A DNA stretch of 64,000 nt, from positions 62,001-126,000 of IMG/VR virus record IMGVR_UViG_3300027759_000045. One strand, given 5' to 3'. This DNA is from a virus. Within the stretch, counting starts at the first letter, position 1; every line of letters starts with the position of its first letter. Both the position numbers and the translations under genes were made by a program. Below are positions 1 through 64,000 of this stretch, one piece after another. The notes under the pieces are model-generated. The model was not told the DNA's origin, did no database searches, and saw only the letters and a list, made by a program, of their open reading frames with translations.

Positions 1-29
1 ATTAAAGGAAATCTACTAAAGATACTCAC

Positions 30-230
30 ATGAGAGCTCAGGAATTTATCAAAGAAAATGCGTCAGTTGGTGCCACCAGTTCCGGCAGCGTTGCCACAGT
101 GGCCATGCCCATGGGTGGCATGCAGTCAAGAAATCCCGATAGTTTCTTTTCTGGTAAATATACAAATGACCCTTTTCCCAACACACCGAAAAGTATGAGA
201 AAGAAAGCAAGGAAAACAAATGTTAAGTGA
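30..230 (+). CDS. Small conserved-type phage protein, unknown function
   Basis: A 66-residue protein with a central Gly/Met-rich stretch (VAMPMGG) and a basic C-terminus. No domain is recognised. It starts at ATG 30 and its 3' end overlaps the start of the Dps-like gene by 11 nt, so the two are probably co-translated. It opens the virion-like operon at the left edge. The overlap and the plausible composition support a real gene, and the function is unknown. Confidence 0.6.
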   Translation: MRAQEFIKENASVGATSSGSVATVAMPMGGMQSRNPDSFFSGKYTNDPFPNTPKSMRKKARKTNVK

Positions 231-660
231 TTTACTAAAGACCTATTTGGCCAGTACATTTTCGTACTATTTGAAGGCACACTATTTTCATTGGAATGTG
301 GAAGGACCTGACTTTGGTGAATTACATGAATTCTTTTCCAACATCTACGAAGATGCCTATTCAGCTGTGGATCCCATTGCTGAGTACATCCGTACCACAG
401 AAGAATATGCTCCTGGCAGTCTCAGCCGCTTTTTAGAACTAACACAAGTACCAGATCAAACCAAAGTGCCACGTGCTCGTTTGATGCTGGAAGAATTACT
501 CGCAGACACCCAAATAATGATCAACCTTAGCCGCCAAGTTTTCGAAGCCAGTGCTGCCGAAGGTCGTGAAGACATTGCAAACTTTGCCGCAGAACGCCAA
601 AGCCAACACGGCAAGTATCAGTGGCAACTGAAAAGTTACTTGAAGGACGCGAGGGCATAA
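220..660 (+). CDS. Dps-like ferritin-family protein
   Basis: A 146-residue all-alpha protein. The segment AHYFHWNVEGPDFGELHEFF near residues 20-39 followed by an EDAY helix matches the Dps/ferritin-like iron site (H, then D/E). Dps proteins oxidise and store iron and can bind DNA as dodecamers. The length fits the family's usual 145-180 residues. An SD-like AAGGAAA lies before ATG 220. It is co-operonic with virion-like proteins, so it could be packaged or expressed late to limit oxidative damage (inference). Confidence 0.85.
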   Translation: MLSDLLKTYLASTFSYYLKAHYFHWNVEGPDFGELHEFFSNIYEDAYSAVDPIAEYIRTTEEYAPGSLSRFLELTQVPDQTKVPRARLMLEELLADTQIMINLSRQVFEASAAEGREDIANFAAERQSQHGKYQWQLKSYLKDARA

Positions 661-661
661 C

Positions 662-1360
662 ATGGATGAAATTTACACGATAATGCAGAGACTTGCATTG
701 ATTGAAAGCACTATCACACCAGATAATGTTACCAAGGGATTGAACGCACAACAAAAATCTGTGCCGCAGATGCCTGCACTGTTTAAAATGCCTGATCAAG
801 GTCCTGTGTTGGGTGGCGATCCTGATAAGAAAGCCTCCAGTGCTGGTTACATGGTTGGCTCCAATGAAAGTGAAGAACCTGAGCAGGATGCACTGGAAGA
901 AGAAGTGGCCAGTGAAGACAAGCTGGACCGAGTTAAAAAGTCATTTGCCGATTACCTTGACAGCATTTCCGACGAAAAGAAAGACAGTGACTTAAAAGAC
1001 CGGGTCCGAGTAGATCGTGACATCAGCAAGCGGCCTGCGAAAGATGCCAGCATCATTGCCAAACAAGTTGTAGGTGTTGCAGAAGATCCCACAGAAGAAG
1101 ATCCCATTGTACAAATGCCCACAACCCCGGTACAAGAACCTACCTATGCTGAATCAGCGCCGGTTAAAACCGTTGCACTAGAAGACGGTCGTTCATGTGA
1201 AATACACGGAGACGAACGTGCGGGATTTGAAATTCGACACGCGGGCCGTTCATTGAAGAGTCGCTTTAAGAACTTGGACCAAGCACAGATGGCACTGGAA
1301 ATGTACCAGGCTAGACAACGCCGACAAGACGAATCAGCCGACTACGTAGAGGAAGCATAA
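662..1360 (+). CDS. Unknown acidic protein, possibly virion-associated
   Basis: A 232-residue protein. The middle (about residues 55-110) is strongly acidic and low in complexity. The C-terminal 60 residues form a more compact-looking segment (RSCEIHGDERAGFEIRHAGR). No catalytic motif is visible. It starts 1 nt after the Dps-like gene and its stop overlaps the next start (TAATG), which points to one translationally coupled operon with the large 920-residue protein. Function unknown. Confidence 0.6.
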   Translation: MDEIYTIMQRLALIESTITPDNVTKGLNAQQKSVPQMPALFKMPDQGPVLGGDPDKKASSAGYMVGSNESEEPEQDALEEEVASEDKLDRVKKSFADYLDSISDEKKDSDLKDRVRVDRDISKRPAKDASIIAKQVVGVAEDPTEEDPIVQMPTTPVQEPTYAESAPVKTVALEDGRSCEIHGDERAGFEIRHAGRSLKSRFKNLDQAQMALEMYQARQRRQDESADYVEEA

Positions 1361-4122
1361 TGAACCTAAATGACCTATATGAAATGAGAGACTCACGTGA
1401 CGCATACGAACGTGATGTTGATAACAGCCAAGCGGGTATGGGCAAGCAGTCTCGTTCGGACGTCACAGGCGAGGAAGAACCCAGCGGTGTTTTTACTGTT
1501 GTGATCAACGGTAAACCTTGGAAAACTGGCTCGAGCAATGAAATGTTTGCTCTTGCCAGTCGTGTTGCCGACAAGCACTCTGACAAAAAAGTTGCTGTTA
1601 AATGGCCCACAGGTGAATTAAACACAGTTAAATCACGTGATGTAACCGAAGGTTATCATAATTCTAAAACAATAATCACTGAAGCGTTAATTACACAAAA
1701 ATTATGGGAAAATGCTGGCCGTAAGTTGATGGAAGCACAGTTAACTGCTGACCAAATTAATCAAATCTTTCAACAGGTAGAACAAGGTGCCACTGCCGCA
1801 GGCGGTAATCGTACCTTGATTGGTAAAGGCAAAGATGCTGCCGAAGCTGTTAACAAAGCCTGGGAAGATTTAAAGACCAAAGTACAGAACTCAGGACCTA
1901 TCAAAGGTGTTGATGCCATGTATGACCAAGCCGCTGAGAAACTAAAGCAAGCAACAGGCGGTGATCAAGGCGTGATGAAATACGTTCAAAAGTATCGTGA
2001 CTTTGCCAAGGCACATCCTGTGGCACAGAGTTTAATTTACGCAGCCCTGATTGCTGCCGCTGGTATTACGGGTGTGGCACCCGGTGGTGCTGCCGTACTG
2101 GGATTGTTCAAGTTAGTAGACAAGTTGTTGCAAGGTGAGAAGTTCTCCAGTGCCGCTTACTCAGGTGCCAAAACAGGCGCAATGGCTTATGGTGCTGCCA
2201 AGGTTGGCGACTATATTAAAGGGCAAATGGCAGCAAAAGCCGACCCTGGTATGGCATATAAACCCGACGTCAGGACACCCACTGCTGGCCAAGGTGCTGG
2301 TCAATCATATGATGCAGGCGGAACATTTGCTTCAACTGCAGAAAATCCCGGTGTTCGTAGATTGGCCAATTGGGCTGTTAAAAACTTTGACCAAAACACT
2401 TACGATTATGTTCCCAAGGGCATGGACGTTTTTGTTTATGATAAGGCCGGCAACTTGGTACAATCAATAACATCCGATGGTAGCATGCGACGGGCAGGCA
2501 TCTATACAGGAAAACAAATGTTAGATGTTATGAAAAAATCTGCAGGAGTATATGAATCTATCAATTTGTCAGAAAGTCAAATCTTTTTATTGATAGGAAA
2601 GATTGTTGAACGCCAACATAAAATTGATGAAGGTATCATGGATACCATCAAAGGGGCCGCAGGCAAAGCTGTTGACTGGGCCAAGACCAAAGGCACCAAT
2701 TTAACAACTAAAGTCACTGCTGACAAACTATTACAAGCATGGAAGAAGGCAGGTAGTCCAACTGACAGTGAGGCTGTGGCCAAAATAATTCAATCTGCAG
2801 GCATACCGTCTGATTCTATTAAACAAGTCTATGGTACAATGAAGATACCTTTTGCAGGTGAACCTGGCGCCGCTGCCGCACCTGCACCTGCTGCTAACCA
2901 AGCGGCAGGTGGAATACCTGCAGTTCCGGCCAAACCTGCGGCAACAGCACAAACGCCTGCGGCAGCTCCTGCACCGGCAGCTAAACCAGCAACTCCTCAA
3001 GCAACATCTACTACAGCAGGTGCACCGTCTAAGGTTACCTACGGTGGATTGTTGGCACCGAAGAAATCTGCTGCGCCTGTTGCAGACTTTAGTAAAACTG
3101 GTTTCTCAGGTTACCAGACTGCCACAGCAAAGCAACCAGCAAAGCAACCAAGCATGGCAGAAGGCCATACAGAAGTTAAAGATAAAGAAGGTAAAGTTGT
3201 AAGTTGGAAAGACGACTCAGAATGGCACCCAGCTGAAAAAAACAAGCAAGGTCAGCCCAAAGATCCACGTGGCGTAGTCACACACCTGAGTGATGTTGCT
3301 CGTCGTAAAACTGCTGCCCAGCAAGACATGGCAGAAGCCGAAGTAGACAGCGACGGATACTCTGTTGACCACGCTGACTCCGGCGAGTACGATTACGAAG
3401 GTGATCAAGCTAGAGATCAGATGAACACCATTGTACGTGCGGCTCGCAGACTTGACGGCCTGTTGGATGACAACGAGAACATGCCAGAGTGGGTGCAGAT
3501 GAAAGTTACCCTGGCTGCTGACTATCTTGACACAGCAGCTGACTACATTGAATCCAATCAAGAACCCGAACTAGAAGAAGGTTGGAAAGAAAAATTAGGT
3601 GGTGCGGCACTGGCAGGTGCACTGGCACTGGGTGCAGGCGGAGCACAAGCCAGAGTTATGCCCGGAGATGATCCTGGCGTCAACCGCTTAACAGGCAAAC
3701 CAATTGCCACACAACAGGCAACTGATACTGCACCAACTCAATCAACGTCTTCAATTAGCGTTGCAAAATCCCAGGCACAGTATGATGTTGATACTCAGAC
3801 ACTAACATACAAGGGCAAACAATACAAATGGAACTCTGATGCCCAGGCCACCGGACAAGGCGAAGTTGTTACTGCGCCGTCAATGGCTGTTGGATCTAGA
3901 AGCATGGGCTCAACCAAAGTAGAACTAAACCCAAACGGAACCTACACCAAAGTGCCTGCTAATGAATCTCAAGAAAAAGTTGGCAACATGGATGCCGACA
4001 AGTTTGATTCAGCCATGGCACGTCTTAAACAGTTGGCAGGCGCAGGTCCATTAAAGACTGTGTATGATCCTACTAAACGTGTGTACCGAAACATTCCTGT
4101 AGCAGTGCAACCTCAAAAATGA
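1360..4122 (+). CDS. Large Ala/Pro-rich phage protein, probable virion or injected protein
   Basis: A 920-residue modular protein. It has a charged N-terminal region and a hydrophobic segment near residues 225-250 (LIYAALIAAAGITGVAPGGA). A helical module near residues 420-490 includes LLQAWKKAGSPTDSEAVAK. An Ala/Pro/Gln linker spans about 495-590, and a second hydrophobic stretch near 745-765 (LAGALALGAGGAQARV) resembles a signal-like helix. Giant T4-type phages often carry such linker-rich proteins in virion operons. The virion role is inferred from composition and position. It ends ATGA-coupled to a tiny ORF. Confidence 0.6.
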   Translation: MNLNDLYEMRDSRDAYERDVDNSQAGMGKQSRSDVTGEEEPSGVFTVVINGKPWKTGSSNEMFALASRVADKHSDKKVAVKWPTGELNTVKSRDVTEGYHNSKTIITEALITQKLWENAGRKLMEAQLTADQINQIFQQVEQGATAAGGNRTLIGKGKDAAEAVNKAWEDLKTKVQNSGPIKGVDAMYDQAAEKLKQATGGDQGVMKYVQKYRDFAKAHPVAQSLIYAALIAAAGITGVAPGGAAVLGLFKLVDKLLQGEKFSSAAYSGAKTGAMAYGAAKVGDYIKGQMAAKADPGMAYKPDVRTPTAGQGAGQSYDAGGTFASTAENPGVRRLANWAVKNFDQNTYDYVPKGMDVFVYDKAGNLVQSITSDGSMRRAGIYTGKQMLDVMKKSAGVYESINLSESQIFLLIGKIVERQHKIDEGIMDTIKGAAGKAVDWAKTKGTNLTTKVTADKLLQAWKKAGSPTDSEAVAKIIQSAGIPSDSIKQVYGTMKIPFAGEPGAAAAPAPAANQAAGGIPAVPAKPAATAQTPAAAPAPAAKPATPQATSTTAGAPSKVTYGGLLAPKKSAAPVADFSKTGFSGYQTATAKQPAKQPSMAEGHTEVKDKEGKVVSWKDDSEWHPAEKNKQGQPKDPRGVVTHLSDVARRKTAAQQDMAEAEVDSDGYSVDHADSGEYDYEGDQARDQMNTIVRAARRLDGLLDDNENMPEWVQMKVTLAADYLDTAADYIESNQEPELEEGWKEKLGGAALAGALALGAGGAQARVMPGDDPGVNRLTGKPIATQQATDTAPTQSTSSISVAKSQAQYDVDTQTLTYKGKQYKWNSDAQATGQGEVVTAPSMAVGSRSMGSTKVELNPNGTYTKVPANESQEKVGNMDADKFDSAMARLKQLAGAGPLKTVYDPTKRVYRNIPVAVQPQK

Positions 4123-4196
4123 ACACAAACGAATATCCTGTATATCCCGAAGATGACGGATACGATCGTTTCCGCAATCCCTACTCACCAGTATAA
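4119..4196 (+). CDS. Tiny coupled ORF (25 aa)
   Basis: The 25-codon frame encodes MNTNEYPVYPEDDGYDRFRN and a short tail. Its ATG overlaps the preceding stop (ATGA) and its TAA overlaps the next ATG (TAATG), so it exactly bridges two genes. Precise overlap at both ends is hard to explain if it were not translated. It may be a small protein or just a coupling peptide. No homology is recognised. Confidence 0.45.
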   Translation: MNTNEYPVYPEDDGYDRFRNPYSPV

Positions 4197-4828
4197 TGCT
4201 GTTAAGTGACTTCAGAATCAAGAACTTAGACAAACTAGATAATATTCTAGTGGATCTCTGCAGTGAAATTGTTCGAGCCAAACTTGACCACACTGACCTA
4301 GGCATGGTGGCTGCCGCAGTGTTAGATCCCGACGACAATTGTGTAAGTGCTATAAACTATCCTGCAGAGGATGGTTCACGTGTGCATGCCGAACGTGCGG
4401 CCATGGATGCTTACCTGGAACAGTTTGGCAGCATTCCTGAAGGCAGTATCATAATCACAACACTGAGTCCTTGTACAGAAGACATGCCAGATCGTCATGG
4501 CGAAAGTTGTACAGACTTGATCAATCGATCTGGTGTACACAAAGTGTATGCAGGCTATGCAGATCCATCACAGGACGAAGTGCGTAAAAAGTTTCACGTT
4601 AAGACCACAACCAACCCACGCATCCGACAACTGTGTAAAGCGTTTGCTGATACCTTTTTAAAAGATCACTTAGACGAACTATCATTCTTAGGATCGCAGT
4701 GTACCAAAGACTGCTCAGGACATCGTGCTGGATATGAATGGTCAAAGCGCAAAGGTCTAAAGCAGGGCAACTCACCCTGGTCACCAAGTTTTAACAAAGG
4801 TGCCGCACTGGCGGTTGCTGGCAAATAA
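4196..4828 (+). CDS. Zinc-dependent nucleoside/nucleotide deaminase-like protein
   Basis: A 210-residue protein. The deaminase zinc motif is visible: HAERAA (His ligand plus proton-shuttle Glu) near residue 64, then SPCTEDMPDRHGESC with two Cys ligands near 92-104. Such enzymes deaminate cytosine-type or related bases. The substrate cannot be told from sequence. The C-terminal 55 residues carry an extra segment with CTKDCSGHRAGYEWSK and SPSFNKGAALAVAG, which looks like a separate Cys/His-containing tail. Translation is coupled to the upstream tiny ORF. Confidence 0.75.
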   Translation: MLLSDFRIKNLDKLDNILVDLCSEIVRAKLDHTDLGMVAAAVLDPDDNCVSAINYPAEDGSRVHAERAAMDAYLEQFGSIPEGSIIITTLSPCTEDMPDRHGESCTDLINRSGVHKVYAGYADPSQDEVRKKFHVKTTTNPRIRQLCKAFADTFLKDHLDELSFLGSQCTKDCSGHRAGYEWSKRKGLKQGNSPWSPSFNKGAALAVAGK

Positions 4829-4836
4829 TGTTGTAA

Positions 4837-5697
4837 ATGATTTGCACACAGCCCAACAAATTACAGTTGATAATGTACACCGGCGGGCAAGGCGGAGAGT
4901 TTTTAAGTTATCTTTTTAACCAGCATCAAGAGTGTGCTGCCACTGATATACGACAATTACCAAATAACAAATATGCCGCAGTAAGTCTCAAAGAACACGC
5001 CCAGTGGAAAATTGATTCTAACGGCAGTGATCAATTATTATTTGTACCTGTACATCCTAATCTGTCTCCTACGCTGAATGAAATTGTATATGCCAGGCAG
5101 GCAAATTTGTTTATTGCAGATGTTTCTACAAAGTATTACTTTTATTATCAGACTCTTTTTTTACTTAAAACTACATACTTTAAACTTGATATTAATACTC
5201 CTAGTGGAATTAAAACATCACTGTTAGAAAACAATGCCTGGGACAATTTTAAACAAGCAATTAACAGAAATTTTTATTACTGGTACGAAGCAGAAACATT
5301 TTTACTCACTGGTAACGTGCCTAATTTTTTAACTCATTTATCAATGACGCTGGACTCTTGGGAAGAAATCAATGTTGATGCAACTGACAGCAGAAGAACC
5401 AGCGTCTACACAGGATATTTAACATTGGGCAACACCAAGGTGTTTGATGTAGATGAATTGTACTTTGGCAATACAAAACAAGCATACACAGACCTATGTG
5501 CAATTATGGGTATCTCTTCCAACTTTAAATTTTTAGATCTAATACATACCTATCGCTTGGCCAACATTTATATAATACAAAAATATAGCAAAACTAATTT
5601 TGATGATTTTATAAATCTTGATATAGAGTCTCTAAAAAACACAGTGTATCAAACAATAGTTAAATATCACAATGAACCTCTGATCACACTACCTTAG
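4837..5697 (+). CDS. Unknown protein with P-loop-like N-terminus
   Basis: A 286-residue protein. Near residue 13 the motif YTGGQGGEFLSYLF sits after a beta strand, like the PAPS- or nucleotide-binding loop of sulfotransferase-type folds. The rest is rich in aromatic residues and has no other recognised motif. The sulfotransferase-like gene at 22.4 kb has an analogous loop ([10 protein letters not shown]). A distant relation is possible but not shown. It lies 8 nt after the deaminase gene. Confidence 0.55.
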   Translation: MICTQPNKLQLIMYTGGQGGEFLSYLFNQHQECAATDIRQLPNNKYAAVSLKEHAQWKIDSNGSDQLLFVPVHPNLSPTLNEIVYARQANLFIADVSTKYYFYYQTLFLLKTTYFKLDINTPSGIKTSLLENNAWDNFKQAINRNFYYWYEAETFLLTGNVPNFLTHLSMTLDSWEEINVDATDSRRTSVYTGYLTLGNTKVFDVDELYFGNTKQAYTDLCAIMGISSNFKFLDLIHTYRLANIYIIQKYSKTNFDDFINLDIESLKNTVYQTIVKYHNEPLITLP

Positions 5698-5780
5698 GAC
5701 CAGTACTTGTTACTGACTCAAGTGTGAGGCGGCTGCTGCCTTGGACGGCCCGATTCGCTACCGGGAATCCTAAAGTGAGC

Positions 5781-5786
5781 TATAAT
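5781..5786 (+). promoter_or_regulatory. Probable -10 box before the radical SAM gene
   Basis: TATAAT lies 6 nt upstream of ATG 5793. No good -35 box is seen 17 bp upstream. The 95-bp gap also holds a CCCG/CGGG hairpin (around 5750-5765). A transcript from here would be almost leaderless. Confidence 0.4.
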
Positions 5787-5792
5787 ACTACT

Positions 5793-6860
5793 ATGATCAC
5801 AATCAATAATGTTAAAGAGATACACCTAGAACTCACAACACTTTGCAACGCACGATGCCCGTTGTGTGTGAGGAATGCCAATGGATACCCACACAATTTT
5901 GGATATCCTGAAACATCTTTATCGTTGGAACAAGTTAAACAGATATTTTCTGTTGATTTTATTCGTCAATTACGGCTCATTGACTTTTGCGGCAACTTTG
6001 GTGACTTTGTGATGGCACCAGACGCTGTGGAAATTGTCGAGTGGTTCCGCAGTGTTAATCCTTCCACCAGAATCACAATCAATACCAATGGCAGTGCCAG
6101 AGATCGAGAATTCTGGACACGCATTGGTCAGTGCAATGTGGAAGTGATATTTGATTTAGACGGACTTGAAGATACTCATGCCATGTATAGAGTAGATACC
6201 AACTGGCAAAACATCATTCGTAATGCACAGACTGTGATAGCCACAGGCAGCCGTGCTATATGGAAGATGATCAAATTTCAGCACAACCTGCATCAGATCG
6301 AAGCATGTCGTGAACTGGCTCTAGACCTGGGGTTTTATAGATTTGATCTCACTGATCACGGCAGAGACTACGGACCTGCGTTTGATCGACAAGGAAATCT
6401 AACTCGTATGTTGGGTATCGTTGACGACCGTAACCAACCTCGCACCATTGATCAAATTGTACAATGGCAACACCATACAACTCCACGGCTGCCACCAGAT
6501 GAAAAAGAAACACTGGATTGTTACAGCAACCGCAGTGAAACTATTTTTATTGCTGCCAATGGAGAAGTGTATCCTTGCTGTTATCTTGGTGCATTCCCCC
6601 GAACATTTAAAGACGGACCTTGGTACGATCTGGTGCATACACAACTAAAAACCATTGTGGACCATATCAACAACAATGCACTTGAAATAGGGATTGAAGC
6701 CGCAACAGAATGGTTTAATCAAATTGAAGAACGTTGGAAAATAGAAAAATACAAGGATGGCAGATTAATATTGTGTGATTCTCATTGTGGTAGAAAGTAT
6801 CAACACTGGGAAAGACAAGTACTAAACGACAAGAAAGTAGCAAATGGAACAATGGGTTAA
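5793..6860 (+). CDS. Radical SAM protein with SPASM-like C-terminus
   Basis: A 355-residue protein. The N-terminal CNARCPLC (C-x3-C-x2-C, residues about 19-26) is the radical SAM [4Fe-4S] motif. Cysteines in the C-terminal third (YPCCYLG, CDSHCG) fit a SPASM-type auxiliary cluster region. SPASM enzymes commonly modify peptides or act as oxidases. The substrate is unknown here. ATG 5793 is chosen over a GTG 23 codons upstream because it follows the -10 box and begins at the conserved strand before the Cys motif. It overlaps the following hydroxylase gene by 17 nt. Confidence 0.8.
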   Translation: MITINNVKEIHLELTTLCNARCPLCVRNANGYPHNFGYPETSLSLEQVKQIFSVDFIRQLRLIDFCGNFGDFVMAPDAVEIVEWFRSVNPSTRITINTNGSARDREFWTRIGQCNVEVIFDLDGLEDTHAMYRVDTNWQNIIRNAQTVIATGSRAIWKMIKFQHNLHQIEACRELALDLGFYRFDLTDHGRDYGPAFDRQGNLTRMLGIVDDRNQPRTIDQIVQWQHHTTPRLPPDEKETLDCYSNRSETIFIAANGEVYPCCYLGAFPRTFKDGPWYDLVHTQLKTIVDHINNNALEIGIEAATEWFNQIEERWKIEKYKDGRLILCDSHCGRKYQHWERQVLNDKKVANGTMG

Positions 6861-7566
6861 CGAGTTTTTAGATCAACACAACGACAAAAACACATTTGAG
6901 TTGTTGCCGCTGCCCGACGGAGATGTGCATTTTCAAGCTGATTGGATTTTAAAACACAGCCAGGCACCGTGGTTAGAAATTCTTGGCATTGATGCTCCGT
7001 ATGCGGAAATGTGTCGCGAAGCACAGTCATTGCGAGACATGTTTGTATTCCATCGCGGCGAAGAAGCAGGTATGAAGGGCTGGCGCAGTTTGGCTGTACA
7101 TGGCATAAGTGCTACGATGACTAATGTTCCGCAGACATATGGACTAGATCCAGACCAAGTAAAATACGACTGGACAGAAATACAAGATCAGTGCCCTGTC
7201 ACAGTGAAGTTTTTTAAAGAAGTATTTCCGTACAATCAGTATCAACGACTACGATACATGCTGGTAGAACCCGGGGGATACATTGCGCCGCATAGCGACA
7301 ATGTAAACAACACACCCGGGGCCGCTGTAAATATTTCTCTAAACAATCCTGAGGGTTGCAGACTGACCAACATACACGGCACTGTGCCTTTTAGAAACAA
7401 CGGCAGTATATTTTTGTTCAACAACCACTATCGTCATGCAGTACATAACAACAGCAACACTGATCGATTCCATATGATTGTACACGGCGCCTGGCGCAAT
7501 CCAGAGTGGAATCACCTGGTTGTAAACAGCTACAAAGAGGCATTAAAAAATGGTCGAAACATTTAA
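6844..7566 (+). CDS. Aspartyl/asparaginyl beta-hydroxylase-like 2OG-Fe(II) oxygenase
   Basis: A 240-residue protein. PHSDN (H-x-D) near residue 152 and HAVHNNSNTDRFHMIVHG near 198-215 give the second His and the 2-oxoglutarate-binding Arg typical of the Asp/Asn hydroxylase family. Those enzymes hydroxylate protein side chains. It is sandwiched with overlaps between a radical SAM/SPASM gene and another oxygenase, so the three may act on one target (inference). Confidence 0.8.
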   Translation: MEQWVNEFLDQHNDKNTFELLPLPDGDVHFQADWILKHSQAPWLEILGIDAPYAEMCREAQSLRDMFVFHRGEEAGMKGWRSLAVHGISATMTNVPQTYGLDPDQVKYDWTEIQDQCPVTVKFFKEVFPYNQYQRLRYMLVEPGGYIAPHSDNVNNTPGAAVNISLNNPEGCRLTNIHGTVPFRNNGSIFLFNNHYRHAVHNNSNTDRFHMIVHGAWRNPEWNHLVVNSYKEALKNGRNI

Positions 7567-8215
7567 AAACGCACTGACTGACGACGACATTGCGTGGTTT
7601 AAATCTGACCTGGCTGCACTGATTGATGTTGATCCAGTAGATCGTCCCTACAGTGTTGAAGATTCACTGCGTATCTATGGACAAGAAATTACAAACATTG
7701 ATCGCAGACACATATTGCAGCCAGGCGACGAAGCTTTTCGAAGAATGGGTGATATTTTATATCGATACGTTCCACGCGGCACATTCTTTTACATGGCCTA
7801 TCAGCGACAATACCTACCGCATCAACTGCATGTTGACGGTGTATACCCTACTACAGATCTAAATTATGCCAAAAGTGCAATCATTCCTCTAGATGAAAAT
7901 ATCAATGGAGTGTTTAAAACTGTAGTATGGAATCGAGCATTCTTGACCAATGATGACTTACAACAATACTTCAGAAAATTTATTGCTGACAACAGTGAAT
8001 TTCCTGTGATAAGCACTGTGAGTGAGACTCAGGAAGTTGATCATTGCTGGGCAGGAACTCCATCCATTGTGGACACCTGGCTGTTGGACGGTGTGTACAA
8101 TTACCAGCTGGGGTCAATTGGCATGTTCGATCGCACACACGTACATTGCAGTTCCAACTGGGTACAGCATCGTTTGGTTGATCACAAAGATATTATACTA
8201 CTGCACATTGGGTAA
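7550..8215 (+). CDS. 2OG-Fe(II) oxygenase-like protein
   Basis: A 221-residue protein. LPHQLHVDG (H-x-D) near residue 92 and THVHCSSNWVQHRL near 196-209 resemble the metal His and the Arg of the double-stranded beta-helix oxygenase fold. The family assignment is weaker than for the upstream gene because spacing and the 2OG Arg are less clear. It overlaps the upstream gene by 17 nt and its 3' end overlaps the convergent reverse-strand gene by 18 nt. Confidence 0.6.
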   Translation: MVETFKNALTDDDIAWFKSDLAALIDVDPVDRPYSVEDSLRIYGQEITNIDRRHILQPGDEAFRRMGDILYRYVPRGTFFYMAYQRQYLPHQLHVDGVYPTTDLNYAKSAIIPLDENINGVFKTVVWNRAFLTNDDLQQYFRKFIADNSEFPVISTVSETQEVDHCWAGTPSIVDTWLLDGVYNYQLGSIGMFDRTHVHCSSNWVQHRLVDHKDIILLHIG

Positions 8216-9568
8216 CATGTGTTTAAGAGAACCTTGGTTCTCTAACAGAATAGACTGTACAGTATTGGCAGCAAGTTCGTTGATAAAGTTCTGAGTCTTG
8301 TTCAACGCCCAGGCCCGAGTTTTAAAAAACATCAAATAGTCCATGACAAATGCATTGCTGGTCCACAAATAAGATCCCAATGCAGATTGATTGGTAATCT
8401 TTAGTATTTTTTCAGTGGCATCAGCATCCATAAGGTCAAGGTGTACAAATGTGTGTGTCATACCACAGTACTTGATCCATCTTTGGTGAAAATCAGCTCT
8501 TGTTAATCCGGCATTGTTCAAGAACCAATCTATGTTGCTGGCGATTGACTGATGACTGTGATACATAGGCCCATAGTCTGGATGTGCTGATTGAAATTTG
8601 TGCCAGACACTTTCAAACACATCAAAATCACCGTTCCACTCTGCCAGCAGATACTGCTGCCACTCTATTGCTGCCTGGCTGATATCAAATAGATACACAC
8701 TAGTGTTGGCAACAAAATTATCATTGCCAGTTATGCAGGCAGGTTTAAGGCCGCCACATACACCAACAAAACAATCAAGCGGCTGCTGTTTCATCTCTTG
8801 CGGATCAATCAACGTTTCAGTATTCAACACATAATAACCACTGTCTAAGTTTTTGGTAATTTGCCGCATGGCAAATCCAAACCACCAAAGTGCTTCATCT
8901 TTGGGCTCGTGATTTTTATCAGCAATGAGTTTTACAATATCGTCGTGGCCATGATCAGGATAGCAATAGTTTTTCTTCTGTCTGATTTCATTGGGAATAT
9001 TAGTTATACGATGCCCGGCACGAATAAACTCAGCAATGACATTGATGCCAGTGTATTGATAGTCGCTGGCGTATTCTACTAGCTCTTCTGAATCAGGTGC
9101 CACCCACCCAGGCGTATAGTCATCGTGTGCATTGTTTGTATCACGATGTGTTTTGCGTGTGACAAACGTGACAGGTCCCGACTGTTCTTCAAATGCAGGT
9201 TGCCCAATGGCTGTCCATGCCCGTAAATCAAGTGCAAACCATTGCGGGTGTAAATGATAGTAGCCGCCGCGGTCTAATATGTGACAGGCCATTGGCGAGT
9301 TTTCTGCTTGGGCATGTTCGATTGTGTCAATTACTAATGTTTGATTTTGTAAGAAGTTTCCAGCGGCAACCACGCCGGCCCACTCGTACCCTTGCTCAGC
9401 AAGTTTTTTTAATTCTTCGGTGAGTGTTTTTGTTTGATACAGATTAAACTGATATCGGCCGCACAATTTAAACTCAGTCAAGTCAATCAAGTTTTGTGCA
9501 ATATCAGCACATTCAGGTTTTAAATTGTCGTACAGTACTACTGCAATGTTTGGAAAGTCTTTGTTCAT
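8198..9568 (-). CDS. Unknown 456-aa protein
   Basis: Starts at ATG 9568 on the reverse strand. The N-terminal half (AVVLYDNLKPECADIAQNL, then VVAAGNFL) has an alpha/beta look similar to nucleotide-sugar or glycosyltransferase-type folds. The second half contains VGVCGGLKPACITG and a Trp-rich segment. No catalytic motif can be named. It lies 2 nt downstream of another reverse-strand gene, forming a two-gene operon opposite to the flanking genes. Confidence 0.6.
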   Translation of the reverse strand: MNKDFPNIAVVLYDNLKPECADIAQNLIDLTEFKLCGRYQFNLYQTKTLTEELKKLAEQGYEWAGVVAAGNFLQNQTLVIDTIEHAQAENSPMACHILDRGGYYHLHPQWFALDLRAWTAIGQPAFEEQSGPVTFVTRKTHRDTNNAHDDYTPGWVAPDSEELVEYASDYQYTGINVIAEFIRAGHRITNIPNEIRQKKNYCYPDHGHDDIVKLIADKNHEPKDEALWWFGFAMRQITKNLDSGYYVLNTETLIDPQEMKQQPLDCFVGVCGGLKPACITGNDNFVANTSVYLFDISQAAIEWQQYLLAEWNGDFDVFESVWHKFQSAHPDYGPMYHSHQSIASNIDWFLNNAGLTRADFHQRWIKYCGMTHTFVHLDLMDADATEKILKITNQSALGSYLWTSNAFVMDYLMFFKTRAWALNKTQNFINELAANTVQSILLENQGSLKHMLPNVQ

Positions 9569-9570
9569 GA

Positions 9571-10452
9571 TTAGGTAATAAGTTGGTATCCAGTGATCTG
9601 GATGTTTGGAGTATTTCTCATGTACTCAAGTGTGGACAGATTGTCAATTCTACCCGGAATACAAAATCCAGTATGATCTAATATTCGTTGTAAACTGTAT
9701 CCTAGCGTTGCTAGGTCAGGTCGATTTGCATGGTACCACTCAGTGAGCGCGGCATCCACATCATCAGGCCACGGCGCTGGCCCCCAGTGAGTACCATTGA
9801 AATTGTTGAGATGTAATTTCCAATTAAGGCTGATACGATCAATCATTTTACAGGTTTGCAACAACATAGAATTATCATTGTGCATCATGCAAAAGAATGG
9901 TTCTTTGCCCACATACGGGTAATCTAACTGTACTTCGCCAGGTTTGATTACTCTTGCAAATTTTACAGGCTCGGGCATTTGATTGTCGGTTGGGCCATTA
10001 ATAAAATAACTAATGTTAGCAAACGACCGTCCTGTAAAATTATAATCAAGAGGTGCTTCGGTAGTTTCTAAACTGTGCAGGCAACAATGCAATTCGTCAA
10101 CTAATTTTATTTGTTCGTTATCAAGTCCGGCATATTTGTTAATTCCTGCTGTTACTTCTAGATCTTTATGCATTGAATTAAAATGCAACTGGTTAGACTC
10201 GTAATGTTCCGGCCCGGCTTGAATATTGTACATGGACCAATCTACTGTATTGGTATTACGTGCTTCTTCGATTAGTTTTATAAAATGATTAATTGTGTAT
10301 TTGGTAAAGTCTGTAACGACAGGCACTGCCCGAACTGGATCTTGTTTGGTAATTTCTACATGTTGATTAAAGAACTGTTCGCCAATCGGGGTATCGTAAA
10401 TATCGATATTAAAATCAACTGCTTGATTTATTTCTACATATATTTTTGGCAT
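9571..10452 (-). CDS. Unknown 293-aa protein
   Basis: Read from ATG 10452 rather than a TTG ten codons upstream, because AATAAATA (reverse strand, 10458-10465) lies exactly 5 nt before this ATG, as at several other isolated genes in the window. The protein has several His/Asp-rich segments (FNSMHKDLEV, FCMMHNDNSM, HLNNFNGTHW) and many aromatics. A metal enzyme is conceivable but no family is recognised. Confidence 0.6.
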   Translation of the reverse strand: MPKIYVEINQAVDFNIDIYDTPIGEQFFNQHVEITKQDPVRAVPVVTDFTKYTINHFIKLIEEARNTNTVDWSMYNIQAGPEHYESNQLHFNSMHKDLEVTAGINKYAGLDNEQIKLVDELHCCLHSLETTEAPLDYNFTGRSFANISYFINGPTDNQMPEPVKFARVIKPGEVQLDYPYVGKEPFFCMMHNDNSMLLQTCKMIDRISLNWKLHLNNFNGTHWGPAPWPDDVDAALTEWYHANRPDLATLGYSLQRILDHTGFCIPGRIDNLSTLEYMRNTPNIQITGYQLIT

Positions 10453-10457
10453 GTAGA

Positions 10458-10465
10458 TATTTATT
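10458..10465 (-). promoter_or_regulatory. TAAATA-type box, T4 late promoter-like
   Basis: AATAAATA on the reverse strand ends 5 nt before ATG 10452 with no Shine-Dalgarno between. It resembles the T4 late -10 element TATAAATA. Transcription would start at or next to the start codon. Confidence 0.45.
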
Positions 10466-10489
10466 TGGTAATCTTGAGTCAAACAATAT

Positions 10490-10518
10490 TTGACTTTGCG
10501 CTAGAACAAGTATATAAT
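10490..10518 (+). promoter_or_regulatory. Sigma70-type promoter for the replication genes
   Basis: TTGACT at 10490-10495, a 17-bp spacer and TATAAT at 10513-10518. The next gene starts at 10538 after an AAGGAG ribosome site. Confidence 0.75.
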
Positions 10519-10537
10519 AGAAAACAAGGAGCATTTT

Positions 10538-10801
10538 ATGTCACAACCCAAACTATTCAGCGGCGATCAAAAGATCAAACTCACTCAAATTATCAACGAG
10601 GGCATGCAGGTCATGCATGAAATTGACACACTGCAAGGCGGCCTCACTGATACTGTTAAAGCCATTGCGGAAGAACTTGAAGTCAAGCCATCCACACTAA
10701 AAAAAGCAATTCGTATTGCGCACAAAGCAAGCCTGACACAAGCCAATCAAGAACATGAAGATCTTAACACTATTTTAGAAACCGTTGGCAAAACTCTATA
10801 A
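10538..10801 (+). CDS. DsbA-like double-stranded DNA-binding protein
   Basis: An 87-residue helical protein with GGLTDTVKAIAEELEVKPST followed by LKKAIRIAHKA, a helix-turn-helix-like arrangement similar to T4-type DsbA proteins that bind DNA and support late transcription. Size matches the family. It is driven by its own strong promoter, has an AAGGAG ribosome site, and sits directly before the DNA polymerase gene. The DsbA assignment rests on pattern and context and is moderately sure. Confidence 0.6.
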   Translation: MSQPKLFSGDQKIKLTQIINEGMQVMHEIDTLQGGLTDTVKAIAEELEVKPSTLKKAIRIAHKASLTQANQEHEDLNTILETVGKTL

Positions 10802-10824
10802 GTACTGTTTTACAACAGCGAGTC

Positions 10825-10839
10825 GTTCCCGTAAGGAAC
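10825..10839 (+). promoter_or_regulatory. Hairpin in the leader of the DNA polymerase gene
   Basis: GTTCC (10825-10829), a 5-nt loop and GGAAC (10835-10839) form a short stem-loop 35 nt upstream of the polymerase start. T4-type polymerases can repress their own translation through a leader hairpin. Whether this one does so is not shown. Confidence 0.3.
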
Positions 10840-10873
10840 ATGAATCACGGCTTACCGGCCATAAACGGAGACT

Positions 10874-13531
10874 ATGAGTTATATTGACGCCTTATACGAT
10901 CGCGAACGCGATAGAATTCACGTTGTAGAACGCCGAGACGGCGTGAGGAAATACCAAGAGTATCCTGCCAACTACATCTTTTACTTTGACGACCCACGTG
11001 GTAAGTTCCAAAGCATTTACGGCACACCTGTGAGTCGTTTCAGCACACGCAACAACAAAGAATTCCGCAAGGAAGTTCGCATGCACTCCGGCAAACAATT
11101 GTATGAGAGTGATATCAATCCCATCTTTCGTTGCCTGGAAGAAAACTACAAAGACCAAGACGCACCAGAACTCAATGTTGCATTTTTTGACATTGAAGTA
11201 GACTTTGACAAAGAGCGAGGGTTCTCGCCTGTGGATGATCCGTTCAATCCTATCACTGCAATCTCAGTCTACCTAAACTGGCTGGATCAATTGGTCACAC
11301 TGGCAGTTCCGCCTCGTGGGTTAAGTTGGGAAACTGCACAAGACCTTGTGAAGGACTTTGAAAACACCATGCTGTTTGAACGAGAAGAGGATATGATCAA
11401 AACATTCCTGGACTTGATTGAAGATGCAGATGTGCTGAGTGGGTGGAACTCAGAGGGCTACGATATTCCATACACTGTGAATCGTTGTACTCGTGTGCTG
11501 AGCAAAGACGACACTCGTAAATTCTGCCTGTGGGGACAACTGCCCAAGATGCGCATGTTCGAACGCTTTGGCAGTGAGAATCAAACTTATGATCTAGTGG
11601 GTCGTGTGCATATGGACTATATGCAACTGTATCGCAAGTACACATATGAAGAACGGCACAGCTACAGTTTAGATGCCATTGGCGAATACGAACTAGATGA
11701 ACGCAAGACACAGTTCGAAGGCACCTTGGATGCTTTGTACAATCAACACTTTAAAAAGTTTATTGAATATAACAGACAAGATACGCTGTTGTTGCATAAA
11801 CTGGATCGTAAACTACAGTTCTTAAGCCTGGCCAGCGAACTGGCACATGCCAACACAGTGCTACTACAAACCACAATGGGTGCTGTGGCAGTGACTGAGC
11901 AGGCCATTATCAATGAAGCACACGAACGTGGCATGGTGGTGCCAAATCGCAAACAACGTCTCACAGACGACGACACGCAGGCTGCAGGTGCGTATGTTGC
12001 GTATCCTAAGAAAGGCCTGCATGACTGGATTGGATCTGTTGACATCAACAGCCTGTATCCATCGGCTATTCGTGCTATGAATATGGGACCAGAAACAGTA
12101 GTAGGACAACTGCGTCCTATCATGACTGATCACTACATCAAAGAAAAGATAGCCAAGGGTGCAAGTTTTGCAGCCGCATGGGAGGGTCTGTTTGGCAGCT
12201 TGGAATACACTGCTGTGATGGAACAGCAACGTGGTACAGAGATCACCATTGACTGGCAGGATGGCACAGAAAGCACACACAGTGCCGCAGAGATCTGGAC
12301 CATTATGTTTGACAGCAACCAGCCTTGGATCATGAGTGCTAATGGAACTATCCTTACATATGAGAAGAAGGGTATCATTCCTGGCTTGCTGGAACGCTGG
12401 TATTCGGAACGTAAAGAACTGCAGGCCAAGAAAAAAACAGCCAAAGATAAAAAAGAAGAAGCATTCTGGGACAAGCGGCAACTGGTCAAGAAGATTAACT
12501 TGAACAGCCTGTATGGTGCTATTTTGAATAGTGGCTGTAGATTCTTTGATCATCGCATTGGACAAAGCACTACACTAACTGGTCGTGCCATTGCCCGGCA
12601 TATGGATGCACACATTAATGAGTGTATCACAGGTGTGTATGATCACACAGGTGAAGCCATTATCTATGGTGACACAGACTCCTGCTACTTCACTGCTTGG
12701 CCGGTGTTGAAGAAAGAAGTGGCAGAAGGTCGCATGCAGTGGTCAAAAGAAACTTGCATCCAACTGTATGATTCTGTTGCTGAACAGGTTAATGAGAGTT
12801 TTCCGGGGTTTATGGAACAGGCATTTCATTGTCCACGTGAAATGGGTGCGCTGATTGCGGCCGGGCGAGAACTGGTAGCAGATCGTGGCCTGTTTATCAC
12901 AAAGAAACGCTATGCTGTAAACATCATCGACTTAGAAGGCAAGAGACTGGATGTAGACGGCAAGAAGGGCAAGACCAAGGCCATGGGCTTGGATCTGAAA
13001 CGATCAGACACACCTAAAGTTATTCAAGACTTTTTGTTAGAAATTCTAAATAGTACACTGCATGGTGCCACACGTGAATCTATCATTGAACGTATTCGTG
13101 AATTCAAGTATGAGTTTATGGAACGGCCAGGTTGGGAAAAAGGTAGTCCCAAGCGTGTGAACAACTTGACCAAGTATGGCGCAGAAGAAGCCAGACTGGG
13201 CAAAGCAAATATGCCAGGCCATGTGCGAGCTGCCATGAACTGGAACAACATGCGTAAGATGAACGGTGACAACTACAGTATGCAAATTGTTGATGGTATG
13301 AAAACTATTGTGTGCAAACTTAAAAGCAATGCTCTTGGCTGGACCAGCATTGGCTATCCCACAGATGAGCAACGACTGCCTGCATGGTTTACAGAACTGC
13401 CGTTTGATGATGGATTGATGGAGGCAACTGTTGTGGATCAAAAGATTGATAACTTGCTGGGTGTGTTGGATTGGGACTTGGCCAGTGCCACCAACACAGA
13501 GAATACATTCCAAACATTATTTGAATGGTGA
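10874..13531 (+). CDS. Family B replicative DNA polymerase (T4 gp43-type)
   Basis: An 885-residue protein, close to T4 gp43 in length. Proofreading domain: FDIEVD at about residue 105-110 (Exo I) and SGWNSEGYDIPY near 190 (Exo II). Polymerase domain: motif A DINSLYPSAI near 390, motif B KKINLNSLYGA near 540, motif C IYGDTDSCY near 597. All key acidic residues are present. It copies the phage genome together with the clamp encoded 1 kb downstream. The start at 10874 has CGGAGA upstream. No intein or frameshift is seen. Confidence 0.97.
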   Translation: MSYIDALYDRERDRIHVVERRDGVRKYQEYPANYIFYFDDPRGKFQSIYGTPVSRFSTRNNKEFRKEVRMHSGKQLYESDINPIFRCLEENYKDQDAPELNVAFFDIEVDFDKERGFSPVDDPFNPITAISVYLNWLDQLVTLAVPPRGLSWETAQDLVKDFENTMLFEREEDMIKTFLDLIEDADVLSGWNSEGYDIPYTVNRCTRVLSKDDTRKFCLWGQLPKMRMFERFGSENQTYDLVGRVHMDYMQLYRKYTYEERHSYSLDAIGEYELDERKTQFEGTLDALYNQHFKKFIEYNRQDTLLLHKLDRKLQFLSLASELAHANTVLLQTTMGAVAVTEQAIINEAHERGMVVPNRKQRLTDDDTQAAGAYVAYPKKGLHDWIGSVDINSLYPSAIRAMNMGPETVVGQLRPIMTDHYIKEKIAKGASFAAAWEGLFGSLEYTAVMEQQRGTEITIDWQDGTESTHSAAEIWTIMFDSNQPWIMSANGTILTYEKKGIIPGLLERWYSERKELQAKKKTAKDKKEEAFWDKRQLVKKINLNSLYGAILNSGCRFFDHRIGQSTTLTGRAIARHMDAHINECITGVYDHTGEAIIYGDTDSCYFTAWPVLKKEVAEGRMQWSKETCIQLYDSVAEQVNESFPGFMEQAFHCPREMGALIAAGRELVADRGLFITKKRYAVNIIDLEGKRLDVDGKKGKTKAMGLDLKRSDTPKVIQDFLLEILNSTLHGATRESIIERIREFKYEFMERPGWEKGSPKRVNNLTKYGAEEARLGKANMPGHVRAAMNWNNMRKMNGDNYSMQIVDGMKTIVCKLKSNALGWTSIGYPTDEQRLPAWFTELPFDDGLMEATVVDQKIDNLLGVLDWDLASATNTENTFQTLFEW

Positions 13532-13534
13532 TCT

Positions 13535-14500
13535 ATGAAACTCAGTGAATTAGTTGCGTACCGTAACCACTTGTTAGAATTTGATGTTAACAACATCCAA
13601 TATACTGCACGACATAAACTAGAAGAAATAGTGTACGGTGTACAGAATAGTGTGATACAGCCACGTGCGTTTACGCAAACTCTTAAAGAAGATCAAACTC
13701 GTGTGGTAAATGCGTTTGACCATTTTGCGTCTACCTTAAACGAATTAACAAATGAGTTAGACACCATGATCGAGACGGCTGAAAAAATACAGTACGCCGA
13801 AAGCACCAGGTTGTACACTGAAGAAATGGCACGATATGGTCGACTTGACGAGCCTACAAATAAAAAAGTCAATCAGCACATTCTAGATCGTCGTATGCCA
13901 ATGACTGCGGATGTACAACAGATGATTTCTAATCGTATCAAAAGTTATGTTGATTGGAAGTACCCAGGATTAATTATCCGTCCTGGGGTCGAAACTTTTA
14001 TACATGATTTAGTAGCTTTGGATCCGCTGTACATTGTTGATCACAGTGCAGAACTATTGCAACCTGCATTGGTTGCGTTTCCTGAAGAATACCGCCGCAG
14101 GCTACGAATGTACGAGCAAGATCCATGCTCGGCTGACGTGCTGGCCACAATGCCCAACAATCAATTTGGATTGTGCCTGGCATTTAACTTTTTTGAGTTT
14201 ACTCCAATTGAAGTGCTAGAACAATACTTGAAAAATATTTTTAACAAGTTACGCCCAGGGGGCATATTAGCAATGACATTCAACGATTGCGATCGAGCAC
14301 ACTGTGTTGCGTTAGTTGAAAAGAATTTCTGCTTCTATACTCCGGGACAACGAGTTAAGGCAACTGCAAAATCAATTGGATATAAACAAATGTTCAGTTG
14401 GACAGACGCAGGTAATCTAACTTGGTTAGAATTACGAAAACCTGGCGAACTTGAAAGCATCCGTGGTGGACAGACTTTGGCAAAAATAGTTAACAAATAA
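13535..14500 (+). CDS. Unknown protein with C-terminal methyltransferase-like fold
   Basis: A 321-residue protein placed 3 nt after the polymerase gene. The N-terminal 150 residues are helical and charged. The C-terminal half has a pattern like the late strands of class I SAM methyltransferases (LCLAFNFFEFTPIEVLEQYL, then KLRPGGILAMTFND). The canonical glycine-rich SAM loop is not evident, so activity is doubtful. The position between polymerase and clamp suggests a DNA-related role (inference). Confidence 0.55.
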   Translation: MKLSELVAYRNHLLEFDVNNIQYTARHKLEEIVYGVQNSVIQPRAFTQTLKEDQTRVVNAFDHFASTLNELTNELDTMIETAEKIQYAESTRLYTEEMARYGRLDEPTNKKVNQHILDRRMPMTADVQQMISNRIKSYVDWKYPGLIIRPGVETFIHDLVALDPLYIVDHSAELLQPALVAFPEEYRRRLRMYEQDPCSADVLATMPNNQFGLCLAFNFFEFTPIEVLEQYLKNIFNKLRPGGILAMTFNDCDRAHCVALVEKNFCFYTPGQRVKATAKSIGYKQMFSWTDAGNLTWLELRKPGELESIRGGQTLAKIVNK

Positions 14501-14501
14501 C

Positions 14502-14530
14502 TTGCAAAATCTAAATAAACCATATACAAT
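14502..14530 (+). promoter_or_regulatory. Sigma70-like promoter before the sliding clamp
   Basis: TTGCAA at 14502-14507, a 17-bp spacer and TACAAT at 14525-14530. A TAGGAG ribosome site follows before ATG 14551. Confidence 0.55.
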
Positions 14531-14550
14531 ACACAATAGGAGAATTAAAC

Positions 14551-15273
14551 ATGAGAGATCATTTATTAGACTTGGTTGAACACACACTTGATTTGGGTGT
14601 GATCGATTTGGTAAAAATTACAGGCACAGAAGAAGACACAGTTATTTCCGGGCTGGCAGAAGATAGGTCTGTGGTAGTTGAAGGCAAGTTTGCTAACCCA
14701 GTGCCAGACTTCGTTGGCAACTTTGGTATGCCTAACTTGAGCAAACTAAAAATCTTGTTGAACTTACAAGAGTATCGTGAGGATGCCAAACTCAGTATCA
14801 CACGTCGCACTACAGGCGAGCCTGACGGCATTAATTTTGAAAACAAGCTAGGTGACTTTAAAAACAGTTATCGCTTTATGGCCAGTGAGATTGTGAATGA
14901 GAAACTTAAGACTGTTAAGTTTAAAGGAGTTAACTGGCACATTGAATTTGAGCCAACCAATGCCAGCATCATGCGTCTAAAGATGCAGGCACAGGCCAAC
15001 AGTGAAGAAACAAACTTCCAGGCAAAAACAGAAAATGGCAATTTAATGTTTTTCTTTGGTGACCATTCAACACATGCAGGCAACTTTGTGTTCCAGCCTG
15101 GTATCACTGGTCAATTGAAACGTGCGTGGTCATGGCCCATCAAAACATTCATTTCCATCATGGATCTCACCGGTGACAAAGTTGTGAAGATCAGTGACGA
15201 TGGTGCCGCAATGATTACAGTGGACTCTGGACTGGCTGTTTACAACTATATCTTACCAGCACAGAGCAAGTAA
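14551..15273 (+). CDS. DNA polymerase sliding clamp (gp45-like)
   Basis: A 240-residue protein, near the 228 residues of T4 gp45. It shows the alternating strand pattern of clamp proteins, with MPNLSKLKILLNLQEY in the first half, and ends with a short Gln-containing tail. In T4-type phages the clamp tethers the polymerase and also activates late transcription at TATAAATA promoters. That second role is relevant given the TAAATA boxes seen elsewhere in this window. Its TAATG overlap couples it to the next gene. Confidence 0.75.
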   Translation: MRDHLLDLVEHTLDLGVIDLVKITGTEEDTVISGLAEDRSVVVEGKFANPVPDFVGNFGMPNLSKLKILLNLQEYREDAKLSITRRTTGEPDGINFENKLGDFKNSYRFMASEIVNEKLKTVKFKGVNWHIEFEPTNASIMRLKMQAQANSEETNFQAKTENGNLMFFFGDHSTHAGNFVFQPGITGQLKRAWSWPIKTFISIMDLTGDKVVKISDDGAAMITVDSGLAVYNYILPAQSK

Positions 15274-15482
15274 TGGAAACTAAAAAACGCACAGTGGTCA
15301 GGATGCTGACTTATCGTCTGACTGCATGGCTATTTACAATCTTTTGGACTTATATGTTCACAGGCAACATTGCCAATGCCACAGGTTTTGCTACTGCACT
15401 ACATATTCTTTTAAGTGTTGACTATTACATACATGAACGAATCTGGCTCAAAATCAAATGGGGCAGAATTGACTCAAGATAA
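15273..15482 (+). CDS. Small DUF2061-type membrane protein
   Basis: A 69-residue protein with two hydrophobic helices (about residues 12-30 and 36-52) and the motifs MLTYRLTAWLFTIFWTY and DYYIHERIW, the pattern of DUF2061 inner-membrane proteins. Function in the family is unknown. It is coupled to the clamp gene (TAATG) and its last 50 nt overlap the start of the transglycosylase gene. Confidence 0.75.
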   Translation: METKKRTVVRMLTYRLTAWLFTIFWTYMFTGNIANATGFATALHILLSVDYYIHERIWLKIKWGRIDSR

Positions 15483-17037
15483 TCTCACTGCCAAGCAGAA
15501 TGACTATGCTGTGTTCTTGCCTGCTATATCTGGCTTCTATGCCACGTTCATAGGCAAACAACGTGATCCAGTTAATGGACCTTATATAGAACCTGCACGT
15601 ATGCCACAGGGCATGCCGGATATGGAACAGATGAATTGGCTCAACAGTCAAACAGGTCTGTTCCCATACCGGTGGAGCCTGTATTCAGGCGGCCATGCCA
15701 ACTTGGACTTAAACAAACCGGACTGGTCTGAAGATATGGTTCGCAATCGTGAGCCCGGCACAGTGATCTTAGGTGACTCTGGTGGATTCCAGATTGCTAA
15801 AGGCTTGTGGGAAGGTGACTGGAAAGCCAACTCAGGTTGTGCCAAAGCACAGAAGAAACGTGATGCTGTGCTTAAATGGTTGGATGGTGTGTCTGATTAC
15901 GGCATGATCTTGGATATTCCAACCTGGGTTATTCACGATAAAAAAGCCAGTGCCGCTTGTCAGATTACTACACTGCAAGAAGCAGTTGACGCTACCAAGT
16001 ATAACAACGATTACTTTATGAAACACCGCAAAGGTGTTAAAAATGGCGGTGCCAAGTTCTTAAACGTGTTGCAAGGTGCCAATCATGCTGATGCAGATCG
16101 TTGGTACGACATGATGAAAGAGTATTGTGATCCTGCAAAATATCCCGACACACACTTCAATGGGTGGTCAATGGGCGGACAGAACATGTGCGATGTGCAC
16201 CTGGTGCTACGACGATTGGTGGCACTGCGACATGATAACCTACTACAACCAGGTGTTCATGATTGGATGCACTTCTTGGGCACAAGCAAGTTGGAATGGG
16301 CTGTGTTGCTCACCGTGATTCAAAGGGCAGTACGTAAATATGTGAATCCACAATTTACTATCAGCTTTGATTGTGCCAGCCCATTCCTTGCCACAGCCAA
16401 CGGTCAAGTGTACCACGAGATTGTGTTGCCGCACAACGGCAAGTGGAGTTACAGAATGAATCCTATTGTGGATGACAAGAAGTACGCTGCCGACACACGC
16501 CCATTTAGTCAAGGCGTTGTAGCAGATGGATTGGTTGATACGTTTGAAGACAGTCCTATCAGTCGGCATTTGCAAATGAAAGATATTTGCTACTACCGAC
16601 CCGGTGACCTAAATAAAATTGGCAAAGAAGGCAAGACCAGTTGGGACAGTTTCAGCTATGCATTGCTGATGGGCCATAATGTTTGGTTGCATTTGGAATC
16701 AGTGCAACGTGCCAATCGTGAGTTTGATGCTGGCAACAGGCCCAGGATGATGTGGGACACATGCGGTGACCACACTAAATTTGAGGACATTGTAGAAGCA
16801 ATCTTTGCCACTGCCGATCGTGCAGAAGCAGAAGCTATCATCGAGCAGTATGATCGTTACTGGATGGATATTGTGGGCACACGTGGCTTCAAAGGTAAAA
16901 AGGCCAAAAACGCACACACTCAATTTAATAGTCTGTTCGAAACTGTTGACACAGATACAGAAGATAGTGTACAATTAGATGAAGAGGAATTGTCTGTAGA
17001 TAATTTGGATAAACTTGAACAGGAACAATCTAAATGA
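15433..17037 (+). CDS. TGT-like deazaguanine transglycosylase, DpdA candidate
   Basis: A 534-residue protein related to tRNA-guanine transglycosylases. GDSGGFQIAKG (Asp115) matches the TGT active-site motif DSGGFQ, and SFDCASPF (Asp313) aligns with the FDCVxPT motif holding the nucleophile Asp. GWSMGGQ resembles the GYAIGG loop. The CxCxxC zinc motif of tRNA enzymes is not visible. DpdA proteins in phages and bacterial islands swap guanine in DNA for preQ0-type bases. FolE, QueD and QueE in this window support a DNA role. ATG 15433 is used and overlaps the upstream gene by 50 nt. Confidence 0.85.
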   Translation: MNESGSKSNGAELTQDNLTAKQNDYAVFLPAISGFYATFIGKQRDPVNGPYIEPARMPQGMPDMEQMNWLNSQTGLFPYRWSLYSGGHANLDLNKPDWSEDMVRNREPGTVILGDSGGFQIAKGLWEGDWKANSGCAKAQKKRDAVLKWLDGVSDYGMILDIPTWVIHDKKASAACQITTLQEAVDATKYNNDYFMKHRKGVKNGGAKFLNVLQGANHADADRWYDMMKEYCDPAKYPDTHFNGWSMGGQNMCDVHLVLRRLVALRHDNLLQPGVHDWMHFLGTSKLEWAVLLTVIQRAVRKYVNPQFTISFDCASPFLATANGQVYHEIVLPHNGKWSYRMNPIVDDKKYAADTRPFSQGVVADGLVDTFEDSPISRHLQMKDICYYRPGDLNKIGKEGKTSWDSFSYALLMGHNVWLHLESVQRANREFDAGNRPRMMWDTCGDHTKFEDIVEAIFATADRAEAEAIIEQYDRYWMDIVGTRGFKGKKAKNAHTQFNSLFETVDTDTEDSVQLDEEELSVDNLDKLEQEQSK

Positions 17038-17570
17038 ATAGAGAAGGACACGAAAATGTTAAGTTTTTCACAGGTGTAGAAGTAGAACATACTCCTGCCT
17101 ATGACAAGAAAACATTATTTGTAGTAGGGTTACAGCCAGTCAGTGAAATTCAAGATTGGATAGATGATTTTGCCGCCTATGAAGATGCCGCACAGCACAT
17201 TGAGCACATTTACTTTGGTGCCAATCAGAGCTTTCCTAATCTAAAAGTCAATGACGGTGCTGAGTGGGCCAAGTGGGAAACTATGATTTACCACTTCCTA
17301 GATCGAGACTATGTCTGCACATTAGATGTAGATGTGTCAAGTGTCGAAGGTTTAGTCGAAGGCGGATTTTGTGAACGTCACAACTTCATTCCGATGATTT
17401 CAGTAAAATTACCCTATGTACAACTGCTAGGATACAATGCTACAATCAAGTTAGACGATAAAGATTTTTCAGCCACCAACCCCGGTGTTTGGTGCCATAG
17501 TTTGCATACGTTACAAAATCGAAACAAATTCACTCCATGGTCTAAATACACAAAGGACAAAACAATATGA
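17034..17570 (+). CDS. Conserved-type protein linked to the DpdA-like gene
   Basis: A 178-residue protein, ATGA-coupled to the transglycosylase gene. Recognisable stretches are KTLFVVGLQ, HIYFGANQSF and TIKLDDKDFSATNPGVWCHS. No catalytic domain can be named. The tight coupling suggests it works with or modulates the transglycosylase, for example in substrate handling. This is inference from position only. Confidence 0.65.
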   Translation: MNREGHENVKFFTGVEVEHTPAYDKKTLFVVGLQPVSEIQDWIDDFAAYEDAAQHIEHIYFGANQSFPNLKVNDGAEWAKWETMIYHFLDRDYVCTLDVDVSSVEGLVEGGFCERHNFIPMISVKLPYVQLLGYNATIKLDDKDFSATNPGVWCHSLHTLQNRNKFTPWSKYTKDKTI

Positions 17571-18025
17571 CACAACGAGAACAAGCACTAGCAGAGCAGG
17601 CTATTAGAATTATGGGTAGTGCGGAACGTAAAATTTGGGTCACGTTCCGCAAAGAAGGGATCCACAAATATCCCGCGGCAGCAACAGACCCTTCATTAGC
17701 AACAGGAGATGAATATGATGTATCGTTTTTGGGCTATCCTCATCGCCATATTTTTCATTTCAGGGTTTGGATTGACGTATTCCACAACGACCGAGATGTG
17801 GAATTTATACAATTCAAGCGATGGCTCGAAAAACTGTATTCTAGCAACCAAGGTGTATTGTCGCTAGATTACAAAAGTTGTGAAATGATCAGCGATGATC
17901 TGTACTTACAAATTGCCGCACGTTACCCCGACCGTGCAGTCTGGATCGAAGTGGCCGAAGATGGCGAGAACGGCGCTTTGATCAAATATGAAATTTCTCG
18001 TCCTAGTCTTAACATTAAAATTTAA
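17567..18025 (+). CDS. Unknown protein with T-fold-like segment
   Basis: A 152-residue protein, ATGA-coupled to the previous gene. The segment FLGYPHRHIFHFRVWIDVFH followed by NDRDVEFIQFKRWLE has the alternating strand and His/Glu pattern seen in T-fold pterin/deazapurine enzymes such as QueD, but no zinc triad is clear. Its position in a three-gene unit with the DpdA-like enzyme makes a role in deazaguanine chemistry plausible but unproven. Confidence 0.6.
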   Translation: MTQREQALAEQAIRIMGSAERKIWVTFRKEGIHKYPAAATDPSLATGDEYDVSFLGYPHRHIFHFRVWIDVFHNDRDVEFIQFKRWLEKLYSSNQGVLSLDYKSCEMISDDLYLQIAARYPDRAVWIEVAEDGENGALIKYEISRPSLNIKI

Positions 18026-18036
18026 AAGGATTTACC

Positions 18037-18258
18037 ATGGGTAAACAAGCAGTGTATTCTAACCCCAAGGCCCAGGCCGCGCAGGATGAGCTGGATCGTT
18101 TTCTAGACTTCTGCCGCGATTTTGGATATCGCTTTAACGAAGCAGACTTGTATAACTTCAAGAGTTATGCATGGCAACAATACAACAAGTTTTCACAGGG
18201 CAAGAATGCTCGTGACATGTGGGCCGAGGATGCTCGTCGTTTGAATAGACCTATCTAA
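18037..18258 (+). CDS. Small helical protein, unknown
   Basis: A 73-residue helical, charged protein preceded by an AAAGGA ribosome site. No motif is recognised. It lies between the dpdA-like unit and a glycosyltransferase gene that starts 2 nt later, so it belongs to the same transcription unit. Confidence 0.6.
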   Translation: MGKQAVYSNPKAQAAQDELDRFLDFCRDFGYRFNEADLYNFKSYAWQQYNKFSQGKNARDMWAEDARRLNRPI

Positions 18259-18259
18259 C

Positions 18260-19462
18260 ATGAGAAAACTATACTACATGGGCCTAGAAAGTTACGAAGC
18301 CCGTTACACACTACAACTTACAGAATGGAACCGACGTGTGTTTGACCGTAGAGGTCTTGACGTGGTTTACGTTCCTGGTACAACTATTGATAACAGCCAA
18401 GCAATCAGCGTAGGCCAAGTGCTGGACGCACACGGACGCAGTTACTTTGGCATGAGTCAGATGATGAACTTGGTTCAGATGATGCGTCGAGGTGAAGTTA
18501 CTGGGGAAGATGTTATCTACTTTGAAGACATGTTTCAACCTGGCATCGAGTCCTTGCCATATATATTTGATCAGATTCCTGCTGACCAGCGTCCCAGGGT
18601 ATATGTACGCTGTCTAGCCCAGAGTATTGATCCCGATGACTTTGTGCATGTATGGGGCATGGCCAAGTGGATGGGCCTGTACGAACACATGGTCAATGAG
18701 TTTGTCACCGGAGTTCTCGCCACAAACGAAGAGATGGTTGCTCACATGCGCATTGCCGGATGGCGTGCTCCTATATACAATATTAGTGGCTTGGCATTTG
18801 GTAAAGAAGAAGTGCTAGAGCGCATCGGTGGTGCAGAGAATATCCGACCATTTGGTGAACGCAAACGTCGTGTAGGATTTGCCGCACGATTTGACCAAGA
18901 GAAGCAACCAGACTTCTACATGGACTTGATTGAAATGTATGGCCAGTTGACCAAAGAACCGTGCGAGTTTGCCATCTTCTCTGGTGGTCCTTTACGCAGT
19001 AACAACCCCAAGTATCTTGAACGTGCTAGAATGTACGAACAAGAAGGCAAGTTAAAAATTTATGATAATCTAAGCAAAAATGACTACTATAATCTTGTTA
19101 ATGATACTCGGGTGCTATTCAATTGTGCTTTACAAGACTGGGTATCCAATACTGTTTCTGAAGCCGATACTCTTGGGTGTAATGTGTTATATCCTGCTTA
19201 TCGTAGTTTCCCCGAGACATTCGCTAATGACCCTAATAGGCTCTACGTGCCTTGGAGCATAGATGATGCCTATCACAAGATGCAAAACTTATTGCGCGAT
19301 CCGCATCACAACATGGGCTTGATTTCAGATTGGAACGACGGCACCATTGATCGCGTTATTGACGTCATGACCGGACAAGGCGAGCAATGGAATCGTGCAG
19401 GCAATCGTTATCGCGACCATACTGCACACGAAAAATATCAAGTGAGAAGAATAGAAGAATGA
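18260..19462 (+). CDS. GT-B glycosyltransferase
   Basis: A 400-residue protein. The C-terminal half (RRVGFAARFDQEKQPDFYMD, then NDYYNLVNDTRVLFNCALQD and VSNTVSEADTLGCNVLYP) matches the donor-binding domain of GT-B family 1/4 glycosyltransferases, including the Glu-containing loop. It probably transfers a nucleotide-activated sugar made by the neighbouring epimerase genes. The acceptor could be a glycan, a virion protein or DNA and cannot be decided from sequence. Confidence 0.75.
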   Translation: MRKLYYMGLESYEARYTLQLTEWNRRVFDRRGLDVVYVPGTTIDNSQAISVGQVLDAHGRSYFGMSQMMNLVQMMRRGEVTGEDVIYFEDMFQPGIESLPYIFDQIPADQRPRVYVRCLAQSIDPDDFVHVWGMAKWMGLYEHMVNEFVTGVLATNEEMVAHMRIAGWRAPIYNISGLAFGKEEVLERIGGAENIRPFGERKRRVGFAARFDQEKQPDFYMDLIEMYGQLTKEPCEFAIFSGGPLRSNNPKYLERARMYEQEGKLKIYDNLSKNDYYNLVNDTRVLFNCALQDWVSNTVSEADTLGCNVLYPAYRSFPETFANDPNRLYVPWSIDDAYHKMQNLLRDPHHNMGLISDWNDGTIDRVIDVMTGQGEQWNRAGNRYRDHTAHEKYQVRRIEE

Positions 19463-19656
19463 CGCCTCGGGAACAAAGTTTCTGCTATCTCAAGCAGTAT
19501 ATTTGTGCTCAAACAACCGCTCCTTGGATTGCCAAAATGAACGACGTAGAAGATCGGGCTCGTTGTGCGTTACAGCACTTGGGTGGCATGGCAGGAGATT
19601 GGTATCCGTATCGTCATGAATGCCAGTACTATTATCCACAAAGGAAACAAGAATGA
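19459..19656 (+). CDS. Small Cys/Tyr-rich protein, unknown
   Basis: A 65-residue protein with several cysteines (SFCYLKQYICAQ, RCALQHLG, CQYYYPQ). It is ATGA-coupled at both ends, to the glycosyltransferase before and the epimerase after, which supports translation. No family recognised. Confidence 0.55.
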   Translation: MTPREQSFCYLKQYICAQTTAPWIAKMNDVEDRARCALQHLGGMAGDWYPYRHECQYYYPQRKQE

Positions 19657-20597
19657 ATGTAGTAGTCACCGGCTCAGCCGGATACATTGGCGGGCAAGTT
19701 GCCTTGCAGTTGAAAGACGCAGGGCATACAGTTTTGGGCATTGACCGTAGACCTTTGCAGCCACATCAAAAAGGTCTACTTGATAGTTTTGTACTGGCAG
19801 ACTTTGATAGTGATACAGCATTTAAAAAGTTATTAAACGTGCGGCCTGATGCCATTGTGCATTGTGCAGGCACCAGTCTGGTTGGCCCTAGCATTAAGAA
19901 TCCAAGTGAGTACTACTTTAACAATGTGGCCAAGACACTGGAGTTGATTACTTTCATAACACGGGCCATGCCTCGGACTAGAATTATCTTTAGTTCTAGT
20001 GCGGCAACCTATGGTGAACCTGTGATGAATCCCATCTGCGAAGTGGATCCAACCGAGCCAGTCAGTCCATATGGACAAAGTAAACTGATGATTGACATGA
20101 TGTTAGAATCGTATCGCCGGGCATACGGGCTTGACTATGTTAGTTTCCGCTACTTTAACGCATGTGGTGCGGATCCCCGAGCCAGACACGGACAAGAACC
20201 CGGCGCTACACACATCATTGCTCGAGTGTTAGAAAGTATTAGAGATGATCAAGAGTTCACACTTTACGGTGATAACTATCCTACCGCAGATGGCACTTGC
20301 ATTCGAGACTATGTACACGTGGATGATATTGCTCGTGCTCATGTGTTGGCGTTGGATCAAACAATTCCTGCAGGCATTTACAATCTTGGGTCAAACACAG
20401 GCACTAGTAATCGTGAAATTATTGCGGCAGCCGAACGTATCACAGGTAAGACATTAAAGTTTACAATAGGAGAACAACGTGTGGGCGATCCTCCTATGCT
20501 GACAGCCAGTGCAGATAAGTTTAATGCTGTGGCCGGTACATGGCAATTGCATAATTTAGATGACATGATTCGTCATGCCTGGGCCTGGTATGTTTGA
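19653..20597 (+). CDS. GalE-type UDP-sugar 4-epimerase
   Basis: A 314-residue SDR-family protein. NAD-binding loop TGSAGYIGG at the N-terminus, FSSSAATYG (catalytic Ser/Thr) near residue 113, YGQSK (Tyr and Lys) near 138, and NYPTADGTCIRDYVHVDDIA typical of GalE. It interconverts UDP-glucose/UDP-galactose-type sugars. ATG 19653 is preferred over one 11 codons upstream because it overlaps the preceding stop and begins at the first strand. Confidence 0.85.
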   Translation: MNVVVTGSAGYIGGQVALQLKDAGHTVLGIDRRPLQPHQKGLLDSFVLADFDSDTAFKKLLNVRPDAIVHCAGTSLVGPSIKNPSEYYFNNVAKTLELITFITRAMPRTRIIFSSSAATYGEPVMNPICEVDPTEPVSPYGQSKLMIDMMLESYRRAYGLDYVSFRYFNACGADPRARHGQEPGATHIIARVLESIRDDQEFTLYGDNYPTADGTCIRDYVHVDDIARAHVLALDQTIPAGIYNLGSNTGTSNREIIAAAERITGKTLKFTIGEQRVGDPPMLTASADKFNAVAGTWQLHNLDDMIRHAWAWYV

Positions 20598-21186
20598 TAA
20601 AATTCTACAATTTGAACAAGCACTAGCAGAGTTTACTGGTGCCCCATATGTGGTCATGACCGATTGCTGTACACACGCCATTGAACTGTGCTTACGTTAC
20701 GACCAAGTTACAGAGTGTAGGTTTACTCCGTACACTTACTTGAGCATCCCAATGACCATGCACAAGCTGGGCATCAAATACAAACTACTAGACCACGAAT
20801 GGCAACGCTGGGTCGGTGAATACCCATTTCTCGAAACACGTATCTGGGATTCAGCACGTAGACTTGAAAAGGACATGTACCGCGAAGGTACAATGCAATG
20901 TTTGAGTTTTGGGCATGGCAAACCTTTGCAGATCGGACGTGGCGGAGCAATCTTGCTAGATGATGTTGTTGCATACGATACCATGTTGGCTCAAAGGTAC
21001 GATGGTAGAGATTTGACTATTACGCCATGGGAATCGCAACAGGTGTTCCGAGTGGGGTATCATTACAAACCCACAATCGAAGAAGCTGTACAAGGACTTG
21101 CACTACTCGAAGGTGTCAAACAAAATCGGCCCGTGCCAATACCGGTTGATTACCCAGATTGCAGAAAAATAACTATTGTTCCTTGA
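20590..21186 (+). CDS. Short DegT/DnrJ/StrS-like aminotransferase
   Basis: A 198-residue protein, against 350-400 for complete sugar aminotransferases. It contains the N-terminal cofactor region (VVMTDCCTHAIELCL), TPYTYLSIPMTMHKLG and SFGHGKPLQIGRGGAILLDD, where the Lys matches the PLP-binding position. The C-terminal half of the usual fold is missing, so it could be a minimal enzyme, a degraded copy or a binding protein. It overlaps the epimerase gene by 8 nt. Confidence 0.65.
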   Translation: MFDKILQFEQALAEFTGAPYVVMTDCCTHAIELCLRYDQVTECRFTPYTYLSIPMTMHKLGIKYKLLDHEWQRWVGEYPFLETRIWDSARRLEKDMYREGTMQCLSFGHGKPLQIGRGGAILLDDVVAYDTMLAQRYDGRDLTITPWESQQVFRVGYHYKPTIEEAVQGLALLEGVKQNRPVPIPVDYPDCRKITIVP

Positions 21187-21211
21187 CACTGACCTAAATA
21201 CCCTGTATAAT
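21183..21211 (+). promoter_or_regulatory. Strong sigma70-type promoter before folE
   Basis: TTGACA at 21183-21188, a 17-bp spacer and TATAAT at 21206-21211, both perfect consensus. It would start a transcript about 35 nt before the folE start. Confidence 0.8.
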
Positions 21212-21252
21212 AACACAATGGCAATCCACTGCCTTAACATCGGAGACTATGA

Positions 21253-22083
21253 TTGAAAAAAGAATTTGCACCAGATCCAGTATTTCACTCGGATACTAAA
21301 AAGAAGTTTATACCAGACCGCCTGGACCACAATGCCACAGAGCCATCCCCAATTACCACAGCAACTGAAATTATGTCAGACAAAGATTACCAAGAAGGTT
21401 ACCTAGGCGATGCCATTCGCTTTAAGATGAAACGTGACAACAAACGTTTCTGGGCAGGCGATAATATCAGTGACTACCTGCACGAAGGTGATCGAGAACG
21501 ACTAATTGACGAAGCCTCAGAAGCATTTGAGACAGTGCTGGATCGGTTGTTGATCGATCGTGAAACAGATCCCAACTCAAAAGGCACAGCAAGACGTTTG
21601 GCCAAAATGTACTTTAATGAAATAATGGCAGGAAGATATGAACCAGAACCAGATGCAACCGCTTTCCCTAATGACTCAGCGGATCGATATGAAGGAATGC
21701 TTGTGGTGCGTAGTGAGCTTCGCAGTATGTGCAGTCATCACCACCAACCTGTCAGTGGCGTTGCTTATATCGGGATTATTGCCGCTCAAAAGCTCATTGG
21801 CCTTAGCAAGTACACTCGTATTGCTCAGTGGTGTGCTCGTCGTGGCACACTACAAGAAGAACTTGCTAATGACATTGCCCGCGAGATAATGCGGGCCACA
21901 GATGCCACAGACGTTGGTGTGTATATTCAAGCAGTGCATGGATGTTGCGAGAATCGCGGCATCATGGCACATAGTAGCCTCACACAGACCACAGTGCTTA
22001 AAGGTGCGTTTAACACAGATCAAAGTACAAAGAAAGAATTCTTTGACAATATCAAACTACAACAGGACTTTGCTCCACGATGA
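21253..22083 (+). CDS. folE: GTP cyclohydrolase I
   Basis: A 276-residue protein. [11 protein letters not shown] and [11 protein letters not shown] supply the zinc ligands (Cys, His, Cys), and [11 protein letters not shown] plus [13 protein letters not shown] are FolE hallmarks. It converts GTP to 7,8-dihydroneopterin triphosphate, the first step to folate and to queuosine/preQ0 bases. The N-terminus is about 100 residues longer than needed for the core. The likely start is TTG 21253 after CGGAGA; ATG 21249 opens a 16-codon frame that terminates. It begins a unit with a ferredoxin. Confidence 0.9.
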
Positions 22084-22412
22084 CCTATGTTGTAACTGAC
22101 GACTGCATTTTATGCAAACACACAGACTGTGTTGATGTGTGTCCTGTGGATTGCTTTGTAGAAGGTCCAAACTTTTTGGCCATCAATCCGGATGAGTGCA
22201 TTGACTGTGCAGTGTGCGTTCCAGAATGTCCGGTAAATGCAATTTATGCTGAAGAGGATCTACCGGAAACGCAACGTGCATTTACAGTCATCAATGCTGA
22301 ACTGGCAAAGCTATGGCCTGCTATTACCAAAAGTAAGGCACCGCTGCCAGACCATGAAAAATGGACCAACGTGCCCGATAAACTACAGTACCTAGACCGT
22401 GGCACAGCGTAA
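22080..22412 (+). CDS. Ferredoxin, FdxA-like 7Fe/8Fe type
   Basis: A 110-residue protein. Two cluster motifs are visible: [18 protein letters not shown] and [13 protein letters not shown]. The C-terminal extension fits the FdxA type of proteobacterial ferredoxins. It carries low-potential electrons in the cytoplasm. It is ATGA-coupled to folE, so a plausible role is to feed the radical SAM enzymes of the phage such as QueE (inference). Confidence 0.9.
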
Positions 22413-22998
22413 AAACTTTGTTGTCTACGGACACGGGAGAACCGGCAGCCACTGGGTTGAATCAATTCTAATCGGATTGTTGGCACCAACTTCATTCCGG
22501 TATTCAAACTGTTCTCTTTTGCCCGACGGCTGGATATATCACACCAACCACATTCAAGAGTTATTGGAAATACCTCGAGAGATACGAGATTCTGTCACAT
22601 TGATTGTGTGTGATAGGTCAAATTATTTTGATGCGGCCGTCAGTTACAATGTAGCAAAACATACAGATGAATTTTTTACTTACACAGATACCCCAGTGGC
22701 GCCATTCAATGTGGATCCTGACGACTTTACAAATTTATTAAATGCACAGCACCATACATATCAATTGGTTGGTTCAGAAGTCATACCAAGGTACAACAGT
22801 GTGATACGCATCGACTACGACAGTTTGGTAGCTGCCGCTGTTCCGGAAAAGTATGTGGCCGACCAATTGGGTGTTGATTACACAGTAAATTCCGAGTACA
22901 CGCACCAAAGTGTTAAAAACCCAAGAAATTACAAAGATTTAATTTTAAATTGGGAAGAATTGTACCAACTTTATCAAGAATGGCTAGTTGACCACTAA
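22399..22998 (+). CDS. Sulfotransferase-like protein
   Basis: A 199-residue protein. The N-terminal [19 protein letters not shown] matches the 5'-phosphosulfate-binding loop of P-loop sulfotransferases, followed by a later DYDSLV segment. The family uses PAPS to sulfate glycans or small molecules. It starts at GTG 22399 inside the ferredoxin 3' end (14-nt overlap), and no later start would keep the P-loop. It could decorate the glycan made by the surrounding genes. Confidence 0.65.
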
Positions 22999-23016
22999 TT
23001 CTTAATTTGTTATAAT
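22988..23016 (+). promoter_or_regulatory. Sigma70-type promoter before the lipoprotein gene
   Basis: TTGACC at 22988-22993, a 17-bp spacer and TATAAT at 23011-23016. It overlaps the 3' end of the upstream gene and gives the lipoprotein gene its own transcript. Confidence 0.75.
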
Positions 23017-23050
23017 ACGTGTACATTGAACAACTCTTGGTGGAAATATT

Positions 23051-24295
23051 ATGCGCTTTATTATTAGCACAATTGGACTGGTTTTAGTCCTAGCTAGTTG
23101 TAGCGGTTGTGGCGGAGGCGGTGGTGGTGGCACCACACCCACAACGATGGTGCAGTCTGCAACTGCATCATCCTGTGTTGTTAAACCTGTAATAGGCTCT
23201 GACAAATACCGCAGTGCAATCATGGACATGCGATTTGAACAGTACACCGATTTCACTGCCGATGGCAAATTGGTGGCATCGTATGATGCTGTGTCTCGAG
23301 TCATTGATAAGATTGATTGTGTTGGATTTAATACAATTGTTTTTCAGACCAATATTCCCATTGACGTCAAAACTGGGCATTTAGAATTGTATGACTCAAG
23401 CCCGGTGGCCTACAACCGTGATAAGAATATACCTAAGGATTTTTGGCGATTGGTCAAGTACTCTAAAGACCAAGGACTCCGTGTGTTTATCAAAGCAATT
23501 CCAGTCAATCACATCACAGATTCAACCATCTGTCCCAGCTGTACCAGTTCTGAATTTGCATTGCCGCCTACATTCTCCACTGCAAATTTCTTTAACACGT
23601 TAGTCTCGTATCAACGAATCTTGGCCACAGAAGCAGAGAAATACAAAGTGGATGGGTTTTACATCGGAACCATGAACCTCGGGCTTGACACAACCCCTTA
23701 CATGGCCAACTGGGACAACGTTATAGCTCAGATCAAAACTGTGTACACAGGTAAATTGATTTACGAATCCTGTGATCGTTGTACCACACCAGTATGGAAT
23801 CGAGTAGATCTTGTTGCAGTGCATGTTGGCGCTCAGGTAACCAAATCCTCTGCCACCACAGTGGCCAGCTTAATCAACGATACTCAGATATTTAATTTGA
23901 TTGTTGATATTCAGCGCATTGCTACTCTATACCAGAAACCAATTTTGTTAGATACCATCATGATTGGAGCAACAGGTAAAGATTATGACTATGGCAGCAT
24001 CACCAGTGGGCAAACTCCGTACACAAGCCTACAGCCCAATTATGAATTGCAAGCTGTGAAAATTGCCACAGTGTTTGAATTGCTTGGCTCCAAACTCCCC
24101 AAACAAGTAGTGGGGGTGCAATGGTCAGAATACATGCCATGGAGCCAGGCTGCCTGGATACAAAATCCCACCAATACTACATCGTGGACCTGGCATCATG
24201 TTCAGTTCTATGGAATTGATTTGTTAAACAACAAGTCAGCACAAAATAAATTGTCTGAATATTTTGCTAAGCCATGGGGCTACACAGTTAACTAA
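23051..24295 (+). CDS. Predicted lipoprotein, TIM-barrel glycoside hydrolase-like
   Basis: A 414-residue protein with a clear lipoprotein signal peptide: basic start, hydrophobic core and lipobox LASC near residue 16, then a poly-Gly linker. The mature part resembles a beta/alpha barrel (AIMDMRFEQYTDF, FWRLVKYSKDQGLRVFIKAI, KVDGFYIGTMN, VVGVQWSEYMPW) as in GH113-like glycoside hydrolases, with candidate acidic residues in YESCDRC and QWSEY. It would be anchored in the host envelope, which is unusual for a phage. It has its own promoter. Confidence 0.7.
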   Translation: MRFIISTIGLVLVLASCSGCGGGGGGGTTPTTMVQSATASSCVVKPVIGSDKYRSAIMDMRFEQYTDFTADGKLVASYDAVSRVIDKIDCVGFNTIVFQTNIPIDVKTGHLELYDSSPVAYNRDKNIPKDFWRLVKYSKDQGLRVFIKAIPVNHITDSTICPSCTSSEFALPPTFSTANFFNTLVSYQRILATEAEKYKVDGFYIGTMNLGLDTTPYMANWDNVIAQIKTVYTGKLIYESCDRCTTPVWNRVDLVAVHVGAQVTKSSATTVASLINDTQIFNLIVDIQRIATLYQKPILLDTIMIGATGKDYDYGSITSGQTPYTSLQPNYELQAVKIATVFELLGSKLPKQVVGVQWSEYMPWSQAAWIQNPTNTTSWTWHHVQFYGIDLLNNKSAQNKLSEYFAKPWGYTVN

Positions 24296-24305
24296 AGGAT
24301 CAACT

Positions 24306-24725
24306 ATGAGTTTACCGCACACAAAAGAAATCATTCCGGGAATCGGCCCAGAGATTAATAAACAACTTGCACCGTGGACTGAACTGGTTCGAGAGGACTT
24401 TCATGTTCAAGTATTTGAAGATATCTATCCTGTGACTCCGGGACACTTGTTATTCGTACCTAAATACAACACAGTAGGTGTGCTGATGGATGCTGTACAA
24501 GATGCAATCTATCACGGGCAGGCGCAGGTCGAATCGGGTGCCTGGGATGGATTTAACATTGGATTAAACTATGGTTCGGCAGCCGGGCAGACAGTGCCTT
24601 GGCCACATGTACACTTGATTCCTCGTCTGACAGGTGATGTTGCTGACCCTATTGGCGGTGTCCGAAATACAATTCCCGGGCAAGGTAACTATCGCACAGG
24701 TAGTTATAAACACCCCAATGCGTAA
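24306..24725 (+). CDS. HIT-family protein
   Basis: A 139-residue protein. GLNYGSAAGQTVPWPHVHLI carries the histidine-triad region, and FEDIYPVTPGHLLFVPK fits the first half of the fold. HIT proteins hydrolyse nucleotide conjugates such as dinucleoside polyphosphates or nucleotide sugars. ATG 24306 follows an AAGGA ribosome site. It lies 10 nt after the lipoprotein gene. Confidence 0.8.
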   Translation: MSLPHTKEIIPGIGPEINKQLAPWTELVREDFHVQVFEDIYPVTPGHLLFVPKYNTVGVLMDAVQDAIYHGQAQVESGAWDGFNIGLNYGSAAGQTVPWPHVHLIPRLTGDVADPIGGVRNTIPGQGNYRTGSYKHPNA

Positions 24726-24800
24726 TACAATAAATATTTCTTTACAACATCAAACTTCAACAAGAATTTGATCCTCAATGGGTTATTAAGAAAATAATAA

Positions 24801-25652
24801 ATGGACTATACAATACATCAAAACGGCTGGACAGTTATGTTGGGTGATCAGTTCAGCTTCAAGACTGCCACCCAAGACAACATCAACGAAATAGCACGCC
24901 TGCTTGCATCAAACACCTTGGTAGTTGCCAAAAAACAAAACTTGACAGTTCAAGAAGAGTTGCGTGTTATCAACATGTTCAAGGATCCTGAGGCCGCGCC
25001 TGAACAGTTGCCAATGGCTCGACGATTATGTGTTCCTGACACACAAGGCAAGATAGTTAGAGTAACTGGCGAACTTGATGAACACGGAGAACCTGGACTG
25101 TTTGGTCATGTCAGCGATCTTGATTGGCACTGTAACAAACCAGCTGTGCCCGATCGCAGACCAATTGTGTGGCTGTATGGAGTAAAAGGCACAGCTGGTT
25201 CCAGAACGTCATGGAACAACAACATACTGTCTTACCAAGATCTTGAACAAGACACTAAAAATCTGTTGGATCCGTTGGAGGGAATATTTGGATACGAAAA
25301 CGGGCGCTATACTGACATGCAATTTGAGAATGTTCCAACAAAAAGTATCAACACCCACTACACTCCAAAAATTGTTACCACAAATATTGCAGGCAAGAAA
25401 GGGCTGTTTTTTCCTTTCTTGCAGTTGTTCTATTTCAAAGGAATGAGCGAGGAAGATAGTATCAAGATTATTGATCCAATCAGCCAACATATTACACAGG
25501 ATAAGTACTGTTATCATCATGACTGGGATGATGGAGACGTTGTGATTGCCGAGCAAGTGCTAGGCATACACAAAAGATGGGCGTTTGACGGTATGCCGAA
25601 CAGGGTACTACATCGAGCTACCATGCAATTCCCAGATCAAATATATCAGTGA
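24801..25652 (+). CDS. TauD-like 2OG-Fe(II) dioxygenase homologue (HxN variant)
   Basis: A 283-residue protein. DLDWHCNKP occupies the place of the TauD WHxD motif, so the metal Asp is replaced by Asn. GSRTSWNNNILSYQDL matches the following TauD segment, and NRVLHRATMQF supplies the distal His and the Arg region. Two paralogues lie at 56.2 and 57.8 kb with the same His-x-Asn change. The substrate is unknown. An AATAAATA box at about 24729 lies about 65 nt upstream. Confidence 0.75.
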   Translation: MDYTIHQNGWTVMLGDQFSFKTATQDNINEIARLLASNTLVVAKKQNLTVQEELRVINMFKDPEAAPEQLPMARRLCVPDTQGKIVRVTGELDEHGEPGLFGHVSDLDWHCNKPAVPDRRPIVWLYGVKGTAGSRTSWNNNILSYQDLEQDTKNLLDPLEGIFGYENGRYTDMQFENVPTKSINTHYTPKIVTTNIAGKKGLFFPFLQLFYFKGMSEEDSIKIIDPISQHITQDKYCYHHDWDDGDVVIAEQVLGIHKRWAFDGMPNRVLHRATMQFPDQIYQ

Positions 25653-25681
25653 TCTCAGCGGCCTGTTCGGCATCATCCCGC

Positions 25682-25710
25682 TTTACAAACTCTGCTGCCT
25701 ATGCTATAAT
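25682..25710 (+). promoter_or_regulatory. Sigma70-type promoter before queD
   Basis: TTTACA at 25682-25687, a 17-bp spacer and TATAAT at 25705-25710 with an extended -10 (TGC before TATAAT). A TAGGAG ribosome site follows. Confidence 0.7.
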
Positions 25711-25727
25711 TAACATAGGAGAAAATA

Positions 25728-26234
25728 ATGGCACAATTTGAATCAGTACAATACAAATACACTTCTACCAAGGAGTATCACGATGCGTTTCCCTGCGCAT
25801 ATCGGCAATGGCGAGCAGACAGTCACTGTAATCTAATTCACGGTTACAGCTTCAGTATGAAGTTCTACTTTGGTACTAATGACCTAGATGTGCGTAACTG
25901 GGCCGCTGACTACGGTGGGCTTAAAGAGCTCAAGAAGACCTTGGAAGATCAATTTGATCATACATTGATTGTGGCAGCGGATGATCCTGAAATGGCCACA
26001 TATAACTTGTTGGTAGAAAAGAAAATGGCCAAGGTAGTTGTGTTACCAAAATTAGGATGTGAAGGTCTCAGTGACATGCTGTACAAGTATGTGAATGGGG
26101 TTTACGTTCCAGAAATGTGGGGACCCGGAGAGGCCACTCGTTTGTGGTGCTATCGTGTAGAAGTGCGTGAAACACAAGCCAACATGGCGTATCGTGAAGG
26201 GCATCGTGAATGGAATGAGGATCTGTTTGCGTGA
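25728..26234 (+). CDS. queD: 6-carboxytetrahydropterin synthase / PTPS family (QueD-like)
   Basis: A 168-residue protein of the 6-pyruvoyl-tetrahydropterin synthase fold. SHCNLIHGYSFSMKFYF provides zinc His residues and a Cys, and DYGGLKELKKTLEDQFDHTLI matches the family's DxxxLK...LDH motif. QueD turns dihydroneopterin triphosphate into 6-carboxytetrahydropterin on the way to preQ0. With folE and queE it forms three of the four steps to preQ0. It has its own promoter and couples to an SDR gene. Confidence 0.85.
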   Translation: MAQFESVQYKYTSTKEYHDAFPCAYRQWRADSHCNLIHGYSFSMKFYFGTNDLDVRNWAADYGGLKELKKTLEDQFDHTLIVAADDPEMATYNLLVEKKMAKVVVLPKLGCEGLSDMLYKYVNGVYVPEMWGPGEATRLWCYRVEVRETQANMAYREGHREWNEDLFA

Positions 26235-26851
26235 ACTTGTTTGTAACCGGTGGCAGTTCTGGTGTTGGTCAAGCATGTGTAGAACTGTTTGATCAATACA
26301 CAATTACAGCACCAACAAGGAACGAACTAGATTTGTCTGACTTTGAAGCAATAGCTCAATTGGATTTATCTCAGTACGATATTGTTATCAACTGTGCAGG
26401 TGCCAATGTAGGTGCATTTCGGGGCTGGCAAGATAATACTTGGCAAAATCAGCAAAATCAAGTTGATGTAAACTTCACTGGTGCATTGCTGTTGGCCAAG
26501 CAATACGTTAAGCAACGTGCCACCGGACATTTCATTTATATCACCAGCAGTAACATCGATGATCCCATTGTGTATAACATATTTTACACTGCTGCCAAGG
26601 CCGCACTGCATTACAGTATGAATACAGTGAAGAAACAGTATCCCGATGTGCTCTTTACAGAAATCAGGCCTGGTAAAATACGTAGTAATATGTTAAATCA
26701 AAATTATCAAGGTGCAAAAACTCCTGATGAAATCGAAGAACTCTATGCCAAAGGGCCTGCACTGGCACCTGCAGATATTGCCGAGGCCATTGCGACTGCT
26801 ATTAAATACAAGATAGAACAAATCACAATAACTCCCCATGACAAATCGTGA
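26231..26851 (+). CDS. Short-chain dehydrogenase/reductase
   Basis: A 206-residue SDR protein. TGGSSGVGQ (NAD(P) loop), NCAGAN (NNAG-type motif), SSN followed by YTAAK (catalytic Tyr and Lys) and RPG are all present. It begins with GTG 26231 overlapping the queD stop. It probably acts in sugar or small-molecule metabolism of this gene block. The substrate is unknown. Confidence 0.8.
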   Translation: MNLFVTGGSSGVGQACVELFDQYTITAPTRNELDLSDFEAIAQLDLSQYDIVINCAGANVGAFRGWQDNTWQNQQNQVDVNFTGALLLAKQYVKQRATGHFIYITSSNIDDPIVYNIFYTAAKAALHYSMNTVKKQYPDVLFTEIRPGKIRSNMLNQNYQGAKTPDEIEELYAKGPALAPADIAEAIATAIKYKIEQITITPHDKS

Positions 26852-27659
26852 ATTTAAAATAGCTGTACTACTTCCCACGCACAAACGAACAGATGCACTG
26901 AGCCGCAGTGTGTTTAGTCTGCTGGATAATGCCCACGACTTGAGTCAAATACAATTTGTGTTTGGTATTGACAGTAACGATGAAATTGGACGTGAACATT
27001 TTGTCAATGAAATTCAACCTGTATTAGATGAACGAGATGTGACATATACCGCACTGGAGTTTGAACCTTTGGGTTACGGAGCACTCAATCGTTATTTTAA
27101 CACACTGGCTGAACATGCCAACGCTGATTGGTTGTTTGTTTGGTGTGACGACGCTATCATGTCAACCCAGGCATGGGATCAACGCATCATCGAATGCACA
27201 GGCGAGTTCAAGTTGTTAAAAGTGCATACACACAACGAGCATCCTTATAGCATATTTCCCATTATACCTGCAGAGTGGCCAGAGCTAACAGGTTATCTTA
27301 GCAAGCATCAATTGATCGATGCTGAAGTTAGTCAAATGGCCTACTTGCTGGACATAATGAAAATTATCGAAGTAGATGTCACACACGATCGTCATGATCT
27401 AACTGGTAATAATGCAGATGAAAATGCCAAAAAGAAAAAGTACTTTGAAGGCAATCCAAAAAATCCCGAAGACTTCCATAACAAGTATGTTACACACAAT
27501 CGGCTTGTGGATGTGAACAAATTGTTCAAATATATGAAGTCCAAGAATCTTGACACTAGTCATTGGGAGGCAGCGGTCGCAGGAAAAATTGATCCATGGG
27601 CACTTATGAAGGCCAATGATCCAAACAATCAAACAACACAATTTAAACTTCCAAAATGA
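26838..27659 (+). CDS. GT-A (family 2-like) glycosyltransferase
   Basis: A 273-residue protein. The N-terminus (IAVLLPTHKRTDALSRSV) is the nucleotide-sugar binding start of GT2 enzymes and WLFVWCDDAIMS near residue 95-106 contains the acidic DxD-like metal site. The C-terminal part is charged and of unknown role. It overlaps the SDR gene and is ATGA-coupled to the methyltransferase, so it belongs to the sugar-modifying operon. Confidence 0.75.
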   Translation: MTNREFKIAVLLPTHKRTDALSRSVFSLLDNAHDLSQIQFVFGIDSNDEIGREHFVNEIQPVLDERDVTYTALEFEPLGYGALNRYFNTLAEHANADWLFVWCDDAIMSTQAWDQRIIECTGEFKLLKVHTHNEHPYSIFPIIPAEWPELTGYLSKHQLIDAEVSQMAYLLDIMKIIEVDVTHDRHDLTGNNADENAKKKKYFEGNPKNPEDFHNKYVTHNRLVDVNKLFKYMKSKNLDTSHWEAAVAGKIDPWALMKANDPNNQTTQFKLPK

Positions 27660-28888
27660 CAACAGACATAACACACAGCAGACAGTTAGACACATGTTTA
27701 ATCACCACAGAACCAGTGACCAAGGTATTGGACTTTGGGCAACACGCCTACGCAGACACGTTTGTGTCCCGGGATCAGTTGAATCTAAGTGAGCCAGTAT
27801 TTCCTTTACAAGTTCATTTAAATCCCAACTCAGGCATGTTGCAATTAGGATATGTCAGCAATGCCGAAGCAAGATATAACCTGTACAGTTACAGTTACAC
27901 ATCCAGCAACTCAAAGACAGCAAGAGATCACTGGGACGAGTTTGCCGCAACTATCAAATCAAAATATAACACTGCGGGTCTTGTGGTTGAAATTGGCAGT
28001 AACGATGCATACCTAATTCGACAATTCAACAATGAATCAACTGCCACACTGGGAATTGATTCAAGCAGTGCAATGTGTGCTATTGCACAAGAGCAAGGTG
28101 TTACAGCACTACAGGCATTATTTCATCCTAATGTTGCTTATGATCTTGTTCCCAAATATGGTCGTGCCGCGGTTGTTATTGCCAACAATGTGTTTAACCA
28201 TGCTAACGATCCCGTGGAGTTTGCACATGGTGTAAGTTTCTTGCTGGACAAGGATGGTGTATTTGTGTTTGAAGTTCCTTACTGGCTGGAAATGGTCTAC
28301 AGTGGTCGTTTTACAGACATGGTGTACCACGAACATATCAGTTATTTTACCATCAAGAGCCTACATAATCTGTTGGCCATTGCTGGGTTAGAAATTATCG
28401 ACTTTGATGTGGTCGACTATCACGGTGGTAGTCTGCGTGTGGTGGCAAAGAAAGCCAGCGGCAATCCAATATCTGAAAAAGTCGCGCAGGCCATTGTTAA
28501 AGAAACTGAACTGGGGTTGTTTGATGTGGTCTTTTATGCTGGTTTGCAGAAAAGATTTGAACGTCAACGCAATGAATGGATGTCCAAGTTCTATCAAATA
28601 CTACAAGACGAGCCTGGTGCAGTTGTTATCGGCGTAGGTGCTGCCGCCAAAGCAAACACATGGCTTGCATGGCACGGCCTAAATAAAACACACCTGCATT
28701 GTATTACCGATGCCAGCGAACACAAGCAAGGTAAGTATACTCCACTTAGCCGTATACCAATCTTGGACGATAATGAATTTGCAAAGCATCCTACCCCATA
28801 TGCTCTAATCTTAAGTTGGAACATTGGCGAAGGTCTTAAGCGAGCATTATTACGCATCAATCCCAACACAAGGTTTATATCACAATGA
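27656..28888 (+). CDS. NDP-sugar C-methyltransferase-like SAM methyltransferase
   Basis: A 410-residue protein with three-part architecture as in TylC3-type sugar C-methyltransferases. It has an N-terminal domain, a class I SAM domain (VVEIGSNDAYLIRQF near residue 106, then FEVPYWLEMV and VYHEHISYFT), and a C-terminal domain with VVIGVGAAAKANTWL. The N-terminal zinc cysteines of the family are mostly absent. It would methylate a deoxysugar intermediate. SAM may come from the phage MetK. Confidence 0.8.
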   Translation: MTTDITHSRQLDTCLITTEPVTKVLDFGQHAYADTFVSRDQLNLSEPVFPLQVHLNPNSGMLQLGYVSNAEARYNLYSYSYTSSNSKTARDHWDEFAATIKSKYNTAGLVVEIGSNDAYLIRQFNNESTATLGIDSSSAMCAIAQEQGVTALQALFHPNVAYDLVPKYGRAAVVIANNVFNHANDPVEFAHGVSFLLDKDGVFVFEVPYWLEMVYSGRFTDMVYHEHISYFTIKSLHNLLAIAGLEIIDFDVVDYHGGSLRVVAKKASGNPISEKVAQAIVKETELGLFDVVFYAGLQKRFERQRNEWMSKFYQILQDEPGAVVIGVGAAAKANTWLAWHGLNKTHLHCITDASEHKQGKYTPLSRIPILDDNEFAKHPTPYALILSWNIGEGLKRALLRINPNTRFISQ

Positions 28889-29301
28889 AACAATACAACA
28901 TTTACAACAACAACGAAACAGGTCTAGGAACGTTCACCGACGATCGTGGCACAATCACTGATATCTTTTACAAAGCCAGTGTTAATCACGCCTGTTTGAT
29001 TACCAACACAGCCGGGGCAGTGCGCGGCAATCACTATCACAAATACACTACTCAATATACCTATGTGCTCACAGGCAGCATGGTGTATTACAGTAAACCC
29101 GTAGACAGTGATGGAACGCCTACAGAATTCTTAGCCAGAAAAGGTGACTTTATTATCAGTCCACCCAATGAGATTCATGCCATGCAAACCACCGTGGATG
29201 GCTGTACATTTATTGCGTTTGCCGAAGGTCCACGTGGCGGCGAAGATTATGAAACCGACACATACAGAGTGGATTCAATCATTCCGGGAGATAGCAAATG
29301 A
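28885..29301 (+). CDS. Cupin sugar-epimerase/isomerase-like protein
   Basis: A 138-residue cupin. DRGTITDIFYK, RGNHYHKYTTQYTYVLTGS and GDFIISPPNEIHAM follow the two cupin motifs of WxcM/FdtA- and RmlC-like sugar isomerases. Short length and position next to a C-methyltransferase and sugar dehydrogenase fit a role in deoxysugar synthesis. Confidence 0.75.
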   Translation: MKQYNIYNNNETGLGTFTDDRGTITDIFYKASVNHACLITNTAGAVRGNHYHKYTTQYTYVLTGSMVYYSKPVDSDGTPTEFLARKGDFIISPPNEIHAMQTTVDGCTFIAFAEGPRGGEDYETDTYRVDSIIPGDSK

Positions 29302-30071
29302 ACGTGGGCGTAATTGGAAAAGGTACTGTTGGCAAAGCAGTGTACGAAGGACTAGAGTATCTGGGACATAACATGTGCTTCTTTGATCCTGCATACGAAG
29401 GATCCTCTATCATGGACGTTGTAGACGCTGATTGTGTTTTTGTCAGTGTGCCAACTAATCAAGCAGCCAACGGCGACTGCGATACATCTATTGTAGAAAA
29501 TGTAATCAAAGACTTGGATGGATTAAACTACAAAGGATTGATTGCGGTCAAAAGTACAGTGGTTCCGGGCACAAGCGAACGACTCAGTGCAGAATATCCA
29601 CGCATGAAAATCTGTAGTGTGCCGGAGTTCCTACGTGCCAAGACAGCACTGGCAGACTTTATTCACAATCATGACCTGTTGGTCATTGGCAGTCACCGCG
29701 AAGAAGACTTTGAATTGATCAAAAAGATTCATGGTTTCTATCCCAAGCATGTGGCCTGCGTTAAACCTACAGAAGCAGAAATTGTCAAGTATTTCAACAA
29801 CGTACACCATGCCATGCAAGTGACCTTTGCCAACGTCACTTATGAAGTGTGTCAAAAACTAGATGCCAACTACATGAATGTGTACAATGCCATCACACAA
29901 CGTGATTGTATTAATCCTGCATATTTGATGGCCAATAAAAACACACGTGGCTATGGCGGCCATTGTTTGCCCAAAGATACCAGTGCCTGGAATAACTTGA
30001 TCAAGAAACTGGGTCTTGACTTTAACCTGATTCAAAGTGTAATCGACGACAACGAGAAATTTATCAAATGA
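29298..30071 (+). CDS. Short UDP-glucose/GDP-mannose dehydrogenase-type protein
   Basis: A 257-residue protein. It has the N-terminal NAD loop (MNVGVIGKGTVGKA), FVSVPTN, VKSTVVPGT and the catalytic Cys loop GYGGHCLPKDT. The C-terminal UDP-binding domain of full-length enzymes (about 390-450 residues) is missing. It may still oxidise a nucleotide sugar to a uronic acid as a minimal form. ATGA coupling on both sides places it in the sugar operon. Confidence 0.8.
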   Translation: MNVGVIGKGTVGKAVYEGLEYLGHNMCFFDPAYEGSSIMDVVDADCVFVSVPTNQAANGDCDTSIVENVIKDLDGLNYKGLIAVKSTVVPGTSERLSAEYPRMKICSVPEFLRAKTALADFIHNHDLLVIGSHREEDFELIKKIHGFYPKHVACVKPTEAEIVKYFNNVHHAMQVTFANVTYEVCQKLDANYMNVYNAITQRDCINPAYLMANKNTRGYGGHCLPKDTSAWNNLIKKLGLDFNLIQSVIDDNEKFIK

Positions 30072-30979
30072 AAATATTAGTAACCGGTGCCAGCGGCTTA
30101 TTGGGCACAGAAATTTGCCGACAACTCAAACACGATAAAAAAAATGTAGTATGGGCCATGGACAACCATAGTCGCAGTTCAACTATACCACTCTGTGACA
30201 AGTTTATCGACGTAGACTTGACTGCTGGCGATGTGGCCTACGCAGACTTGCCTGTGGACTTTGATTACATCTATCACTATGGTGCAATCAACGGAACCAA
30301 AAACTTTTACGAGCGTCCCAACCAAGTGTTATGGAACAACATGGTGGGCGACTTCAATGTGTTTGAATTTGCTGGCATGAATAAACAGTTAAAAAAACTA
30401 GTGTATGCTTCCAGCAGTGAAGTGGTAAGCGACGATCCTGTTAGCCCTGTGGCCGAGCACACAGACATCACAATCAACAATATCCACAATGCCAGATGGA
30501 GTTATCGTTTGCCCAAGATCTGTGCGGAAAACTATTTGGCCAACTCACCGTTGCCCTATGTGATGATACGTTACTTTAACGTGTACGGTGACAACAGCAA
30601 GGCCGGTCATTTCTTAGCAGATCAAATTGCCAAGATTCAAAATGGTGTATTTGAAGTTGTTGGCCCCGAAGAAACACGCAGTTTTTGTCATGTAGAAGAT
30701 GCTGTTCGAGCCACGATATTCTGCGCCAAAACACAAACACGTGAACTGTTCAATATTGGTAACGATAGAGAAATTACCATTCGAGATGCAGTAAAAGTCA
30801 TTGCTGAAGAACTGGGCCACACCGACCCTGAGTGGACTACTTCTCCTGGCAAGGCCGGCAGTACTGCAACACGTAGACCCAACATTGCCAAACTGAGATC
30901 CGTCATGTCCGATTATAAACCAATGTCCTTTGAGCAAGGTGTCAAACGAATTGTTAAGAATTTAGTTGACAAGTCTTAA
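30068..30979 (+). CDS. NAD-dependent sugar epimerase/dehydratase
   Basis: A 303-residue extended SDR. TGASGLLGTE binds NAD, YASSSEVV gives the catalytic Ser, WSYRLPK gives Tyr and Lys, and IRYFNVYGDNSKAGHFL is the substrate loop. It is similar to UDP-glucuronate decarboxylases and UDP-sugar epimerases. The preceding dehydrogenase could supply its substrate. It is the last gene of the operon. A strong promoter for queE begins inside its 3' end. Confidence 0.8.
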   Translation: MKILVTGASGLLGTEICRQLKHDKKNVVWAMDNHSRSSTIPLCDKFIDVDLTAGDVAYADLPVDFDYIYHYGAINGTKNFYERPNQVLWNNMVGDFNVFEFAGMNKQLKKLVYASSSEVVSDDPVSPVAEHTDITINNIHNARWSYRLPKICAENYLANSPLPYVMIRYFNVYGDNSKAGHFLADQIAKIQNGVFEVVGPEETRSFCHVEDAVRATIFCAKTQTRELFNIGNDREITIRDAVKVIAEELGHTDPEWTTSPGKAGSTATRRPNIAKLRSVMSDYKPMSFEQGVKRIVKNLVDKS

Positions 30980-30995
30980 ACAATTATCGTATAAT
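30966..30995 (+). promoter_or_regulatory. Strong sigma70-type promoter at queE start
   Basis: TTGACA at 30966-30971, an 18-bp spacer and TATAAT at 30990-30995, both perfect. The expected start point (about 31001-31002) coincides with the queE ATG, so the transcript would be leaderless. Confidence 0.75.
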
Positions 30996-31000
30996 AGTGT

Positions 31001-31876
31001 ATGAAATTAAAAGTATCTGAACTATTCTATTCGGCACAAGGCGAAGGACGCTTTGTTGGTGTACCCAGTGTGTTTCTGCGCACATTCGGTTGTAACTTTA
31101 AGTGTGCTGGCTTTGGTATGCCACCGGGTGAAGTGAGTCACGAAGCCACTGACATTGCGGCCACACACACTATGATTCAACCGTTTGCAAAGTTTGAAGA
31201 CTTGCCGTTGGTCAATACTGGCTGCGACAGTTATGCCAGTTGGCATCCAGACTTTAAAGACCTAAGTCCAACTATTGATACTGACAAGTTGGTGGATCAG
31301 ATGCTGGCACGGACACCCAATCACAAGTGGATGCAAGACAACGGCAATGACGTACACTTGGTTATCACAGGCGGCGAACCCTTGCTGGGTTGGCAACGCA
31401 CATACGAAGAGTTGATCGGTAATCCTGGCATGAGTGATCTACGTAATATTACATTTGAAACCAATGGCACTCAAAAATTACAACCTAGTTTTAAAAACTT
31501 CATGCACGAGTGGAGTCGGAATCCCCCATTTGTTTCTAGAGAAGTTACATTTTCAGTCAGTGCTAAACTCAGTGCCAGTGGCGAAAAGTGGGAAGAAGCT
31601 ATCTGTCCCGACATTGTTGCAAGTTATCAAGACATTGGTACCACTTATCTTAAATTTGTTGTGGAAACAACAGAACACTTTGCAGAAGTTGAACGTGCGG
31701 TAAAAGAATTTAGAGACGGCGGCTTTACTGGTGTTGTATATGTCATGCCACAGGGCGGTGTAGTTACTCCGTATGCACAAAATCGTGTACGAGTAGCCGA
31801 CTGGGCTTGCAGTAAGGGCTATTACTATAGTCCTCGCCTACACGTTGACCTTTGGGGCAATGGGTGGGGAAAATAA
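31001..31876 (+). CDS. queE: 7-carboxy-7-deazaguanine synthase (radical SAM, QueE)
   Basis: A 291-residue protein. FYSAQGEGRFVGVPSVFLRT is the QueE N-terminus, TFGCNFKC gives Cys31 and Cys35, and NTGCDSYASW gives Cys75. The [4Fe-4S] motif therefore reads C-x3-C-x39-C, with a long insertion before the third Cys. ITGGEPLLGW and FETNGTQ complete the family pattern. QueE converts 6-carboxytetrahydropterin to CDG. No Shine-Dalgarno is seen upstream, consistent with leaderless translation. Confidence 0.9.
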   Translation: MKLKVSELFYSAQGEGRFVGVPSVFLRTFGCNFKCAGFGMPPGEVSHEATDIAATHTMIQPFAKFEDLPLVNTGCDSYASWHPDFKDLSPTIDTDKLVDQMLARTPNHKWMQDNGNDVHLVITGGEPLLGWQRTYEELIGNPGMSDLRNITFETNGTQKLQPSFKNFMHEWSRNPPFVSREVTFSVSAKLSASGEKWEEAICPDIVASYQDIGTTYLKFVVETTEHFAEVERAVKEFRDGGFTGVVYVMPQGGVVTPYAQNRVRVADWACSKGYYYSPRLHVDLWGNGWGK

Positions 31877-31886
31877 AAGGAAATTA

Positions 31887-32987
31887 ATGAGTTATCTATT
31901 TACAAGTGAAAGTGTATCCGAAGGACACCCGGATAAAATTGCAGATGCTATCAGTGATGCAGTGTTAGATTTGGTAATGTCCAAGGAAAATACTGCACTT
32001 CGCTGTGCTTGCGAAACACTTGTTACTACCAATCGTGTTGTGGTTGCTGGCGAATACAAAGGCGTCTTGCATGCCGAAGAAGTTGAATCAGCAGTACGCA
32101 GAGTTATTAAAGACGTTGGGTACGAACAGTCTGGATTTGATTGGCGTACTGTTGAAATCACCAACTTGTTACACGGACAAAGTGCAGATATTGCACTGGG
32201 CACAGACACATTTGGTGCCGGCGACCAAGGGCTGATGTTTGGGTATGCTTGCAACGAAACTGATAATCACATGCCCAGTGCTATCTACTACAGTCACAAG
32301 ATTGTGGAGCACTTGGCACAAGTACGTCGAACAGGCAAATTGCATTGGCTTGGTCCAGATGCCAAAAGCCAAGTGACATTTGAATACAATGATAACGGCT
32401 CGCCCAAGCGCATTGCCAAAGTTGTGTGTTCAACCCAGCACAGTGATGACATGTCAATTGACGTTGTTCGTGCCGCAGTAGAAGAAATTATTCGTCAAGT
32501 TTTACCGATGAAGTTTGTGGATGAGAATACTGAGTTTCATATTAACCCCACTGGTCGATTTGTTATTGGTGGTCCTGATGGTGACACAGGGCTCACTGGT
32601 CGTAAGATTATTGTTGACACTTATGGTGGGTATAGCCCTCATGGTGGCGGAGCCTTCTCAGGAAAAGATCCTACTAAAGTTGATCGAAGTGCTGCCTACT
32701 TGACACGCTGGATTGCCAAGAACATTGTGGCTAGCGGCCGAGCAGACTGGGCCACTGTGCAGATCAGTTATGCCATTGGTCTAGCACAGCCCATGAGCTT
32801 TTATGTTGAAACTGACCACAAACCGCAAAGTCGCGAATTGACCAAATGGGTGCAAGACAACGTTGACCTAACACCCCGAGGCATTATTGAACGATTTGAT
32901 CTCTTCCGTCCTATCTACAGTAGCACCACCAACTACGGACACTTTGGCAAAGACTATTTGCCATGGGAAACTGTAGATTTATTCTAA
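31887..32987 (+). CDS. metK: S-adenosylmethionine synthetase
   Basis: A 366-residue protein. SVSEGHPDKIADAISDAVLD, GAGDQGLMFGYA and GGGAFSGKDPTKVDRSAAY are the MetK signatures for ATP, Mg and K binding. It makes SAM from methionine and ATP. ATG 31887 follows AAAAGGAAA; an upstream in-frame ATG lies inside queE and lacks a ribosome site. Located directly after queE, it would raise SAM for radical SAM and methyltransferase enzymes. Slightly shorter than bacterial MetK (about 384). Confidence 0.95.
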   Translation: MSYLFTSESVSEGHPDKIADAISDAVLDLVMSKENTALRCACETLVTTNRVVVAGEYKGVLHAEEVESAVRRVIKDVGYEQSGFDWRTVEITNLLHGQSADIALGTDTFGAGDQGLMFGYACNETDNHMPSAIYYSHKIVEHLAQVRRTGKLHWLGPDAKSQVTFEYNDNGSPKRIAKVVCSTQHSDDMSIDVVRAAVEEIIRQVLPMKFVDENTEFHINPTGRFVIGGPDGDTGLTGRKIIVDTYGGYSPHGGGAFSGKDPTKVDRSAAYLTRWIAKNIVASGRADWATVQISYAIGLAQPMSFYVETDHKPQSRELTKWVQDNVDLTPRGIIERFDLFRPIYSSTTNYGHFGKDYLPWETVDLF

Positions 32988-32996
32988 GGAAACTAT

Positions 32997-33386
32997 ATGG
33001 GATTTTTTGATAGATTTAAAAAGAAGCCAGAGCCTGAGCCCAAAGTCAAGTCAGAGCCTAAACCTAAGGCACCAGTAAAAACTGAAAAAGAAATTGCCAC
33101 AGAAAAAGGCGAGCCGTATGTGGCAATTCTCAGCATGCATGTAGATCCAGAGAACATGCACCAAGGTGCGTTTGAGCTAGACTGGAATGATAAGTTTATT
33201 GCCAATTTGGTTCGTGCGGGATATCAAGGCAAGCCCGATGATAAAGATTCAGACATTGTGGATCGATGGTTCCAAAATGTTTGCCGACATGTTGTGATGG
33301 AAACATGGGAACAAGAAATGGCAAATAATCCTAGTCGTGTGGTAAAAACTCGAGACATTGGCGACGGACGTTCCGAAGTATCCTGA
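32997..33386 (+). CDS. Unknown protein with Lys/Pro/Glu-rich N-terminus
   Basis: A 129-residue protein. The first 45 residues are a low-complexity KPEPEPK-type linker and the rest is a compact acidic domain (AILSMHVDPENMHQGAFELD). No catalytic motif. It lies 9 nt after metK with an AAGGAAA ribosome site, and its stop overlaps the next ATG. Confidence 0.6.
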   Translation: MGFFDRFKKKPEPEPKVKSEPKPKAPVKTEKEIATEKGEPYVAILSMHVDPENMHQGAFELDWNDKFIANLVRAGYQGKPDDKDSDIVDRWFQNVCRHVVMETWEQEMANNPSRVVKTRDIGDGRSEVS

Positions 33387-34072
33387 TGTTAATATATTTT
33401 AATGGTGACAGCAATGTAGCCGGTACAGAGTTACCAGAGTCCACACACGGCATGGCACCTAAGTTGGCCGAAAAATTTGACGGGCAATACAAAACAAAAT
33501 TTATCAACGATGCAACCCCAGGTGCAAGTAATGATTTAATTTACGAACAAACACTGGATTTTTTAAACAATCCCAGCAGTCCAACTCCTGATCTAGTGGT
33601 GATTGGGTGGACACAGTTTAGTCGTGTACAATGGTTTTTAGTGGACCAGTGGGGCAAGGGACGATTTTGGGAAATAAACCAAATTGGGGTAGGTATTCCT
33701 GTTCCCGAGGAATATAACGATCGATATAAACATTATGTTGAAAATGTGCAACACAATGGGCACTGGAGAATGGTGCAAGGTGCCTACTGGCACAATAAAA
33801 TTTTTAACATACACAAGCTATTAGAGTACAAAAAAATTCCGCATTTGTTTTTCAATGCATTTGACGAGTTTATTTTGCCAGTTGAAGTTACTCAACTTGA
33901 CTGGAACAATGTATTTTTAACACCATATTCTAAAGAGCTAATCTACACTGAATGGTGCCAGCGCCAAGGTTATAAAGAAATAACCCCAGGATGGCAACAC
34001 TACGAAAGTGCGGCTCATACTCAGTGGGCAAATGTTATGCACGAATATATTACAAAACACAACATTGTATGA
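33386..34072 (+). CDS. SGNH-hydrolase-like protein (copy 1)
   Basis: A 228-residue protein. FNGDSNVAG resembles the GDS(L) block with catalytic Ser, ATPGASND the next block with Gly/Asn, and HYESAAHTQWA a candidate final Asp/His block in altered form. SGNH enzymes deacylate glycans or lipids. A tandem paralogue follows with an ATGA overlap. Catalytic status is uncertain because the usual D-x-x-H is not perfect. Confidence 0.6.
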   Translation: MLIYFNGDSNVAGTELPESTHGMAPKLAEKFDGQYKTKFINDATPGASNDLIYEQTLDFLNNPSSPTPDLVVIGWTQFSRVQWFLVDQWGKGRFWEINQIGVGIPVPEEYNDRYKHYVENVQHNGHWRMVQGAYWHNKIFNIHKLLEYKKIPHLFFNAFDEFILPVEVTQLDWNNVFLTPYSKELIYTEWCQRQGYKEITPGWQHYESAAHTQWANVMHEYITKHNIV

Positions 34073-34770
34073 TTCTTTATGTAAACGGCGACAGCCACAC
34101 TGCGGCTGCTGAAGCAGTTAATCCGCATGCATTTGCCATGGACGACGGACAGTTGTTTTACATGGGTCGTGCACCACACCCTGAAAATCTAGCAGTGAGT
34201 TGGGGGAGACGATTGAGCGATGCACTACGAGCCAGTTTTCACTGTGATGCTGAAAGCGCCAGTAGTAACACTAGAATTTTGCGCACAACTAGAGATTGGT
34301 TAAAAAAAATACATCACCCAGAAGAAGTGCTGATGGTAATACAATGGAGTACCTGGGAACGAGAAGAGTGGCTACTTGACGGAGTACATTATCAAATTGG
34401 CGCCAGCGGCTTAGATGATGTTCCTGACGAGCATAAGCAACGCTACAAAGAGTTTGTGGTCAGTGTAGATTGGAAACAAAAAACTCAACAAGCACACGAT
34501 GAAATTTGGAAGTTACATACCGAATTGAACAAACTGGGTGTTAATCATATCTTTTTTAATGGTAATAATGATTTCAGCAGTATTAAGAAACCAAAAAAAT
34601 GGGGCAACAGTTACATTGACCCATATAGTCCTGCAGGCACATACAACGCCCAAATTAGGGCCGCAGGAATAGAAACAGTTGCACCCAATTCATGGCATTT
34701 TGGCAAGGATGGCCATAGCTTTTGGAATCGTTTTATGTTACAATATATCAATACCCACAACAAAGTCTAA
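34069..34770 (+). CDS. SGNH-hydrolase-like protein (copy 2)
   Basis: A 233-residue paralogue of the preceding gene. VNGDSHTAAAE (Ser block), ASSNTRIL (Asn block) and HFGKDGHSFW (Asp/His block) fit SGNH hydrolases better than copy 1. Start at ATG 34069, overlapping the upstream stop. The two differ enough that divergence is old. It might remove acyl groups from host surface glycans or virion glycans (inference). Confidence 0.65.
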   Translation: MILYVNGDSHTAAAEAVNPHAFAMDDGQLFYMGRAPHPENLAVSWGRRLSDALRASFHCDAESASSNTRILRTTRDWLKKIHHPEEVLMVIQWSTWEREEWLLDGVHYQIGASGLDDVPDEHKQRYKEFVVSVDWKQKTQQAHDEIWKLHTELNKLGVNHIFFNGNNDFSSIKKPKKWGNSYIDPYSPAGTYNAQIRAAGIETVAPNSWHFGKDGHSFWNRFMLQYINTHNKV

Positions 34771-34778
34771 GGTTTCCC

Positions 34779-35786
34779 ATGCGTTATGTGTTAATTGACA
34801 CAGCTAATATGTTTTTTCGTGCCAGGCACACTGCTTTTCGTGCCAGCGACCCTTGGGAAAAAGTTGGGGTAGCACTGCACACAACGTTGATGAGTGCTAA
34901 TAAGGTTGTCAAACGTTTTGAAGCAGACCATGTTGTGTTTGCACTAGAGGGACGTAGCTGGCGCAAAGATCACTACAAACCCTACAAAGCAAATCGTGCT
35001 GTAGCCCGGGCCGCACTGACTGAAGCAGAAGCAGAAGAAGACAAGATGTTCTGGGAAGCATTTGACAGTTTGACTAAATACTTGTCAGAAAGAACCAACT
35101 GTAGCGTAGTACGATGCGCCACTGCCGAAGGCGATGATATCATTGCACGTTGGATTGCCCTACATCCCCAAGACGAACACATAGTAATTTCAAGCGACAC
35201 AGATTTTGTACAGTTGGTGGCCGCAAACGTAAAACAATACAATGGCATCACCGACGAACTTATCACCACAGAAGGCATTTATGATGCCAAAGGTCGCCCT
35301 GTAGTTGATAAGAAAACCAAGGAACCCAAACAGATTCCTGATCCTGCATGGTTGTTGTTCGAGAAATGTATGCGTGGTGATACCAGCGACAATGTGTTTA
35401 GTGCATTTCCTGGTGTGCGAACCAAAGGCACCAAGAACAAGGTGGGTCTACAAGAAGCATTTGCAGATCGCAACCAGCGTGGTTATTTTTGGAACAATCT
35501 CATGTTGCAAAGATGGACTGATCACAACGGTGAAGAACACCGTGTGCTGGATGACTATGAACGTAACCGTCAGTTAATTGATCTCACACATCAACCACAG
35601 GCAGTAAAAGACACAGTGGATCTTGCCATCATTGAACAAATCTCACACAAGGATATCGGGCAGGTGGGCGTGAGGTTTATGCAATTTTGTGGCAAATATG
35701 ATCTAGTGCGGTGTAGTGAAAATGCCGAAGGGTTTGGCCGTTGGTTAAATGAAACATACAAAGGAGTTTTAAATGTTAGTAGCTAA
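34779..35786 (+). CDS. T4 RNase H-type 5'-3' exonuclease
   Basis: A 335-residue protein of the FEN/RNase H family. LIDTANMFFRAR, AEGDDIIARW, SSDTDFVQL and MRGDTSDNV supply the metal-binding Asp/Glu residues, and FPGVRTKGTKNK resembles the helix-hairpin-helix. In T4 it removes RNA primers during lagging-strand synthesis. ATG 34779 is chosen because the sequence from there matches the first strand (MRYVLIDTAN). It pairs functionally with the polymerase and clamp. Confidence 0.85.
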   Translation: MRYVLIDTANMFFRARHTAFRASDPWEKVGVALHTTLMSANKVVKRFEADHVVFALEGRSWRKDHYKPYKANRAVARAALTEAEAEEDKMFWEAFDSLTKYLSERTNCSVVRCATAEGDDIIARWIALHPQDEHIVISSDTDFVQLVAANVKQYNGITDELITTEGIYDAKGRPVVDKKTKEPKQIPDPAWLLFEKCMRGDTSDNVFSAFPGVRTKGTKNKVGLQEAFADRNQRGYFWNNLMLQRWTDHNGEEHRVLDDYERNRQLIDLTHQPQAVKDTVDLAIIEQISHKDIGQVGVRFMQFCGKYDLVRCSENAEGFGRWLNETYKGVLNVSS

Positions 35787-36210
35787 AGTCGTAGCAGATA
35801 AACAGTTTTGGATCTTACAAGAAGATGATCGCAAAGTTGGAAATATTGAAGCATGGAATGGTGGATATCAAGTTCGTATCAACAATCAAGTAAAGCAATT
35901 TAAAACAATTAAACTTGCGGCACGTGAATCAAACATTGTATTTGCCGAAGAAAAAGTTGTGTCAAAGCCAGACAACACCGCTGTACACGGATATCCGGTA
36001 GCGGGTCGTTGTTATAATCCTGTGTGGGACGTGGTGCATCACTTGCCAATTTATACCAAGACTGCCAAAAGCAAAAGTTGGTTTGCCGCAGGATGGTATT
36101 CCATCAAGCGTGGACGAAATTGGAAAATCATTCAGGATCCCAAATTGATTGCACTACAACGCTATCCTTACCAAGGCCCGTTTAAGAACAAAGAACAAGT
36201 GACACTATGA
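35773..36210 (+). CDS. Conserved-type phage protein, unknown
   Basis: A 145-residue basic protein with many Trp/Tyr (KQFWILQEDDRKVGNIEAWN, SKSWFAAGWYSIKRGRNWK, LQRYPYQGPF). No enzyme motif is visible. It overlaps the exonuclease by 14 nt and is ATGA-coupled to the MazG-like gene, so it belongs to the replication-associated operon. Confidence 0.65.
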   Translation: MLVAKVVADKQFWILQEDDRKVGNIEAWNGGYQVRINNQVKQFKTIKLAARESNIVFAEEKVVSKPDNTAVHGYPVAGRCYNPVWDVVHHLPIYTKTAKSKSWFAAGWYSIKRGRNWKIIQDPKLIALQRYPYQGPFKNKEQVTL

Positions 36211-36575
36211 CCAATCCATTCCGAGATCAAGAGAAGTTCATGAAGGCCTGTGATCAAAAGGTCGATGCCTACTCTATTTCACAATACAAGATGTATCTGA
36301 ATCTAATAGACGAAGAACACCGAGAACTGCAAGAAGCAGTCGAAGCTGATGACTTGACTGAACAACTGGATGCGCTGATCGATATATTGGTTGTTACAAT
36401 TGGTGCCATTCATTCAGCAGGATTTGATGGCGAAGGTGCATGGAAAGAAGTTATGGCAACCAACTTTGCCAAGATTGATCGAGAAACAGGCCGGGTTCGC
36501 AAACGTGAAGATGGCAAAGTTCTCAAGCCTGACGGTTGGACTGCGCCAGACTTAAAAGGATACTTGACAAGATGA
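36207..36575 (+). CDS. MazG/HisE-like NTP pyrophosphohydrolase
   Basis: A 122-residue helical protein. EEHRELQEAV and EQLDALIDILVVTIGA hold the ExxE and ExxD metal-binding pattern of all-alpha NTP pyrophosphatases. Such enzymes hydrolyse (d)NTPs or alarmone-type nucleotides. In phages they adjust nucleotide pools. ATGA-coupled to genes on both sides. Confidence 0.75.
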   Translation: MTNPFRDQEKFMKACDQKVDAYSISQYKMYLNLIDEEHRELQEAVEADDLTEQLDALIDILVVTIGAIHSAGFDGEGAWKEVMATNFAKIDRETGRVRKREDGKVLKPDGWTAPDLKGYLTR

Positions 36576-36778
36576 TACACATTCAGCGATTCATTGAGCG
36601 ACTGCAAGGCTTTGAAGCACGTGGTGCCAGAGACTTTACCATGCCCATCCGAGACGCCAAAGACCTCCATGCTGACCTCACAAGGCTGTTGATCGCACTA
36701 CAGGCCGCAAGGGAATCTGCTGTAAGCACTGCACAACAAAGCGAAATCACAGTGGAAATGAAGGGCGGATCATTCTAA
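36572..36778 (+). CDS. Small helical protein, unknown
   Basis: A 68-residue protein starting at ATG 36572, overlapping the preceding stop. Mostly helical (DAKDLHADLTRLLIALQAA). No motif. It closes the exonuclease operon. Confidence 0.55.
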   Translation: MIHIQRFIERLQGFEARGARDFTMPIRDAKDLHADLTRLLIALQAARESAVSTAQQSEITVEMKGGSF

Positions 36779-36821
36779 AAGTCCCTATATTTGTCATAAA
36801 TAAAATGTAGGAGTTTAATGA

Positions 36822-37118
36822 ATGTCAAGACCAAAACCCAAAGTTCTTCTAGAACTAACAAACAAAACCACATACAAAACTGAACAGGTTTTATCGTCGG
36901 CGGGGGTGTGGGCTGTGTTCTTCGATGACTCTCCTATCAATCTCAAAACCAGCAACATGTTGGTTCAACATCCTGGGCCCAAATACAAAAAAGTCAGTTT
37001 CTCTAATCCAGGGCATGCACACAATCTTTCAAAGAAACTAAACGCACAGTTCAAAACAGACAAGTTCACTGTGGTATTGTTGACACAGGGCAACACTGTT
37101 CAGCCCGGTGGTGCGTGA
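36822..37118 (+). CDS. Conserved-type phage protein, unknown
   Basis: A 98-residue protein (VWAVFFDDSPINLKTSNMLV, GPKYKKVSFSNPGHAHNLSK). The pattern suggests a small alpha/beta nucleic-acid-associated protein, without a known motif. Preceded by CATAAATA (about 36794-36801) and a TAGGAG ribosome site. It overlaps the next gene by 11 nt. Confidence 0.65.
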   Translation: MSRPKPKVLLELTNKTTYKTEQVLSSAGVWAVFFDDSPINLKTSNMLVQHPGPKYKKVSFSNPGHAHNLSKKLNAQFKTDKFTVVLLTQGNTVQPGGA

Positions 37119-37473
37119 TAAACTAAAATTAACCCAAGCACTGGTAACCAATCTACCAGAAGAATTTGCCGAGCCTGCGGAAGTTGCTGTCAAGACCTGG
37201 TGGGCAAACATTCGCAAGACCGGAGGAATGCGCCTCACTGAACATGGATTTTATGTATTCAGTCGTGTGTTAGAATTAGATCACTATGAATTAGAAATCA
37301 AACCAACTCCTGGCAACCGACGCATTGTGCTGACACTTGACCGTAAACTGCAAAGTCCATATTACATCAGAATAGACAAACGTATACCCGCCAGTGTTTA
37401 TATGTTTGGCAGTCGCGAAGCAGTCATGGCACAACTGTATGGTGATTTAGAAAAGTTCCTGCGTAACTATTGA
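37108..37473 (+). CDS. Conserved-type phage protein, unknown
   Basis: A 121-residue protein starting at GTG 37108 (upstream gene overlaps). It contains WWANIRKTGGMRLTEHGFYV and RKLQSPYYIRIDKRIPASVY, which look like a compact nucleic-acid-binding or structural domain. No catalytic residues recognised. Its 3' end overlaps the convergent reverse-strand gene by 27 nt. Confidence 0.65.
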   Translation: MVRDKLKLTQALVTNLPEEFAEPAEVAVKTWWANIRKTGGMRLTEHGFYVFSRVLELDHYELEIKPTPGNRRIVLTLDRKLQSPYYIRIDKRIPASVYMFGSREAVMAQLYGDLEKFLRNY

Positions 37474-38379
37474 CTGCAACTCTGGTCGCTGTTGGGCTTT
37501 TTCTAACACATCTTTTAAAAACACATTTTGTTGCAACAGATCATAATTGTGCTGTACACGTACTAAATCAACACTGCGGTGTGCCAGATCAAAGTTGGTC
37601 AGCAATCCAAGATTAAGTTCCACTGCAAGATCACATCTGCGACCAGGATCCGATTCTGTTTGGTAACTGTGATCAACAATGTCATTGAATACATCAAATC
37701 CCATGCTGGCCATATAGTCTGCTATGCGCCATCCACCAACCCAGATTGGAATGGTTCCGGCGTACAACGCCATCAGTGTTTTTTCTGTCACAATGGTTTC
37801 TCGTTCATAGTAAGCAGGCTCAGTTATCAAAGAAACACAAGCAGGCTCAAACACTGTGTTCTGCAACAATTTATTATATGTGTGTGCATTTTTAAATGAG
37901 CCGTTACGAACTCCTTGGTCCATCGCAACTTCGGGTCCAAACACATAGTTGGTAACAGCTATGTTGTTGACGTCATTTATTTTCCATGCAAGAGAATGGC
38001 AGTAGTCGGTTAACCGGTGCTGTTCAATCAATGACAACAACCGACGTCTATTGGACCTGGGTTTGTTGATCATAAAATTAAATGTGGCTATTTTACGGCT
38101 CCAATCCGGTTGTATGTTTTGATGTACAAATTCTCGATTTTCTCGGGCCAAAAACATAGGTAAACAAACATACGGATATTTGGTCAATCCTTCTTGTATC
38201 ACAACATGATCAAATACCAACAGGTGTTGTTGCGGATCGCATAAGCTGTTTTCCAGTAATTTTTCCACATGATAACAATGTTCGTAAGGATTATAGTGGT
38301 GATCCCGAACCAGAATAATTTCAGGACTAGACAGAATCTCACCCGAGTAGGTGTAGGTAGGACCGTGTATTTCAATCAT
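37447..38379 (-). CDS. Fucosyltransferase-like (GT10-type) protein, family member 1
   Basis: A 310-residue protein starting at ATG 38379. Near residues 197-235, VTEKTLMALYAGTIPIWVGG followed by ADYMASMGFDVFNDIVDHSY is the donor-site pattern of exostosin/GT10-like transferases (E-K-x at the start, G at the loop end). Two other genes (39.0 and 49.3 kb) share this block. Preceded by TGTAAATA 6 nt before ATG and no Shine-Dalgarno. It likely adds a sugar to a surface or virion glycan. Confidence 0.65.
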   Translation of the reverse strand: MIEIHGPTYTYSGEILSSPEIILVRDHHYNPYEHCYHVEKLLENSLCDPQQHLLVFDHVVIQEGLTKYPYVCLPMFLARENREFVHQNIQPDWSRKIATFNFMINKPRSNRRRLLSLIEQHRLTDYCHSLAWKINDVNNIAVTNYVFGPEVAMDQGVRNGSFKNAHTYNKLLQNTVFEPACVSLITEPAYYERETIVTEKTLMALYAGTIPIWVGGWRIADYMASMGFDVFNDIVDHSYQTESDPGRRCDLAVELNLGLLTNFDLAHRSVDLVRVQHNYDLLQQNVFLKDVLEKAQQRPELQSIVTQELF

Positions 38380-38385
38380 GACCTG

Positions 38386-38401
38386 TATTTACAAGTAAAT
38401 A
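38386..38401. promoter_or_regulatory. Palindromic divergent TAAATA box
   Basis: TATTTACAAGTAAATA is a perfect 16-bp palindrome between two divergent genes. Each strand carries TAAATA, 6 nt before ATG 38379 (reverse) and 5 nt before ATG 38407 (forward). It probably works as a bidirectional T4-late-like promoter giving leaderless transcripts. Confidence 0.5.
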
Positions 38402-38406
38402 TTGCT

Positions 38407-39060
38407 ATGACAGATATAATAAAAACAGCACTGGGGTCAACATACTGTATGTTTTACCATCCAGCATTTCCCATTGCACAACTAACTCCAGTGCAGACAC
38501 TAGCAGGATCTTGTTCTGTGGTAAATCAAGCATTAGACTCGCATGGTACCGATTTATTGTCTTGGCCAGCGGGACTGCAAGACGAAATCACAAGATTACT
38601 GTGGGTCAACCAATTTTATCAAAATTTACACAAAGAGCCCATACGCAAGCCATTGTTAATACACTGGCAACAGGAACAGTACATAGTAGACTGCGGCGAC
38701 ACACGACTGATGACACTGCAACTGAATTCCGAAATATCCACAGTCAGTGTTGTTACAACATGCACAGTGTCCGATGCTGGCCGATATCAGGACTGGCAAC
38801 GGATTACCTCTGATTCAGACCTGACACGATTGACTCAGTTTGATACTAACAACACAACAATATTAATTACTACCACACAGCCTGGCACTGACTACGGACT
38901 TGAGTGGTTAGAAATTGGCGATCACAGCACCGGACATCATTTGCACAGTGTTGATCTCAGATTGACAATGATGCAAAATTATCTTAATGCACAAGTTACA
39001 AATTTTAAATTTGACACCGAATGGGCGAAGTCGCCCGTGGATTGGCTAGCGTTTGTGTAA
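38407..39060 (+). CDS. Unknown 217-aa protein
   Basis: Starts at ATG 38407, 5 nt after the GTAAATA half of the palindromic box. Sequence is strand-rich with many Thr/Gln (VSVVTTCTVSDAGRYQDW, TILITTTQPGTDYGLEWLEI). No motif recognised. Its 3' end overlaps the convergent glycosyltransferase-like gene by 56 nt. Confidence 0.5.
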   Translation: MTDIIKTALGSTYCMFYHPAFPIAQLTPVQTLAGSCSVVNQALDSHGTDLLSWPAGLQDEITRLLWVNQFYQNLHKEPIRKPLLIHWQQEQYIVDCGDTRLMTLQLNSEISTVSVVTTCTVSDAGRYQDWQRITSDSDLTRLTQFDTNNTTILITTTQPGTDYGLEWLEIGDHSTGHHLHSVDLRLTMMQNYLNAQVTNFKFDTEWAKSPVDWLAFV

Positions 39061-40153
39061 GCAGGTTGGTCCACTGAACAAAGTCATTGGGCCATTCAGC
39101 AGCCATTTCTGCCAATACAGTTTGGTTGTGTGTGGCAGCACGTTGACATCTACTTTGTAATACAGCCAATTCTTTAGACTTTATTGCTCGAACAATTTCA
39201 AGACTTTTCCATACAAATATACGTTGCTTCTCTTGTACTTCTATTAGCCGGTCGTAGTGATTGTGATCTACCAGGTCTGATAGAGTATCAAATCCCAAAC
39301 TAGTTAGATAGGCCACTGTGTATCGGCCCGACGACACTGTCCATGGAGCAGGTGTTACCAATGCTCGAAATATTTTTTCACTAAGTGATATGTTGTTGTC
39401 ACTACTGTAGGTTTCAGCTACAATACTAAGAAATGACCGATTAAAAATTTCATCATGATCTATTTCATAATTGCGCACAGGCATTTGTGCTGTGAGCAAT
39501 TCATAACTTTTTTGATATTTTAATTTATCTTCGTCACTGGCATGAGACCAATGTTCGTTCCAGTACTCCAATGCACTGGTTGTGGAAATAAGAGCAGGGT
39601 CCGACACCACAGAATTCCCTGGACGGTAACAGTTGAAATTTACATGGCCTTTGTGCAAATGTACTCTGAGTCCAATTTCCAACATCAGCATAAATCTACG
39701 TTGGTCAATTCGATTTACTGCAAAAGAAAAATCTCGTTCCGGAGTCCAGGATTGGTTGCTAGGCACATAATGATAAATTCCCAAGAAACTTGTGGGTAAT
39801 CTTATCACACGGTACTGAGTAGGACAGGTGATGTAGTTGTCTGTTATAACTGTGGTGTTGGGATCAAACAGATAAGGCAAGTCACTGTGATAGTCTGTGC
39901 TACAACTGCGTATGTCGTCCACAAGGCACACAATCACAGTTTGGGTGCCTTTTTTCCATATCCGTGGGTTGTCAGTTACACTAAACCCAGTATCATGTAG
40001 TGTTTGATAGATTGTGTTATTGATGTTGTATTCGTGTACTAGACATTGACTTTGATTCCAAATCTCGCCGCTGTGTACTCCGTTAAATGCCTGTTGCATA
40101 GTGTACTTATTAAGGCAAATATCTTGAAAAAAATTTGCATTTTGAGCAACCAA
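39005..40153 (-). CDS. Fucosyltransferase-like protein, family member 2
   Basis: A 382-residue frame opening with TTG 40153. The first ATG is at 40099, so the true start is uncertain. The C-terminal block SIVAETYSSDNNISLSEKIF, then RALVTPAPWTVSSGRYTVAY and LGFDTLSDLVDH, is the same donor-site pattern as the gene at 37.4 kb. The N-terminal part (TVIVCLVDDIRSC, DPNTTVITDNYI) differs. Probably a glycosyltransferase for a surface glycan. Confidence 0.65.
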   Translation of the reverse strand: MVAQNANFFQDICLNKYTMQQAFNGVHSGEIWNQSQCLVHEYNINNTIYQTLHDTGFSVTDNPRIWKKGTQTVIVCLVDDIRSCSTDYHSDLPYLFDPNTTVITDNYITCPTQYRVIRLPTSFLGIYHYVPSNQSWTPERDFSFAVNRIDQRRFMLMLEIGLRVHLHKGHVNFNCYRPGNSVVSDPALISTTSALEYWNEHWSHASDEDKLKYQKSYELLTAQMPVRNYEIDHDEIFNRSFLSIVAETYSSDNNISLSEKIFRALVTPAPWTVSSGRYTVAYLTSLGFDTLSDLVDHNHYDRLIEVQEKQRIFVWKSLEIVRAIKSKELAVLQSRCQRAATHNQTVLAEMAAEWPNDFVQWTNLLTQTLANPRATSPIRCQI

Positions 40154-40157
40154 CGGG

Positions 40158-40186
40158 TTGACATTGTATAAATAAACCTATACAAT
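40158..40186 (+). promoter_or_regulatory. Sigma70-type promoter before a small ORF
   Basis: TTGACA at 40158-40163, a 17-bp spacer and TACAAT at 40181-40186. The spacer itself contains TATAAATA, so early- and late-type signals overlap. Transcription would run into the 46-aa ORF. Confidence 0.65.
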
Positions 40187-40234
40187 ACACACATGCGCTG
40201 ATAAAAAGGTGTATGTAAATTTAGAGAAACAAAA

Positions 40235-40375
40235 ATGCAAACAAACGTATTACATTCTATATCAAATTGTTCAGCCAAACAGGCCGGCTTCGTGCCCTCT
40301 ATTTGGTCGGCAATCAATAGCATGTCATATGATCGCACACCAGAGGGTACCAGGGTCCAGGAGACCATGTTGTAA
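40235..40375 (+). CDS. Small ORF (46 aa), unknown
   Basis: Encodes MQTNVLHSISNCSAKQAGFV and 26 more residues. No Shine-Dalgarno is clear. It sits between a good promoter and a strong terminator, so the short transcript either makes this peptide or is a small RNA of about 240 nt. No homologue recognised. Confidence 0.4.
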   Translation: MQTNVLHSISNCSAKQAGFVPSIWSAINSMSYDRTPEGTRVQETML

Positions 40376-40402
40376 ATAAAAATTTACACACAAACTCCAA
40401 GG

Positions 40403-40432
40403 ACCCTAGGATTAAAAACCCTAGGGTTTTTT
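40403..40432 (+). terminator. Rho-independent terminator
   Basis: Perfect 8-bp stem ACCCTAGG / CCTAGGGT (40403-40410, 40420-40427) with a 9-nt loop and T-rich tail. Confidence 0.8.
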
Positions 40433-40450
40433 GTTTTTAGAAAAGGAAAA

Positions 40451-40612
40451 ATGAAGAAATTAGATTTAGAAAAACGAATGCGTGAAGTAAAGTACACAAC
40501 AGAGCACACGCTGACTCCGGAACAACGTGAAAAGTTGATTCGGGAAAAGTTGGAACGTGCCAGATTGATGCGTGAAACTCGTACGCGAGTCGAAAATCAA
40601 CTTTGGGCATAG
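40451..40612 (+). CDS. Small charged helical protein (53 aa)
   Basis: An Arg/Lys/Glu-rich single helix (LTPEQREKLIREKLERARLM) following an AAAAGGAAAA ribosome site. No family recognised. It ends 11 nt before the promoter of the tRNA region. A nucleic-acid-binding role would fit its charge but is not shown. Confidence 0.6.
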   Translation: MKKLDLEKRMREVKYTTEHTLTPEQREKLIREKLERARLMRETRTRVENQLWA

Positions 40613-40623
40613 ATCCTAAAGTG

Positions 40624-40653
40624 TTGACAGGAAACGAGGTCCTGTGCTACACT
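40624..40653 (+). promoter_or_regulatory. Promoter of the first tRNA transcript
   Basis: TTGACA at 40624-40629, an 18-bp spacer and TACACT at 40648-40653. It leads into a structured leader and tRNA-Cys. Confidence 0.65.
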
Positions 40654-40717
40654 ATAAACAAGCACAAACGGGCGGCGACTAGGATGGAATCCCTTTTGTG
40701 GGACTAAAAATTAGATC

Positions 40718-40773
40718 GTATTAAAGCATTCTTTAAGAACAGTCAGACTAAGTATTTTAGAGTGCTTTAATAC
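40718..40773 (+). promoter_or_regulatory. Leader stem with boxA-like element before tRNA-Cys
   Basis: A 15-bp inverted repeat (40718-40732 with 40759-40773, one G-U pair) encloses a 26-nt loop. The boxA-like run ATTCTTTAAGAACA (40728-40741) partly overlaps the left arm. It resembles rRNA-operon leaders with RNase III-type processing stems and antitermination boxes. Function is inferred from form. Confidence 0.5.
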
Positions 40774-40804
40774 ACACATTGGAAACAGTGTGTTCGACGT
40801 ATAT

Positions 40805-40879
40805 GCACAGGTGGCGGAATGATTACGCAACGGATTGCAAATCCGTATCATGCAGGTTTGAGTCCTGTCCTGTGTTCCA
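40805..40879 (+). tRNA. tRNA-Cys(GCA)
   Basis: Cloverleaf with acceptor GCACAGG / CCTGTGT, anticodon loop ATTGCAAAT (GCA), T-arm GGTTTGAGTCC and encoded CCA. First tRNA of the array. Part of its 3' end is duplicated at 42303-42322. Confidence 0.9.
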
Positions 40880-40898
40880 ATTTTTACAAAGTAAAGAT

Positions 40899-41660
40899 AT
40901 GAAATTATTTGCCACTGTGTTTTTTTGTGCAGTTTTATCCAATGTGTCAGCTCGCACCAGTGAGCCCACAGTGTTGGTCTACAACATTAATGCACAGCGC
41001 ACAGAACAGAGTCAACACGCCGATCAAGTCAGATCTATGGCCAGTGTGACCAAATTGATGACTGCTATGGTTGCATTGGATCACAACAGAAATCTACAAC
41101 AGACGGTGATGCTGGGGAAACACACCGGTAGTCGATTGCCGCCTGGTCTATACACTAGAGAACAGTTGTTGCTGGCCATGCTGGTCAGCAGTGACAACGG
41201 TGCAGCCGAGGCCATTGCACAGGACTATCCCGGAGGTCGATCTGCGTTTGTGGCTGAGATGAATCGACATGCTAAAATGTGGAATCTTGGAGATACTAAG
41301 TTTGTAGATCCTTCGGGTCTGGGTGTGTTCAATGTGTCCACTGCGCAGGACCTGGCAGAGATGGTACAGATTGCTGCCAGCTATTGGTTTATACAAGAAG
41401 CCAGCGGGCAGTCTACTGTACAATTGAAAAAGCCGGATCGAACTCGTGGCAACACTGTGAATCTTATTCACACATCCCGTCAACTGTTAGCAGAATTTGA
41501 CCGTGTGGTTGTGAGCAAGACTGGATTTACCAATCCCGCCGGTTGGTGTGTGGCCATGCTGGTGGAACGGAACAAACAACAGTATGTGGTCATTGTGTTG
41601 GGTGCCAGTACTAAACTGGATCGCAGTGAGATTATAAAGAAAGCGTTTAAAAATTTGTGA
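40899..41660 (+). CDS. Serine-type D-Ala-D-Ala peptidase (S11 / PBP7-like)
   Basis: A 253-residue protein with an N-terminal signal peptide (MKLFATVFFCAVLSNVSA). Active-site motifs are SMASVTKLM (SxxK), SSDNGAAEA (SxN) and VVSKTGFTN (KTG). S11 enzymes trim peptidoglycan side chains in the periplasm. It lacks the C-terminal extension of DacA, so PBP7/PbpG-like. It begins 19 nt after tRNA-Cys and is part of a cargo segment between a tRNA and a tRNA remnant. It may alter the host wall or help lysis. Confidence 0.88.
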   Translation: MKLFATVFFCAVLSNVSARTSEPTVLVYNINAQRTEQSQHADQVRSMASVTKLMTAMVALDHNRNLQQTVMLGKHTGSRLPPGLYTREQLLLAMLVSSDNGAAEAIAQDYPGGRSAFVAEMNRHAKMWNLGDTKFVDPSGLGVFNVSTAQDLAEMVQIAASYWFIQEASGQSTVQLKKPDRTRGNTVNLIHTSRQLLAEFDRVVVSKTGFTNPAGWCVAMLVERNKQQYVVIVLGASTKLDRSEIIKKAFKNL

Positions 41661-41693
41661 TACTAGCACTGTATTACATTCAAAGGAGTGGCC

Positions 41694-42293
41694 ATGTCAA
41701 AAGTATTTTATCTCAACTTACCTCAACTTCCAGACAAAATTTATAATAAATTAGTCGAAATTTGTTATTCAACTGTGCTAAATGAACAATCTCGTCTTTG
41801 GACACATGATTTTCATCGTGGCGAGTTGGTGGTTGCCACAATCGATGGTGGAATAGTTGTACCAGATGATTTGTTGGTAAAAGAGTTAGACCTACTTTAC
41901 AAAGATTATTTTCCCGGCCAAGAACTTCTTTTCACTACTTCTAGAATCAGCAATGTGGTTGGACAAAAAAGTATATTGCCACCGCACTGTGATCGCAAAA
42001 GAAAACTGGCCATCAACTATGTTTTAAAAACTGGTGGGTCACAAGTTTCGACTTGTTTTTACAAAGAACGTAGATCTACTCCAACACTCGACACTGCTGA
42101 GAATAGATATTACAAGGATCTCACTGTTGACTTTCTTGAGGTAATTCCTGAAAAAACTTGGCACTGTTTTGATGTTCAAACTTTTCACAGTGTCAACGAT
42201 ATAGAGACAGATAGATTTTTCTTTTCAATAATTTTAAAAACAACCAACCCTTCAATAGAAGAATTTTCTTTGAAGTACAAGAATTTAATGTAG
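41694..42293 (+). CDS. 2OG-Fe(II) oxygenase-like protein
   Basis: A 199-residue protein starting at ATG 41694 after AAAGGAG. ILPPHCDRKRKLAINYVL gives H-x-D, and TFHSVNDIETDRFFFSII gives the distal His and the Arg of the double-stranded beta-helix fold. Substrate unknown. It ends at the start of a tRNA 3' fragment (42289-42322), suggesting this cargo gene came in with a tRNA-flanked insertion. Confidence 0.65.
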   Translation: MSKVFYLNLPQLPDKIYNKLVEICYSTVLNEQSRLWTHDFHRGELVVATIDGGIVVPDDLLVKELDLLYKDYFPGQELLFTTSRISNVVGQKSILPPHCDRKRKLAINYVLKTGGSQVSTCFYKERRSTPTLDTAENRYYKDLTVDFLEVIPEKTWHCFDVQTFHSVNDIETDRFFFSIILKTTNPSIEEFSLKYKNLM

Positions 42294-42322
42294 GTGTGGG
42301 TCGAGTCCTGTCACCTATTCCA
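42289..42322 (+). pseudogene. tRNA 3'-end remnant
   Basis: GTAGGTG and CACCTAT (7-bp acceptor-like pairing) flank a shortened T-arm with TCGAGTCC, followed by TCCA. D-arm and anticodon arm are absent. GAGTCCTGTC and CCAATTT are shared with the tRNA-Cys 3' end at 40860-40884. It overlaps the stop codon of the upstream gene. Confidence 0.55.
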
Positions 42323-42328
42323 ATTTCA

Positions 42329-42420
42329 GGAAGATGATGCAGCGGGGTTGGTCCTGCGACTGGCCTTGAAAACCAGGTTCTCTTAACAGGGATGGGGTTC
42401 GACTCCTCCGTCTTCCGCCA
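42329..42420 (+). tRNA. tRNA-Ser(TGA)
   Basis: Class II tRNA with a long variable arm, acceptor GGAAGAT / GTCTTCC, anticodon loop CTTGAAA (TGA) and encoded CCA. Confidence 0.88.
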
Positions 42421-42424
42421 ACAA

Positions 42425-42514
42425 GGTGTGGTCCTATAATGGTATTAGAGCAGATTGCTAATCTGTCGCTCGGCGTAATCCGAGTTCTGAGTTCGAGTCT
42501 CAGTCACACCGCCA
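42425..42514 (+). tRNA. tRNA-Ser(GCT)
   Basis: Class II tRNA, acceptor GGTGTGG / TCACACC, anticodon stem-loop CAGATTGCTAATCTG (GCT), long variable arm and encoded CCA. Confidence 0.9.
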
Positions 42515-42519
42515 ACATT

Positions 42520-42595
42520 GCCGACGTAGCTCATCAGGTAGAGCACCAGACTGAAAATCTGGGTGTGACTGGTTCGAGTCCAGTCGTTGGTACCA
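42520..42595 (+). tRNA. tRNA-Phe(GAA)
   Basis: Acceptor GCCGACG / CGTTGGT, anticodon stem-loop CAGACTGAAAATCTG (GAA), T-arm with GGTTCGAGTCC and encoded CCA. Confidence 0.92.
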
Positions 42596-42599
42596 ATCT

Positions 42600-42674
42600 G
42601 GGTCTTTGGTGAAATGGATATCATGCTTGGCTTCGAACCAAGTGGTGTGGGTTCGATTCCTGCAGGACCCGCCA
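42600..42674 (+). tRNA. tRNA-Arg(TCG)
   Basis: Acceptor GGGTCTT / AGGACCC, anticodon stem-loop CTTGGCTTCGAACCAAG (TCG), GGTTCGATTCC T-arm and encoded CCA. Confidence 0.9.
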
Positions 42675-42678
42675 ACAC

Positions 42679-42752
42679 AGCCCGTTAGCTCAATGGTAGA
42701 GCACTCGACTGATAATCGAGCGACAGAGGATCGTTACCTCTACAGGCTACCA
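42679..42752 (+). tRNA. tRNA-Ile(GAT)
   Basis: Acceptor AGCCCGT / ACAGGCT with one mismatch, anticodon stem-loop CTCGACTGATAATCGAG (GAT), encoded CCA. The T-loop is slightly unusual (GATCGTTACCTC). Confidence 0.85.
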
Positions 42753-42775
42753 ACAATTTTTACAGAGTAGAATTA

Positions 42776-43318
42776 ATGAAAGATTTAATATTAATCGCAT
42801 TGAAAGAAGAAGCACCCAACATAGCTTTCAGTATGAAAGTTTTTTTCACTGGGGTAGGAAAAGTAAATGCCGCAATGACTACAGCTGAAATGATTGCTAA
42901 GTACCGCCCCGATCGTATTATCAACTTTGGTACAGCTGGTGGAGTCACTGTTAAGTCAGGATTTCACCAAGTGACCAAGTTTATACAACGTGACATGATG
43001 TGCTGTGAGTTGGGTAGTCTGCCAGGTCAAACACCATTCGAAGATGGTGTTGTTTTAGATTTTGGCAAGGGGTTGACCTGCAGTACAGGTGATAACTTTG
43101 TTACTGATAGTAATCTATTGATACCAGCCGACGTAGTGGATATGGAAGCATACGCTATAGCAAAGGCATGTAAAAAACATAACGTAGAATTTTTATGTTA
43201 CAAGTTTGTTAGTGATGGTGCTAATGAAGATTCATTAAATGATTGGCGCACAACTGTTAGTCAAGGGCAACTTCACTATCTAAATAAACTTAAAGAATTA
43301 AATGTATCTCTGGTGTAA
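42776..43318 (+). CDS. MTA/SAH nucleosidase-like (PNP/UDP phosphorylase family)
   Basis: A 180-residue protein. ALKEEAP, FFTGVGKVNAAM, NFGTAGG and DMEAYAIAKAC with the later VSDGAN match the MtnN/Pfs type of nucleoside hydrolase. These enzymes cleave methylthioadenosine, S-adenosylhomocysteine and 5'-deoxyadenosine, the by-products of SAM enzymes. It is shorter than MtnN (about 230). The last 15 nt of the gene form the start of tRNA-Trp. It complements metK in a SAM cycle. Confidence 0.82.
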   Translation: MKDLILIALKEEAPNIAFSMKVFFTGVGKVNAAMTTAEMIAKYRPDRIINFGTAGGVTVKSGFHQVTKFIQRDMMCCELGSLPGQTPFEDGVVLDFGKGLTCSTGDNFVTDSNLLIPADVVDMEAYAIAKACKKHNVEFLCYKFVSDGANEDSLNDWRTTVSQGQLHYLNKLKELNVSLV

Positions 43319-43377
43319 TGGCAGCACCGCGGTCTCCAAAACCGTCAGTCAAGGTTCGAGTCCTTGGAGGTACGCCA
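43304..43377 (+). tRNA. tRNA-Trp(CCA)
   Basis: Acceptor GTATCTC / GAGGTAC, anticodon stem-loop CGGTCTCCAAAACCG (CCA), encoded CCA tail. Its first 15 nt overlap the 3' end of the nucleosidase gene. Confidence 0.9.
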
Positions 43378-43382
43378 GTTTA

Positions 43383-43456
43383 GCTCTTATAGTATAATGG
43401 CATTACATGCCCTTGGTAAGGGTAAAACACAAGTTCAATTCTTGTTAAGAGCACCA
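43383..43456 (+). tRNA. tRNA-Thr(GGT)
   Basis: Acceptor GCTCTTA / TAAGAGC, anticodon loop CTTGGTAAG (GGT), A-rich T-loop GTTCAATTC, encoded CCA. Confidence 0.9.
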
Positions 43457-43495
43457 AATAACCCTACAGTGAGCAGGGTATACTAAAGTACTAAG

Positions 43496-43524
43496 TTGAC
43501 CATTTAATGCCGTTTTGCTATAAT
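43496..43524 (+). promoter_or_regulatory. rRNA-like tandem promoter P1
   Basis: TTGACC (43496-43501), 17-bp spacer, TATAAT (43519-43524) with extended -10 (TGC before it). The downstream stretch AAGTTAAGAAATTAGCT is repeated in diverged form after P2. Confidence 0.75.
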
Positions 43525-43553
43525 AGAAACAAGTTAAGAAATTAGCTGGATCT

Positions 43554-43585
43554 GCAAATAACCCTACACAGTGTAGGGTGTTTGC
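43554..43585 (+). terminator. Hairpin between the two tandem promoters
   Basis: GCAAA-TA-ACCCTAC / GTAGGGT-G-TTTGC forms a nearly perfect 12-bp stem with a 5-nt loop. No U tract follows, so it could be a terminator, attenuator or processing hairpin. A related CCCTAC...AGGG element lies at about 43461-43478. Confidence 0.45.
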
Positions 43586-43593
43586 AAAACAAA

Positions 43594-43622
43594 TTGACTA
43601 GATATAGCCATTGTGTTATACT
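43594..43622 (+). promoter_or_regulatory. rRNA-like tandem promoter P2
   Basis: TTGACT (43594-43599), 17-bp spacer, TATACT (43617-43622), followed by the hairpin CTAGTTAGGAAATTAACTAG. Confidence 0.7.
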
Positions 43623-43649
43623 AGAGACTAGTTAGGAAATTAACTAGAC

Positions 43650-43662
43650 GTTCTTTAAAAAG
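43650..43662 (+). promoter_or_regulatory. boxA-like antitermination element
   Basis: GTTCTTTAAAAAG lies downstream of two tandem promoters and upstream of a long processing stem, the order found in rRNA operon leaders, where boxA (core CTTTA) recruits Nus factors. An AACCC-GCAA-GGGTT hairpin follows at 43677-43690. Confidence 0.5.
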
Positions 43663-43689
43663 TTATTGTTTTTGGTAACCCGCAAGGGT

Positions 43690-43908
43690 TGCTATTTTAA
43701 AATGTATTAAAGGTTACCTACACCGTTAGGGATCTAAGGCGAGGACAGTGGGGCCGCCCACGCTCAAGCTAGGTCTATGAAACCGGGCAGAAATGTCCAG
43801 AAAAGCGGCGGAGCATGTAGGCAGTAATGACCGTGCAGGCCTATAGCAGACGGTGCTATAGGTAGACATAGATGCACAATGGTTCCTTTAGTATGTTTTA
43901 AAATAGTA
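43690..43908 (+). ncRNA. Unknown structured RNA A in a 24-bp processing stem
   Basis: The ends (43690-43713 and 43885-43908) pair over 24 bp with only Watson-Crick and G-U pairs. The roughly 170-nt interior has further helices: CCTACA (about 43716) with TGTAGG (about 43816), and CCTATAGCA / TGCTATAGG at 43840-43862. No ORF or tRNA is present. The arrangement resembles pre-rRNA processing stems. Wobble pairs in the stem argue for a conserved RNA. RNase P or another known RNA could not be matched. Confidence 0.6.
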
Positions 43909-43914
43909 GAATTT

Positions 43915-43989
43915 GGTCTGTTCGTATAGAGGTTATTACTGTGGATTGTCTATCCACTTACGGGGGTTCGATTCCCCCACAGACCGCCA
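43915..43989 (+). tRNA. tRNA-Asp(GTC)
   Basis: Acceptor GGTCTGT / ACAGACC, anticodon stem-loop GTGGATTGTCTATCCAC (GTC), T-arm GGGGGTTCGATTCCCCC, encoded CCA. Confidence 0.92.
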
Positions 43990-43995
43990 AGTTTT

Positions 43996-44068
43996 GAGAG
44001 TCACATCGCCTGGACACTTCCTTTGGTAACGAAGCACTAGGTCCTGCAACCGTGGCTCTCCCCTTTTT
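43996..44068 (+). ncRNA. Small structured RNA D with U tract
   Basis: GAGAGTCAC (43996-44004) pairs with GTGGCTCTC (44052-44060), with nested GGAC/GTCC and CTTC/GAAG pairings, then CCCTTTTT. It is tRNA-sized but lacks a T-loop and CCA. It could be a terminator-like small RNA or a highly diverged tRNA-like element between tRNA-Asp and tRNA-Glu. Confidence 0.45.
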
Positions 44069-44143
44069 GCTCGATTCGTCTATCGGTTAGGACATCTGGT
44101 TTTCATCCAGGCAAGAGCGGTTCGATTCCGCTATCGAGTACCA
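44069..44143 (+). tRNA. tRNA-Glu(TTC)
   Basis: Acceptor GCTCGAT / ATCGAGT, anticodon stem-loop CTGGTTTTCATCCAG (TTC), encoded CCA. Confidence 0.92.
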
Positions 44144-44346
44144 AATCCCGTTACTATTTTCGTTAAAATAGCGTTTGATTAGCGATAGAGATCCGGTGGC
44201 AGAAGACCGTAAGTGTAGGGCTGGAAACTACCCCTCGGAATCTGATAGGCAGTATCCTTCTGCACACAGACATTAGAATAAAAAGGATGGACAGAGTAAC
44301 CGCTCAATTAAGGGCTGGCATGGAAACCAGTAGCTTATCCTAACAT
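44144..44346 (+). ncRNA. Unknown structured RNA B between tRNA-Glu and tRNA-Tyr
   Basis: A gene-free 200-nt stretch with a perfect CTATTTT-CGTT-AAAATAG hairpin (44154-44171), a long-range helix GCAGAAG (44199-44205) with CTTCTGC (44257-44263), and a hairpin CTGG-CATGGAAA-CCAG near 44314-44330. No tRNA or ORF fits. Probably a processed non-coding RNA in the array. Confidence 0.45.
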
Positions 44347-44431
44347 GGAGATGCCGCCGTAATGGTATGGCAGGAGACTGTAAATCTTCCGACTTCGGTC
44401 ACAACAGGTTCGATCCCTGTCATCTCCACCA
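44347..44431 (+). tRNA. tRNA-Tyr(GTA)
   Basis: Class II tRNA, acceptor GGAGATG / CATCTCC, anticodon loop ACTGTAAAT (GTA), variable arm CCGACTTCGGTC, encoded CCA. Confidence 0.92.
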
Positions 44432-44635
44432 GAACCCGCCGGGGTAACGCCTGGCTAGTATGACCCGTACGAGAGAAGTGAGTTCGTTACTCAAGGGTGG
44501 TAGTCTTCTTACCAAAAGGCCGCTGGCAATGCGATAACGGTTCCTGTCGGGAAGCGGGTGGAAGGTACGAGTGAGGGGTATGATAGCGTCATATCTTTCT
44601 GTACTATAATTACCGCCGGGGGATGCAGAGCATTT
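44432..44635 (+). ncRNA. Unknown structured RNA C between tRNA-Tyr and tRNA-Ala
   Basis: A gene-free 200-nt stretch with hairpins TGAG-TTCGTTA-CTCA (about 44480), GGTA-GTCTTCT-TACC (about 44500), CCGCT/AGCGG (about 44521 with 44553) and TATGA-TAGCG-TCATA (about 44579-44593). No ORF or tRNA fits. Composition and paired segments suggest a structured RNA. Confidence 0.45.
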
Positions 44636-44711
44636 GGGGGATTGGTATACTTGGCTAACACACCTGGTTTGCAACCAGGAGCAAACGGTTCGAATCCGTT
44701 ATCCTCCACCA
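44636..44711 (+). tRNA. tRNA-Ala(TGC)
   Basis: Acceptor GGGGGAT / ATCCTCC with the G3-U70 pair recognised by AlaRS, anticodon stem-loop CCTGGTTTGCAACCAGG (TGC), encoded CCA. Confidence 0.92.
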
Positions 44712-44730
44712 TTTTATAAAAGGAAATTGT

Positions 44731-44874
44731 ATGAAACGTAAACCGATCGTGCGCGAACGTAACTGCTTCGTTCGTCTGGCACTGTTCCGCAAAGCAGGTG
44801 CGCATCGCAAGAGCAACAAGGCTCTGCGTCGAGCACAAAAACAAAGCCCATTAGGGGGTGAAACTTTAAGGTGA
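44731..44874 (+). CDS. Small basic protein in the tRNA array (47 aa)
   Basis: An Arg/Lys-rich protein (MKRKPIVRERNCFVRLALFR, KAGAHRKSNKALRRAQK) after an AAAGGAAA ribosome site. Its last 21 nt overlap tRNA-Lys. Small basic proteins of this look occur near tRNAs in phages. RNA binding is plausible by charge but unproven. Confidence 0.6.
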   Translation: MKRKPIVRERNCFVRLALFRKAGAHRKSNKALRRAQKQSPLGGETLR

Positions 44875-44927
44875 AGTAACGGACTTTTAATCCGTAAAAC
44901 AGGGATCGTTCCCCTGCACCCCTACCA
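44854..44927 (+). tRNA. tRNA-Lys(TTT)
   Basis: Acceptor GGGGGTG / CACCCCT, anticodon stem-loop CGGACTTTTAATCCG (TTT), encoded CCA. The 5' part overlaps the 3' end of the small basic ORF. Confidence 0.9.
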
Positions 44928-45019
44928 TATAAAAGCACTCTAAACTGGACGCAGGTTCTGTGAAGTAACACCTCGGATTGATCGCCGAGAAGGTATGGAG
45001 AATAAGAGTGTTTCTATAT
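44927..45019 (+). ncRNA. Small structured RNA E / processing stem after tRNA-Lys
   Basis: The 15-nt arms 44927-44941 and 45005-45019 pair at 14 of 15 positions, and an inner hairpin CTCGG / CCGAG lies near 44972-44989. The left arm overlaps the last base of tRNA-Lys. The arms share the AAAGCAYTCT / AGAGTGY pattern with the leader stem at 40718-40773, suggesting a recurring processing module at the array's ends. Confidence 0.45.
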
Positions 45020-45035
45020 GGTAAGAATACCAGTC

Positions 45036-45043
45036 AATAAATA
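45036..45043 (+). promoter_or_regulatory. TAAATA-type box before the FkbM gene
   Basis: AATAAATA ends 5 nt before ATG 45049 with no ribosome site, the same spacing as at 10458, 38395, 47325 and 56210. Confidence 0.45.
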
Positions 45044-45048
45044 ATGTT

Positions 45049-45783
45049 ATGAAAATTAAACTACCTCAAGAATTGCACTGGTTCTGCCCAGTGGCAGCAC
45101 CTGACCTAATTAGATTAGGTGGAAAAATGGATGGTGGCTACATTGTGCCACGTTCAGCAGTGGAACAAGCACAGGGCCTGCTGAGTTTTGGACTGGGTGA
45201 CGATTTTACATTTGACCAAGACTGGCATGATCTCAAGCCCCAGGATCCAATTCAGATGTATGACGCCAGTGTTACCAGAGATACCATGCGTATCAGCATC
45301 AATACGCCGGTTCGCGGACATCTGGACATTCGAACCATGTACGATGAATTCTTTCAGGGCAATGTAAAACATTGGCCAGAGTTTATTGGTCCTGAGAACT
45401 TTGTTCGAGCCCTGGACAGAATGGGCGTGGATCAAGTGTTTATTAAAATGGATATCGAAGGTGGCGAATACAGTTTGATTGAAAGTATTTTACAACATCG
45501 AGATCGTATCGTGGGTGTCGCAATGGAATGGCATAACTGTGCAAATCGTAGCGAGCAATGGCGCCGAGCTGTGCAACGCTGGCAAGAGCACTATGCTATA
45601 GTACATGTACACGGAAATAACCATGTGGGATTTGATTCAGATGGTGTGTTTGGATGTATGGAACTGACACACATTCGCCGAGACTTGGTTCCTGGAAATG
45701 AACTGCGTAAAGAGTCTTACATACACGGTTTAGATTATTCTAACGTGGCTGGTCTTACTGATATTGAATACTATTTTGATTAA
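45049..45783 (+). CDS. FkbM-family methyltransferase
   Basis: A 244-residue protein. VFIKMDIEGGEYSLIESIL is the FkbM signature and GLLSFGLGDDFTFDQDW resembles the SAM-binding start. FkbM enzymes O-methylate sugars or other hydroxyls. It stands alone between tRNAs with a TAAATA box 5 nt before ATG. It could methylate a glycan produced by the phage transferases. Confidence 0.8.
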   Translation: MKIKLPQELHWFCPVAAPDLIRLGGKMDGGYIVPRSAVEQAQGLLSFGLGDDFTFDQDWHDLKPQDPIQMYDASVTRDTMRISINTPVRGHLDIRTMYDEFFQGNVKHWPEFIGPENFVRALDRMGVDQVFIKMDIEGGEYSLIESILQHRDRIVGVAMEWHNCANRSEQWRRAVQRWQEHYAIVHVHGNNHVGFDSDGVFGCMELTHIRRDLVPGNELRKESYIHGLDYSNVAGLTDIEYYFD

Positions 45784-45786
45784 TTT

Positions 45787-45862
45787 GGTGATGTAGCTTA
45801 GACGGTAGAGCAATTGCTTCATACGCATTAGGTCGGTGGTTCGATACCACCCATCACCACCA
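45787..45862 (+). tRNA. tRNA-Met(CAT), elongator-type
   Basis: Acceptor GGTGATG / CATCACC is fully paired, so it is not an initiator. Anticodon loop TTCATAC (CAT). It could be elongator Met or a lysidine-modified Ile tRNA; the sequence does not settle this. Encoded CCA. Confidence 0.85.
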
Positions 45863-45872
45863 AACAAATAAT

Positions 45873-45948
45873 GCGGCTGTAGCTCAGTTGGTAGAGTACT
45901 TGCTTGCCAAGCAAGACGTCACCGGTTCGAACCCGGTTAGCCGCTCCA
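45873..45948 (+). tRNA. tRNA-Gly(GCC)
   Basis: Acceptor GCGGCTG / TAGCCGC, anticodon stem-loop CTTGCTTGCCAAGCAAG (GCC), encoded CCA. Confidence 0.92.
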
Positions 45949-45959
45949 ACATTTATTAC

Positions 45960-46033
45960 TGGGGGTTAGTGTAGCGGTAACACTACAGACTTTGACTCTG
46001 TCATCACTGGTTCGATCCCAGTACCCTCTGCCA
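45960..46033 (+). tRNA. tRNA-Gln(TTG)
   Basis: Acceptor (T)GGGGGT / ACCCTC(T) with a weak first pair, anticodon stem-loop CAGACTTTGACTCTG (TTG), encoded CCA. Its 3' end is duplicated at 46943-46968, beyond a cargo gene. Confidence 0.88.
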
Positions 46034-46057
46034 TCTCTGCCCTTATCTTGGGTGGTA

Positions 46058-46867
46058 TCAAAGATTCTGTTGGGTTGATCCAATAATAATGCTGTTGGGT
46101 TGATCCAACAGCAGATCAACAACCAAATGCACACGTTGGGTTGTTCCTTGATTTTGAACTTGATGCCACGTTAAATTGTTAAGTCTGTACAGCCAACCTA
46201 AAGACATGTGTTCTTGACTGTCAGATTTTCCAGTAAAAGTTACTTGACGGTTGGTTTGCAGTGGTATGTGAAATCTACAATAGTGTTCAAAATAACGACC
46301 TCCGTCGATATGTAGCAGAACACTACCACCTGGCTGCATGCAGTTTAAAACACTGGTACCAATGGCCTTGGCATTCATTTTTTGTTGTGTCCAGTGTAAA
46401 AGTTTAGTCACACCGGGCAGTCGCACTTGCCATTCAGTGTCTACTGAGTCAAGATTTTTGTAATAATCCTTCAACTCAGTTATATTATCATTCGATGCGT
46501 GAGTGCGCAGAAAAATTGATTGGGTTTTATTTACAAAATTCTGTTGGACTGGTGAAGTAGTGTCAGTGACACTATCATGATGTTTAGCTAGGTAAGTTTG
46601 GATATATAAATCTGGTTGTGTCTGCGCCCAATCTATGTTGTCTATTTCGGCTATAGCCGCATTCAGTATAGATTCGGGTACCTGGCTGATTGCATGCGCT
46701 AACAACGGTGGGCGGGCAGCCTGCTTGAAACTGCCTGGTACATAACTATGCACGGTCTCGCATTCCTGACGTATGAAATCAGGTAGAAGTGGATAAGAAT
46801 CTTCGGTGGCACAGTCAGGCCATGCAGGATCTCTTACTGCTTGATAAAATTGATGCCAGTCATTCAT
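46058..46867 (-). CDS. Aspartyl/asparaginyl hydroxylase-like 2OG-Fe(II) oxygenase
   Basis: A 269-residue protein read from ATG 46867, 7 nt after GGTAAATA. PGGSVLLHIDGGRYFEHYC gives H-x-D, and NNLTWHQVQNQGTTQRVHLV gives the distal His and Arg of the Asp/Asn hydroxylase family. Substrate unknown. The gene lies reversed between tRNA-Gln and a copy of the tRNA-Gln 3' end. Its 3' end contains a 17-bp direct repeat (46067, 46092). Confidence 0.75.
   Translation of the reverse strand: MNDWHQFYQAVRDPAWPDCATEDSYPLLPDFIRQECETVHSYVPGSFKQAARPPLLAHAISQVPESILNAAIAEIDNIDWAQTQPDLYIQTYLAKHHDSVTDTTSPVQQNFVNKTQSIFLRTHASNDNITELKDYYKNLDSVDTEWQVRLPGVTKLLHWTQQKMNAKAIGTSVLNCMQPGGSVLLHIDGGRYFEHYCRFHIPLQTNRQVTFTGKSDSQEHMSLGWLYRLNNLTWHQVQNQGTTQRVHLVVDLLLDQPNSIIIGSTQQNL
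46067..46112 (+). repeat. 17-bp tandem repeat and hairpin
   Basis: CTGTTGGGTTGATCCAA occurs at 46067-46083 and 46092-46108 (25-bp period). The second copy sits in a perfect stem GCTGTTGG / CCAACAGC (46091-46112). It codes for the C-terminus of the reverse-strand oxygenase and may also end the tRNA-Gln transcript. Confidence 0.6.
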
Positions 46868-46942
46868 GATCTGATATTTACCAATTAATGTTAGGGGACA
46901 TAAATTAACGGCCAACGCAACTGGCTTTTGCCCAGTAAATCA

Positions 46943-46968
46943 GAGTTCAATTTTTGTACCCTCTGCTA
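46943..46968 (+). pseudogene. tRNA-Gln 3'-end remnant
   Basis: The T-arm-like GAGTTCAATT and GTACCCTCTGC (46956-46966) repeat the tRNA-Gln 3' end (46021-46031) in decayed form, directly before tRNA-Arg(TCT). Confidence 0.6.
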
Positions 46969-46970
46969 TT

Positions 46971-47045
46971 CTCGCTTTAGTATAATGGATAATACAAAGA
47001 GCTTCTACCTCTTGAATGTGGGTTCGATTCCTGCAAGCGAGACCA
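46971..47045 (+). tRNA. tRNA-Arg(TCT)
   Basis: Acceptor CTCGCTT / AAGCGAG, anticodon stem-loop AAGAGCTTCTACCTCTT (TCT), encoded CCA. Confidence 0.88.
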
Positions 47046-47050
47046 AACAT

Positions 47051-47126
47051 GGAGTTGTTAGTGTAAAGGTCAACACCACGGATTGTGATTCCGTTAATAC
47101 GGGTTCGATTCCCGTACGACTCCCCA
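47051..47126 (+). tRNA. tRNA-His(GTG)
   Basis: Acceptor GAGTTGT / ACGACTC preceded by an encoded G-1 opposite C73, the tRNA-His identity pair. Anticodon stem-loop CGGATTGTGATTCCG (GTG), encoded CCA. Confidence 0.92.
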
Positions 47127-47130
47127 AACG

Positions 47131-47319
47131 TTATTGATAATCTTCTTTAAAAGACTTGATCCAACTGACCGCAGAGTCATGATCACTAAAGTAACGCATA
47201 ATTAGCCGATCATTGAAAATATCATTGACAAAAATGTAAGATGTGTTATACTCACTAAGTGACAGGTGCACTTGCAAATGTCCACTGGTTGAAATAAAAT
47301 CTTGTGTTTGCGTCTGCAT
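47131..47319 (-). CDS. Small protein, unknown (62 aa)
   Basis: Starts at ATG 47319, exactly 5 nt after TATAAATA (reverse strand 47325-47332). An ATG two codons upstream would overlap the box. The protein ends with a helical FSDHDSAVSWIKSFKEDYQ. It lies reversed between tRNA-His and a short forward ORF. No family recognised. Confidence 0.6.
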   Translation of the reverse strand: MQTQTQDFISTSGHLQVHLSLSEYNTSYIFVNDIFNDRLIMRYFSDHDSAVSWIKSFKEDYQ

Positions 47320-47324
47320 GCACA

Positions 47325-47332
47325 TATTTATA
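47325..47332 (-). promoter_or_regulatory. Perfect T4-late-type TATAAATA box
   Basis: TATAAATA on the reverse strand, 5 nt before ATG 47319. It is an exact match to the T4 late -10 element. Confidence 0.55.
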
Positions 47333-47376
47333 CCTCAATCCTGTACCAATAAATACCCCACACAACAAGGAAACAA

Positions 47377-47532
47377 ATGAAAACCACATCAGCATTTAAA
47401 CTCAGCAAAAGAACAAAAACATTATTGGCATTGCTAAAGTTTAGAGATCAACATGATCGTAATGGATTTAAAAGAGCCATGGTTGACGCACAAGCAACCC
47501 CAGTGGCATTTTCGCCCAAAGACCGCAAGTAA
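47377..47532 (+). CDS. Small basic protein (51 aa)
   Basis: MKTTSAFKLSKRTKTLLALL followed by FKRAMVDAQATPVAF. It has an AAGGAAAC ribosome site and sits 6 nt before tRNA-Asn. Function unknown. Confidence 0.6.
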   Translation: MKTTSAFKLSKRTKTLLALLKFRDQHDRNGFKRAMVDAQATPVAFSPKDRK

Positions 47533-47538
47533 GATTAT

Positions 47539-47614
47539 TCCCCAATAGCTCAGTCGGTAGAGTAGCAGACTGTTAATCTGTTGGTCCGTGGTTCGAGCCC
47601 ACGTTGGGGAGCCA
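47539..47614 (+). tRNA. tRNA-Asn(GTT)
   Basis: Acceptor TCCCCAA / TTGGGGA, anticodon stem-loop CAGACTGTTAATCTG (GTT), encoded CCA. Confidence 0.93.
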
Positions 47615-47621
47615 ATTAAAA

Positions 47622-47706
47622 GGGGATGTGGCGTAATTGGTAGCCGCACTGGATTTAGGTTCCAGCGAGTAAAATCGTGAGAGTTCGAGTCTCTCCATCC
47701 CCACCA
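47622..47706 (+). tRNA. tRNA-Leu(TAG)
   Basis: Class II tRNA, acceptor GGGGATG / CATCCCC, anticodon stem-loop CTGGATTTAGGTTCCAG (TAG), encoded CCA. Confidence 0.92.
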
Positions 47707-47718
47707 AGGTAAACTATT

Positions 47719-48219
47719 ATGGAAAAAATCAATCTCGCCAAGGTAAAAAAGTTCATTGAGGCGCAGACACCCGAAACTCGAATTTATCTCGGCTGTGACT
47801 CTGAGCGCCTTAGAGTAAACGGGGTCTGGCATGCCGACTATGTGTTGGCTGTTGTGGTTCACATCAACGGCAACAACGGTTGCAAACTATTTGGCGAAGT
47901 ACAGCGTGAGCGAGACTTTGATCAAAAAACTTCTCGTCCCAGTATGCGATTGATGAATGAAGTTTACAAAGTATCCGAACTGTACCTAAAGCTGGGCGAA
48001 GTGCTAGAAGGCCGTCATGTTGAAGTGCATTTGGATATTAACCCAGATGATCAGTACGGTTCTAGCTGTGTGATATCACAGGCAGTGGGCTATATCAAAG
48101 GCACTTGCAATGTGACACCATCAGTTAAACCCAATGCGTTTGCTGCCAGCTATGCTGCCGATCGTTTTAAAGGATTATCAACTGCATGTCATCGTGCCAG
48201 AATCAACGAAAGATTCTAA
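47719..48219 (+). CDS. DUF458 (RNase H-like, YkuK-type) protein
   Basis: A 166-residue protein. YLGCDSERLR at the N-terminus, EVHLDINPDDQYGSSCV and GYIKGTCNVTPSVKPNAFAA match DUF458, a family with an RNase H-like fold and conserved acidic residues. A nuclease role is likely from fold but not demonstrated. Located between tRNA-Leu and tRNA-Ser, it might process RNA from the array (inference). Confidence 0.75.
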   Translation: MEKINLAKVKKFIEAQTPETRIYLGCDSERLRVNGVWHADYVLAVVVHINGNNGCKLFGEVQRERDFDQKTSRPSMRLMNEVYKVSELYLKLGEVLEGRHVEVHLDINPDDQYGSSCVISQAVGYIKGTCNVTPSVKPNAFAASYAADRFKGLSTACHRARINERF

Positions 48220-48226
48220 AAAGTTG

Positions 48227-48254
48227 TTGACTTTTAATTTTTTTCTGTTATAAT
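48227..48254 (+). promoter_or_regulatory. Promoter before tRNA-Ser(ACT)
   Basis: TTGACT (48227-48232), 16-bp T-rich spacer, TATAAT (48249-48254), ending 10 nt before the tRNA. Confidence 0.7.
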
Positions 48255-48264
48255 TACAACTGTA

Positions 48265-48354
48265 GGAAGCGTGTCCGAGTGGCCGATGGAACTGGTCTAC
48301 TAAACCAGCATACGAGTAATCGTATCGTGAGTTCGAATCTCACCGCTTCCGCCA
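48265..48354 (+). tRNA. tRNA-Ser(ACT), unusual anticodon
   Basis: Class II tRNA, acceptor GGAAGCG / CGCTTCC, anticodon stem CTGGT / ACCAG with loop CTACTAA (ACT), variable arm ATACGA-GTAA-TCGTAT, encoded CCA. A34 is normally found only in tRNA-Arg(ACG) of bacteria. Confidence 0.88.
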
Positions 48355-48360
48355 AGTTAC

Positions 48361-48435
48361 CGCGGGGTACGTCAGTGGTAGACCGCCAGGCTCATAACCT
48401 GGAAGCCGGAGGTTCGAGTCCTTCCCCCGCAACCA
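48361..48435 (+). tRNA. Initiator tRNA-fMet(CAT)
   Basis: 5' CGCGGGG faces 3' CCCCGCA, giving the C1-A72 mismatch diagnostic of bacterial initiators; anticodon stem-loop CCAGGCTCATAACCTGG (CAT); 3' end AACCA as in E. coli fMet. Confidence 0.92.
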
Positions 48436-48453
48436 TTTGTTTTAGGAAGCATT

Positions 48454-48840
48454 ATGAACTCTAATCCTGAGCGCAAGAACAATTTAGAATACGACTTGCG
48501 GAATACCAAGTGGATCTGCGACAAGGCCAAGGCCAGCGAATTTTACGCACAAAATCTGTATGCTGCCATGTGCAATCAAGACTGGCAAAAAAATGAAGTT
48601 TGGCCGTTGCTCAAAAGCGAAACATACAGTTGCAGTTGGCGCTATGCCGGTGGCATTGTGGCCGACATGGTCGAAAAGGGTGACTATATCGATTGGTACT
48701 GCTCAGGTATTCGTGGAGAACAAGGCATCGATTACGAGCCTCCTCTAACTTTTGTGCCCGAAGGTACAGTCACAGAAGAAATACGCGAAGACTTTTTTAA
48801 ATTAGGATGGATTCCTATTGATCAAGTAGACGATGAATAA
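48454..48840 (+). CDS. Conserved-type protein, unknown (128 aa)
   Basis: A 128-residue acidic protein with several Trp/Cys (TKWICDKAKASEFYAQNLYA, SCSWRYAGGIVADMVEKGDY, GWIPIDQVDDE). No enzyme motif. It starts 18 nt after the initiator tRNA with a TAGGAAG ribosome site and ends in AATAAATA, which may form the tmRNA promoter. Confidence 0.65.
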   Translation: MNSNPERKNNLEYDLRNTKWICDKAKASEFYAQNLYAAMCNQDWQKNEVWPLLKSETYSCSWRYAGGIVADMVEKGDYIDWYCSGIRGEQGIDYEPPLTFVPEGTVTEEIREDFFKLGWIPIDQVDDE

Positions 48841-48843
48841 ATA
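48836..48843 (+). promoter_or_regulatory. TAAATA-type box before tmRNA
   Basis: AATAAATA overlaps the stop codon of the preceding gene and lies just before the predicted tmRNA precursor. A late-type start would be near 48849. Confidence 0.35.
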
Positions 48844-48857
48844 AGTGTTATTGCTGT

Positions 48858-49227
48858 ATGAAGCAAAGAGAAAAGTGTTCTGGACGGGGGTGCGAATCCC
48901 CCCAGGTCCACCAAAAAGACTTTTACCCTAGACCGCAAGAGCCAACTACATGTTGCGGAAAAGGATGTGAAGGATGTGTCTGGATTAGCTATTTTGAAGC
49001 ACTAGCTAGATGGGAGAGTCTTTTTGGAGGGCCTGACCTAGATTCGACAGGGCAACAAGTAAATTAGTGGACAGCTCGGGAATGTGAAACCCGTAGGGTT
49101 GGGGAGACTCGGCCGAAGAAGCAAAAAACGTAAATGCAAACGTAAACAAAACCGTAACTGTTTCAGGCAAGAATATCAAGTTCTCTGCTCGTTCAGCCAA
49201 GGAAGCATTGGCAGTCTAAACACTGCC
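48858..49227 (+). ncRNA. ssrA: Circularly permuted (two-piece) tmRNA
   Basis: The acceptor piece comes first: T-arm GGGGGTGCGAATCCCCC (about 48886-48902), acceptor strand CAGGTCC (48903-48909), A, CCA (48911-48913). The 5' piece follows: GGGCCTG (49029-49035) pairs with that acceptor strand, then the tmRNA hallmark GATTCGACAGG (49051-49061). The linker ends continue the stem (CCAAAAAGACT 48911-48921 with AGTCTTTTTGG 49017-49027). The tag frame likely resumes at GCA 49136, reads ANVNKTV... to ...AKEALAV and stops at 49217, inside the hairpin GGCAGT-CTAAAC-ACTGCC. tmRNA rescues stalled ribosomes and tags peptides. Confidence 0.9.
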
Positions 49228-49237
49228 TAGGGTTTTT

Positions 49238-49277
49238 GGTAATTTATCCTCGTAACAGAATTAAATTACCTTTTTAT
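49238..49277 (+). terminator. Rho-independent terminator after tmRNA
   Basis: Perfect 9-bp stem GGTAATTTA / TAAATTACC (49238-49246, 49262-49270) with a 15-nt loop and TTTTTATT tail. Confidence 0.8.
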
Positions 49278-49299
49278 TCAATAACAAAAATCCACCGGC

Positions 49300-50589
49300 A
49301 TGAACATTCCCTTAGACAATTTGTACCACTGGGTGCAATCGATCATACCTGTTCCTGCAGTAATCTATAGATTTTATCCACACGGTAGTAAAAATATTGT
49401 TGATCTTACTTCACTGAGTCCCCGACCCGATGAGGAACATTATGTTGATATTCCAGTTGTTGTCCACGACCAGGAACCATTGGATTATAATCTGTACACA
49501 AATATTGATCTGGCATCATTGCAGCAATTGTGGCAAACCATGGCGTTAAGCAATCCTGTTGCCACAGAAATAAGATGCCAGGCCTTAGTTGATAAAAATT
49601 TATTGGCAATACCATTAGCAGGTGGATCGCTTCATGACCAGGCAATTTTACTGCATTCTGAAAAAAATTCTGTTGACTTAGAACAGTATTCTCAAAATAA
49701 TTTTTTGCCGGTTTACCATTGGTGTCATGCAATTATTGCTCGTGACTGGTATAGATTTGCTGAAATAGATGCTCGGCTTGTTCCACAATCTCATATACAA
49801 GAAAAATTCCTTATATATAATCGCGCATGGGGCAATACCAGAGAATACAGATTAAAGTTCATGGAGTTATTGATTAAACATGGATTACATGAATCAAGTA
49901 AAACCAGTATATCAGCCAGAGCCGAAGGCAATCAAGGACATCATTATCATGATCATAAATTTAAAAATGTCAATTTTGCGCTTGAAGACAGCACTGTATT
50001 AGATCTGCTCGAAGATAATCAATTCAACAGCAACGAAAGCGCACAGTACAATCATGATGATTTCAATTCAACTGCAATAAGTGTAGTTTTAGAAACCATG
50101 TTTGACGACTCAAGAATTCACTTGACAGAAAAGACACTGAGACCAATTGCCTGCGGTCATCCATTTGTATTGGCAGCGGGGCCACGCAGTTTAGAGTATC
50201 TTAGAAGTTACGGATTTCGAACATTTGCTCCATGGATTGACGAAAGTTATGATCATGAACCTGACAGTTTGCGCAGACTTGAAAAAATTATCAACAGCAT
50301 GAATAAAATTAATTTGCTTGATGCCGAGGAGTTTGATCAATTTCTAATAGAAATCAAACACATAGCCGATTTTAACAAAAAACATTTTTTCAGCGATGCA
50401 TTTCAACAACAGGTGATTGAAGAATTAAAAACTAATTTAACACATGCAATTCAACACATTAAAAAACCACGTGGCATATTTCCAAGAGCATTGAAAAAAA
50501 AAATATTAAAAGCAGATCCCAGTTTCTTTGATACAAAATGTCATTATGACTATTATTGCGAAGTGATTCGGTTGCTGAGATCTCAATGA
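49300..50589 (+). CDS. Fucosyltransferase-like protein, family member 3
   Basis: A 429-residue protein. SVVLETMFDDSRIHLTEKTL, then RPIACGHPFVLAAGPRSLEY and LRSYGFRTF repeat the donor-site block of the genes at 37.4 and 39.0 kb, with the T/S-E-K motif intact. KFLIYNRAWGNTREYRLKF precedes it. The N-terminal third is variable. Likely a glycosyltransferase for a surface or virion glycan. It follows the tmRNA terminator. Confidence 0.7.
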   Translation: MNIPLDNLYHWVQSIIPVPAVIYRFYPHGSKNIVDLTSLSPRPDEEHYVDIPVVVHDQEPLDYNLYTNIDLASLQQLWQTMALSNPVATEIRCQALVDKNLLAIPLAGGSLHDQAILLHSEKNSVDLEQYSQNNFLPVYHWCHAIIARDWYRFAEIDARLVPQSHIQEKFLIYNRAWGNTREYRLKFMELLIKHGLHESSKTSISARAEGNQGHHYHDHKFKNVNFALEDSTVLDLLEDNQFNSNESAQYNHDDFNSTAISVVLETMFDDSRIHLTEKTLRPIACGHPFVLAAGPRSLEYLRSYGFRTFAPWIDESYDHEPDSLRRLEKIINSMNKINLLDAEEFDQFLIEIKHIADFNKKHFFSDAFQQQVIEELKTNLTHAIQHIKKPRGIFPRALKKKILKADPSFFDTKCHYDYYCEVIRLLRSQ

Positions 50590-50701
50590 GTACACCCCAC
50601 CTTTTTGGTGTGTTTCTTCATTGAAAAAGCCGGGGATCATGTACCGTGACTAAGTATTATTCTAGCCGATGAAAGTCGGCTTTAATTTAAAGGAAAATAA
50701 A

Positions 50702-51244
50702 ATGAAAAAAATCTTCGCAATTTTGGCTTTGGCCGTTTCTAGTTCTGCTTTCGCAGTATCATATGTTTCAGTTGACGTTGACAGCGTTTCTGGACTCAAG
50801 GGCGCTGGCGACAGTACAGCACAATACATTCGTGCTGGTAAAGAAATTGGCGGAATCCAATTTGGTTTGCAAGGCCGTACTGCTACATTGAACAACAACT
50901 CAGGTATGTTGAGTAGCGTAGAAGTCACAGCGGGAAAGAATTCCAAAGGCATTACACCATTCATTGGTGCAGGTCATGACAATGGAGTCAATGCAGGCAC
51001 ACCTTACAACTACGGGTTGGTTGGTGCAACATATGGTCTGCCAGCTGGCCCAGGTTACTTGTTAACAGGTGTCAAGACTCGTGTTGGTTCAACAGAAAAT
51101 GGCGCACGTACAAAGCAGACAGTTGGCTTTGCTACATACTCAATTCCAGTTACCAAGGGCGTTGCTGTTAACTTGAATGCTAGCCGTTCTGGTCAAGACA
51201 TCAAAGAAAAGGCGTTTGGCGTAGGTTTAGGTTTTAGTTTTTAA
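50702..51244 (+). CDS. Outer-membrane beta-barrel-like protein with signal peptide
   Basis: A 180-residue protein. The signal peptide MKKIFAILALAVSSSAFA is cleaved after Ala. The mature part alternates hydrophobic strands and Gly-rich turns and ends GVGLGFSF with a C-terminal Phe, the signal for the Bam machinery. It would insert in the host outer membrane. A role in blocking superinfection is plausible but not shown. ATG 50702 follows AAAGGAAA. An upstream in-frame ATG would ruin the signal peptide. A strong terminator follows. Confidence 0.78.
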   Translation: MKKIFAILALAVSSSAFAVSYVSVDVDSVSGLKGAGDSTAQYIRAGKEIGGIQFGLQGRTATLNNNSGMLSSVEVTAGKNSKGITPFIGAGHDNGVNAGTPYNYGLVGATYGLPAGPGYLLTGVKTRVGSTENGARTKQTVGFATYSIPVTKGVAVNLNASRSGQDIKEKAFGVGLGFSF

Positions 51245-51263
51245 TTTAATTAATGCTTGCCAC

Positions 51264-51287
51264 AAACCCGCTTCGGCGGGTTTTCTT
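51264..51287 (+). terminator. Rho-independent terminator
   Basis: Perfect stem AAACCCGC-TTCG-GCGGGTTT followed by TCTTT. Ends the outer-membrane protein transcript. Confidence 0.9.
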
Positions 51288-51345
51288 TATTAATTTTTCC
51301 TATTGCTGTCATTAAGATATAGTTGACAAAAATTCAACAATGTTG

Positions 51346-51397
51346 TTGACTTCGTGGATATATACTAGTATACTACACACTAGTGGTAAACACTAGT
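51346..51397 (+). promoter_or_regulatory. Promoter with three ACTAGT repeats before ahpC
   Basis: TTGACT (51346-51351), 17-bp spacer, TATACT (51369-51374). ACTAGT palindromes lie at 51364, 51379 and 51392; the last two form CACTAG repeats downstream of the -10. They look like operator half-sites. An ACAAGGAG ribosome site follows. Confidence 0.6.
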
Positions 51398-51419
51398 TCA
51401 TTTTTAACAAGGAGAAGAT

Positions 51420-51977
51420 ATGAAAACAGTTGGCGATAAGTTAGAAAAATTTACGGTCACAGGCGTCCGTCCCGGACAACCAGAAGATGCGTTCTTTGAC
51501 ATCACAGATGAGAGTTTTCCAGGCAAGTGGAAAGTAATTGTTTACTATCCCAAGGACTTTACATTTGTATGCCCTACAGAAATTGTAGCCTACGACAAGT
51601 TGACACAAGACTTTGCGGATCGTGATGCAGTATTACTCACAGGAAGCACAGACAATGAGTTCTGTAAAGTGGCATGGCAAAAGAGCCACAGTGATTTAAT
51701 CAAGATCACACACAATCAATTTGCTGACACACAGCGTTATGATCCAAAAACATGTGATGACTTGAGCTTGATTGAACAACTTGGTGTATTCTATGCTCCA
51801 GCAGGTGCGGCACTTCGCGCCACATTTATCGTTGACCCTAGCAATGAAATCCAACACGTCACTGTGAACAACTTGAATGTGGGCCGTAACCCAGAAGAAA
51901 CACTTCGTGTTCTTGATGCGCTACAAACTGGCGAACTGTGTGCTTGTAACCGCACTGTTGGTGGCGAGACTCTGTAA
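51420..51977 (+). CDS. AhpC-type peroxiredoxin
   Basis: A 185-residue protein. YYPKDFTFVCPTEI carries the peroxidatic Cys, EFCKVAWQ an additional Cys, and GELCACNRTVGGETL the resolving Cys region, the pattern of actinobacterial-type AhpC. It reduces peroxides in the cytoplasm. An AhpD-like gene 1.4 kb downstream could regenerate it, as in Mycobacterium. Own promoter with repeated operator-like sites. Confidence 0.9.
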   Translation: MKTVGDKLEKFTVTGVRPGQPEDAFFDITDESFPGKWKVIVYYPKDFTFVCPTEIVAYDKLTQDFADRDAVLLTGSTDNEFCKVAWQKSHSDLIKITHNQFADTQRYDPKTCDDLSLIEQLGVFYAPAGAALRATFIVDPSNEIQHVTVNNLNVGRNPEETLRVLDALQTGELCACNRTVGGETL

Positions 51978-52031
51978 TGTTAGAAAAACAACTAGACCAT
52001 ATAATAGAAAACAGAAATAAAGGAGAAAATT

Positions 52032-52721
52032 ATGTTTGGAACAAGTTATACAGGCGGAATGACATATCGTTCTGCCAGTGAAATCAATTCAGCAATGGGC
52101 CGCGTGTATGGACACATGAGTCTAGCAGTGATTGTGTCAATGTTTGTGAGTTACTTTGTGGGCTCTAGTCCAGAGTTACTGGCATTCTTTTTTACAGGCG
52201 TAATGAAATGGATTGTGATCTTTTCACCCTTGGCAGCAATTTTTGGTGTCAGCTATGTGCTAGGAAACAATCCTAGCAAAGGTACTGCACAGCTATGCTT
52301 ACATGGATTTGCGGCACTGATGGGTCTGAGTTTTGCCACAATATTTGCTGTGTTCACTATGGGCAGTATTGTGTCAGCATTCATGGGTGCAGGCATCTTG
52401 TTTGCGGTAATGAGTGGCTATGGCTACTTTACCAAACAGAGTCTAGACAGCATGGGCAAGTTTATGTTTGTGGGATTAATTGCAATTGTGATTGCCAGCA
52501 TCGTTAATATCTTTATTGGATCAACTGTGATGCAGATGGTGATCTCCGCACTGGCTATCATTATCTTCCTTGGACTAACTGCTTACGACACACAGAAGAT
52601 TCGTGAAGAACTTTCAGTAGAAACCAGTGACAGTGCAGAAATTCGCGGAGCATTAACTTTGTACATGGACTTTATCAACTTGTTTATCAATCTGTTACAA
52701 CTGTTCGGAGATAGAAAATAA
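52032..52721 (+). CDS. Bax inhibitor-1 (YccA/YbhL-like) membrane protein
   Basis: A 229-residue protein with about seven hydrophobic helices and the family's conserved end (FLGLTAYDTQKI, ALTLYMDFINLFINLLQLFG). Bacterial members are inner-membrane proteins linked to FtsH control or ion leak. It would sit in the host inner membrane. It has a AAAGGAG site and a TATAAT at 52000-52005 without a clear -35. It overlaps the next gene (TAATG). Confidence 0.88.
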   Translation: MFGTSYTGGMTYRSASEINSAMGRVYGHMSLAVIVSMFVSYFVGSSPELLAFFFTGVMKWIVIFSPLAAIFGVSYVLGNNPSKGTAQLCLHGFAALMGLSFATIFAVFTMGSIVSAFMGAGILFAVMSGYGYFTKQSLDSMGKFMFVGLIAIVIASIVNIFIGSTVMQMVISALAIIIFLGLTAYDTQKIREELSVETSDSAEIRGALTLYMDFINLFINLLQLFGDRK

Positions 52722-53356
52722 TGAGTTATATTGTAGGATCTCTTCCGCCCATCAAATGTTTTGTCAAGCGTGAATTTCTCTACAATTTTGAAAAAGGTCA
52801 CGGAGAATTAGAACCTGCCATCTGGGTCAGTCTCAAAGCTCTACGTGGACAGGTGTTTCGTATTGAGAGCTTGTTGCCCAACTACGGAGCACTGTACGAC
52901 AAACTGCCTATCCATGCTTATGTTTGGCAGGAGAACTACACTGGCAACTTGCCCGTAGATATCTTGCAACTCTGGGACTGCATGGGCTATCGTTTCACTA
53001 TAGTTGAAAAAATTGGTTTGCGTAATCTAGGTGTGAAGTTTTTAGGTAAAGATCGAGAATGGCATCACGGCACTTATTTGTTTACAGTAGATTTTTGTGC
53101 TGACGGTATGGATGTGGACACAGGCTTTACTGAGGTTGCAGAAGAACACAAGAGCTTTAACTTTATCAGATTAGAAAACGGACAGTTTGCCTGTCAGCCC
53201 AACAACCGATGTTTGTGGTATGACCAAAGTTTGATTTCAGGCAATGTCAAGTTTCCAGACTTTCAGGCCGCACAAACTATATTCGCAGTGGATGGCACAC
53301 GCAAGTGGTCAGCAGGAGATGATTGGTTTTATAATATAGAAGAAAGAAAAGAATGA
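52721..53356 (+). CDS. Conserved-type phage protein, unknown (211 aa)
   Basis: A 211-residue aromatic-rich protein (IKCFVKREFLYNFEKGHGEL, PAIWVSLKALRGQVFRIESL, WDCMGYRFTIVEKIGLRNLG, REWHHGTYLFTVDFC). No catalytic motif. It is TAATG-coupled to the Bax inhibitor-like gene and ATGA-coupled to the AhpD-like gene, so it belongs to that stress operon. Confidence 0.65.
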   Translation: MSYIVGSLPPIKCFVKREFLYNFEKGHGELEPAIWVSLKALRGQVFRIESLLPNYGALYDKLPIHAYVWQENYTGNLPVDILQLWDCMGYRFTIVEKIGLRNLGVKFLGKDREWHHGTYLFTVDFCADGMDVDTGFTEVAEEHKSFNFIRLENGQFACQPNNRCLWYDQSLISGNVKFPDFQAAQTIFAVDGTRKWSAGDDWFYNIEERKE

Positions 53357-53859
53357 GTTTTATTGAATCAGTAAAAGGTGCGTTGCCAGACTATGCCAAA
53401 GATACAAAATTAAATTTGGATGCTGTGTTACTGCGTAGCACACTAGATGCAGATGTGGCCATGGGCTGTGCTGTGGCCGCATTGGCCGCAACCGGTAATG
53501 GTAAAATCTTGTCAGTAATACTAGCAGATGCTCCTGTACACGCAGAGTCAGCAATGACAGCAGCCAGTATCATGGCACAGAACAATGTGTGGTATCCTTA
53601 TGTCGAAATGACAGATGATCCTGCACTGAAAGGCCTTCCAGCACAGTTACGCATGAATGCTATTACGTCACATGGTGGTACTACCAAGAGCAACTTTGAA
53701 GCATTTAGTTTGGCCGCAAGTATTGTTGGCCGGTGCCATTTTTGTGTGAAAGCACATTATGAAACACTCAAGCAAGAAGGCTATAGTGTGGAACAACTTC
53801 GTGACATTGGTCGTATTGCCGCAGTGATGAATTCAGTTGCCAAAGTGTTAAACAGTTAA
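53353..53859 (+). CDS. AhpD-like alkylhydroperoxidase
   Basis: A 168-residue helical protein. GRCHFCVKAHYETLKQEG holds the C-x-x-C and following His of AhpD. AhpD reduces AhpC by disulfide exchange. Length fits (about 175). Same operon as the Bax inhibitor-like gene and downstream of ahpC, so a complete peroxidase pair is present. Confidence 0.85.
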   Translation: MSFIESVKGALPDYAKDTKLNLDAVLLRSTLDADVAMGCAVAALAATGNGKILSVILADAPVHAESAMTAASIMAQNNVWYPYVEMTDDPALKGLPAQLRMNAITSHGGTTKSNFEAFSLAASIVGRCHFCVKAHYETLKQEGYSVEQLRDIGRIAAVMNSVAKVLNS

Positions 53860-53869
53860 ACATTTCTGG

Positions 53870-53898
53870 TTGACAATTAACTCGATTTATTGTATAAT
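53870..53898 (+). promoter_or_regulatory. Promoter of the second tRNA cluster
   Basis: TTGACA (53870-53875), 17-bp spacer, TATAAT (53893-53898), both consensus. tRNA-Leu begins 18 nt later. Confidence 0.8.
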
Positions 53899-53915
53899 AT
53901 ATACAAGTTAGAAAT

Positions 53916-54002
53916 GCGAGTGTGGTGAAATAGGTAGACACAAGAGACTTAAAATCTCTCGCTTTAAAAGGCATGCCGGTTCGATTCCGGCCACTCGCAC
54001 CA
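53916..54002 (+). tRNA. tRNA-Leu(TAA)
   Basis: Class II tRNA, acceptor GCGAGTG / CACTCGC, anticodon stem-loop AGAGACTTAAAATCTCT (TAA), encoded CCA. Confidence 0.92.
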
Positions 54003-54020
54003 GTCTATAAATAAAAACAA

Positions 54021-54096
<76 letters not shown>

Positions 54097-54108
54097 AGTT
54101 AAGTTTTT

Positions 54109-54182
54109 CTCGGTATGGTGAAATGGTATCACTGAACGTTTGGGACGTTCGAGCGTAGGTTCGATTCCTGCTACCGAGACCA
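54109..54182 (+). tRNA. tRNA-Pro(TGG)
   Basis: Acceptor CTCGGTA / TACCGAG, anticodon stem-loop GAACGTTTGGGACGTTC (TGG), encoded CCA. Confidence 0.92.
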
Positions 54183-54195
54183 AAGAAGAATAGAA

Positions 54196-54270
54196 GCCTG
54201 GATAGCTCAGGGGTAGAGCGTCTCCTTTACACGGAGAGGGTCCGCGGTTCGAAACCGTGTCCAGGTACCA
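54196..54270 (+). tRNA. tRNA-Val(TAC)
   Basis: Acceptor GCCTGGA / TCCAGGT, anticodon stem TCTCC / GGAGA with loop TTTACAC (TAC), encoded CCA. Confidence 0.92.
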
Positions 54271-54279
54271 AGTTAGTAT

Positions 54280-54353
54280 GCGGGGTTAGTTTAATGGCAA
54301 AACAGCAGATTTCCAATCTTCGGTCGAGAGTTCGATTCTCTCACTCCGCTCCA
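54280..54353 (+). tRNA. tRNA-Gly(TCC)
   Basis: Acceptor GCGGGGT / ACTCCGC, anticodon loop TTTCCAA (TCC), encoded CCA. Last tRNA of the window. Confidence 0.9.
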
Positions 54354-54364
54354 TTATAAATAGT

Positions 54365-54712
54365 ATGTTAGCATTTAAAAAATCATTAAAGATTTATCTG
54401 TTTAAAGATAAACAGTCAGTTGATATCACAATACGTGTCACAGACAGTCATGCACACACGTATGCAATGTCTGCAGAACAGTTTGAATATCTACTAGATA
54501 ATTGGCTTGACAACAACGGTTGCTCTTTTACGACACCTAATCAGCATTGGTTTATTCATTACAAAACCACAACGCCCAGGCCCGAAAGTGCTCCAGCAAG
54601 TTATGTAAGAATATCAGTTAATCATCAACAATACAGAGTTGATCACAGCGACATGACGGATTTAGTAAAAGATTATTATTTTCAAAAAAATAACCAAATG
54701 TATTGGGATTAA
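54365..54712 (+). CDS. Unknown protein (115 aa)
   Basis: A 115-residue protein (SLKIYLFKDKQSVDITIRVT, then MSAEQFEYLLDNWLDNNGCS). No motif. TATAAATA at 54355-54362 lies just before the ATG, so a late-type transcript is possible although the spacing is only 2 nt. It opens a three-gene unit with the two following small genes. Confidence 0.55.
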   Translation: MLAFKKSLKIYLFKDKQSVDITIRVTDSHAHTYAMSAEQFEYLLDNWLDNNGCSFTTPNQHWFIHYKTTTPRPESAPASYVRISVNHQQYRVDHSDMTDLVKDYYFQKNNQMYWD

Positions 54713-54717
54713 TCAAA

Positions 54718-54924
54718 ATGCAAATATCAAGAGCCGAACAAAGTGTTATAAAGTACAATCTAGAACAGTATCAACTAGATCAGACTCGTATGGACCGGCA
54801 ACGAGAACAAGATTACAGTAAAAAAATTGAAGAACGAAGACTTGATCAAATCATAGCAGAACGTGTGAGCAGAAATCTCCGACTAGACTTAGACAAAGGT
54901 CGACACATTGACATCGAGTGCTGA
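54718..54924 (+). CDS. Small coiled-coil protein (68 aa)
   Basis: A highly charged single helix (LEQYQLDQTRMDRQREQDY, KKIEERRLDQIIAERVSRNL), likely coiled coil. ATG 54718 is preferred over one five codons upstream. It overlaps the start of the DUF2452-like gene if that begins at GTG 54918. Function unknown. Confidence 0.55.
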   Translation: MQISRAEQSVIKYNLEQYQLDQTRMDRQREQDYSKKIEERRLDQIIAERVSRNLRLDLDKGRHIDIEC

Positions 54925-55415
54925 CGTGCATGGATGACTCAGATCACACAAACTCCGCCAAAGGTAGAACCAGTTTTGATATTGCTACAGGCAATACCCT
55001 GGTTCATTTTTTTAACCGCAATGTAACACCATATGCCACTGAATCCGGTGGCCCCAAGTTTGATCTAATTCCAGTTGAAAAACAAAAGGATATAATGATC
55101 AATCATGCTAGGATGTATGCCCAGCAAGAGTATGATCGTATTATGGAACTGGTCTCAGTATTAGAAAAACAAGCACAAGCGATCAAACGACGGCTTGACG
55201 TAACTGATGCTGTATATGCCGCAGAGTACCATTTTCAAATTGTCATGGGCAACTGCTATTGGTTGGTGTGGCACCGACGGCATGAGAAAAATCTGCTGGT
55301 GCTTAATGGACCCACGGATTGGAACACTGGTATTCCGGAAGATTATCAGTACATAATGCAGGTCAAGTACATGGGTGATCACACCTGGCAAGAAGTAATA
55401 CTTTCTGCTGATTGA
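54918..55415 (+). CDS. DUF2452-like protein
   Basis: About 165 residues from GTG 54918 (161 from ATG 54930; either is possible). SGGPKFDLIPVEKQKDIMIN, AQQEYDRIMELVSVLEKQA, IKRRLDVTDAVYAAEYHFQ and YWLVWHRRHEKNLLV follow the DUF2452 pattern: a helical hairpin followed by a small strand-rich domain. The family's function is unknown. Confidence 0.7.
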   Translation: MLTCMDDSDHTNSAKGRTSFDIATGNTLVHFFNRNVTPYATESGGPKFDLIPVEKQKDIMINHARMYAQQEYDRIMELVSVLEKQAQAIKRRLDVTDAVYAAEYHFQIVMGNCYWLVWHRRHEKNLLVLNGPTDWNTGIPEDYQYIMQVKYMGDHTWQEVILSAD

Positions 55416-55440
55416 CCAAATATACCCAAAATGTTATAAT
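55412..55440 (+). promoter_or_regulatory. Promoter before the metallophosphoesterase
   Basis: TTGACC (55412-55417), 17-bp spacer, TATAAT (55435-55440), then an AAAGGAG ribosome site. Confidence 0.78.
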
Positions 55441-55465
55441 ATTACATTAAAGAAAGGAGCACACA

Positions 55466-56068
55466 ATGCCAGCAGTATTTTTAACTAGCGACACACACTT
55501 TGGTCATGCCGGCGTGTGCCGATTCACAGAAGCAGACGGGATCACAAAGATTCGGCCATGGACTGATCCAGATGAAATGGATGAGGAAATGATAAAGCGT
55601 TGGAATGATCGTGTTCGGCCTAACGACAAGGTGTACCATTTAGGCGATGTTGTTATTAACCGCAAGAGTTTAAAAACATTACATCGGTTAAACGGAGACA
55701 AGGTGTTGATCCGCGGCAATCACGACATCTTCCGTGACGACGAATACAGAGAATACTTTCGCGAGTTGCGGGCGTACCATGTGATGAACGGAATGATCTT
55801 GAGTCATATTCCTGTGCATGAAGCCAGCTTGGGTCGGTTTGGTACTAACATACATGGGCACTTGCACACCAATCGTGTGAAACGGGCTCGTGGAGTCGAT
55901 GCTCGAACAGGCGCTGTGTTATACAGTGACGAGAACGATGTGCGGTATCATTGCGTATGCGTGGAGCAAACCGACTTTACTCCTATCTTGTTTGAAGATG
56001 CTATCAAACGCATCGAAGCAGAAGGCGGCACAGTGGGCTTTAAAAACGGCAATGGTCCTGCAATGTGA
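55466..56068 (+). CDS. Calcineurin-like metallophosphoesterase
   Basis: A 200-residue protein with all five blocks of the fold: DTHFGH (residue 9), LGDVV (near 60), RGNHD (near 86), SHIP (near 113) and GHLH (near 131). Such small phosphoesterases dephosphorylate nucleotides, proteins or nucleic-acid ends. The substrate is unknown. It has its own promoter and ends in a perfect 13-bp hairpin. Confidence 0.88.
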   Translation: MPAVFLTSDTHFGHAGVCRFTEADGITKIRPWTDPDEMDEEMIKRWNDRVRPNDKVYHLGDVVINRKSLKTLHRLNGDKVLIRGNHDIFRDDEYREYFRELRAYHVMNGMILSHIPVHEASLGRFGTNIHGHLHTNRVKRARGVDARTGAVLYSDENDVRYHCVCVEQTDFTPILFEDAIKRIEAEGGTVGFKNGNGPAM

Positions 56069-56097
56069 CTAGTCAAGGCCTAGTGCCTTGACTAGTC
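56067..56097. terminator. Perfect 13-bp hairpin, probable bidirectional terminator
   Basis: Arms 56067-56079 and 56085-56097 are perfect complements around a 5-nt loop, beginning in the phosphoesterase stop codon. T-rich runs lie on the right (TTAATTTAAT). ACTAGT, seen three times before ahpC, is part of both arms. Confidence 0.6.
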
Positions 56098-56182
56098 TTA
56101 ATTTAATCAGCATACAAATTGGAAAAATGATTGCGGCGGCGCTGAGTAGGATTGGATCGATTGTAGAACGAGTAATTTTCAT
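56069..56182 (-). CDS. Possible small single-pass membrane peptide (37 aa)
   Basis: Reverse-strand frame from ATG 56182 encoding MKITRSTIDPILLSAAAIIF and a basic tail: one hydrophobic helix. Its stop lies directly next to the stop of the convergent gene, and its last codons fall in the terminator hairpin. No ribosome site is evident, so it may be a chance ORF. Confidence 0.35.
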   Translation of the reverse strand: MKITRSTIDPILLSAAAIIFPICMLIKLRLVKALGLD

Positions 56183-56209
56183 ACAAATAGTTATGCACCA
56201 CTATATTTA

Positions 56210-56217
56210 AATAAATA
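56210..56217 (+). promoter_or_regulatory. TAAATA-type box before the TauD-like gene
   Basis: AATAAATA ends exactly 5 nt before ATG 56223, with no ribosome site between. Confidence 0.5.
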
Positions 56218-56222
56218 GGTAT

Positions 56223-57143
56223 ATGAAATTATCAATCGATCCAAACGGCTGGGTGATTCATATCACCGATTTTGACATTTTTAATATTGATCCAGCAGAT
56301 GCCAACGTCTTAAAAAAACTGCCTTACATGAATTTGTTAGCAGTGATTCATAACAAAGAAAAGTTGACACTGGAACAATATCATCATTTTTCGCAACAGG
56401 TGTTTGAAGGCCTTAACAATGATCTTCCAGCCAAAGAGAAAGTGTTTATGGAAGGCACTAACAAAGAAGTGATTCGTGTTACTGGTCGTAGAGACGAAAC
56501 TGGAGAGATGTTGGGATTATTCGGTATGCCCGAACATTTGCCATGGCATTGCAACGAACCGGGTAGAACTGCTGAAGAAAGACCCGATGCTTTATGCTTG
56601 TATGCAGTTGAGCATACAGAAGGTAGTGCCACACTTTTTAGCAACAGCATAGCGGCATTAAAAGATTTGAGATCAGCAGATAATGCACCCAATGGTTTAC
56701 TTGAAAATTTAGATAAAATTTATTGCTATTACAATTATCAAGGCAGCACCGACAACGGACCAGGTGCGGTCGATGTGAATTATCAAGGTCGGGTAGGCTT
56801 TAACAAACTGGTTAATTCCAACAAGTCCGGACAGCAAGGGATACACTGGAGCCCAATGCAATATCCTAAATTTTACATAGATCAGCAACCCGTTTCTAAA
56901 CGTCAGCAAATTCAGTGGCATCATTTTTTATTAGAGTTTTTAACTCAGCCCAAATACTGCTATTCTCAAAATTGGGTCGATAACGAAATTATTATAAATT
57001 GTCAGTGGCTCAGCATGCATGCTAGAGATCCGTTTGAACACATTCAAGATCGATTGTTATGGAGAATCATGGGATACACTTCAAAGTTTGATTCTTCTGA
57101 TGTGGATATTTCAACTCTGGAAAAATATCCATGCGCCCTGTAA
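56223..57143 (+). CDS. TauD-like protein lacking two metal ligands
   Basis: A 306-residue TauD-fold protein. LPWHCNEP stands at the H-x-D motif (Asn for Asp), and IQDRLLWRIMGYTS stands where the distal His is expected, with Trp instead. Two of three canonical Fe ligands are thus changed, so it may be non-catalytic or bind metal differently. EGSATLFSNSIAALKDL matches the middle segment of its paralogues. It overlaps the NeuD-like gene by 13 nt. Confidence 0.7.
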   Translation: MKLSIDPNGWVIHITDFDIFNIDPADANVLKKLPYMNLLAVIHNKEKLTLEQYHHFSQQVFEGLNNDLPAKEKVFMEGTNKEVIRVTGRRDETGEMLGLFGMPEHLPWHCNEPGRTAEERPDALCLYAVEHTEGSATLFSNSIAALKDLRSADNAPNGLLENLDKIYCYYNYQGSTDNGPGAVDVNYQGRVGFNKLVNSNKSGQQGIHWSPMQYPKFYIDQQPVSKRQQIQWHHFLLEFLTQPKYCYSQNWVDNEIIINCQWLSMHARDPFEHIQDRLLWRIMGYTSKFDSSDVDISTLEKYPCAL

Positions 57144-57814
57144 TTTTTTTAGGAACAAGCACAAACTTAGAAGTTCCTTTGCGTATCTGCCAGCTAAGTA
57201 ATATACCAGTGGCCGGTATTGTCGATAGTGATTACTATGGAAACACTGACAAAAAAAATGGTGTAGAAATCATCGGCAGTGAACATTCATTTGATTTTGA
57301 TGCGGCCCGAGATCAATTTGATTTTTTCATTGGACAATCATACTCTACTCAAGATCAGAGGTCTAGAAAAAAGAGATTAGATTACATATCAATAATTAAC
57401 CACCATAATCTAAATTGTGCAACTCTGATCCATCCCGGTAGCGAAATATATGATGGGGTAGAAATAGGACCAGGTTGCTTGATTGGGTTTTGTGCCGGCA
57501 TTTCTCACCATGTTACCATTGGCGCTCACTCTCGTCTTGACAGTTTTTCAATAATCGGACACCATGTAGAAATAGGAGATAATTGTTATATAAACTCGTA
57601 TAGTATGATTTCTACTAATACCATTATCAAAGACAATGTATCGATCATGCCAGGCGCGGCAATTTTACGAACTGGAAAAAATCACACTGTTGTGGGCAAC
57701 GATGCAATTATTTATCCCAGAGTCACTGTTGCAAGAGATGTCGAACCCAGGGAAATAGTATCATTGGCAGGCAGCAATACAAGAAGAATTTATGGAGAAG
57801 TAATACGGTCATGA
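57131..57814 (+). CDS. NeuD/PglD-like sugar O- or N-acyltransferase
   Basis: A 227-residue protein. The N-terminal Rossmann-like part (MRPVIFLGTSTNLEVPLRIC) is followed by left-handed beta-helix hexapeptide repeats (IYDGVEIGPGCLIGF, VTIGAHSRLDSFSIIG, VEIGDNCYINSYSMIS) with candidate catalytic His in GISHHVTIG. NeuD-type enzymes acetylate sugars. It is ATGA-coupled to the next TauD-like gene. Confidence 0.82.
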   Translation: MRPVIFLGTSTNLEVPLRICQLSNIPVAGIVDSDYYGNTDKKNGVEIIGSEHSFDFDAARDQFDFFIGQSYSTQDQRSRKKRLDYISIINHHNLNCATLIHPGSEIYDGVEIGPGCLIGFCAGISHHVTIGAHSRLDSFSIIGHHVEIGDNCYINSYSMISTNTIIKDNVSIMPGAAILRTGKNHTVVGNDAIIYPRVTVARDVEPREIVSLAGSNTRRIYGEVIRS

Positions 57815-58707
57815 AAATAGAACTAGATAAAAATGGATGGACTTCGATCATTACCGGCATCGATTTACGTTCTGCTTCACAGCAAGAGATGAACACCATA
57901 GCTTGGTTAGCCGCTAAAGACACTGTGGTTGTAATTCGCAATCAACATCTTTTTCCAGGCGACGAAGTTGACATCTGTGAAAGAATTGGTGTGTGTGAGC
58001 AACTTGCGCTGCCGGATGCTCCGACTCAAGGCACAAAATTTGTAGAAGGCGGATGTGGGAAAATTGTTAGAGTCGGCGGGGGCAATCATCACGGCGGGGT
58101 GGCCGGAGTGTTTGAACATGTGAGTGACATGGATTGGCACAGTAATCGAACTGGCGACGAGGCTAGGGATCCGTTGATTTGGCTGTATGGCGTCAAAGAC
58201 TCACAAGGCAGTAGGACCAGTTGGATCAACAACATCATGAGCTATCAGGATCTTGACCAAGAGCTCAAAGAACAAATCAAAGATTTAAAACTAGTAATGG
58301 GGTTTGACGCAAAAGTAATCTCTGAAGACACTTACTCAATCACCGCTCGAGATTCAAATGCCATCAATAATAACTGGCATCCAAATTTAATACACACCAA
58401 TCAGGCCGGTGTCACAGGCATGTTTTTTTCGTTTTTGCAAATTCATCAGATTCTGGGATTTGACAAAGACAAAAGTGATGCTCTAATTCAAAAATTACGA
58501 CTACATGTTGAGCAAGAAAAATACACATATCACCATGACTGGCAAGATGGTGATATTGTGTTGAGTGAACAATGGTTAAGTATTCACAAAAGATGGCGCT
58601 GTGAAAATATTCAAAATCGAGTGGTGCATCGTATTGCTCTTAATTTTAATCACTGCGACATTTCTAGGACAGTAGCAAGAACACCAGAAGAATTTATAAA
58701 AATATAA
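57811..58707 (+). CDS. TauD-like 2OG-Fe(II) dioxygenase homologue (HxN variant)
   Basis: A 298-residue paralogue of the gene at 24.8 kb. DMDWHSNRTG replaces the WHxD motif (Asn for Asp), DSQGSRTSWINNIMSYQDL is nearly the same as in the paralogue, and NRVVHRIALNF supplies the distal His and Arg. Substrate unknown. Its linkage to an acyltransferase and desaturases suggests action on a lipid or glycan (inference). Confidence 0.75.
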   Translation: MKIELDKNGWTSIITGIDLRSASQQEMNTIAWLAAKDTVVVIRNQHLFPGDEVDICERIGVCEQLALPDAPTQGTKFVEGGCGKIVRVGGGNHHGGVAGVFEHVSDMDWHSNRTGDEARDPLIWLYGVKDSQGSRTSWINNIMSYQDLDQELKEQIKDLKLVMGFDAKVISEDTYSITARDSNAINNNWHPNLIHTNQAGVTGMFFSFLQIHQILGFDKDKSDALIQKLRLHVEQEKYTYHHDWQDGDIVLSEQWLSIHKRWRCENIQNRVVHRIALNFNHCDISRTVARTPEEFIKI

Positions 58708-58720
58708 TAAGGGATTTAAA

Positions 58721-59458
58721 ATGAAAAATCGAAAACAATTGCCTTGTTTTGGTTATCTTAAAGATCATGTGGTTGACATTGCTTCGTTGGCCAGTTACCT
58801 TGATGATCACAGTATACTGGATATACAGCAGTACAATGATATCAGGCTCAGTGCTGACAGTGACATGAAAACGTATATCAGCATCAATGAAGACTGTTAC
58901 AATAACTTTTTTAAAGATGCTGACGAACCCGGCTTGGAAAGTTTGAAATTTAGGCAAATAGCATTGACCAAATTTGACACCACCAAGGCTTTGCAAAACA
59001 ACAATACTTCTCCTGATACATTTTTTAATCGGCTAAAGCGACGAGATCCAAATCACAAAAATTATATACCGCATGCCGACGAATTGAATTATGGCGAGAG
59101 AAACGAACTAGTAGCAGGTGAACTTGCAAAAGTTTTAGATCTTTTCAAGTCACAACTTACCAGAGCAAGATTGACGTACATTGCAGCCGGGCATGATATA
59201 AAGCCTCATGTGGATCATGATCCAAGTTATGTAACTCGCTATCATATCCCAATCATTACTCATCCCGGTGTTATTATGCACATGGAACGCCAAGGCAAGC
59301 AATATTCCATGCACATGCCAGCAGATGGTAGAATTTATTTTTTCAACACTGGAGTAAAGCATTGGGTCACAAATCAATCCCCTGTTGACCGGCTGCACCT
59401 AATCATTGACGTACACGGTCAGTCAGAGTTGGAAAGTCTAGTGAGCTTAGACGAGTGA
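58721..59458 (+). CDS. Aspartyl/asparaginyl hydroxylase-like protein
   Basis: A 245-residue protein. AGHDIKPHVDHDPSYVTRYH gives H-x-D near residue 163, and FFNTGVKHWVTNQSPVDRLH gives distal His and Arg, as in the Asp/Asn hydroxylase family. The N-terminal 100 residues are specific to this protein. It is 1 nt from the first desaturase gene, so the three may form one unit. Confidence 0.75.
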   Translation: MKNRKQLPCFGYLKDHVVDIASLASYLDDHSILDIQQYNDIRLSADSDMKTYISINEDCYNNFFKDADEPGLESLKFRQIALTKFDTTKALQNNNTSPDTFFNRLKRRDPNHKNYIPHADELNYGERNELVAGELAKVLDLFKSQLTRARLTYIAAGHDIKPHVDHDPSYVTRYHIPIITHPGVIMHMERQGKQYSMHMPADGRIYFFNTGVKHWVTNQSPVDRLHLIIDVHGQSELESLVSLDE

Positions 59459-59459
59459 T

Positions 59460-60200
59460 ATGAAATTAGTAATGGACAACCGTAATACCACCATTGCCTA
59501 CTACGCTGGGGCTTTGGGATTGGCATATGCTATGTTCAACTGGGATTGGAATCTGTTTGTGATGGCACTGGCCATCCACTTTGTGCTGATTTCAATATTC
59601 AGTGCTGTCACACATAGATATTTTTCTCATCGTGCGTTTGCTGCCAACCCGCATGTGATGTGGTGCTTGGCTGCCTTGACTGTTTGTTACTCATATGCCA
59701 GTCCTATAAATTGGTCGTATCTACATCTAGCACACCATAGGTACGCCAATACTGAAAAAGACTCACATATCAAGGGACTGCGTGGGTTTTTAACTGCCAG
59801 CTATAAACTGCCAGACAAAAAGTTTTTGGTTCCGGGCCGTTGGTTTTCTAATCAACAACATCTGTTTTTGCACAACAATGCTGTGTTGTTTGTATTGGGA
59901 TTTGGGTTGCTATCTGCTTTGGTATCTATGGACTTTTTTGTGTGGGGATATCTGTTGCCCATATTCTTTTTGCATTTTGGACAAGGCTTTCACAAAACGT
60001 TTAGCCACAACAAAGACAGCGCAACCAATCATTGGTGGCTGGAATTTGTTGTCCCAATGGGCGGCGAGTGGCTGCATCACAAGCATCACGACATTGCATC
60101 CGATGCTAAATTCAAAAACAAGTGGTACGAATTTGACGCAGGCTGGTTGATTGTAAAAATGCTAAAACAGGACGGGGTAAATGCAAACGCTGCTTCGTAA
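59460..60200 (+). CDS. Membrane fatty-acid desaturase 1
   Basis: A 246-residue integral membrane protein with the three histidine boxes of acyl-CoA/acyl-lipid delta-9-type desaturases: HRYFSHRAF, HLAHHRYAN and GEWLHHKHHD. About four hydrophobic helices. These di-iron enzymes insert a double bond in fatty acyl chains. The gene overlaps desaturase 2 by 20 nt. Confidence 0.85.
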   Translation: MKLVMDNRNTTIAYYAGALGLAYAMFNWDWNLFVMALAIHFVLISIFSAVTHRYFSHRAFAANPHVMWCLAALTVCYSYASPINWSYLHLAHHRYANTEKDSHIKGLRGFLTASYKLPDKKFLVPGRWFSNQQHLFLHNNAVLFVLGFGLLSALVSMDFFVWGYLLPIFFLHFGQGFHKTFSHNKDSATNHWWLEFVVPMGGEWLHHKHHDIASDAKFKNKWYEFDAGWLIVKMLKQDGVNANAAS

Positions 60201-60930
60201 AATCCACTATTTCTTTTTTGTGCCTGTGATGCACATTGCGTTGCTGTTTGGCCTTTACAACACAAACTTTTGGTTGGTTGTTGCGTTGACTGTGCTGTTT
60301 TATTATCCTTTGCATAGTCTGGCCACAGTGATCGGCTACCATAAGCTACTGTCGCATCGGGCATTTGCACCCAAACCAGGTTTGGTCAAAACAGTGTCCT
60401 GGATGTCGATGTTGATGTTTTCTGGACAACCGCTGGCATGGGCAGCCACTCATCGGTTGCATCACAAATATTCTGACACTGATCAGGATCCGCACAGCCC
60501 AATTCATGGCAGACTTCATGCTTACTACACCTGGTTGGTGTCGTACAAAATGCCGGAGTCAGACAAGTTCATTGTCAAAGACCTGATCAAGGAACACCCT
60601 TGGATGTTGTCCATGTGGAAATACGAGAGTATTGCGCCTGCTGTGTTTTACGCTGTGTTGTTTGCCCTGAACACAACTCTGGCAACTGTGATACTGTTTG
60701 CGGCAATACTGTCGTTTCACAAAGGCATGTTGGTGAACATGATCAGTCACGATCCTTTGTTACCAGGACCAAACAAGTCCACGGATCGTGTTTGGTTGGC
60801 AAGATTACTATCTCCAACATTCTTGCACCGTGACCACCATCAGCACAGCAACAAATACGATTACACCAACAGTCAAGTGACTGACTACAGTGCGTGGTTT
60901 ATACAAGTATTTCTTGCCAAGAAAGTATAA
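60181..60930 (+). CDS. Membrane fatty-acid desaturase 2
   Basis: A 249-residue paralogue of desaturase 1. Boxes: YHKLLSHRAFAP, THRLHHKYSDTDQDP and FLHRDHHQHSNK. Hydrophobic helices flank them. Tandem desaturases with overlap suggest joint expression, perhaps to alter host membrane fluidity or to modify different positions. A perfect hairpin follows the stop. Confidence 0.85.
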   Translation: MQTLLRKIHYFFFVPVMHIALLFGLYNTNFWLVVALTVLFYYPLHSLATVIGYHKLLSHRAFAPKPGLVKTVSWMSMLMFSGQPLAWAATHRLHHKYSDTDQDPHSPIHGRLHAYYTWLVSYKMPESDKFIVKDLIKEHPWMLSMWKYESIAPAVFYAVLFALNTTLATVILFAAILSFHKGMLVNMISHDPLLPGPNKSTDRVWLARLLSPTFLHRDHHQHSNKYDYTNSQVTDYSAWFIQVFLAKKV

Positions 60931-60932
60931 CG

Positions 60933-60955
60933 CAAACTGATTAATGATCAGTTTG
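60933..60955 (+). terminator. Hairpin after the desaturase genes
   Basis: CAAACTGAT-TAATG-ATCAGTTTG is a perfect 9-bp stem. The U tract is weak, so termination strength is uncertain. Confidence 0.5.
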
Positions 60956-61058
60956 TTGACAATCTTGGCAAAGAACCAGTTGATAAATGGCCCTACAATG
61001 TAGTGTTGCGTAAAAACAACACTATATTCTGCTTAAAAAATAGACACTTTTTGCCCGG

Positions 61059-61087
61059 TTGACCCATAATTCCCATTTTGCTATAAT
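61059..61087 (+). promoter_or_regulatory. Sigma70-type promoter
   Basis: TTGACC (61059-61064), 17-bp spacer, TATAAT (61082-61087) with the same TTTTGC extended -10 as P1 at 43496-43524. Confidence 0.78.
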
Positions 61088-61118
61088 ACTTGTATTGTAA
61101 CTTAATTAGGAGCCAACT

Positions 61119-61508
61119 ATGCATACATACACAAAACAAGAACGCCTCAGCGATATCGACACTAACGACATTGGTGAACACATTGAAGACTTTGGTAACG
61201 AAACGCTAAACAAGGCGTTTGGCAAGTTCTGCATTATGGACGACGAAATGGCTCTCCACAATGTGCTGACAGACGAGATGGGCTACGATGATGACGAGGT
61301 AGACTCCAGCCACGTAGACATTGTGCAAAAAACAGTGGAAGAAACTCTTAAACAAGTTAACCTTGTGTTTAAGAACTTGGGCATTGCTTTGGAGTTTAAA
61401 GAAGCAGACATGGTGGAGTACACTGCCTACATGCTCACAGGCAAAGGCGACACAGAAGAAGACATGGGTGTACGCATCCGTAGGCTGGTTGACGGAAAAA
61501 CAGTTTAA
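61119..61508 (+). CDS. Unknown acidic protein (129 aa)
   Basis: A 129-residue acidic helical protein (DDEVDSSHVDIVQKTVEETL, LVFKNLGIALEFKEADMVEY). TTAGGAG ribosome site, own promoter. It precedes a MoxR/VWA pair that has a separate promoter. Function unknown. Confidence 0.65.
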   Translation: MHTYTKQERLSDIDTNDIGEHIEDFGNETLNKAFGKFCIMDDEMALHNVLTDEMGYDDDEVDSSHVDIVQKTVEETLKQVNLVFKNLGIALEFKEADMVEYTAYMLTGKGDTEEDMGVRIRRLVDGKTV

Positions 61509-61517
61509 CAGTATAAT
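61489..61517 (+). promoter_or_regulatory. Promoter before the MoxR-like gene
   Basis: TTGACG (61489-61494), 17-bp spacer, TATAAT (61512-61517), overlapping the end of the upstream gene. An AAGGAAG ribosome site follows. Confidence 0.7.
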
Positions 61518-61543
61518 ACATACATTAGCAACAAGGAAGCACT

Positions 61544-62629
61544 ATGTCAGATACCCGTACCGTTACCTCTACGCAGGCTCGCAAGAGTTTGTTAAAAGCA
61601 TTTAAAGTTAAACGCCCGCTGTTCCTTTGGGGTCCTCCCGGTATCGGTAAAAGTGAACTGGTAGAGGAACTTGCAAACGAACTAGGCGGTATCATGTACG
61701 ACTGCCGACTGGGACAGATGGAGCCCACAGACATTCGAGGCATTCCTTTTTACAATAAAGAAATCGGCAAGATGGACTGGGCACCTCCGATCGACTTGCC
61801 GGACGAGGAAACTGCCAGCCAGTATCCTATTGTAGTCTTGTTCTTAGACGAGATGAACAGTGCCGCAGGCAATGTACAGGCTGCCGCTTACCAACTTATT
61901 TTGAACCGTCGTGTAGGCAAGTATAAACTGCCGGACAATGTTGTTATGGTGGCCGCTGGCAACAGAGAAAGCGACAAAGGCGTTACCTATCGCATGCCTA
62001 CTCCGCTTGCCAATCGTTTCATCCACCAAGAGATGAAAGTGGACTTTGCCAGTTACCAGGCCTGGGCTGTTCAGCACAACATCCACAAAGACGTTGTGGG
62101 CTATTTGAGCTTTGCCAAACAGGACCTGTACGACTTTGACGCCAAGAGTGCCAGCCGTGCCTTTGCTACTCCGCGCTCGTGGACTTTTGTGAGCCAGTTG
62201 TTGGATGACGAGGACACAGACAACGACACATTGACCAACTTAATTGCCGGTACAATTGGCGAAGGTCTTGCTGTTAAATTTATGGCTCATCGTAAGATCA
62301 GTTCTAAACTGCCCAAGCCCGAGGACATTTTGTCAGGCAAGGTAACCGACCTGTCTGTTAAAGAAGTCAGTGCCATGTACAGTTTGGTTATCTCCATGTG
62401 CTATGAGCTCAAAGATGCAGTGGCCCGTAAAGTGCCAGACAAAGAGTTTCATAACATGTCCGACAACTTCCTGGGCTACATGATGAAGAACTTTGAGACA
62501 GAACTAGTTGTTATGGGTGCTCGTATTGCTCTTACCACGTACGACCTGCCATTCCAGCCTACCAAGCTGAAGAACTTTGACGAGTTCCATCAAAAGTACG
62601 GCAAGTACATTTTGCAAGCCAGATCTTAA
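61544..62629 (+). CDS. MoxR-type AAA+ ATPase
   Basis: A 361-residue protein. Walker A GPPGIGKSE near residue 30, Walker B VVLFLDEMN near 102, sensor 1 VVMVAAGNRE near 145, and PLANRF arginine finger near 165. MoxR ATPases act as chaperones for VWA/metal-binding partners. The partner is the next gene, 12 nt away. Such pairs occur in large phages. Confidence 0.88.
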   Translation: MSDTRTVTSTQARKSLLKAFKVKRPLFLWGPPGIGKSELVEELANELGGIMYDCRLGQMEPTDIRGIPFYNKEIGKMDWAPPIDLPDEETASQYPIVVLFLDEMNSAAGNVQAAAYQLILNRRVGKYKLPDNVVMVAAGNRESDKGVTYRMPTPLANRFIHQEMKVDFASYQAWAVQHNIHKDVVGYLSFAKQDLYDFDAKSASRAFATPRSWTFVSQLLDDEDTDNDTLTNLIAGTIGEGLAVKFMAHRKISSKLPKPEDILSGKVTDLSVKEVSAMYSLVISMCYELKDAVARKVPDKEFHNMSDNFLGYMMKNFETELVVMGARIALTTYDLPFQPTKLKNFDEFHQKYGKYILQARS

Positions 62630-62641
62630 TTAAGGAATTGT

Positions 62642-63949
62642 ATGAGCGCCAAAAAAGGTACCACCGCAGATTCTAAAGACAGCGACAAGTTTAAAGATCT
62701 CATTGGTAAAATGGATCCCAAACTGGATCGAGAAGTACGAGAAATCTTGACCACTGCTCGTGTGGGCCTGTTGCTAAAGGCCAGTTTCTTTGGTAACTTG
62801 GCAACTCGTTTAAAACTGGTCAACGCAGACGAGTGGTGTCCTACTGCCGCAACAGATGGACGTAATTTCTATTATAACTGTAAGTTTATTAAACTGCTCC
62901 GTCCCAAAGAAGTAGAATTCCTGTTTGGACACGAAGTGTTGCATTGTGTATATGACCACTTTGGACGTTGCGGAGAACGAGATCCCATGTTGTGGAATAT
63001 TGCAGACGACTATTGTGTAAATGGTGACTTGAAGAAGCACGGTGTCGGCGAGTTTATCACCAGTGTGCCTTGTTTATACGACAAAAAATATGAAGGTCTC
63101 TGCGCCGAGGAAGTGTACGATATCCTGTATGAGAAAGCAGACAAGATCGACATTGGCAAGTTGATGGACCAGATGATTGACGAGCACCTGGATGGCGAAG
63201 GCGATGACGACAGTGGCGGTTCAGGTGAGGAAGGTGAAGACGGAGACAAAAAAGGCAAGGGTCGTCCTAAACTGAGTGCCGAGGATCGTCAACAGATCAA
63301 GGACGAGATTAAAGAAGCTATGTTGTCGGCTGTGGCCGCAGATGCAGATGGCGCAGGCAACTTGCCCGCAGGCGTTCGTCGTATCTTAAAGGACTTGACA
63401 GAGCCCAAGATGAACTGGCGCGAACTGCTCCGCATGCAGTTAGAAAGCACTATTAAGAGTGACTATACCTGGATGAAAACCGGCCGTAAAGGCTGGGACA
63501 TGGATGCCATCATGCCCGGCATGAAGCTGGAGCCCATGATCGATATTGCAGTGGCAATTGACACGTCTGGATCCATTGGTGAAGCCATGTTGAAGGACTT
63601 CTTAAGTGAGATCCAAGGCATTATGGAATCGTTTCCAGCATACAAGATCCATGTTGTTAGCTTTGATACAGAAACTTATAATCCTGTGCAATACGATAGT
63701 GACAACTTGGACACAATCTGTGACTACGAGCCAGCAGGTGGCGGTGGCACAGATTTTGATTGTGTGTACCAGTATTTAAAACACAACGAGATTGAGCCCA
63801 AACGCTTGGTCATGTTCACAGACGGATACCCATATGGTAGCTGGGGCGACGAGAACTATACAGAAACTGTGTTCATCTTGCATGGTACTAGAACTATTGT
63901 TCCTCCATTCGGGCAATATGCCTACTACGGTGAAGAAGAAGAAAATTGA
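62642..63949 (+). CDS. DUF2201/VWA-like protein with metallopeptidase-like motif
   Basis: A 435-residue protein. The N-terminal domain has FLFGHEVLHCVYDH, an HExxH-like zinc site typical of DUF2201. An acidic, Gly-rich linker covers residues 180-205. The C-terminal VWA-like domain has the MIDAS start DTSGS near 308 and MFTDGYPYG near 398. It likely works with the MoxR ATPase, perhaps remodelling a protein complex. Substrates are unknown. Confidence 0.85.
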   Translation: MSAKKGTTADSKDSDKFKDLIGKMDPKLDREVREILTTARVGLLLKASFFGNLATRLKLVNADEWCPTAATDGRNFYYNCKFIKLLRPKEVEFLFGHEVLHCVYDHFGRCGERDPMLWNIADDYCVNGDLKKHGVGEFITSVPCLYDKKYEGLCAEEVYDILYEKADKIDIGKLMDQMIDEHLDGEGDDDSGGSGEEGEDGDKKGKGRPKLSAEDRQQIKDEIKEAMLSAVAADADGAGNLPAGVRRILKDLTEPKMNWRELLRMQLESTIKSDYTWMKTGRKGWDMDAIMPGMKLEPMIDIAVAIDTSGSIGEAMLKDFLSEIQGIMESFPAYKIHVVSFDTETYNPVQYDSDNLDTICDYEPAGGGGTDFDCVYQYLKHNEIEPKRLVMFTDGYPYGSWGDENYTETVFILHGTRTIVPPFGQYAYYGEEEEN

Positions 63950-63961
63950 GGAGTGCCAGAA

Positions 63962-64000
63962 ATGATTGTTGTATTATTAATTACATTAGCAGTAGTGGTG
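63962..64000 (+). CDS. Start of a gene running off the window (partial)
   Basis: ATG 63962 opens a hydrophobic frame (MIVVLLITLAVVV) after a GAGGAG ribosome site. It likely begins a small membrane protein. Only 13 codons are visible. Confidence 0.45.
   Translation, partial: MIVVLLITLAVVV

Follow-up and report, generated by a model that had tools for sequence, protein, structure and literature searches.

A circularly permuted tmRNA gene on a phage genome, its long tag ending in ALAV, and its apparently nearly phage-restricted lineage

Two-piece tmRNAs of phages have been documented in a survey that counted 53 of them among 133 unique phage tmRNAs (PMC9004378), and 79 phage sequences are held in the tmRNA database (PMC11915505). 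Given that survey and the Stenotrophomonas phages already annotated, the phage two-piece tmRNA is not new as a kind. The two-piece tmRNAs of the marine methylophage Melnitz and of pelagi- and cyanophages (PMC9004378) are phage-encoded and permuted like the copy described here. The Melnitz copy, unlike ours, clusters with the alphaproteobacterial tmRNAs and carries a glutamine riboswitch (PMC9004378); no Rfam riboswitch was found at our locus. The permuted tmRNA of betaproteobacteria (RF01850/RF04321) shares with our locus the gene order, the acceptor and T stems, P2 and a linker hairpin that extends the acceptor stem. Its 3′ segment is similar and its 10-residue tag is also present in most of the phage relatives. 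It differs in that the phage copies form a separate clade with a 5′ signature and a far longer linker, and in that our copy has a 27-residue tag ending in ALAV and reaches only 51.4 and 12.3 bits on RF01850, below the cut-off of 84. Clade and signature are shared by the Stenotrophomonas phages IME-SM1, Moby, Mendera, Marzo and Yut2/Yut3 and the Xanthomonas phages X1 and Rb1, whose tags are short (12–14 residues where read). What is new here is the nearly phage-restricted lineage, a recurring and seemingly conserved long tag, and ClpA and ClpP on the same genome.

The locus lies in a window of 64,000 nucleotides, positions 62001-126000 of the virus record IMGVR_UViG_3300027759_000045 (346,856 bp). 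Genes for portal, large terminase, tail sheath, family B DNA polymerase and ribonucleotide reductase on the record make the phage context firm. The tmRNA gene adjoins a large tRNA array; ARAGORN found 26 tRNA genes in the window, 21 of them upstream of the tmRNA. A gene of the phosphorylase superfamily (PNP_UDP_1, 42776-43318) sits within this array, and at least two radical-SAM-like proteins are encoded in the phage genome (window 5724-6860 and genome stretch L012:5129-6706).

The segment 48852-49219 (+) is a circularly permuted phage-borne tmRNA gene with a long ALAV-ending tag. A failure of tmRNA models on the region had been named beforehand as refuting this reading; run as a test, it gave no refutation, for the Rfam model RF04321 (tmRNA_permuted) matched the region with 104.7 bits (E 2e-19, cut-off 47) over its full length (model positions 1-213), the sole such match across the genome. 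Independently of Rfam, a permuted tmRNA was called by ARAGORN, which read a tag of 27 residues in an open frame from resume codon GCA to stop TAA. The features are collected in Table 1. The permuted order of the original prediction was borne out, as the T arm, CAGGTCC and ACCA precede GGGCCTG, and its perfect acceptor stem was confirmed when the G3-U70 wobble is counted in. This alanine identity pair and the ACCA end are both present. The 11-bp helix into the linker, the length and end of the tag, and the downstream intrinsic terminator were likewise found as predicted.

Table 1. Features of the permuted tmRNA locus (window positions) and Clp genes of the same phage (record positions, marked).
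Feature	Position	Strand	Remarks
Late-type box AATAAATA	48836..48843	+	overlaps stop codon of upstream ORF; probably not an own promoter
5′ signature of the phage tmRNA lineage, GCTGTATGAAGC	48853..48864	+	GCUG pairs with CAGC 49072-49075 (Rfam layout) or closes a local hairpin
P2 helix, 5′ strand TGTTCTG	48876..48882	+	pairs with 49048-49054
T stem-loop GGGGG TGCGAAT CCCCC, tRNA-like domain	48886..48902	+	
3′ acceptor strand CAGGTCC (48903-48909) and ACCA (48910-48913), end of acceptor piece	48903..48913	+	7/7 pairs with 49029-49035, G3-U70 kept
Intervening segment (linker), 115 nt	48914..49028	+	expected to be removed in processing
Linker helix, CCAAAAAGACT with AGTCTTTTTGG	48911-48921 with 49017-49027	+	11 bp Watson-Crick
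5′ acceptor strand GGGCCTG, start of coding piece	49029..49035	+	
P2 helix, 3′ strand CAGGGCA	49048..49054	+	pairs with 48876-48882
Tag reading frame ANVNKTVTVSGKNIKFSARSAKEALAV and stop	49136..49219	+	
Hairpin GGCAG...CTGCC around tag stop codon	49210..49227	+	
Intrinsic-terminator-like stem GGTAATTTA/TAAATTACC, 9 bp, and T5	49238..49275	+	loop contains CCTCGTAACAGAA, recurring in relatives
ClpA-like unfoldase	record 48732-51020		TIGR02639 782 bits, under model cut-off of 993; among solved structures E. coli ClpA matches best
ClpP	record 339692-340267		213.6 bits, catalytic residues kept
Second ClpP-like gene, weaker and more divergent	record 335684-336214		102 bits

In the precursor the 3′ CCA is itself paired, as a part of the helix entering the linker, which reaches 14 bp when wobbles are included. 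A linker helix of such length arose in 0.015% of the trials with shuffled linkers. An unconstrained fold of 48851-49060 recovered the acceptor stem, T arm, P2 and linker helix together (z = −3.0).

A search pattern combining the T arm with the 5′ signature TGTATGAAGC matched at least 120 viral contigs, while among 84,980 species genomes of bacteria and archaea it matched two contigs, both Stenotrophomonas. The bacterial beta-type signature was found in four viral contigs only. ARAGORN called a permuted tmRNA in 118 of the 126 loci tested (116 phage, 2 Stenotrophomonas). In each of 104 unique phage relatives all seven acceptor-stem pairs are preserved, compensatory changes included; G3-U70 never varies, and P2 covaries. 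The linker helix, which is no requirement of the gene finder, is at least 9 bp long in 86% of these copies, in 74 different sequences, against 0.35% of shuffles. Such helices are frequent in bacterial beta copies as well, with short linkers; what marks the phages is therefore not the helix, which is general, but the long linker (median 86.5 nt in phages versus 30.5 nt in bacterial permuted tmRNAs, the beta copies for comparison having been gathered by family-level searches).

In a tree built from only 150 columns, with members chosen by the shared signature, the phage and the two Stenotrophomonas copies formed one clade (UFBoot 100; phages alone 96), placed beside the betaproteobacterial copies and distant from the alphaproteobacterial ones. 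That the lineage is rare in bacterial genomes stands independently of this tree. Taken together, the comparisons point to a phage clade of permuted tmRNA, akin to the betaproteobacterial copies and nearly phage-restricted. A gap-free pattern scan that made no use of the signature gave, among the matches listed, 102 new loci, which ARAGORN assigned as 60 permuted, 17 standard and 25 unclassified. Permuted tmRNA is thus common in the viral collection, and its 5′ part is varied.

Cultured phages of Stenotrophomonas and Xanthomonas carry the lineage; in some of them the gene is annotated as tmRNA or SsrA and in many it is without annotation. In Stenotrophomonas phage QDWS359 (L004:2493-3071) an annotated hypothetical protein on the opposite strand overlies the unannotated permuted tmRNA and is probably no real gene. 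The phage-type permuted tmRNA also occurs in Stenotrophomonas rhizophila DE0483 and Stenotrophomonas sp. VV52, besides their own standard tmRNA, with tags read by ARAGORN as ANADYYDQDEEVILRVA and AQPPRPQRRGGLFAQTQNFQPTRA, respectively; these copies were possibly captured from phage.

The most common tag in the relatives has 10 residues, e.g., ANDSQFALAA. The window tag follows another pattern, AN(V/A)N(K/T)TVTVSGKN(I/V/L)KFSAR(S/T)AKE(A/S)LAV, with some copies starting AK. Fourteen viral contigs have it, encoded by 8 distinct DNA sequences with a mean pN/pS of 0.34. As the sample comprises 8 related sequences of 27 codons, selection on the long tag is indicated rather than proven, and its amino-acid sequence appears to be conserved. 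Every match of the core pattern among 2.9 million viral contigs was the tag followed by a stop, and no other protein with the core was found there; no similar peptide was found in the solved structures of the PDB or in annotated phages. Borrowing of the tag from a protein of the phage was considered and rejected, since tblastn against its own genome returned the tag itself and chance-level matches only. The tag is without the usual AND..-F/Y start and ends in LAV, which makes its recognition by any Clp unfoldase uncertain.

Long tags were met elsewhere. A 32-residue tag, AKANTQSGVKVTVGKGFRFGGSKSARTEAAFA, was read in the genome L089 and its core pattern is fitted by L233, both genomes having a ClpA-like gene. 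Several other phage tmRNAs have long tags closed by a canonical degron, e.g., ...NESRFALAA. Tags of 24–31 residues with a canonical-looking degron at the end are present in permuted phage tmRNAs of another 5′ type (GTTGTAATCCCTTCAAAG or GTTGTAATTCCTTCAAAG; L292, L301, L321, L356). The closest relatives of our copy in the tRNA-domain tree are mostly short-tagged. Given the 32-residue pair and the other long phage tags, long tags probably arose more than once.

Expression was approached from the upstream regions. The original prediction had placed a late-type box upstream of the gene, and AATAAATA is indeed there, yet such boxes are rarer than chance across the genome (19 for AATAAATA and 8 for TATAAATA, 27.6 being expected for each). 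With these counts and the overlap with the upstream stop codon the box carries no weight, and a late promoter was dismissed. Of 110 unique upstream regions of relatives, 45 matched a sigma-70 promoter at 9/12 or better (6.5% of shuffles) and 30 at 11/12 or better (0.05% of shuffles); the −10 element most often ends 12 nt upstream of the signature. From these matches, many of the relatives are probably transcribed early by the host polymerase. In the upstream region of our copy no sigma-70 match was found. Since its upstream neighbours are a tRNA and then a short ORF, it is probably read through from upstream.

SmpB was detected neither in the phage genome nor in 19 records of relatives; the phage tmRNA would thus depend on a host SmpB accepting the RNA. 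As to the fate of tagged products, ssrA-tagged proteins are degraded by E. coli ClpXP and ClpAP alike (PMC8512704 and references in it). The phage has close homologues of the bacterial ClpA and ClpP, with the IGF loop for ClpP docking kept in the ClpA-like protein along with the catalytic residues of ClpP, so that the unfoldase and the peptidase share one genome with the tmRNA. Compared with the bacterial ClpA-ClpP system with ssrA tagging, all parts but SmpB are on one phage genome, the tag is non-canonical and the coupling is a supposition. The second ClpP-like gene may encode a capsid maturation protease, and a DnaJ-like gene (L007:7901-8677) lies directly 5′ of the ClpA-like gene (L007:8732-11020), the two making up a small cluster of chaperone and unfoldase genes at record 47901-51020. 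Strong ClpP and ClpA occur together in five tmRNA phages. That ClpA would accompany the tmRNA in every phage was not borne out: it is present in 7 of 31 tmRNA-bearing records and absent from 24, many of the records being fragments. In the three records searched of X1, Rb1 and QDWS359, unlike in our phage, neither ClpA nor ClpP was matched, and X1 is a 200-kb phage. Because ClpA is widespread in jumbo phages and absent from many tmRNA records, the pairing of tmRNA with ClpAP is put forward here as a hypothesis.

We think it probable that the permuted tmRNA gene is functional in this huge tailed phage, its RNA engaging in ribosome rescue with host SmpB and delivering tagged products to ClpAP. 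The precursor would be one long hairpin joining the acceptor stem to the intervening segment. By analogy with known permuted tmRNAs, host tRNA-processing enzymes would excise this segment, with pairing keeping the resulting acceptor and coding pieces together, and G3-U70 would allow charging by the host alanyl-tRNA synthetase. Host SmpB would bring the RNA to ribosomes stalled on broken mRNA in infection, where the 27-residue tag with its still ssrA-degron-like C-terminus would be appended. For these steps, i.e., cutting, charging, tagging and the rescue chemistry, we rely on homology. ClpAP, whether encoded by the phage itself or supplied by the host, might then degrade the tagged fragments. 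The gain would be that ribosomes are kept free and amino acids are recycled during the destruction of host mRNA.

Other roles were weighed against this one. The extension might act besides or instead of degradation, e.g., in partner binding, stabilising or localising; the conserved basic core TVTVSGKN(I/V/L)KFSAR(S/T)AKE, ALAV in place of ALAA and the unrelated look of other long phage tags speak for it. We nevertheless find it unlikely, as the C-terminus is still degron-like, the canonical ends of several long phage tags suggest that degradation is kept, and the searches of solved structures and annotated phages gave no similar peptide. The RNA could also be a decoy that occupies SmpB or ribosomes of the host and so blocks its trans-translation, a role that has been suggested for the TLD-only tmRNA of mycobacteriophage DS6A. 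A phage tmRNA consisting of the tRNA-like domain only does inhibit host tmRNA on expression (PMC4131195, PMC11915505), and the want of SmpB in the phage and its relatives would suit such a role. Such a decoy would need no tag, however, while here the tag frame is intact and apparently under purifying selection and most relatives keep canonical degrons; a decoy is accordingly rated as quite improbable. That host tmRNA fragments do get acquired by phages, and that our copy is without the sigma-70 promoter of its relatives, would fit a host-derived copy that is decaying or is carried as a passenger and does nothing today. Against this, helices and tag frame are all kept over deep phage divergence with compensatory changes, and the phage copies form their own clade, unscattered among the sampled bacterial copies, which makes a passenger very hard to believe.

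The functional tmRNA reading has a bolder form, which is possible but doubtful: some huge phages may have a near-complete tag-and-destroy pathway of their own, with a phage-lineage two-piece tmRNA encoding a phage-specific degron, a phage ClpAP tuned to it and only SmpB borrowed from the host. If true, ribosome rescue and product disposal would proceed without dependence on host ClpX and SspB. Phage tmRNAs have mostly been mentioned in passing; here they come as one large, apparently nearly phage-only permuted lineage that includes cultured phages. In the two Stenotrophomonas genomes checked the ordinary tmRNA is one-piece, so that a phage two-piece RNA should be conspicuous in a host of this kind. 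With a conserved long tag and with ClpA and ClpP of the phage itself, it becomes testable whether phages supply both a degradation tag and a protease that recognises it.
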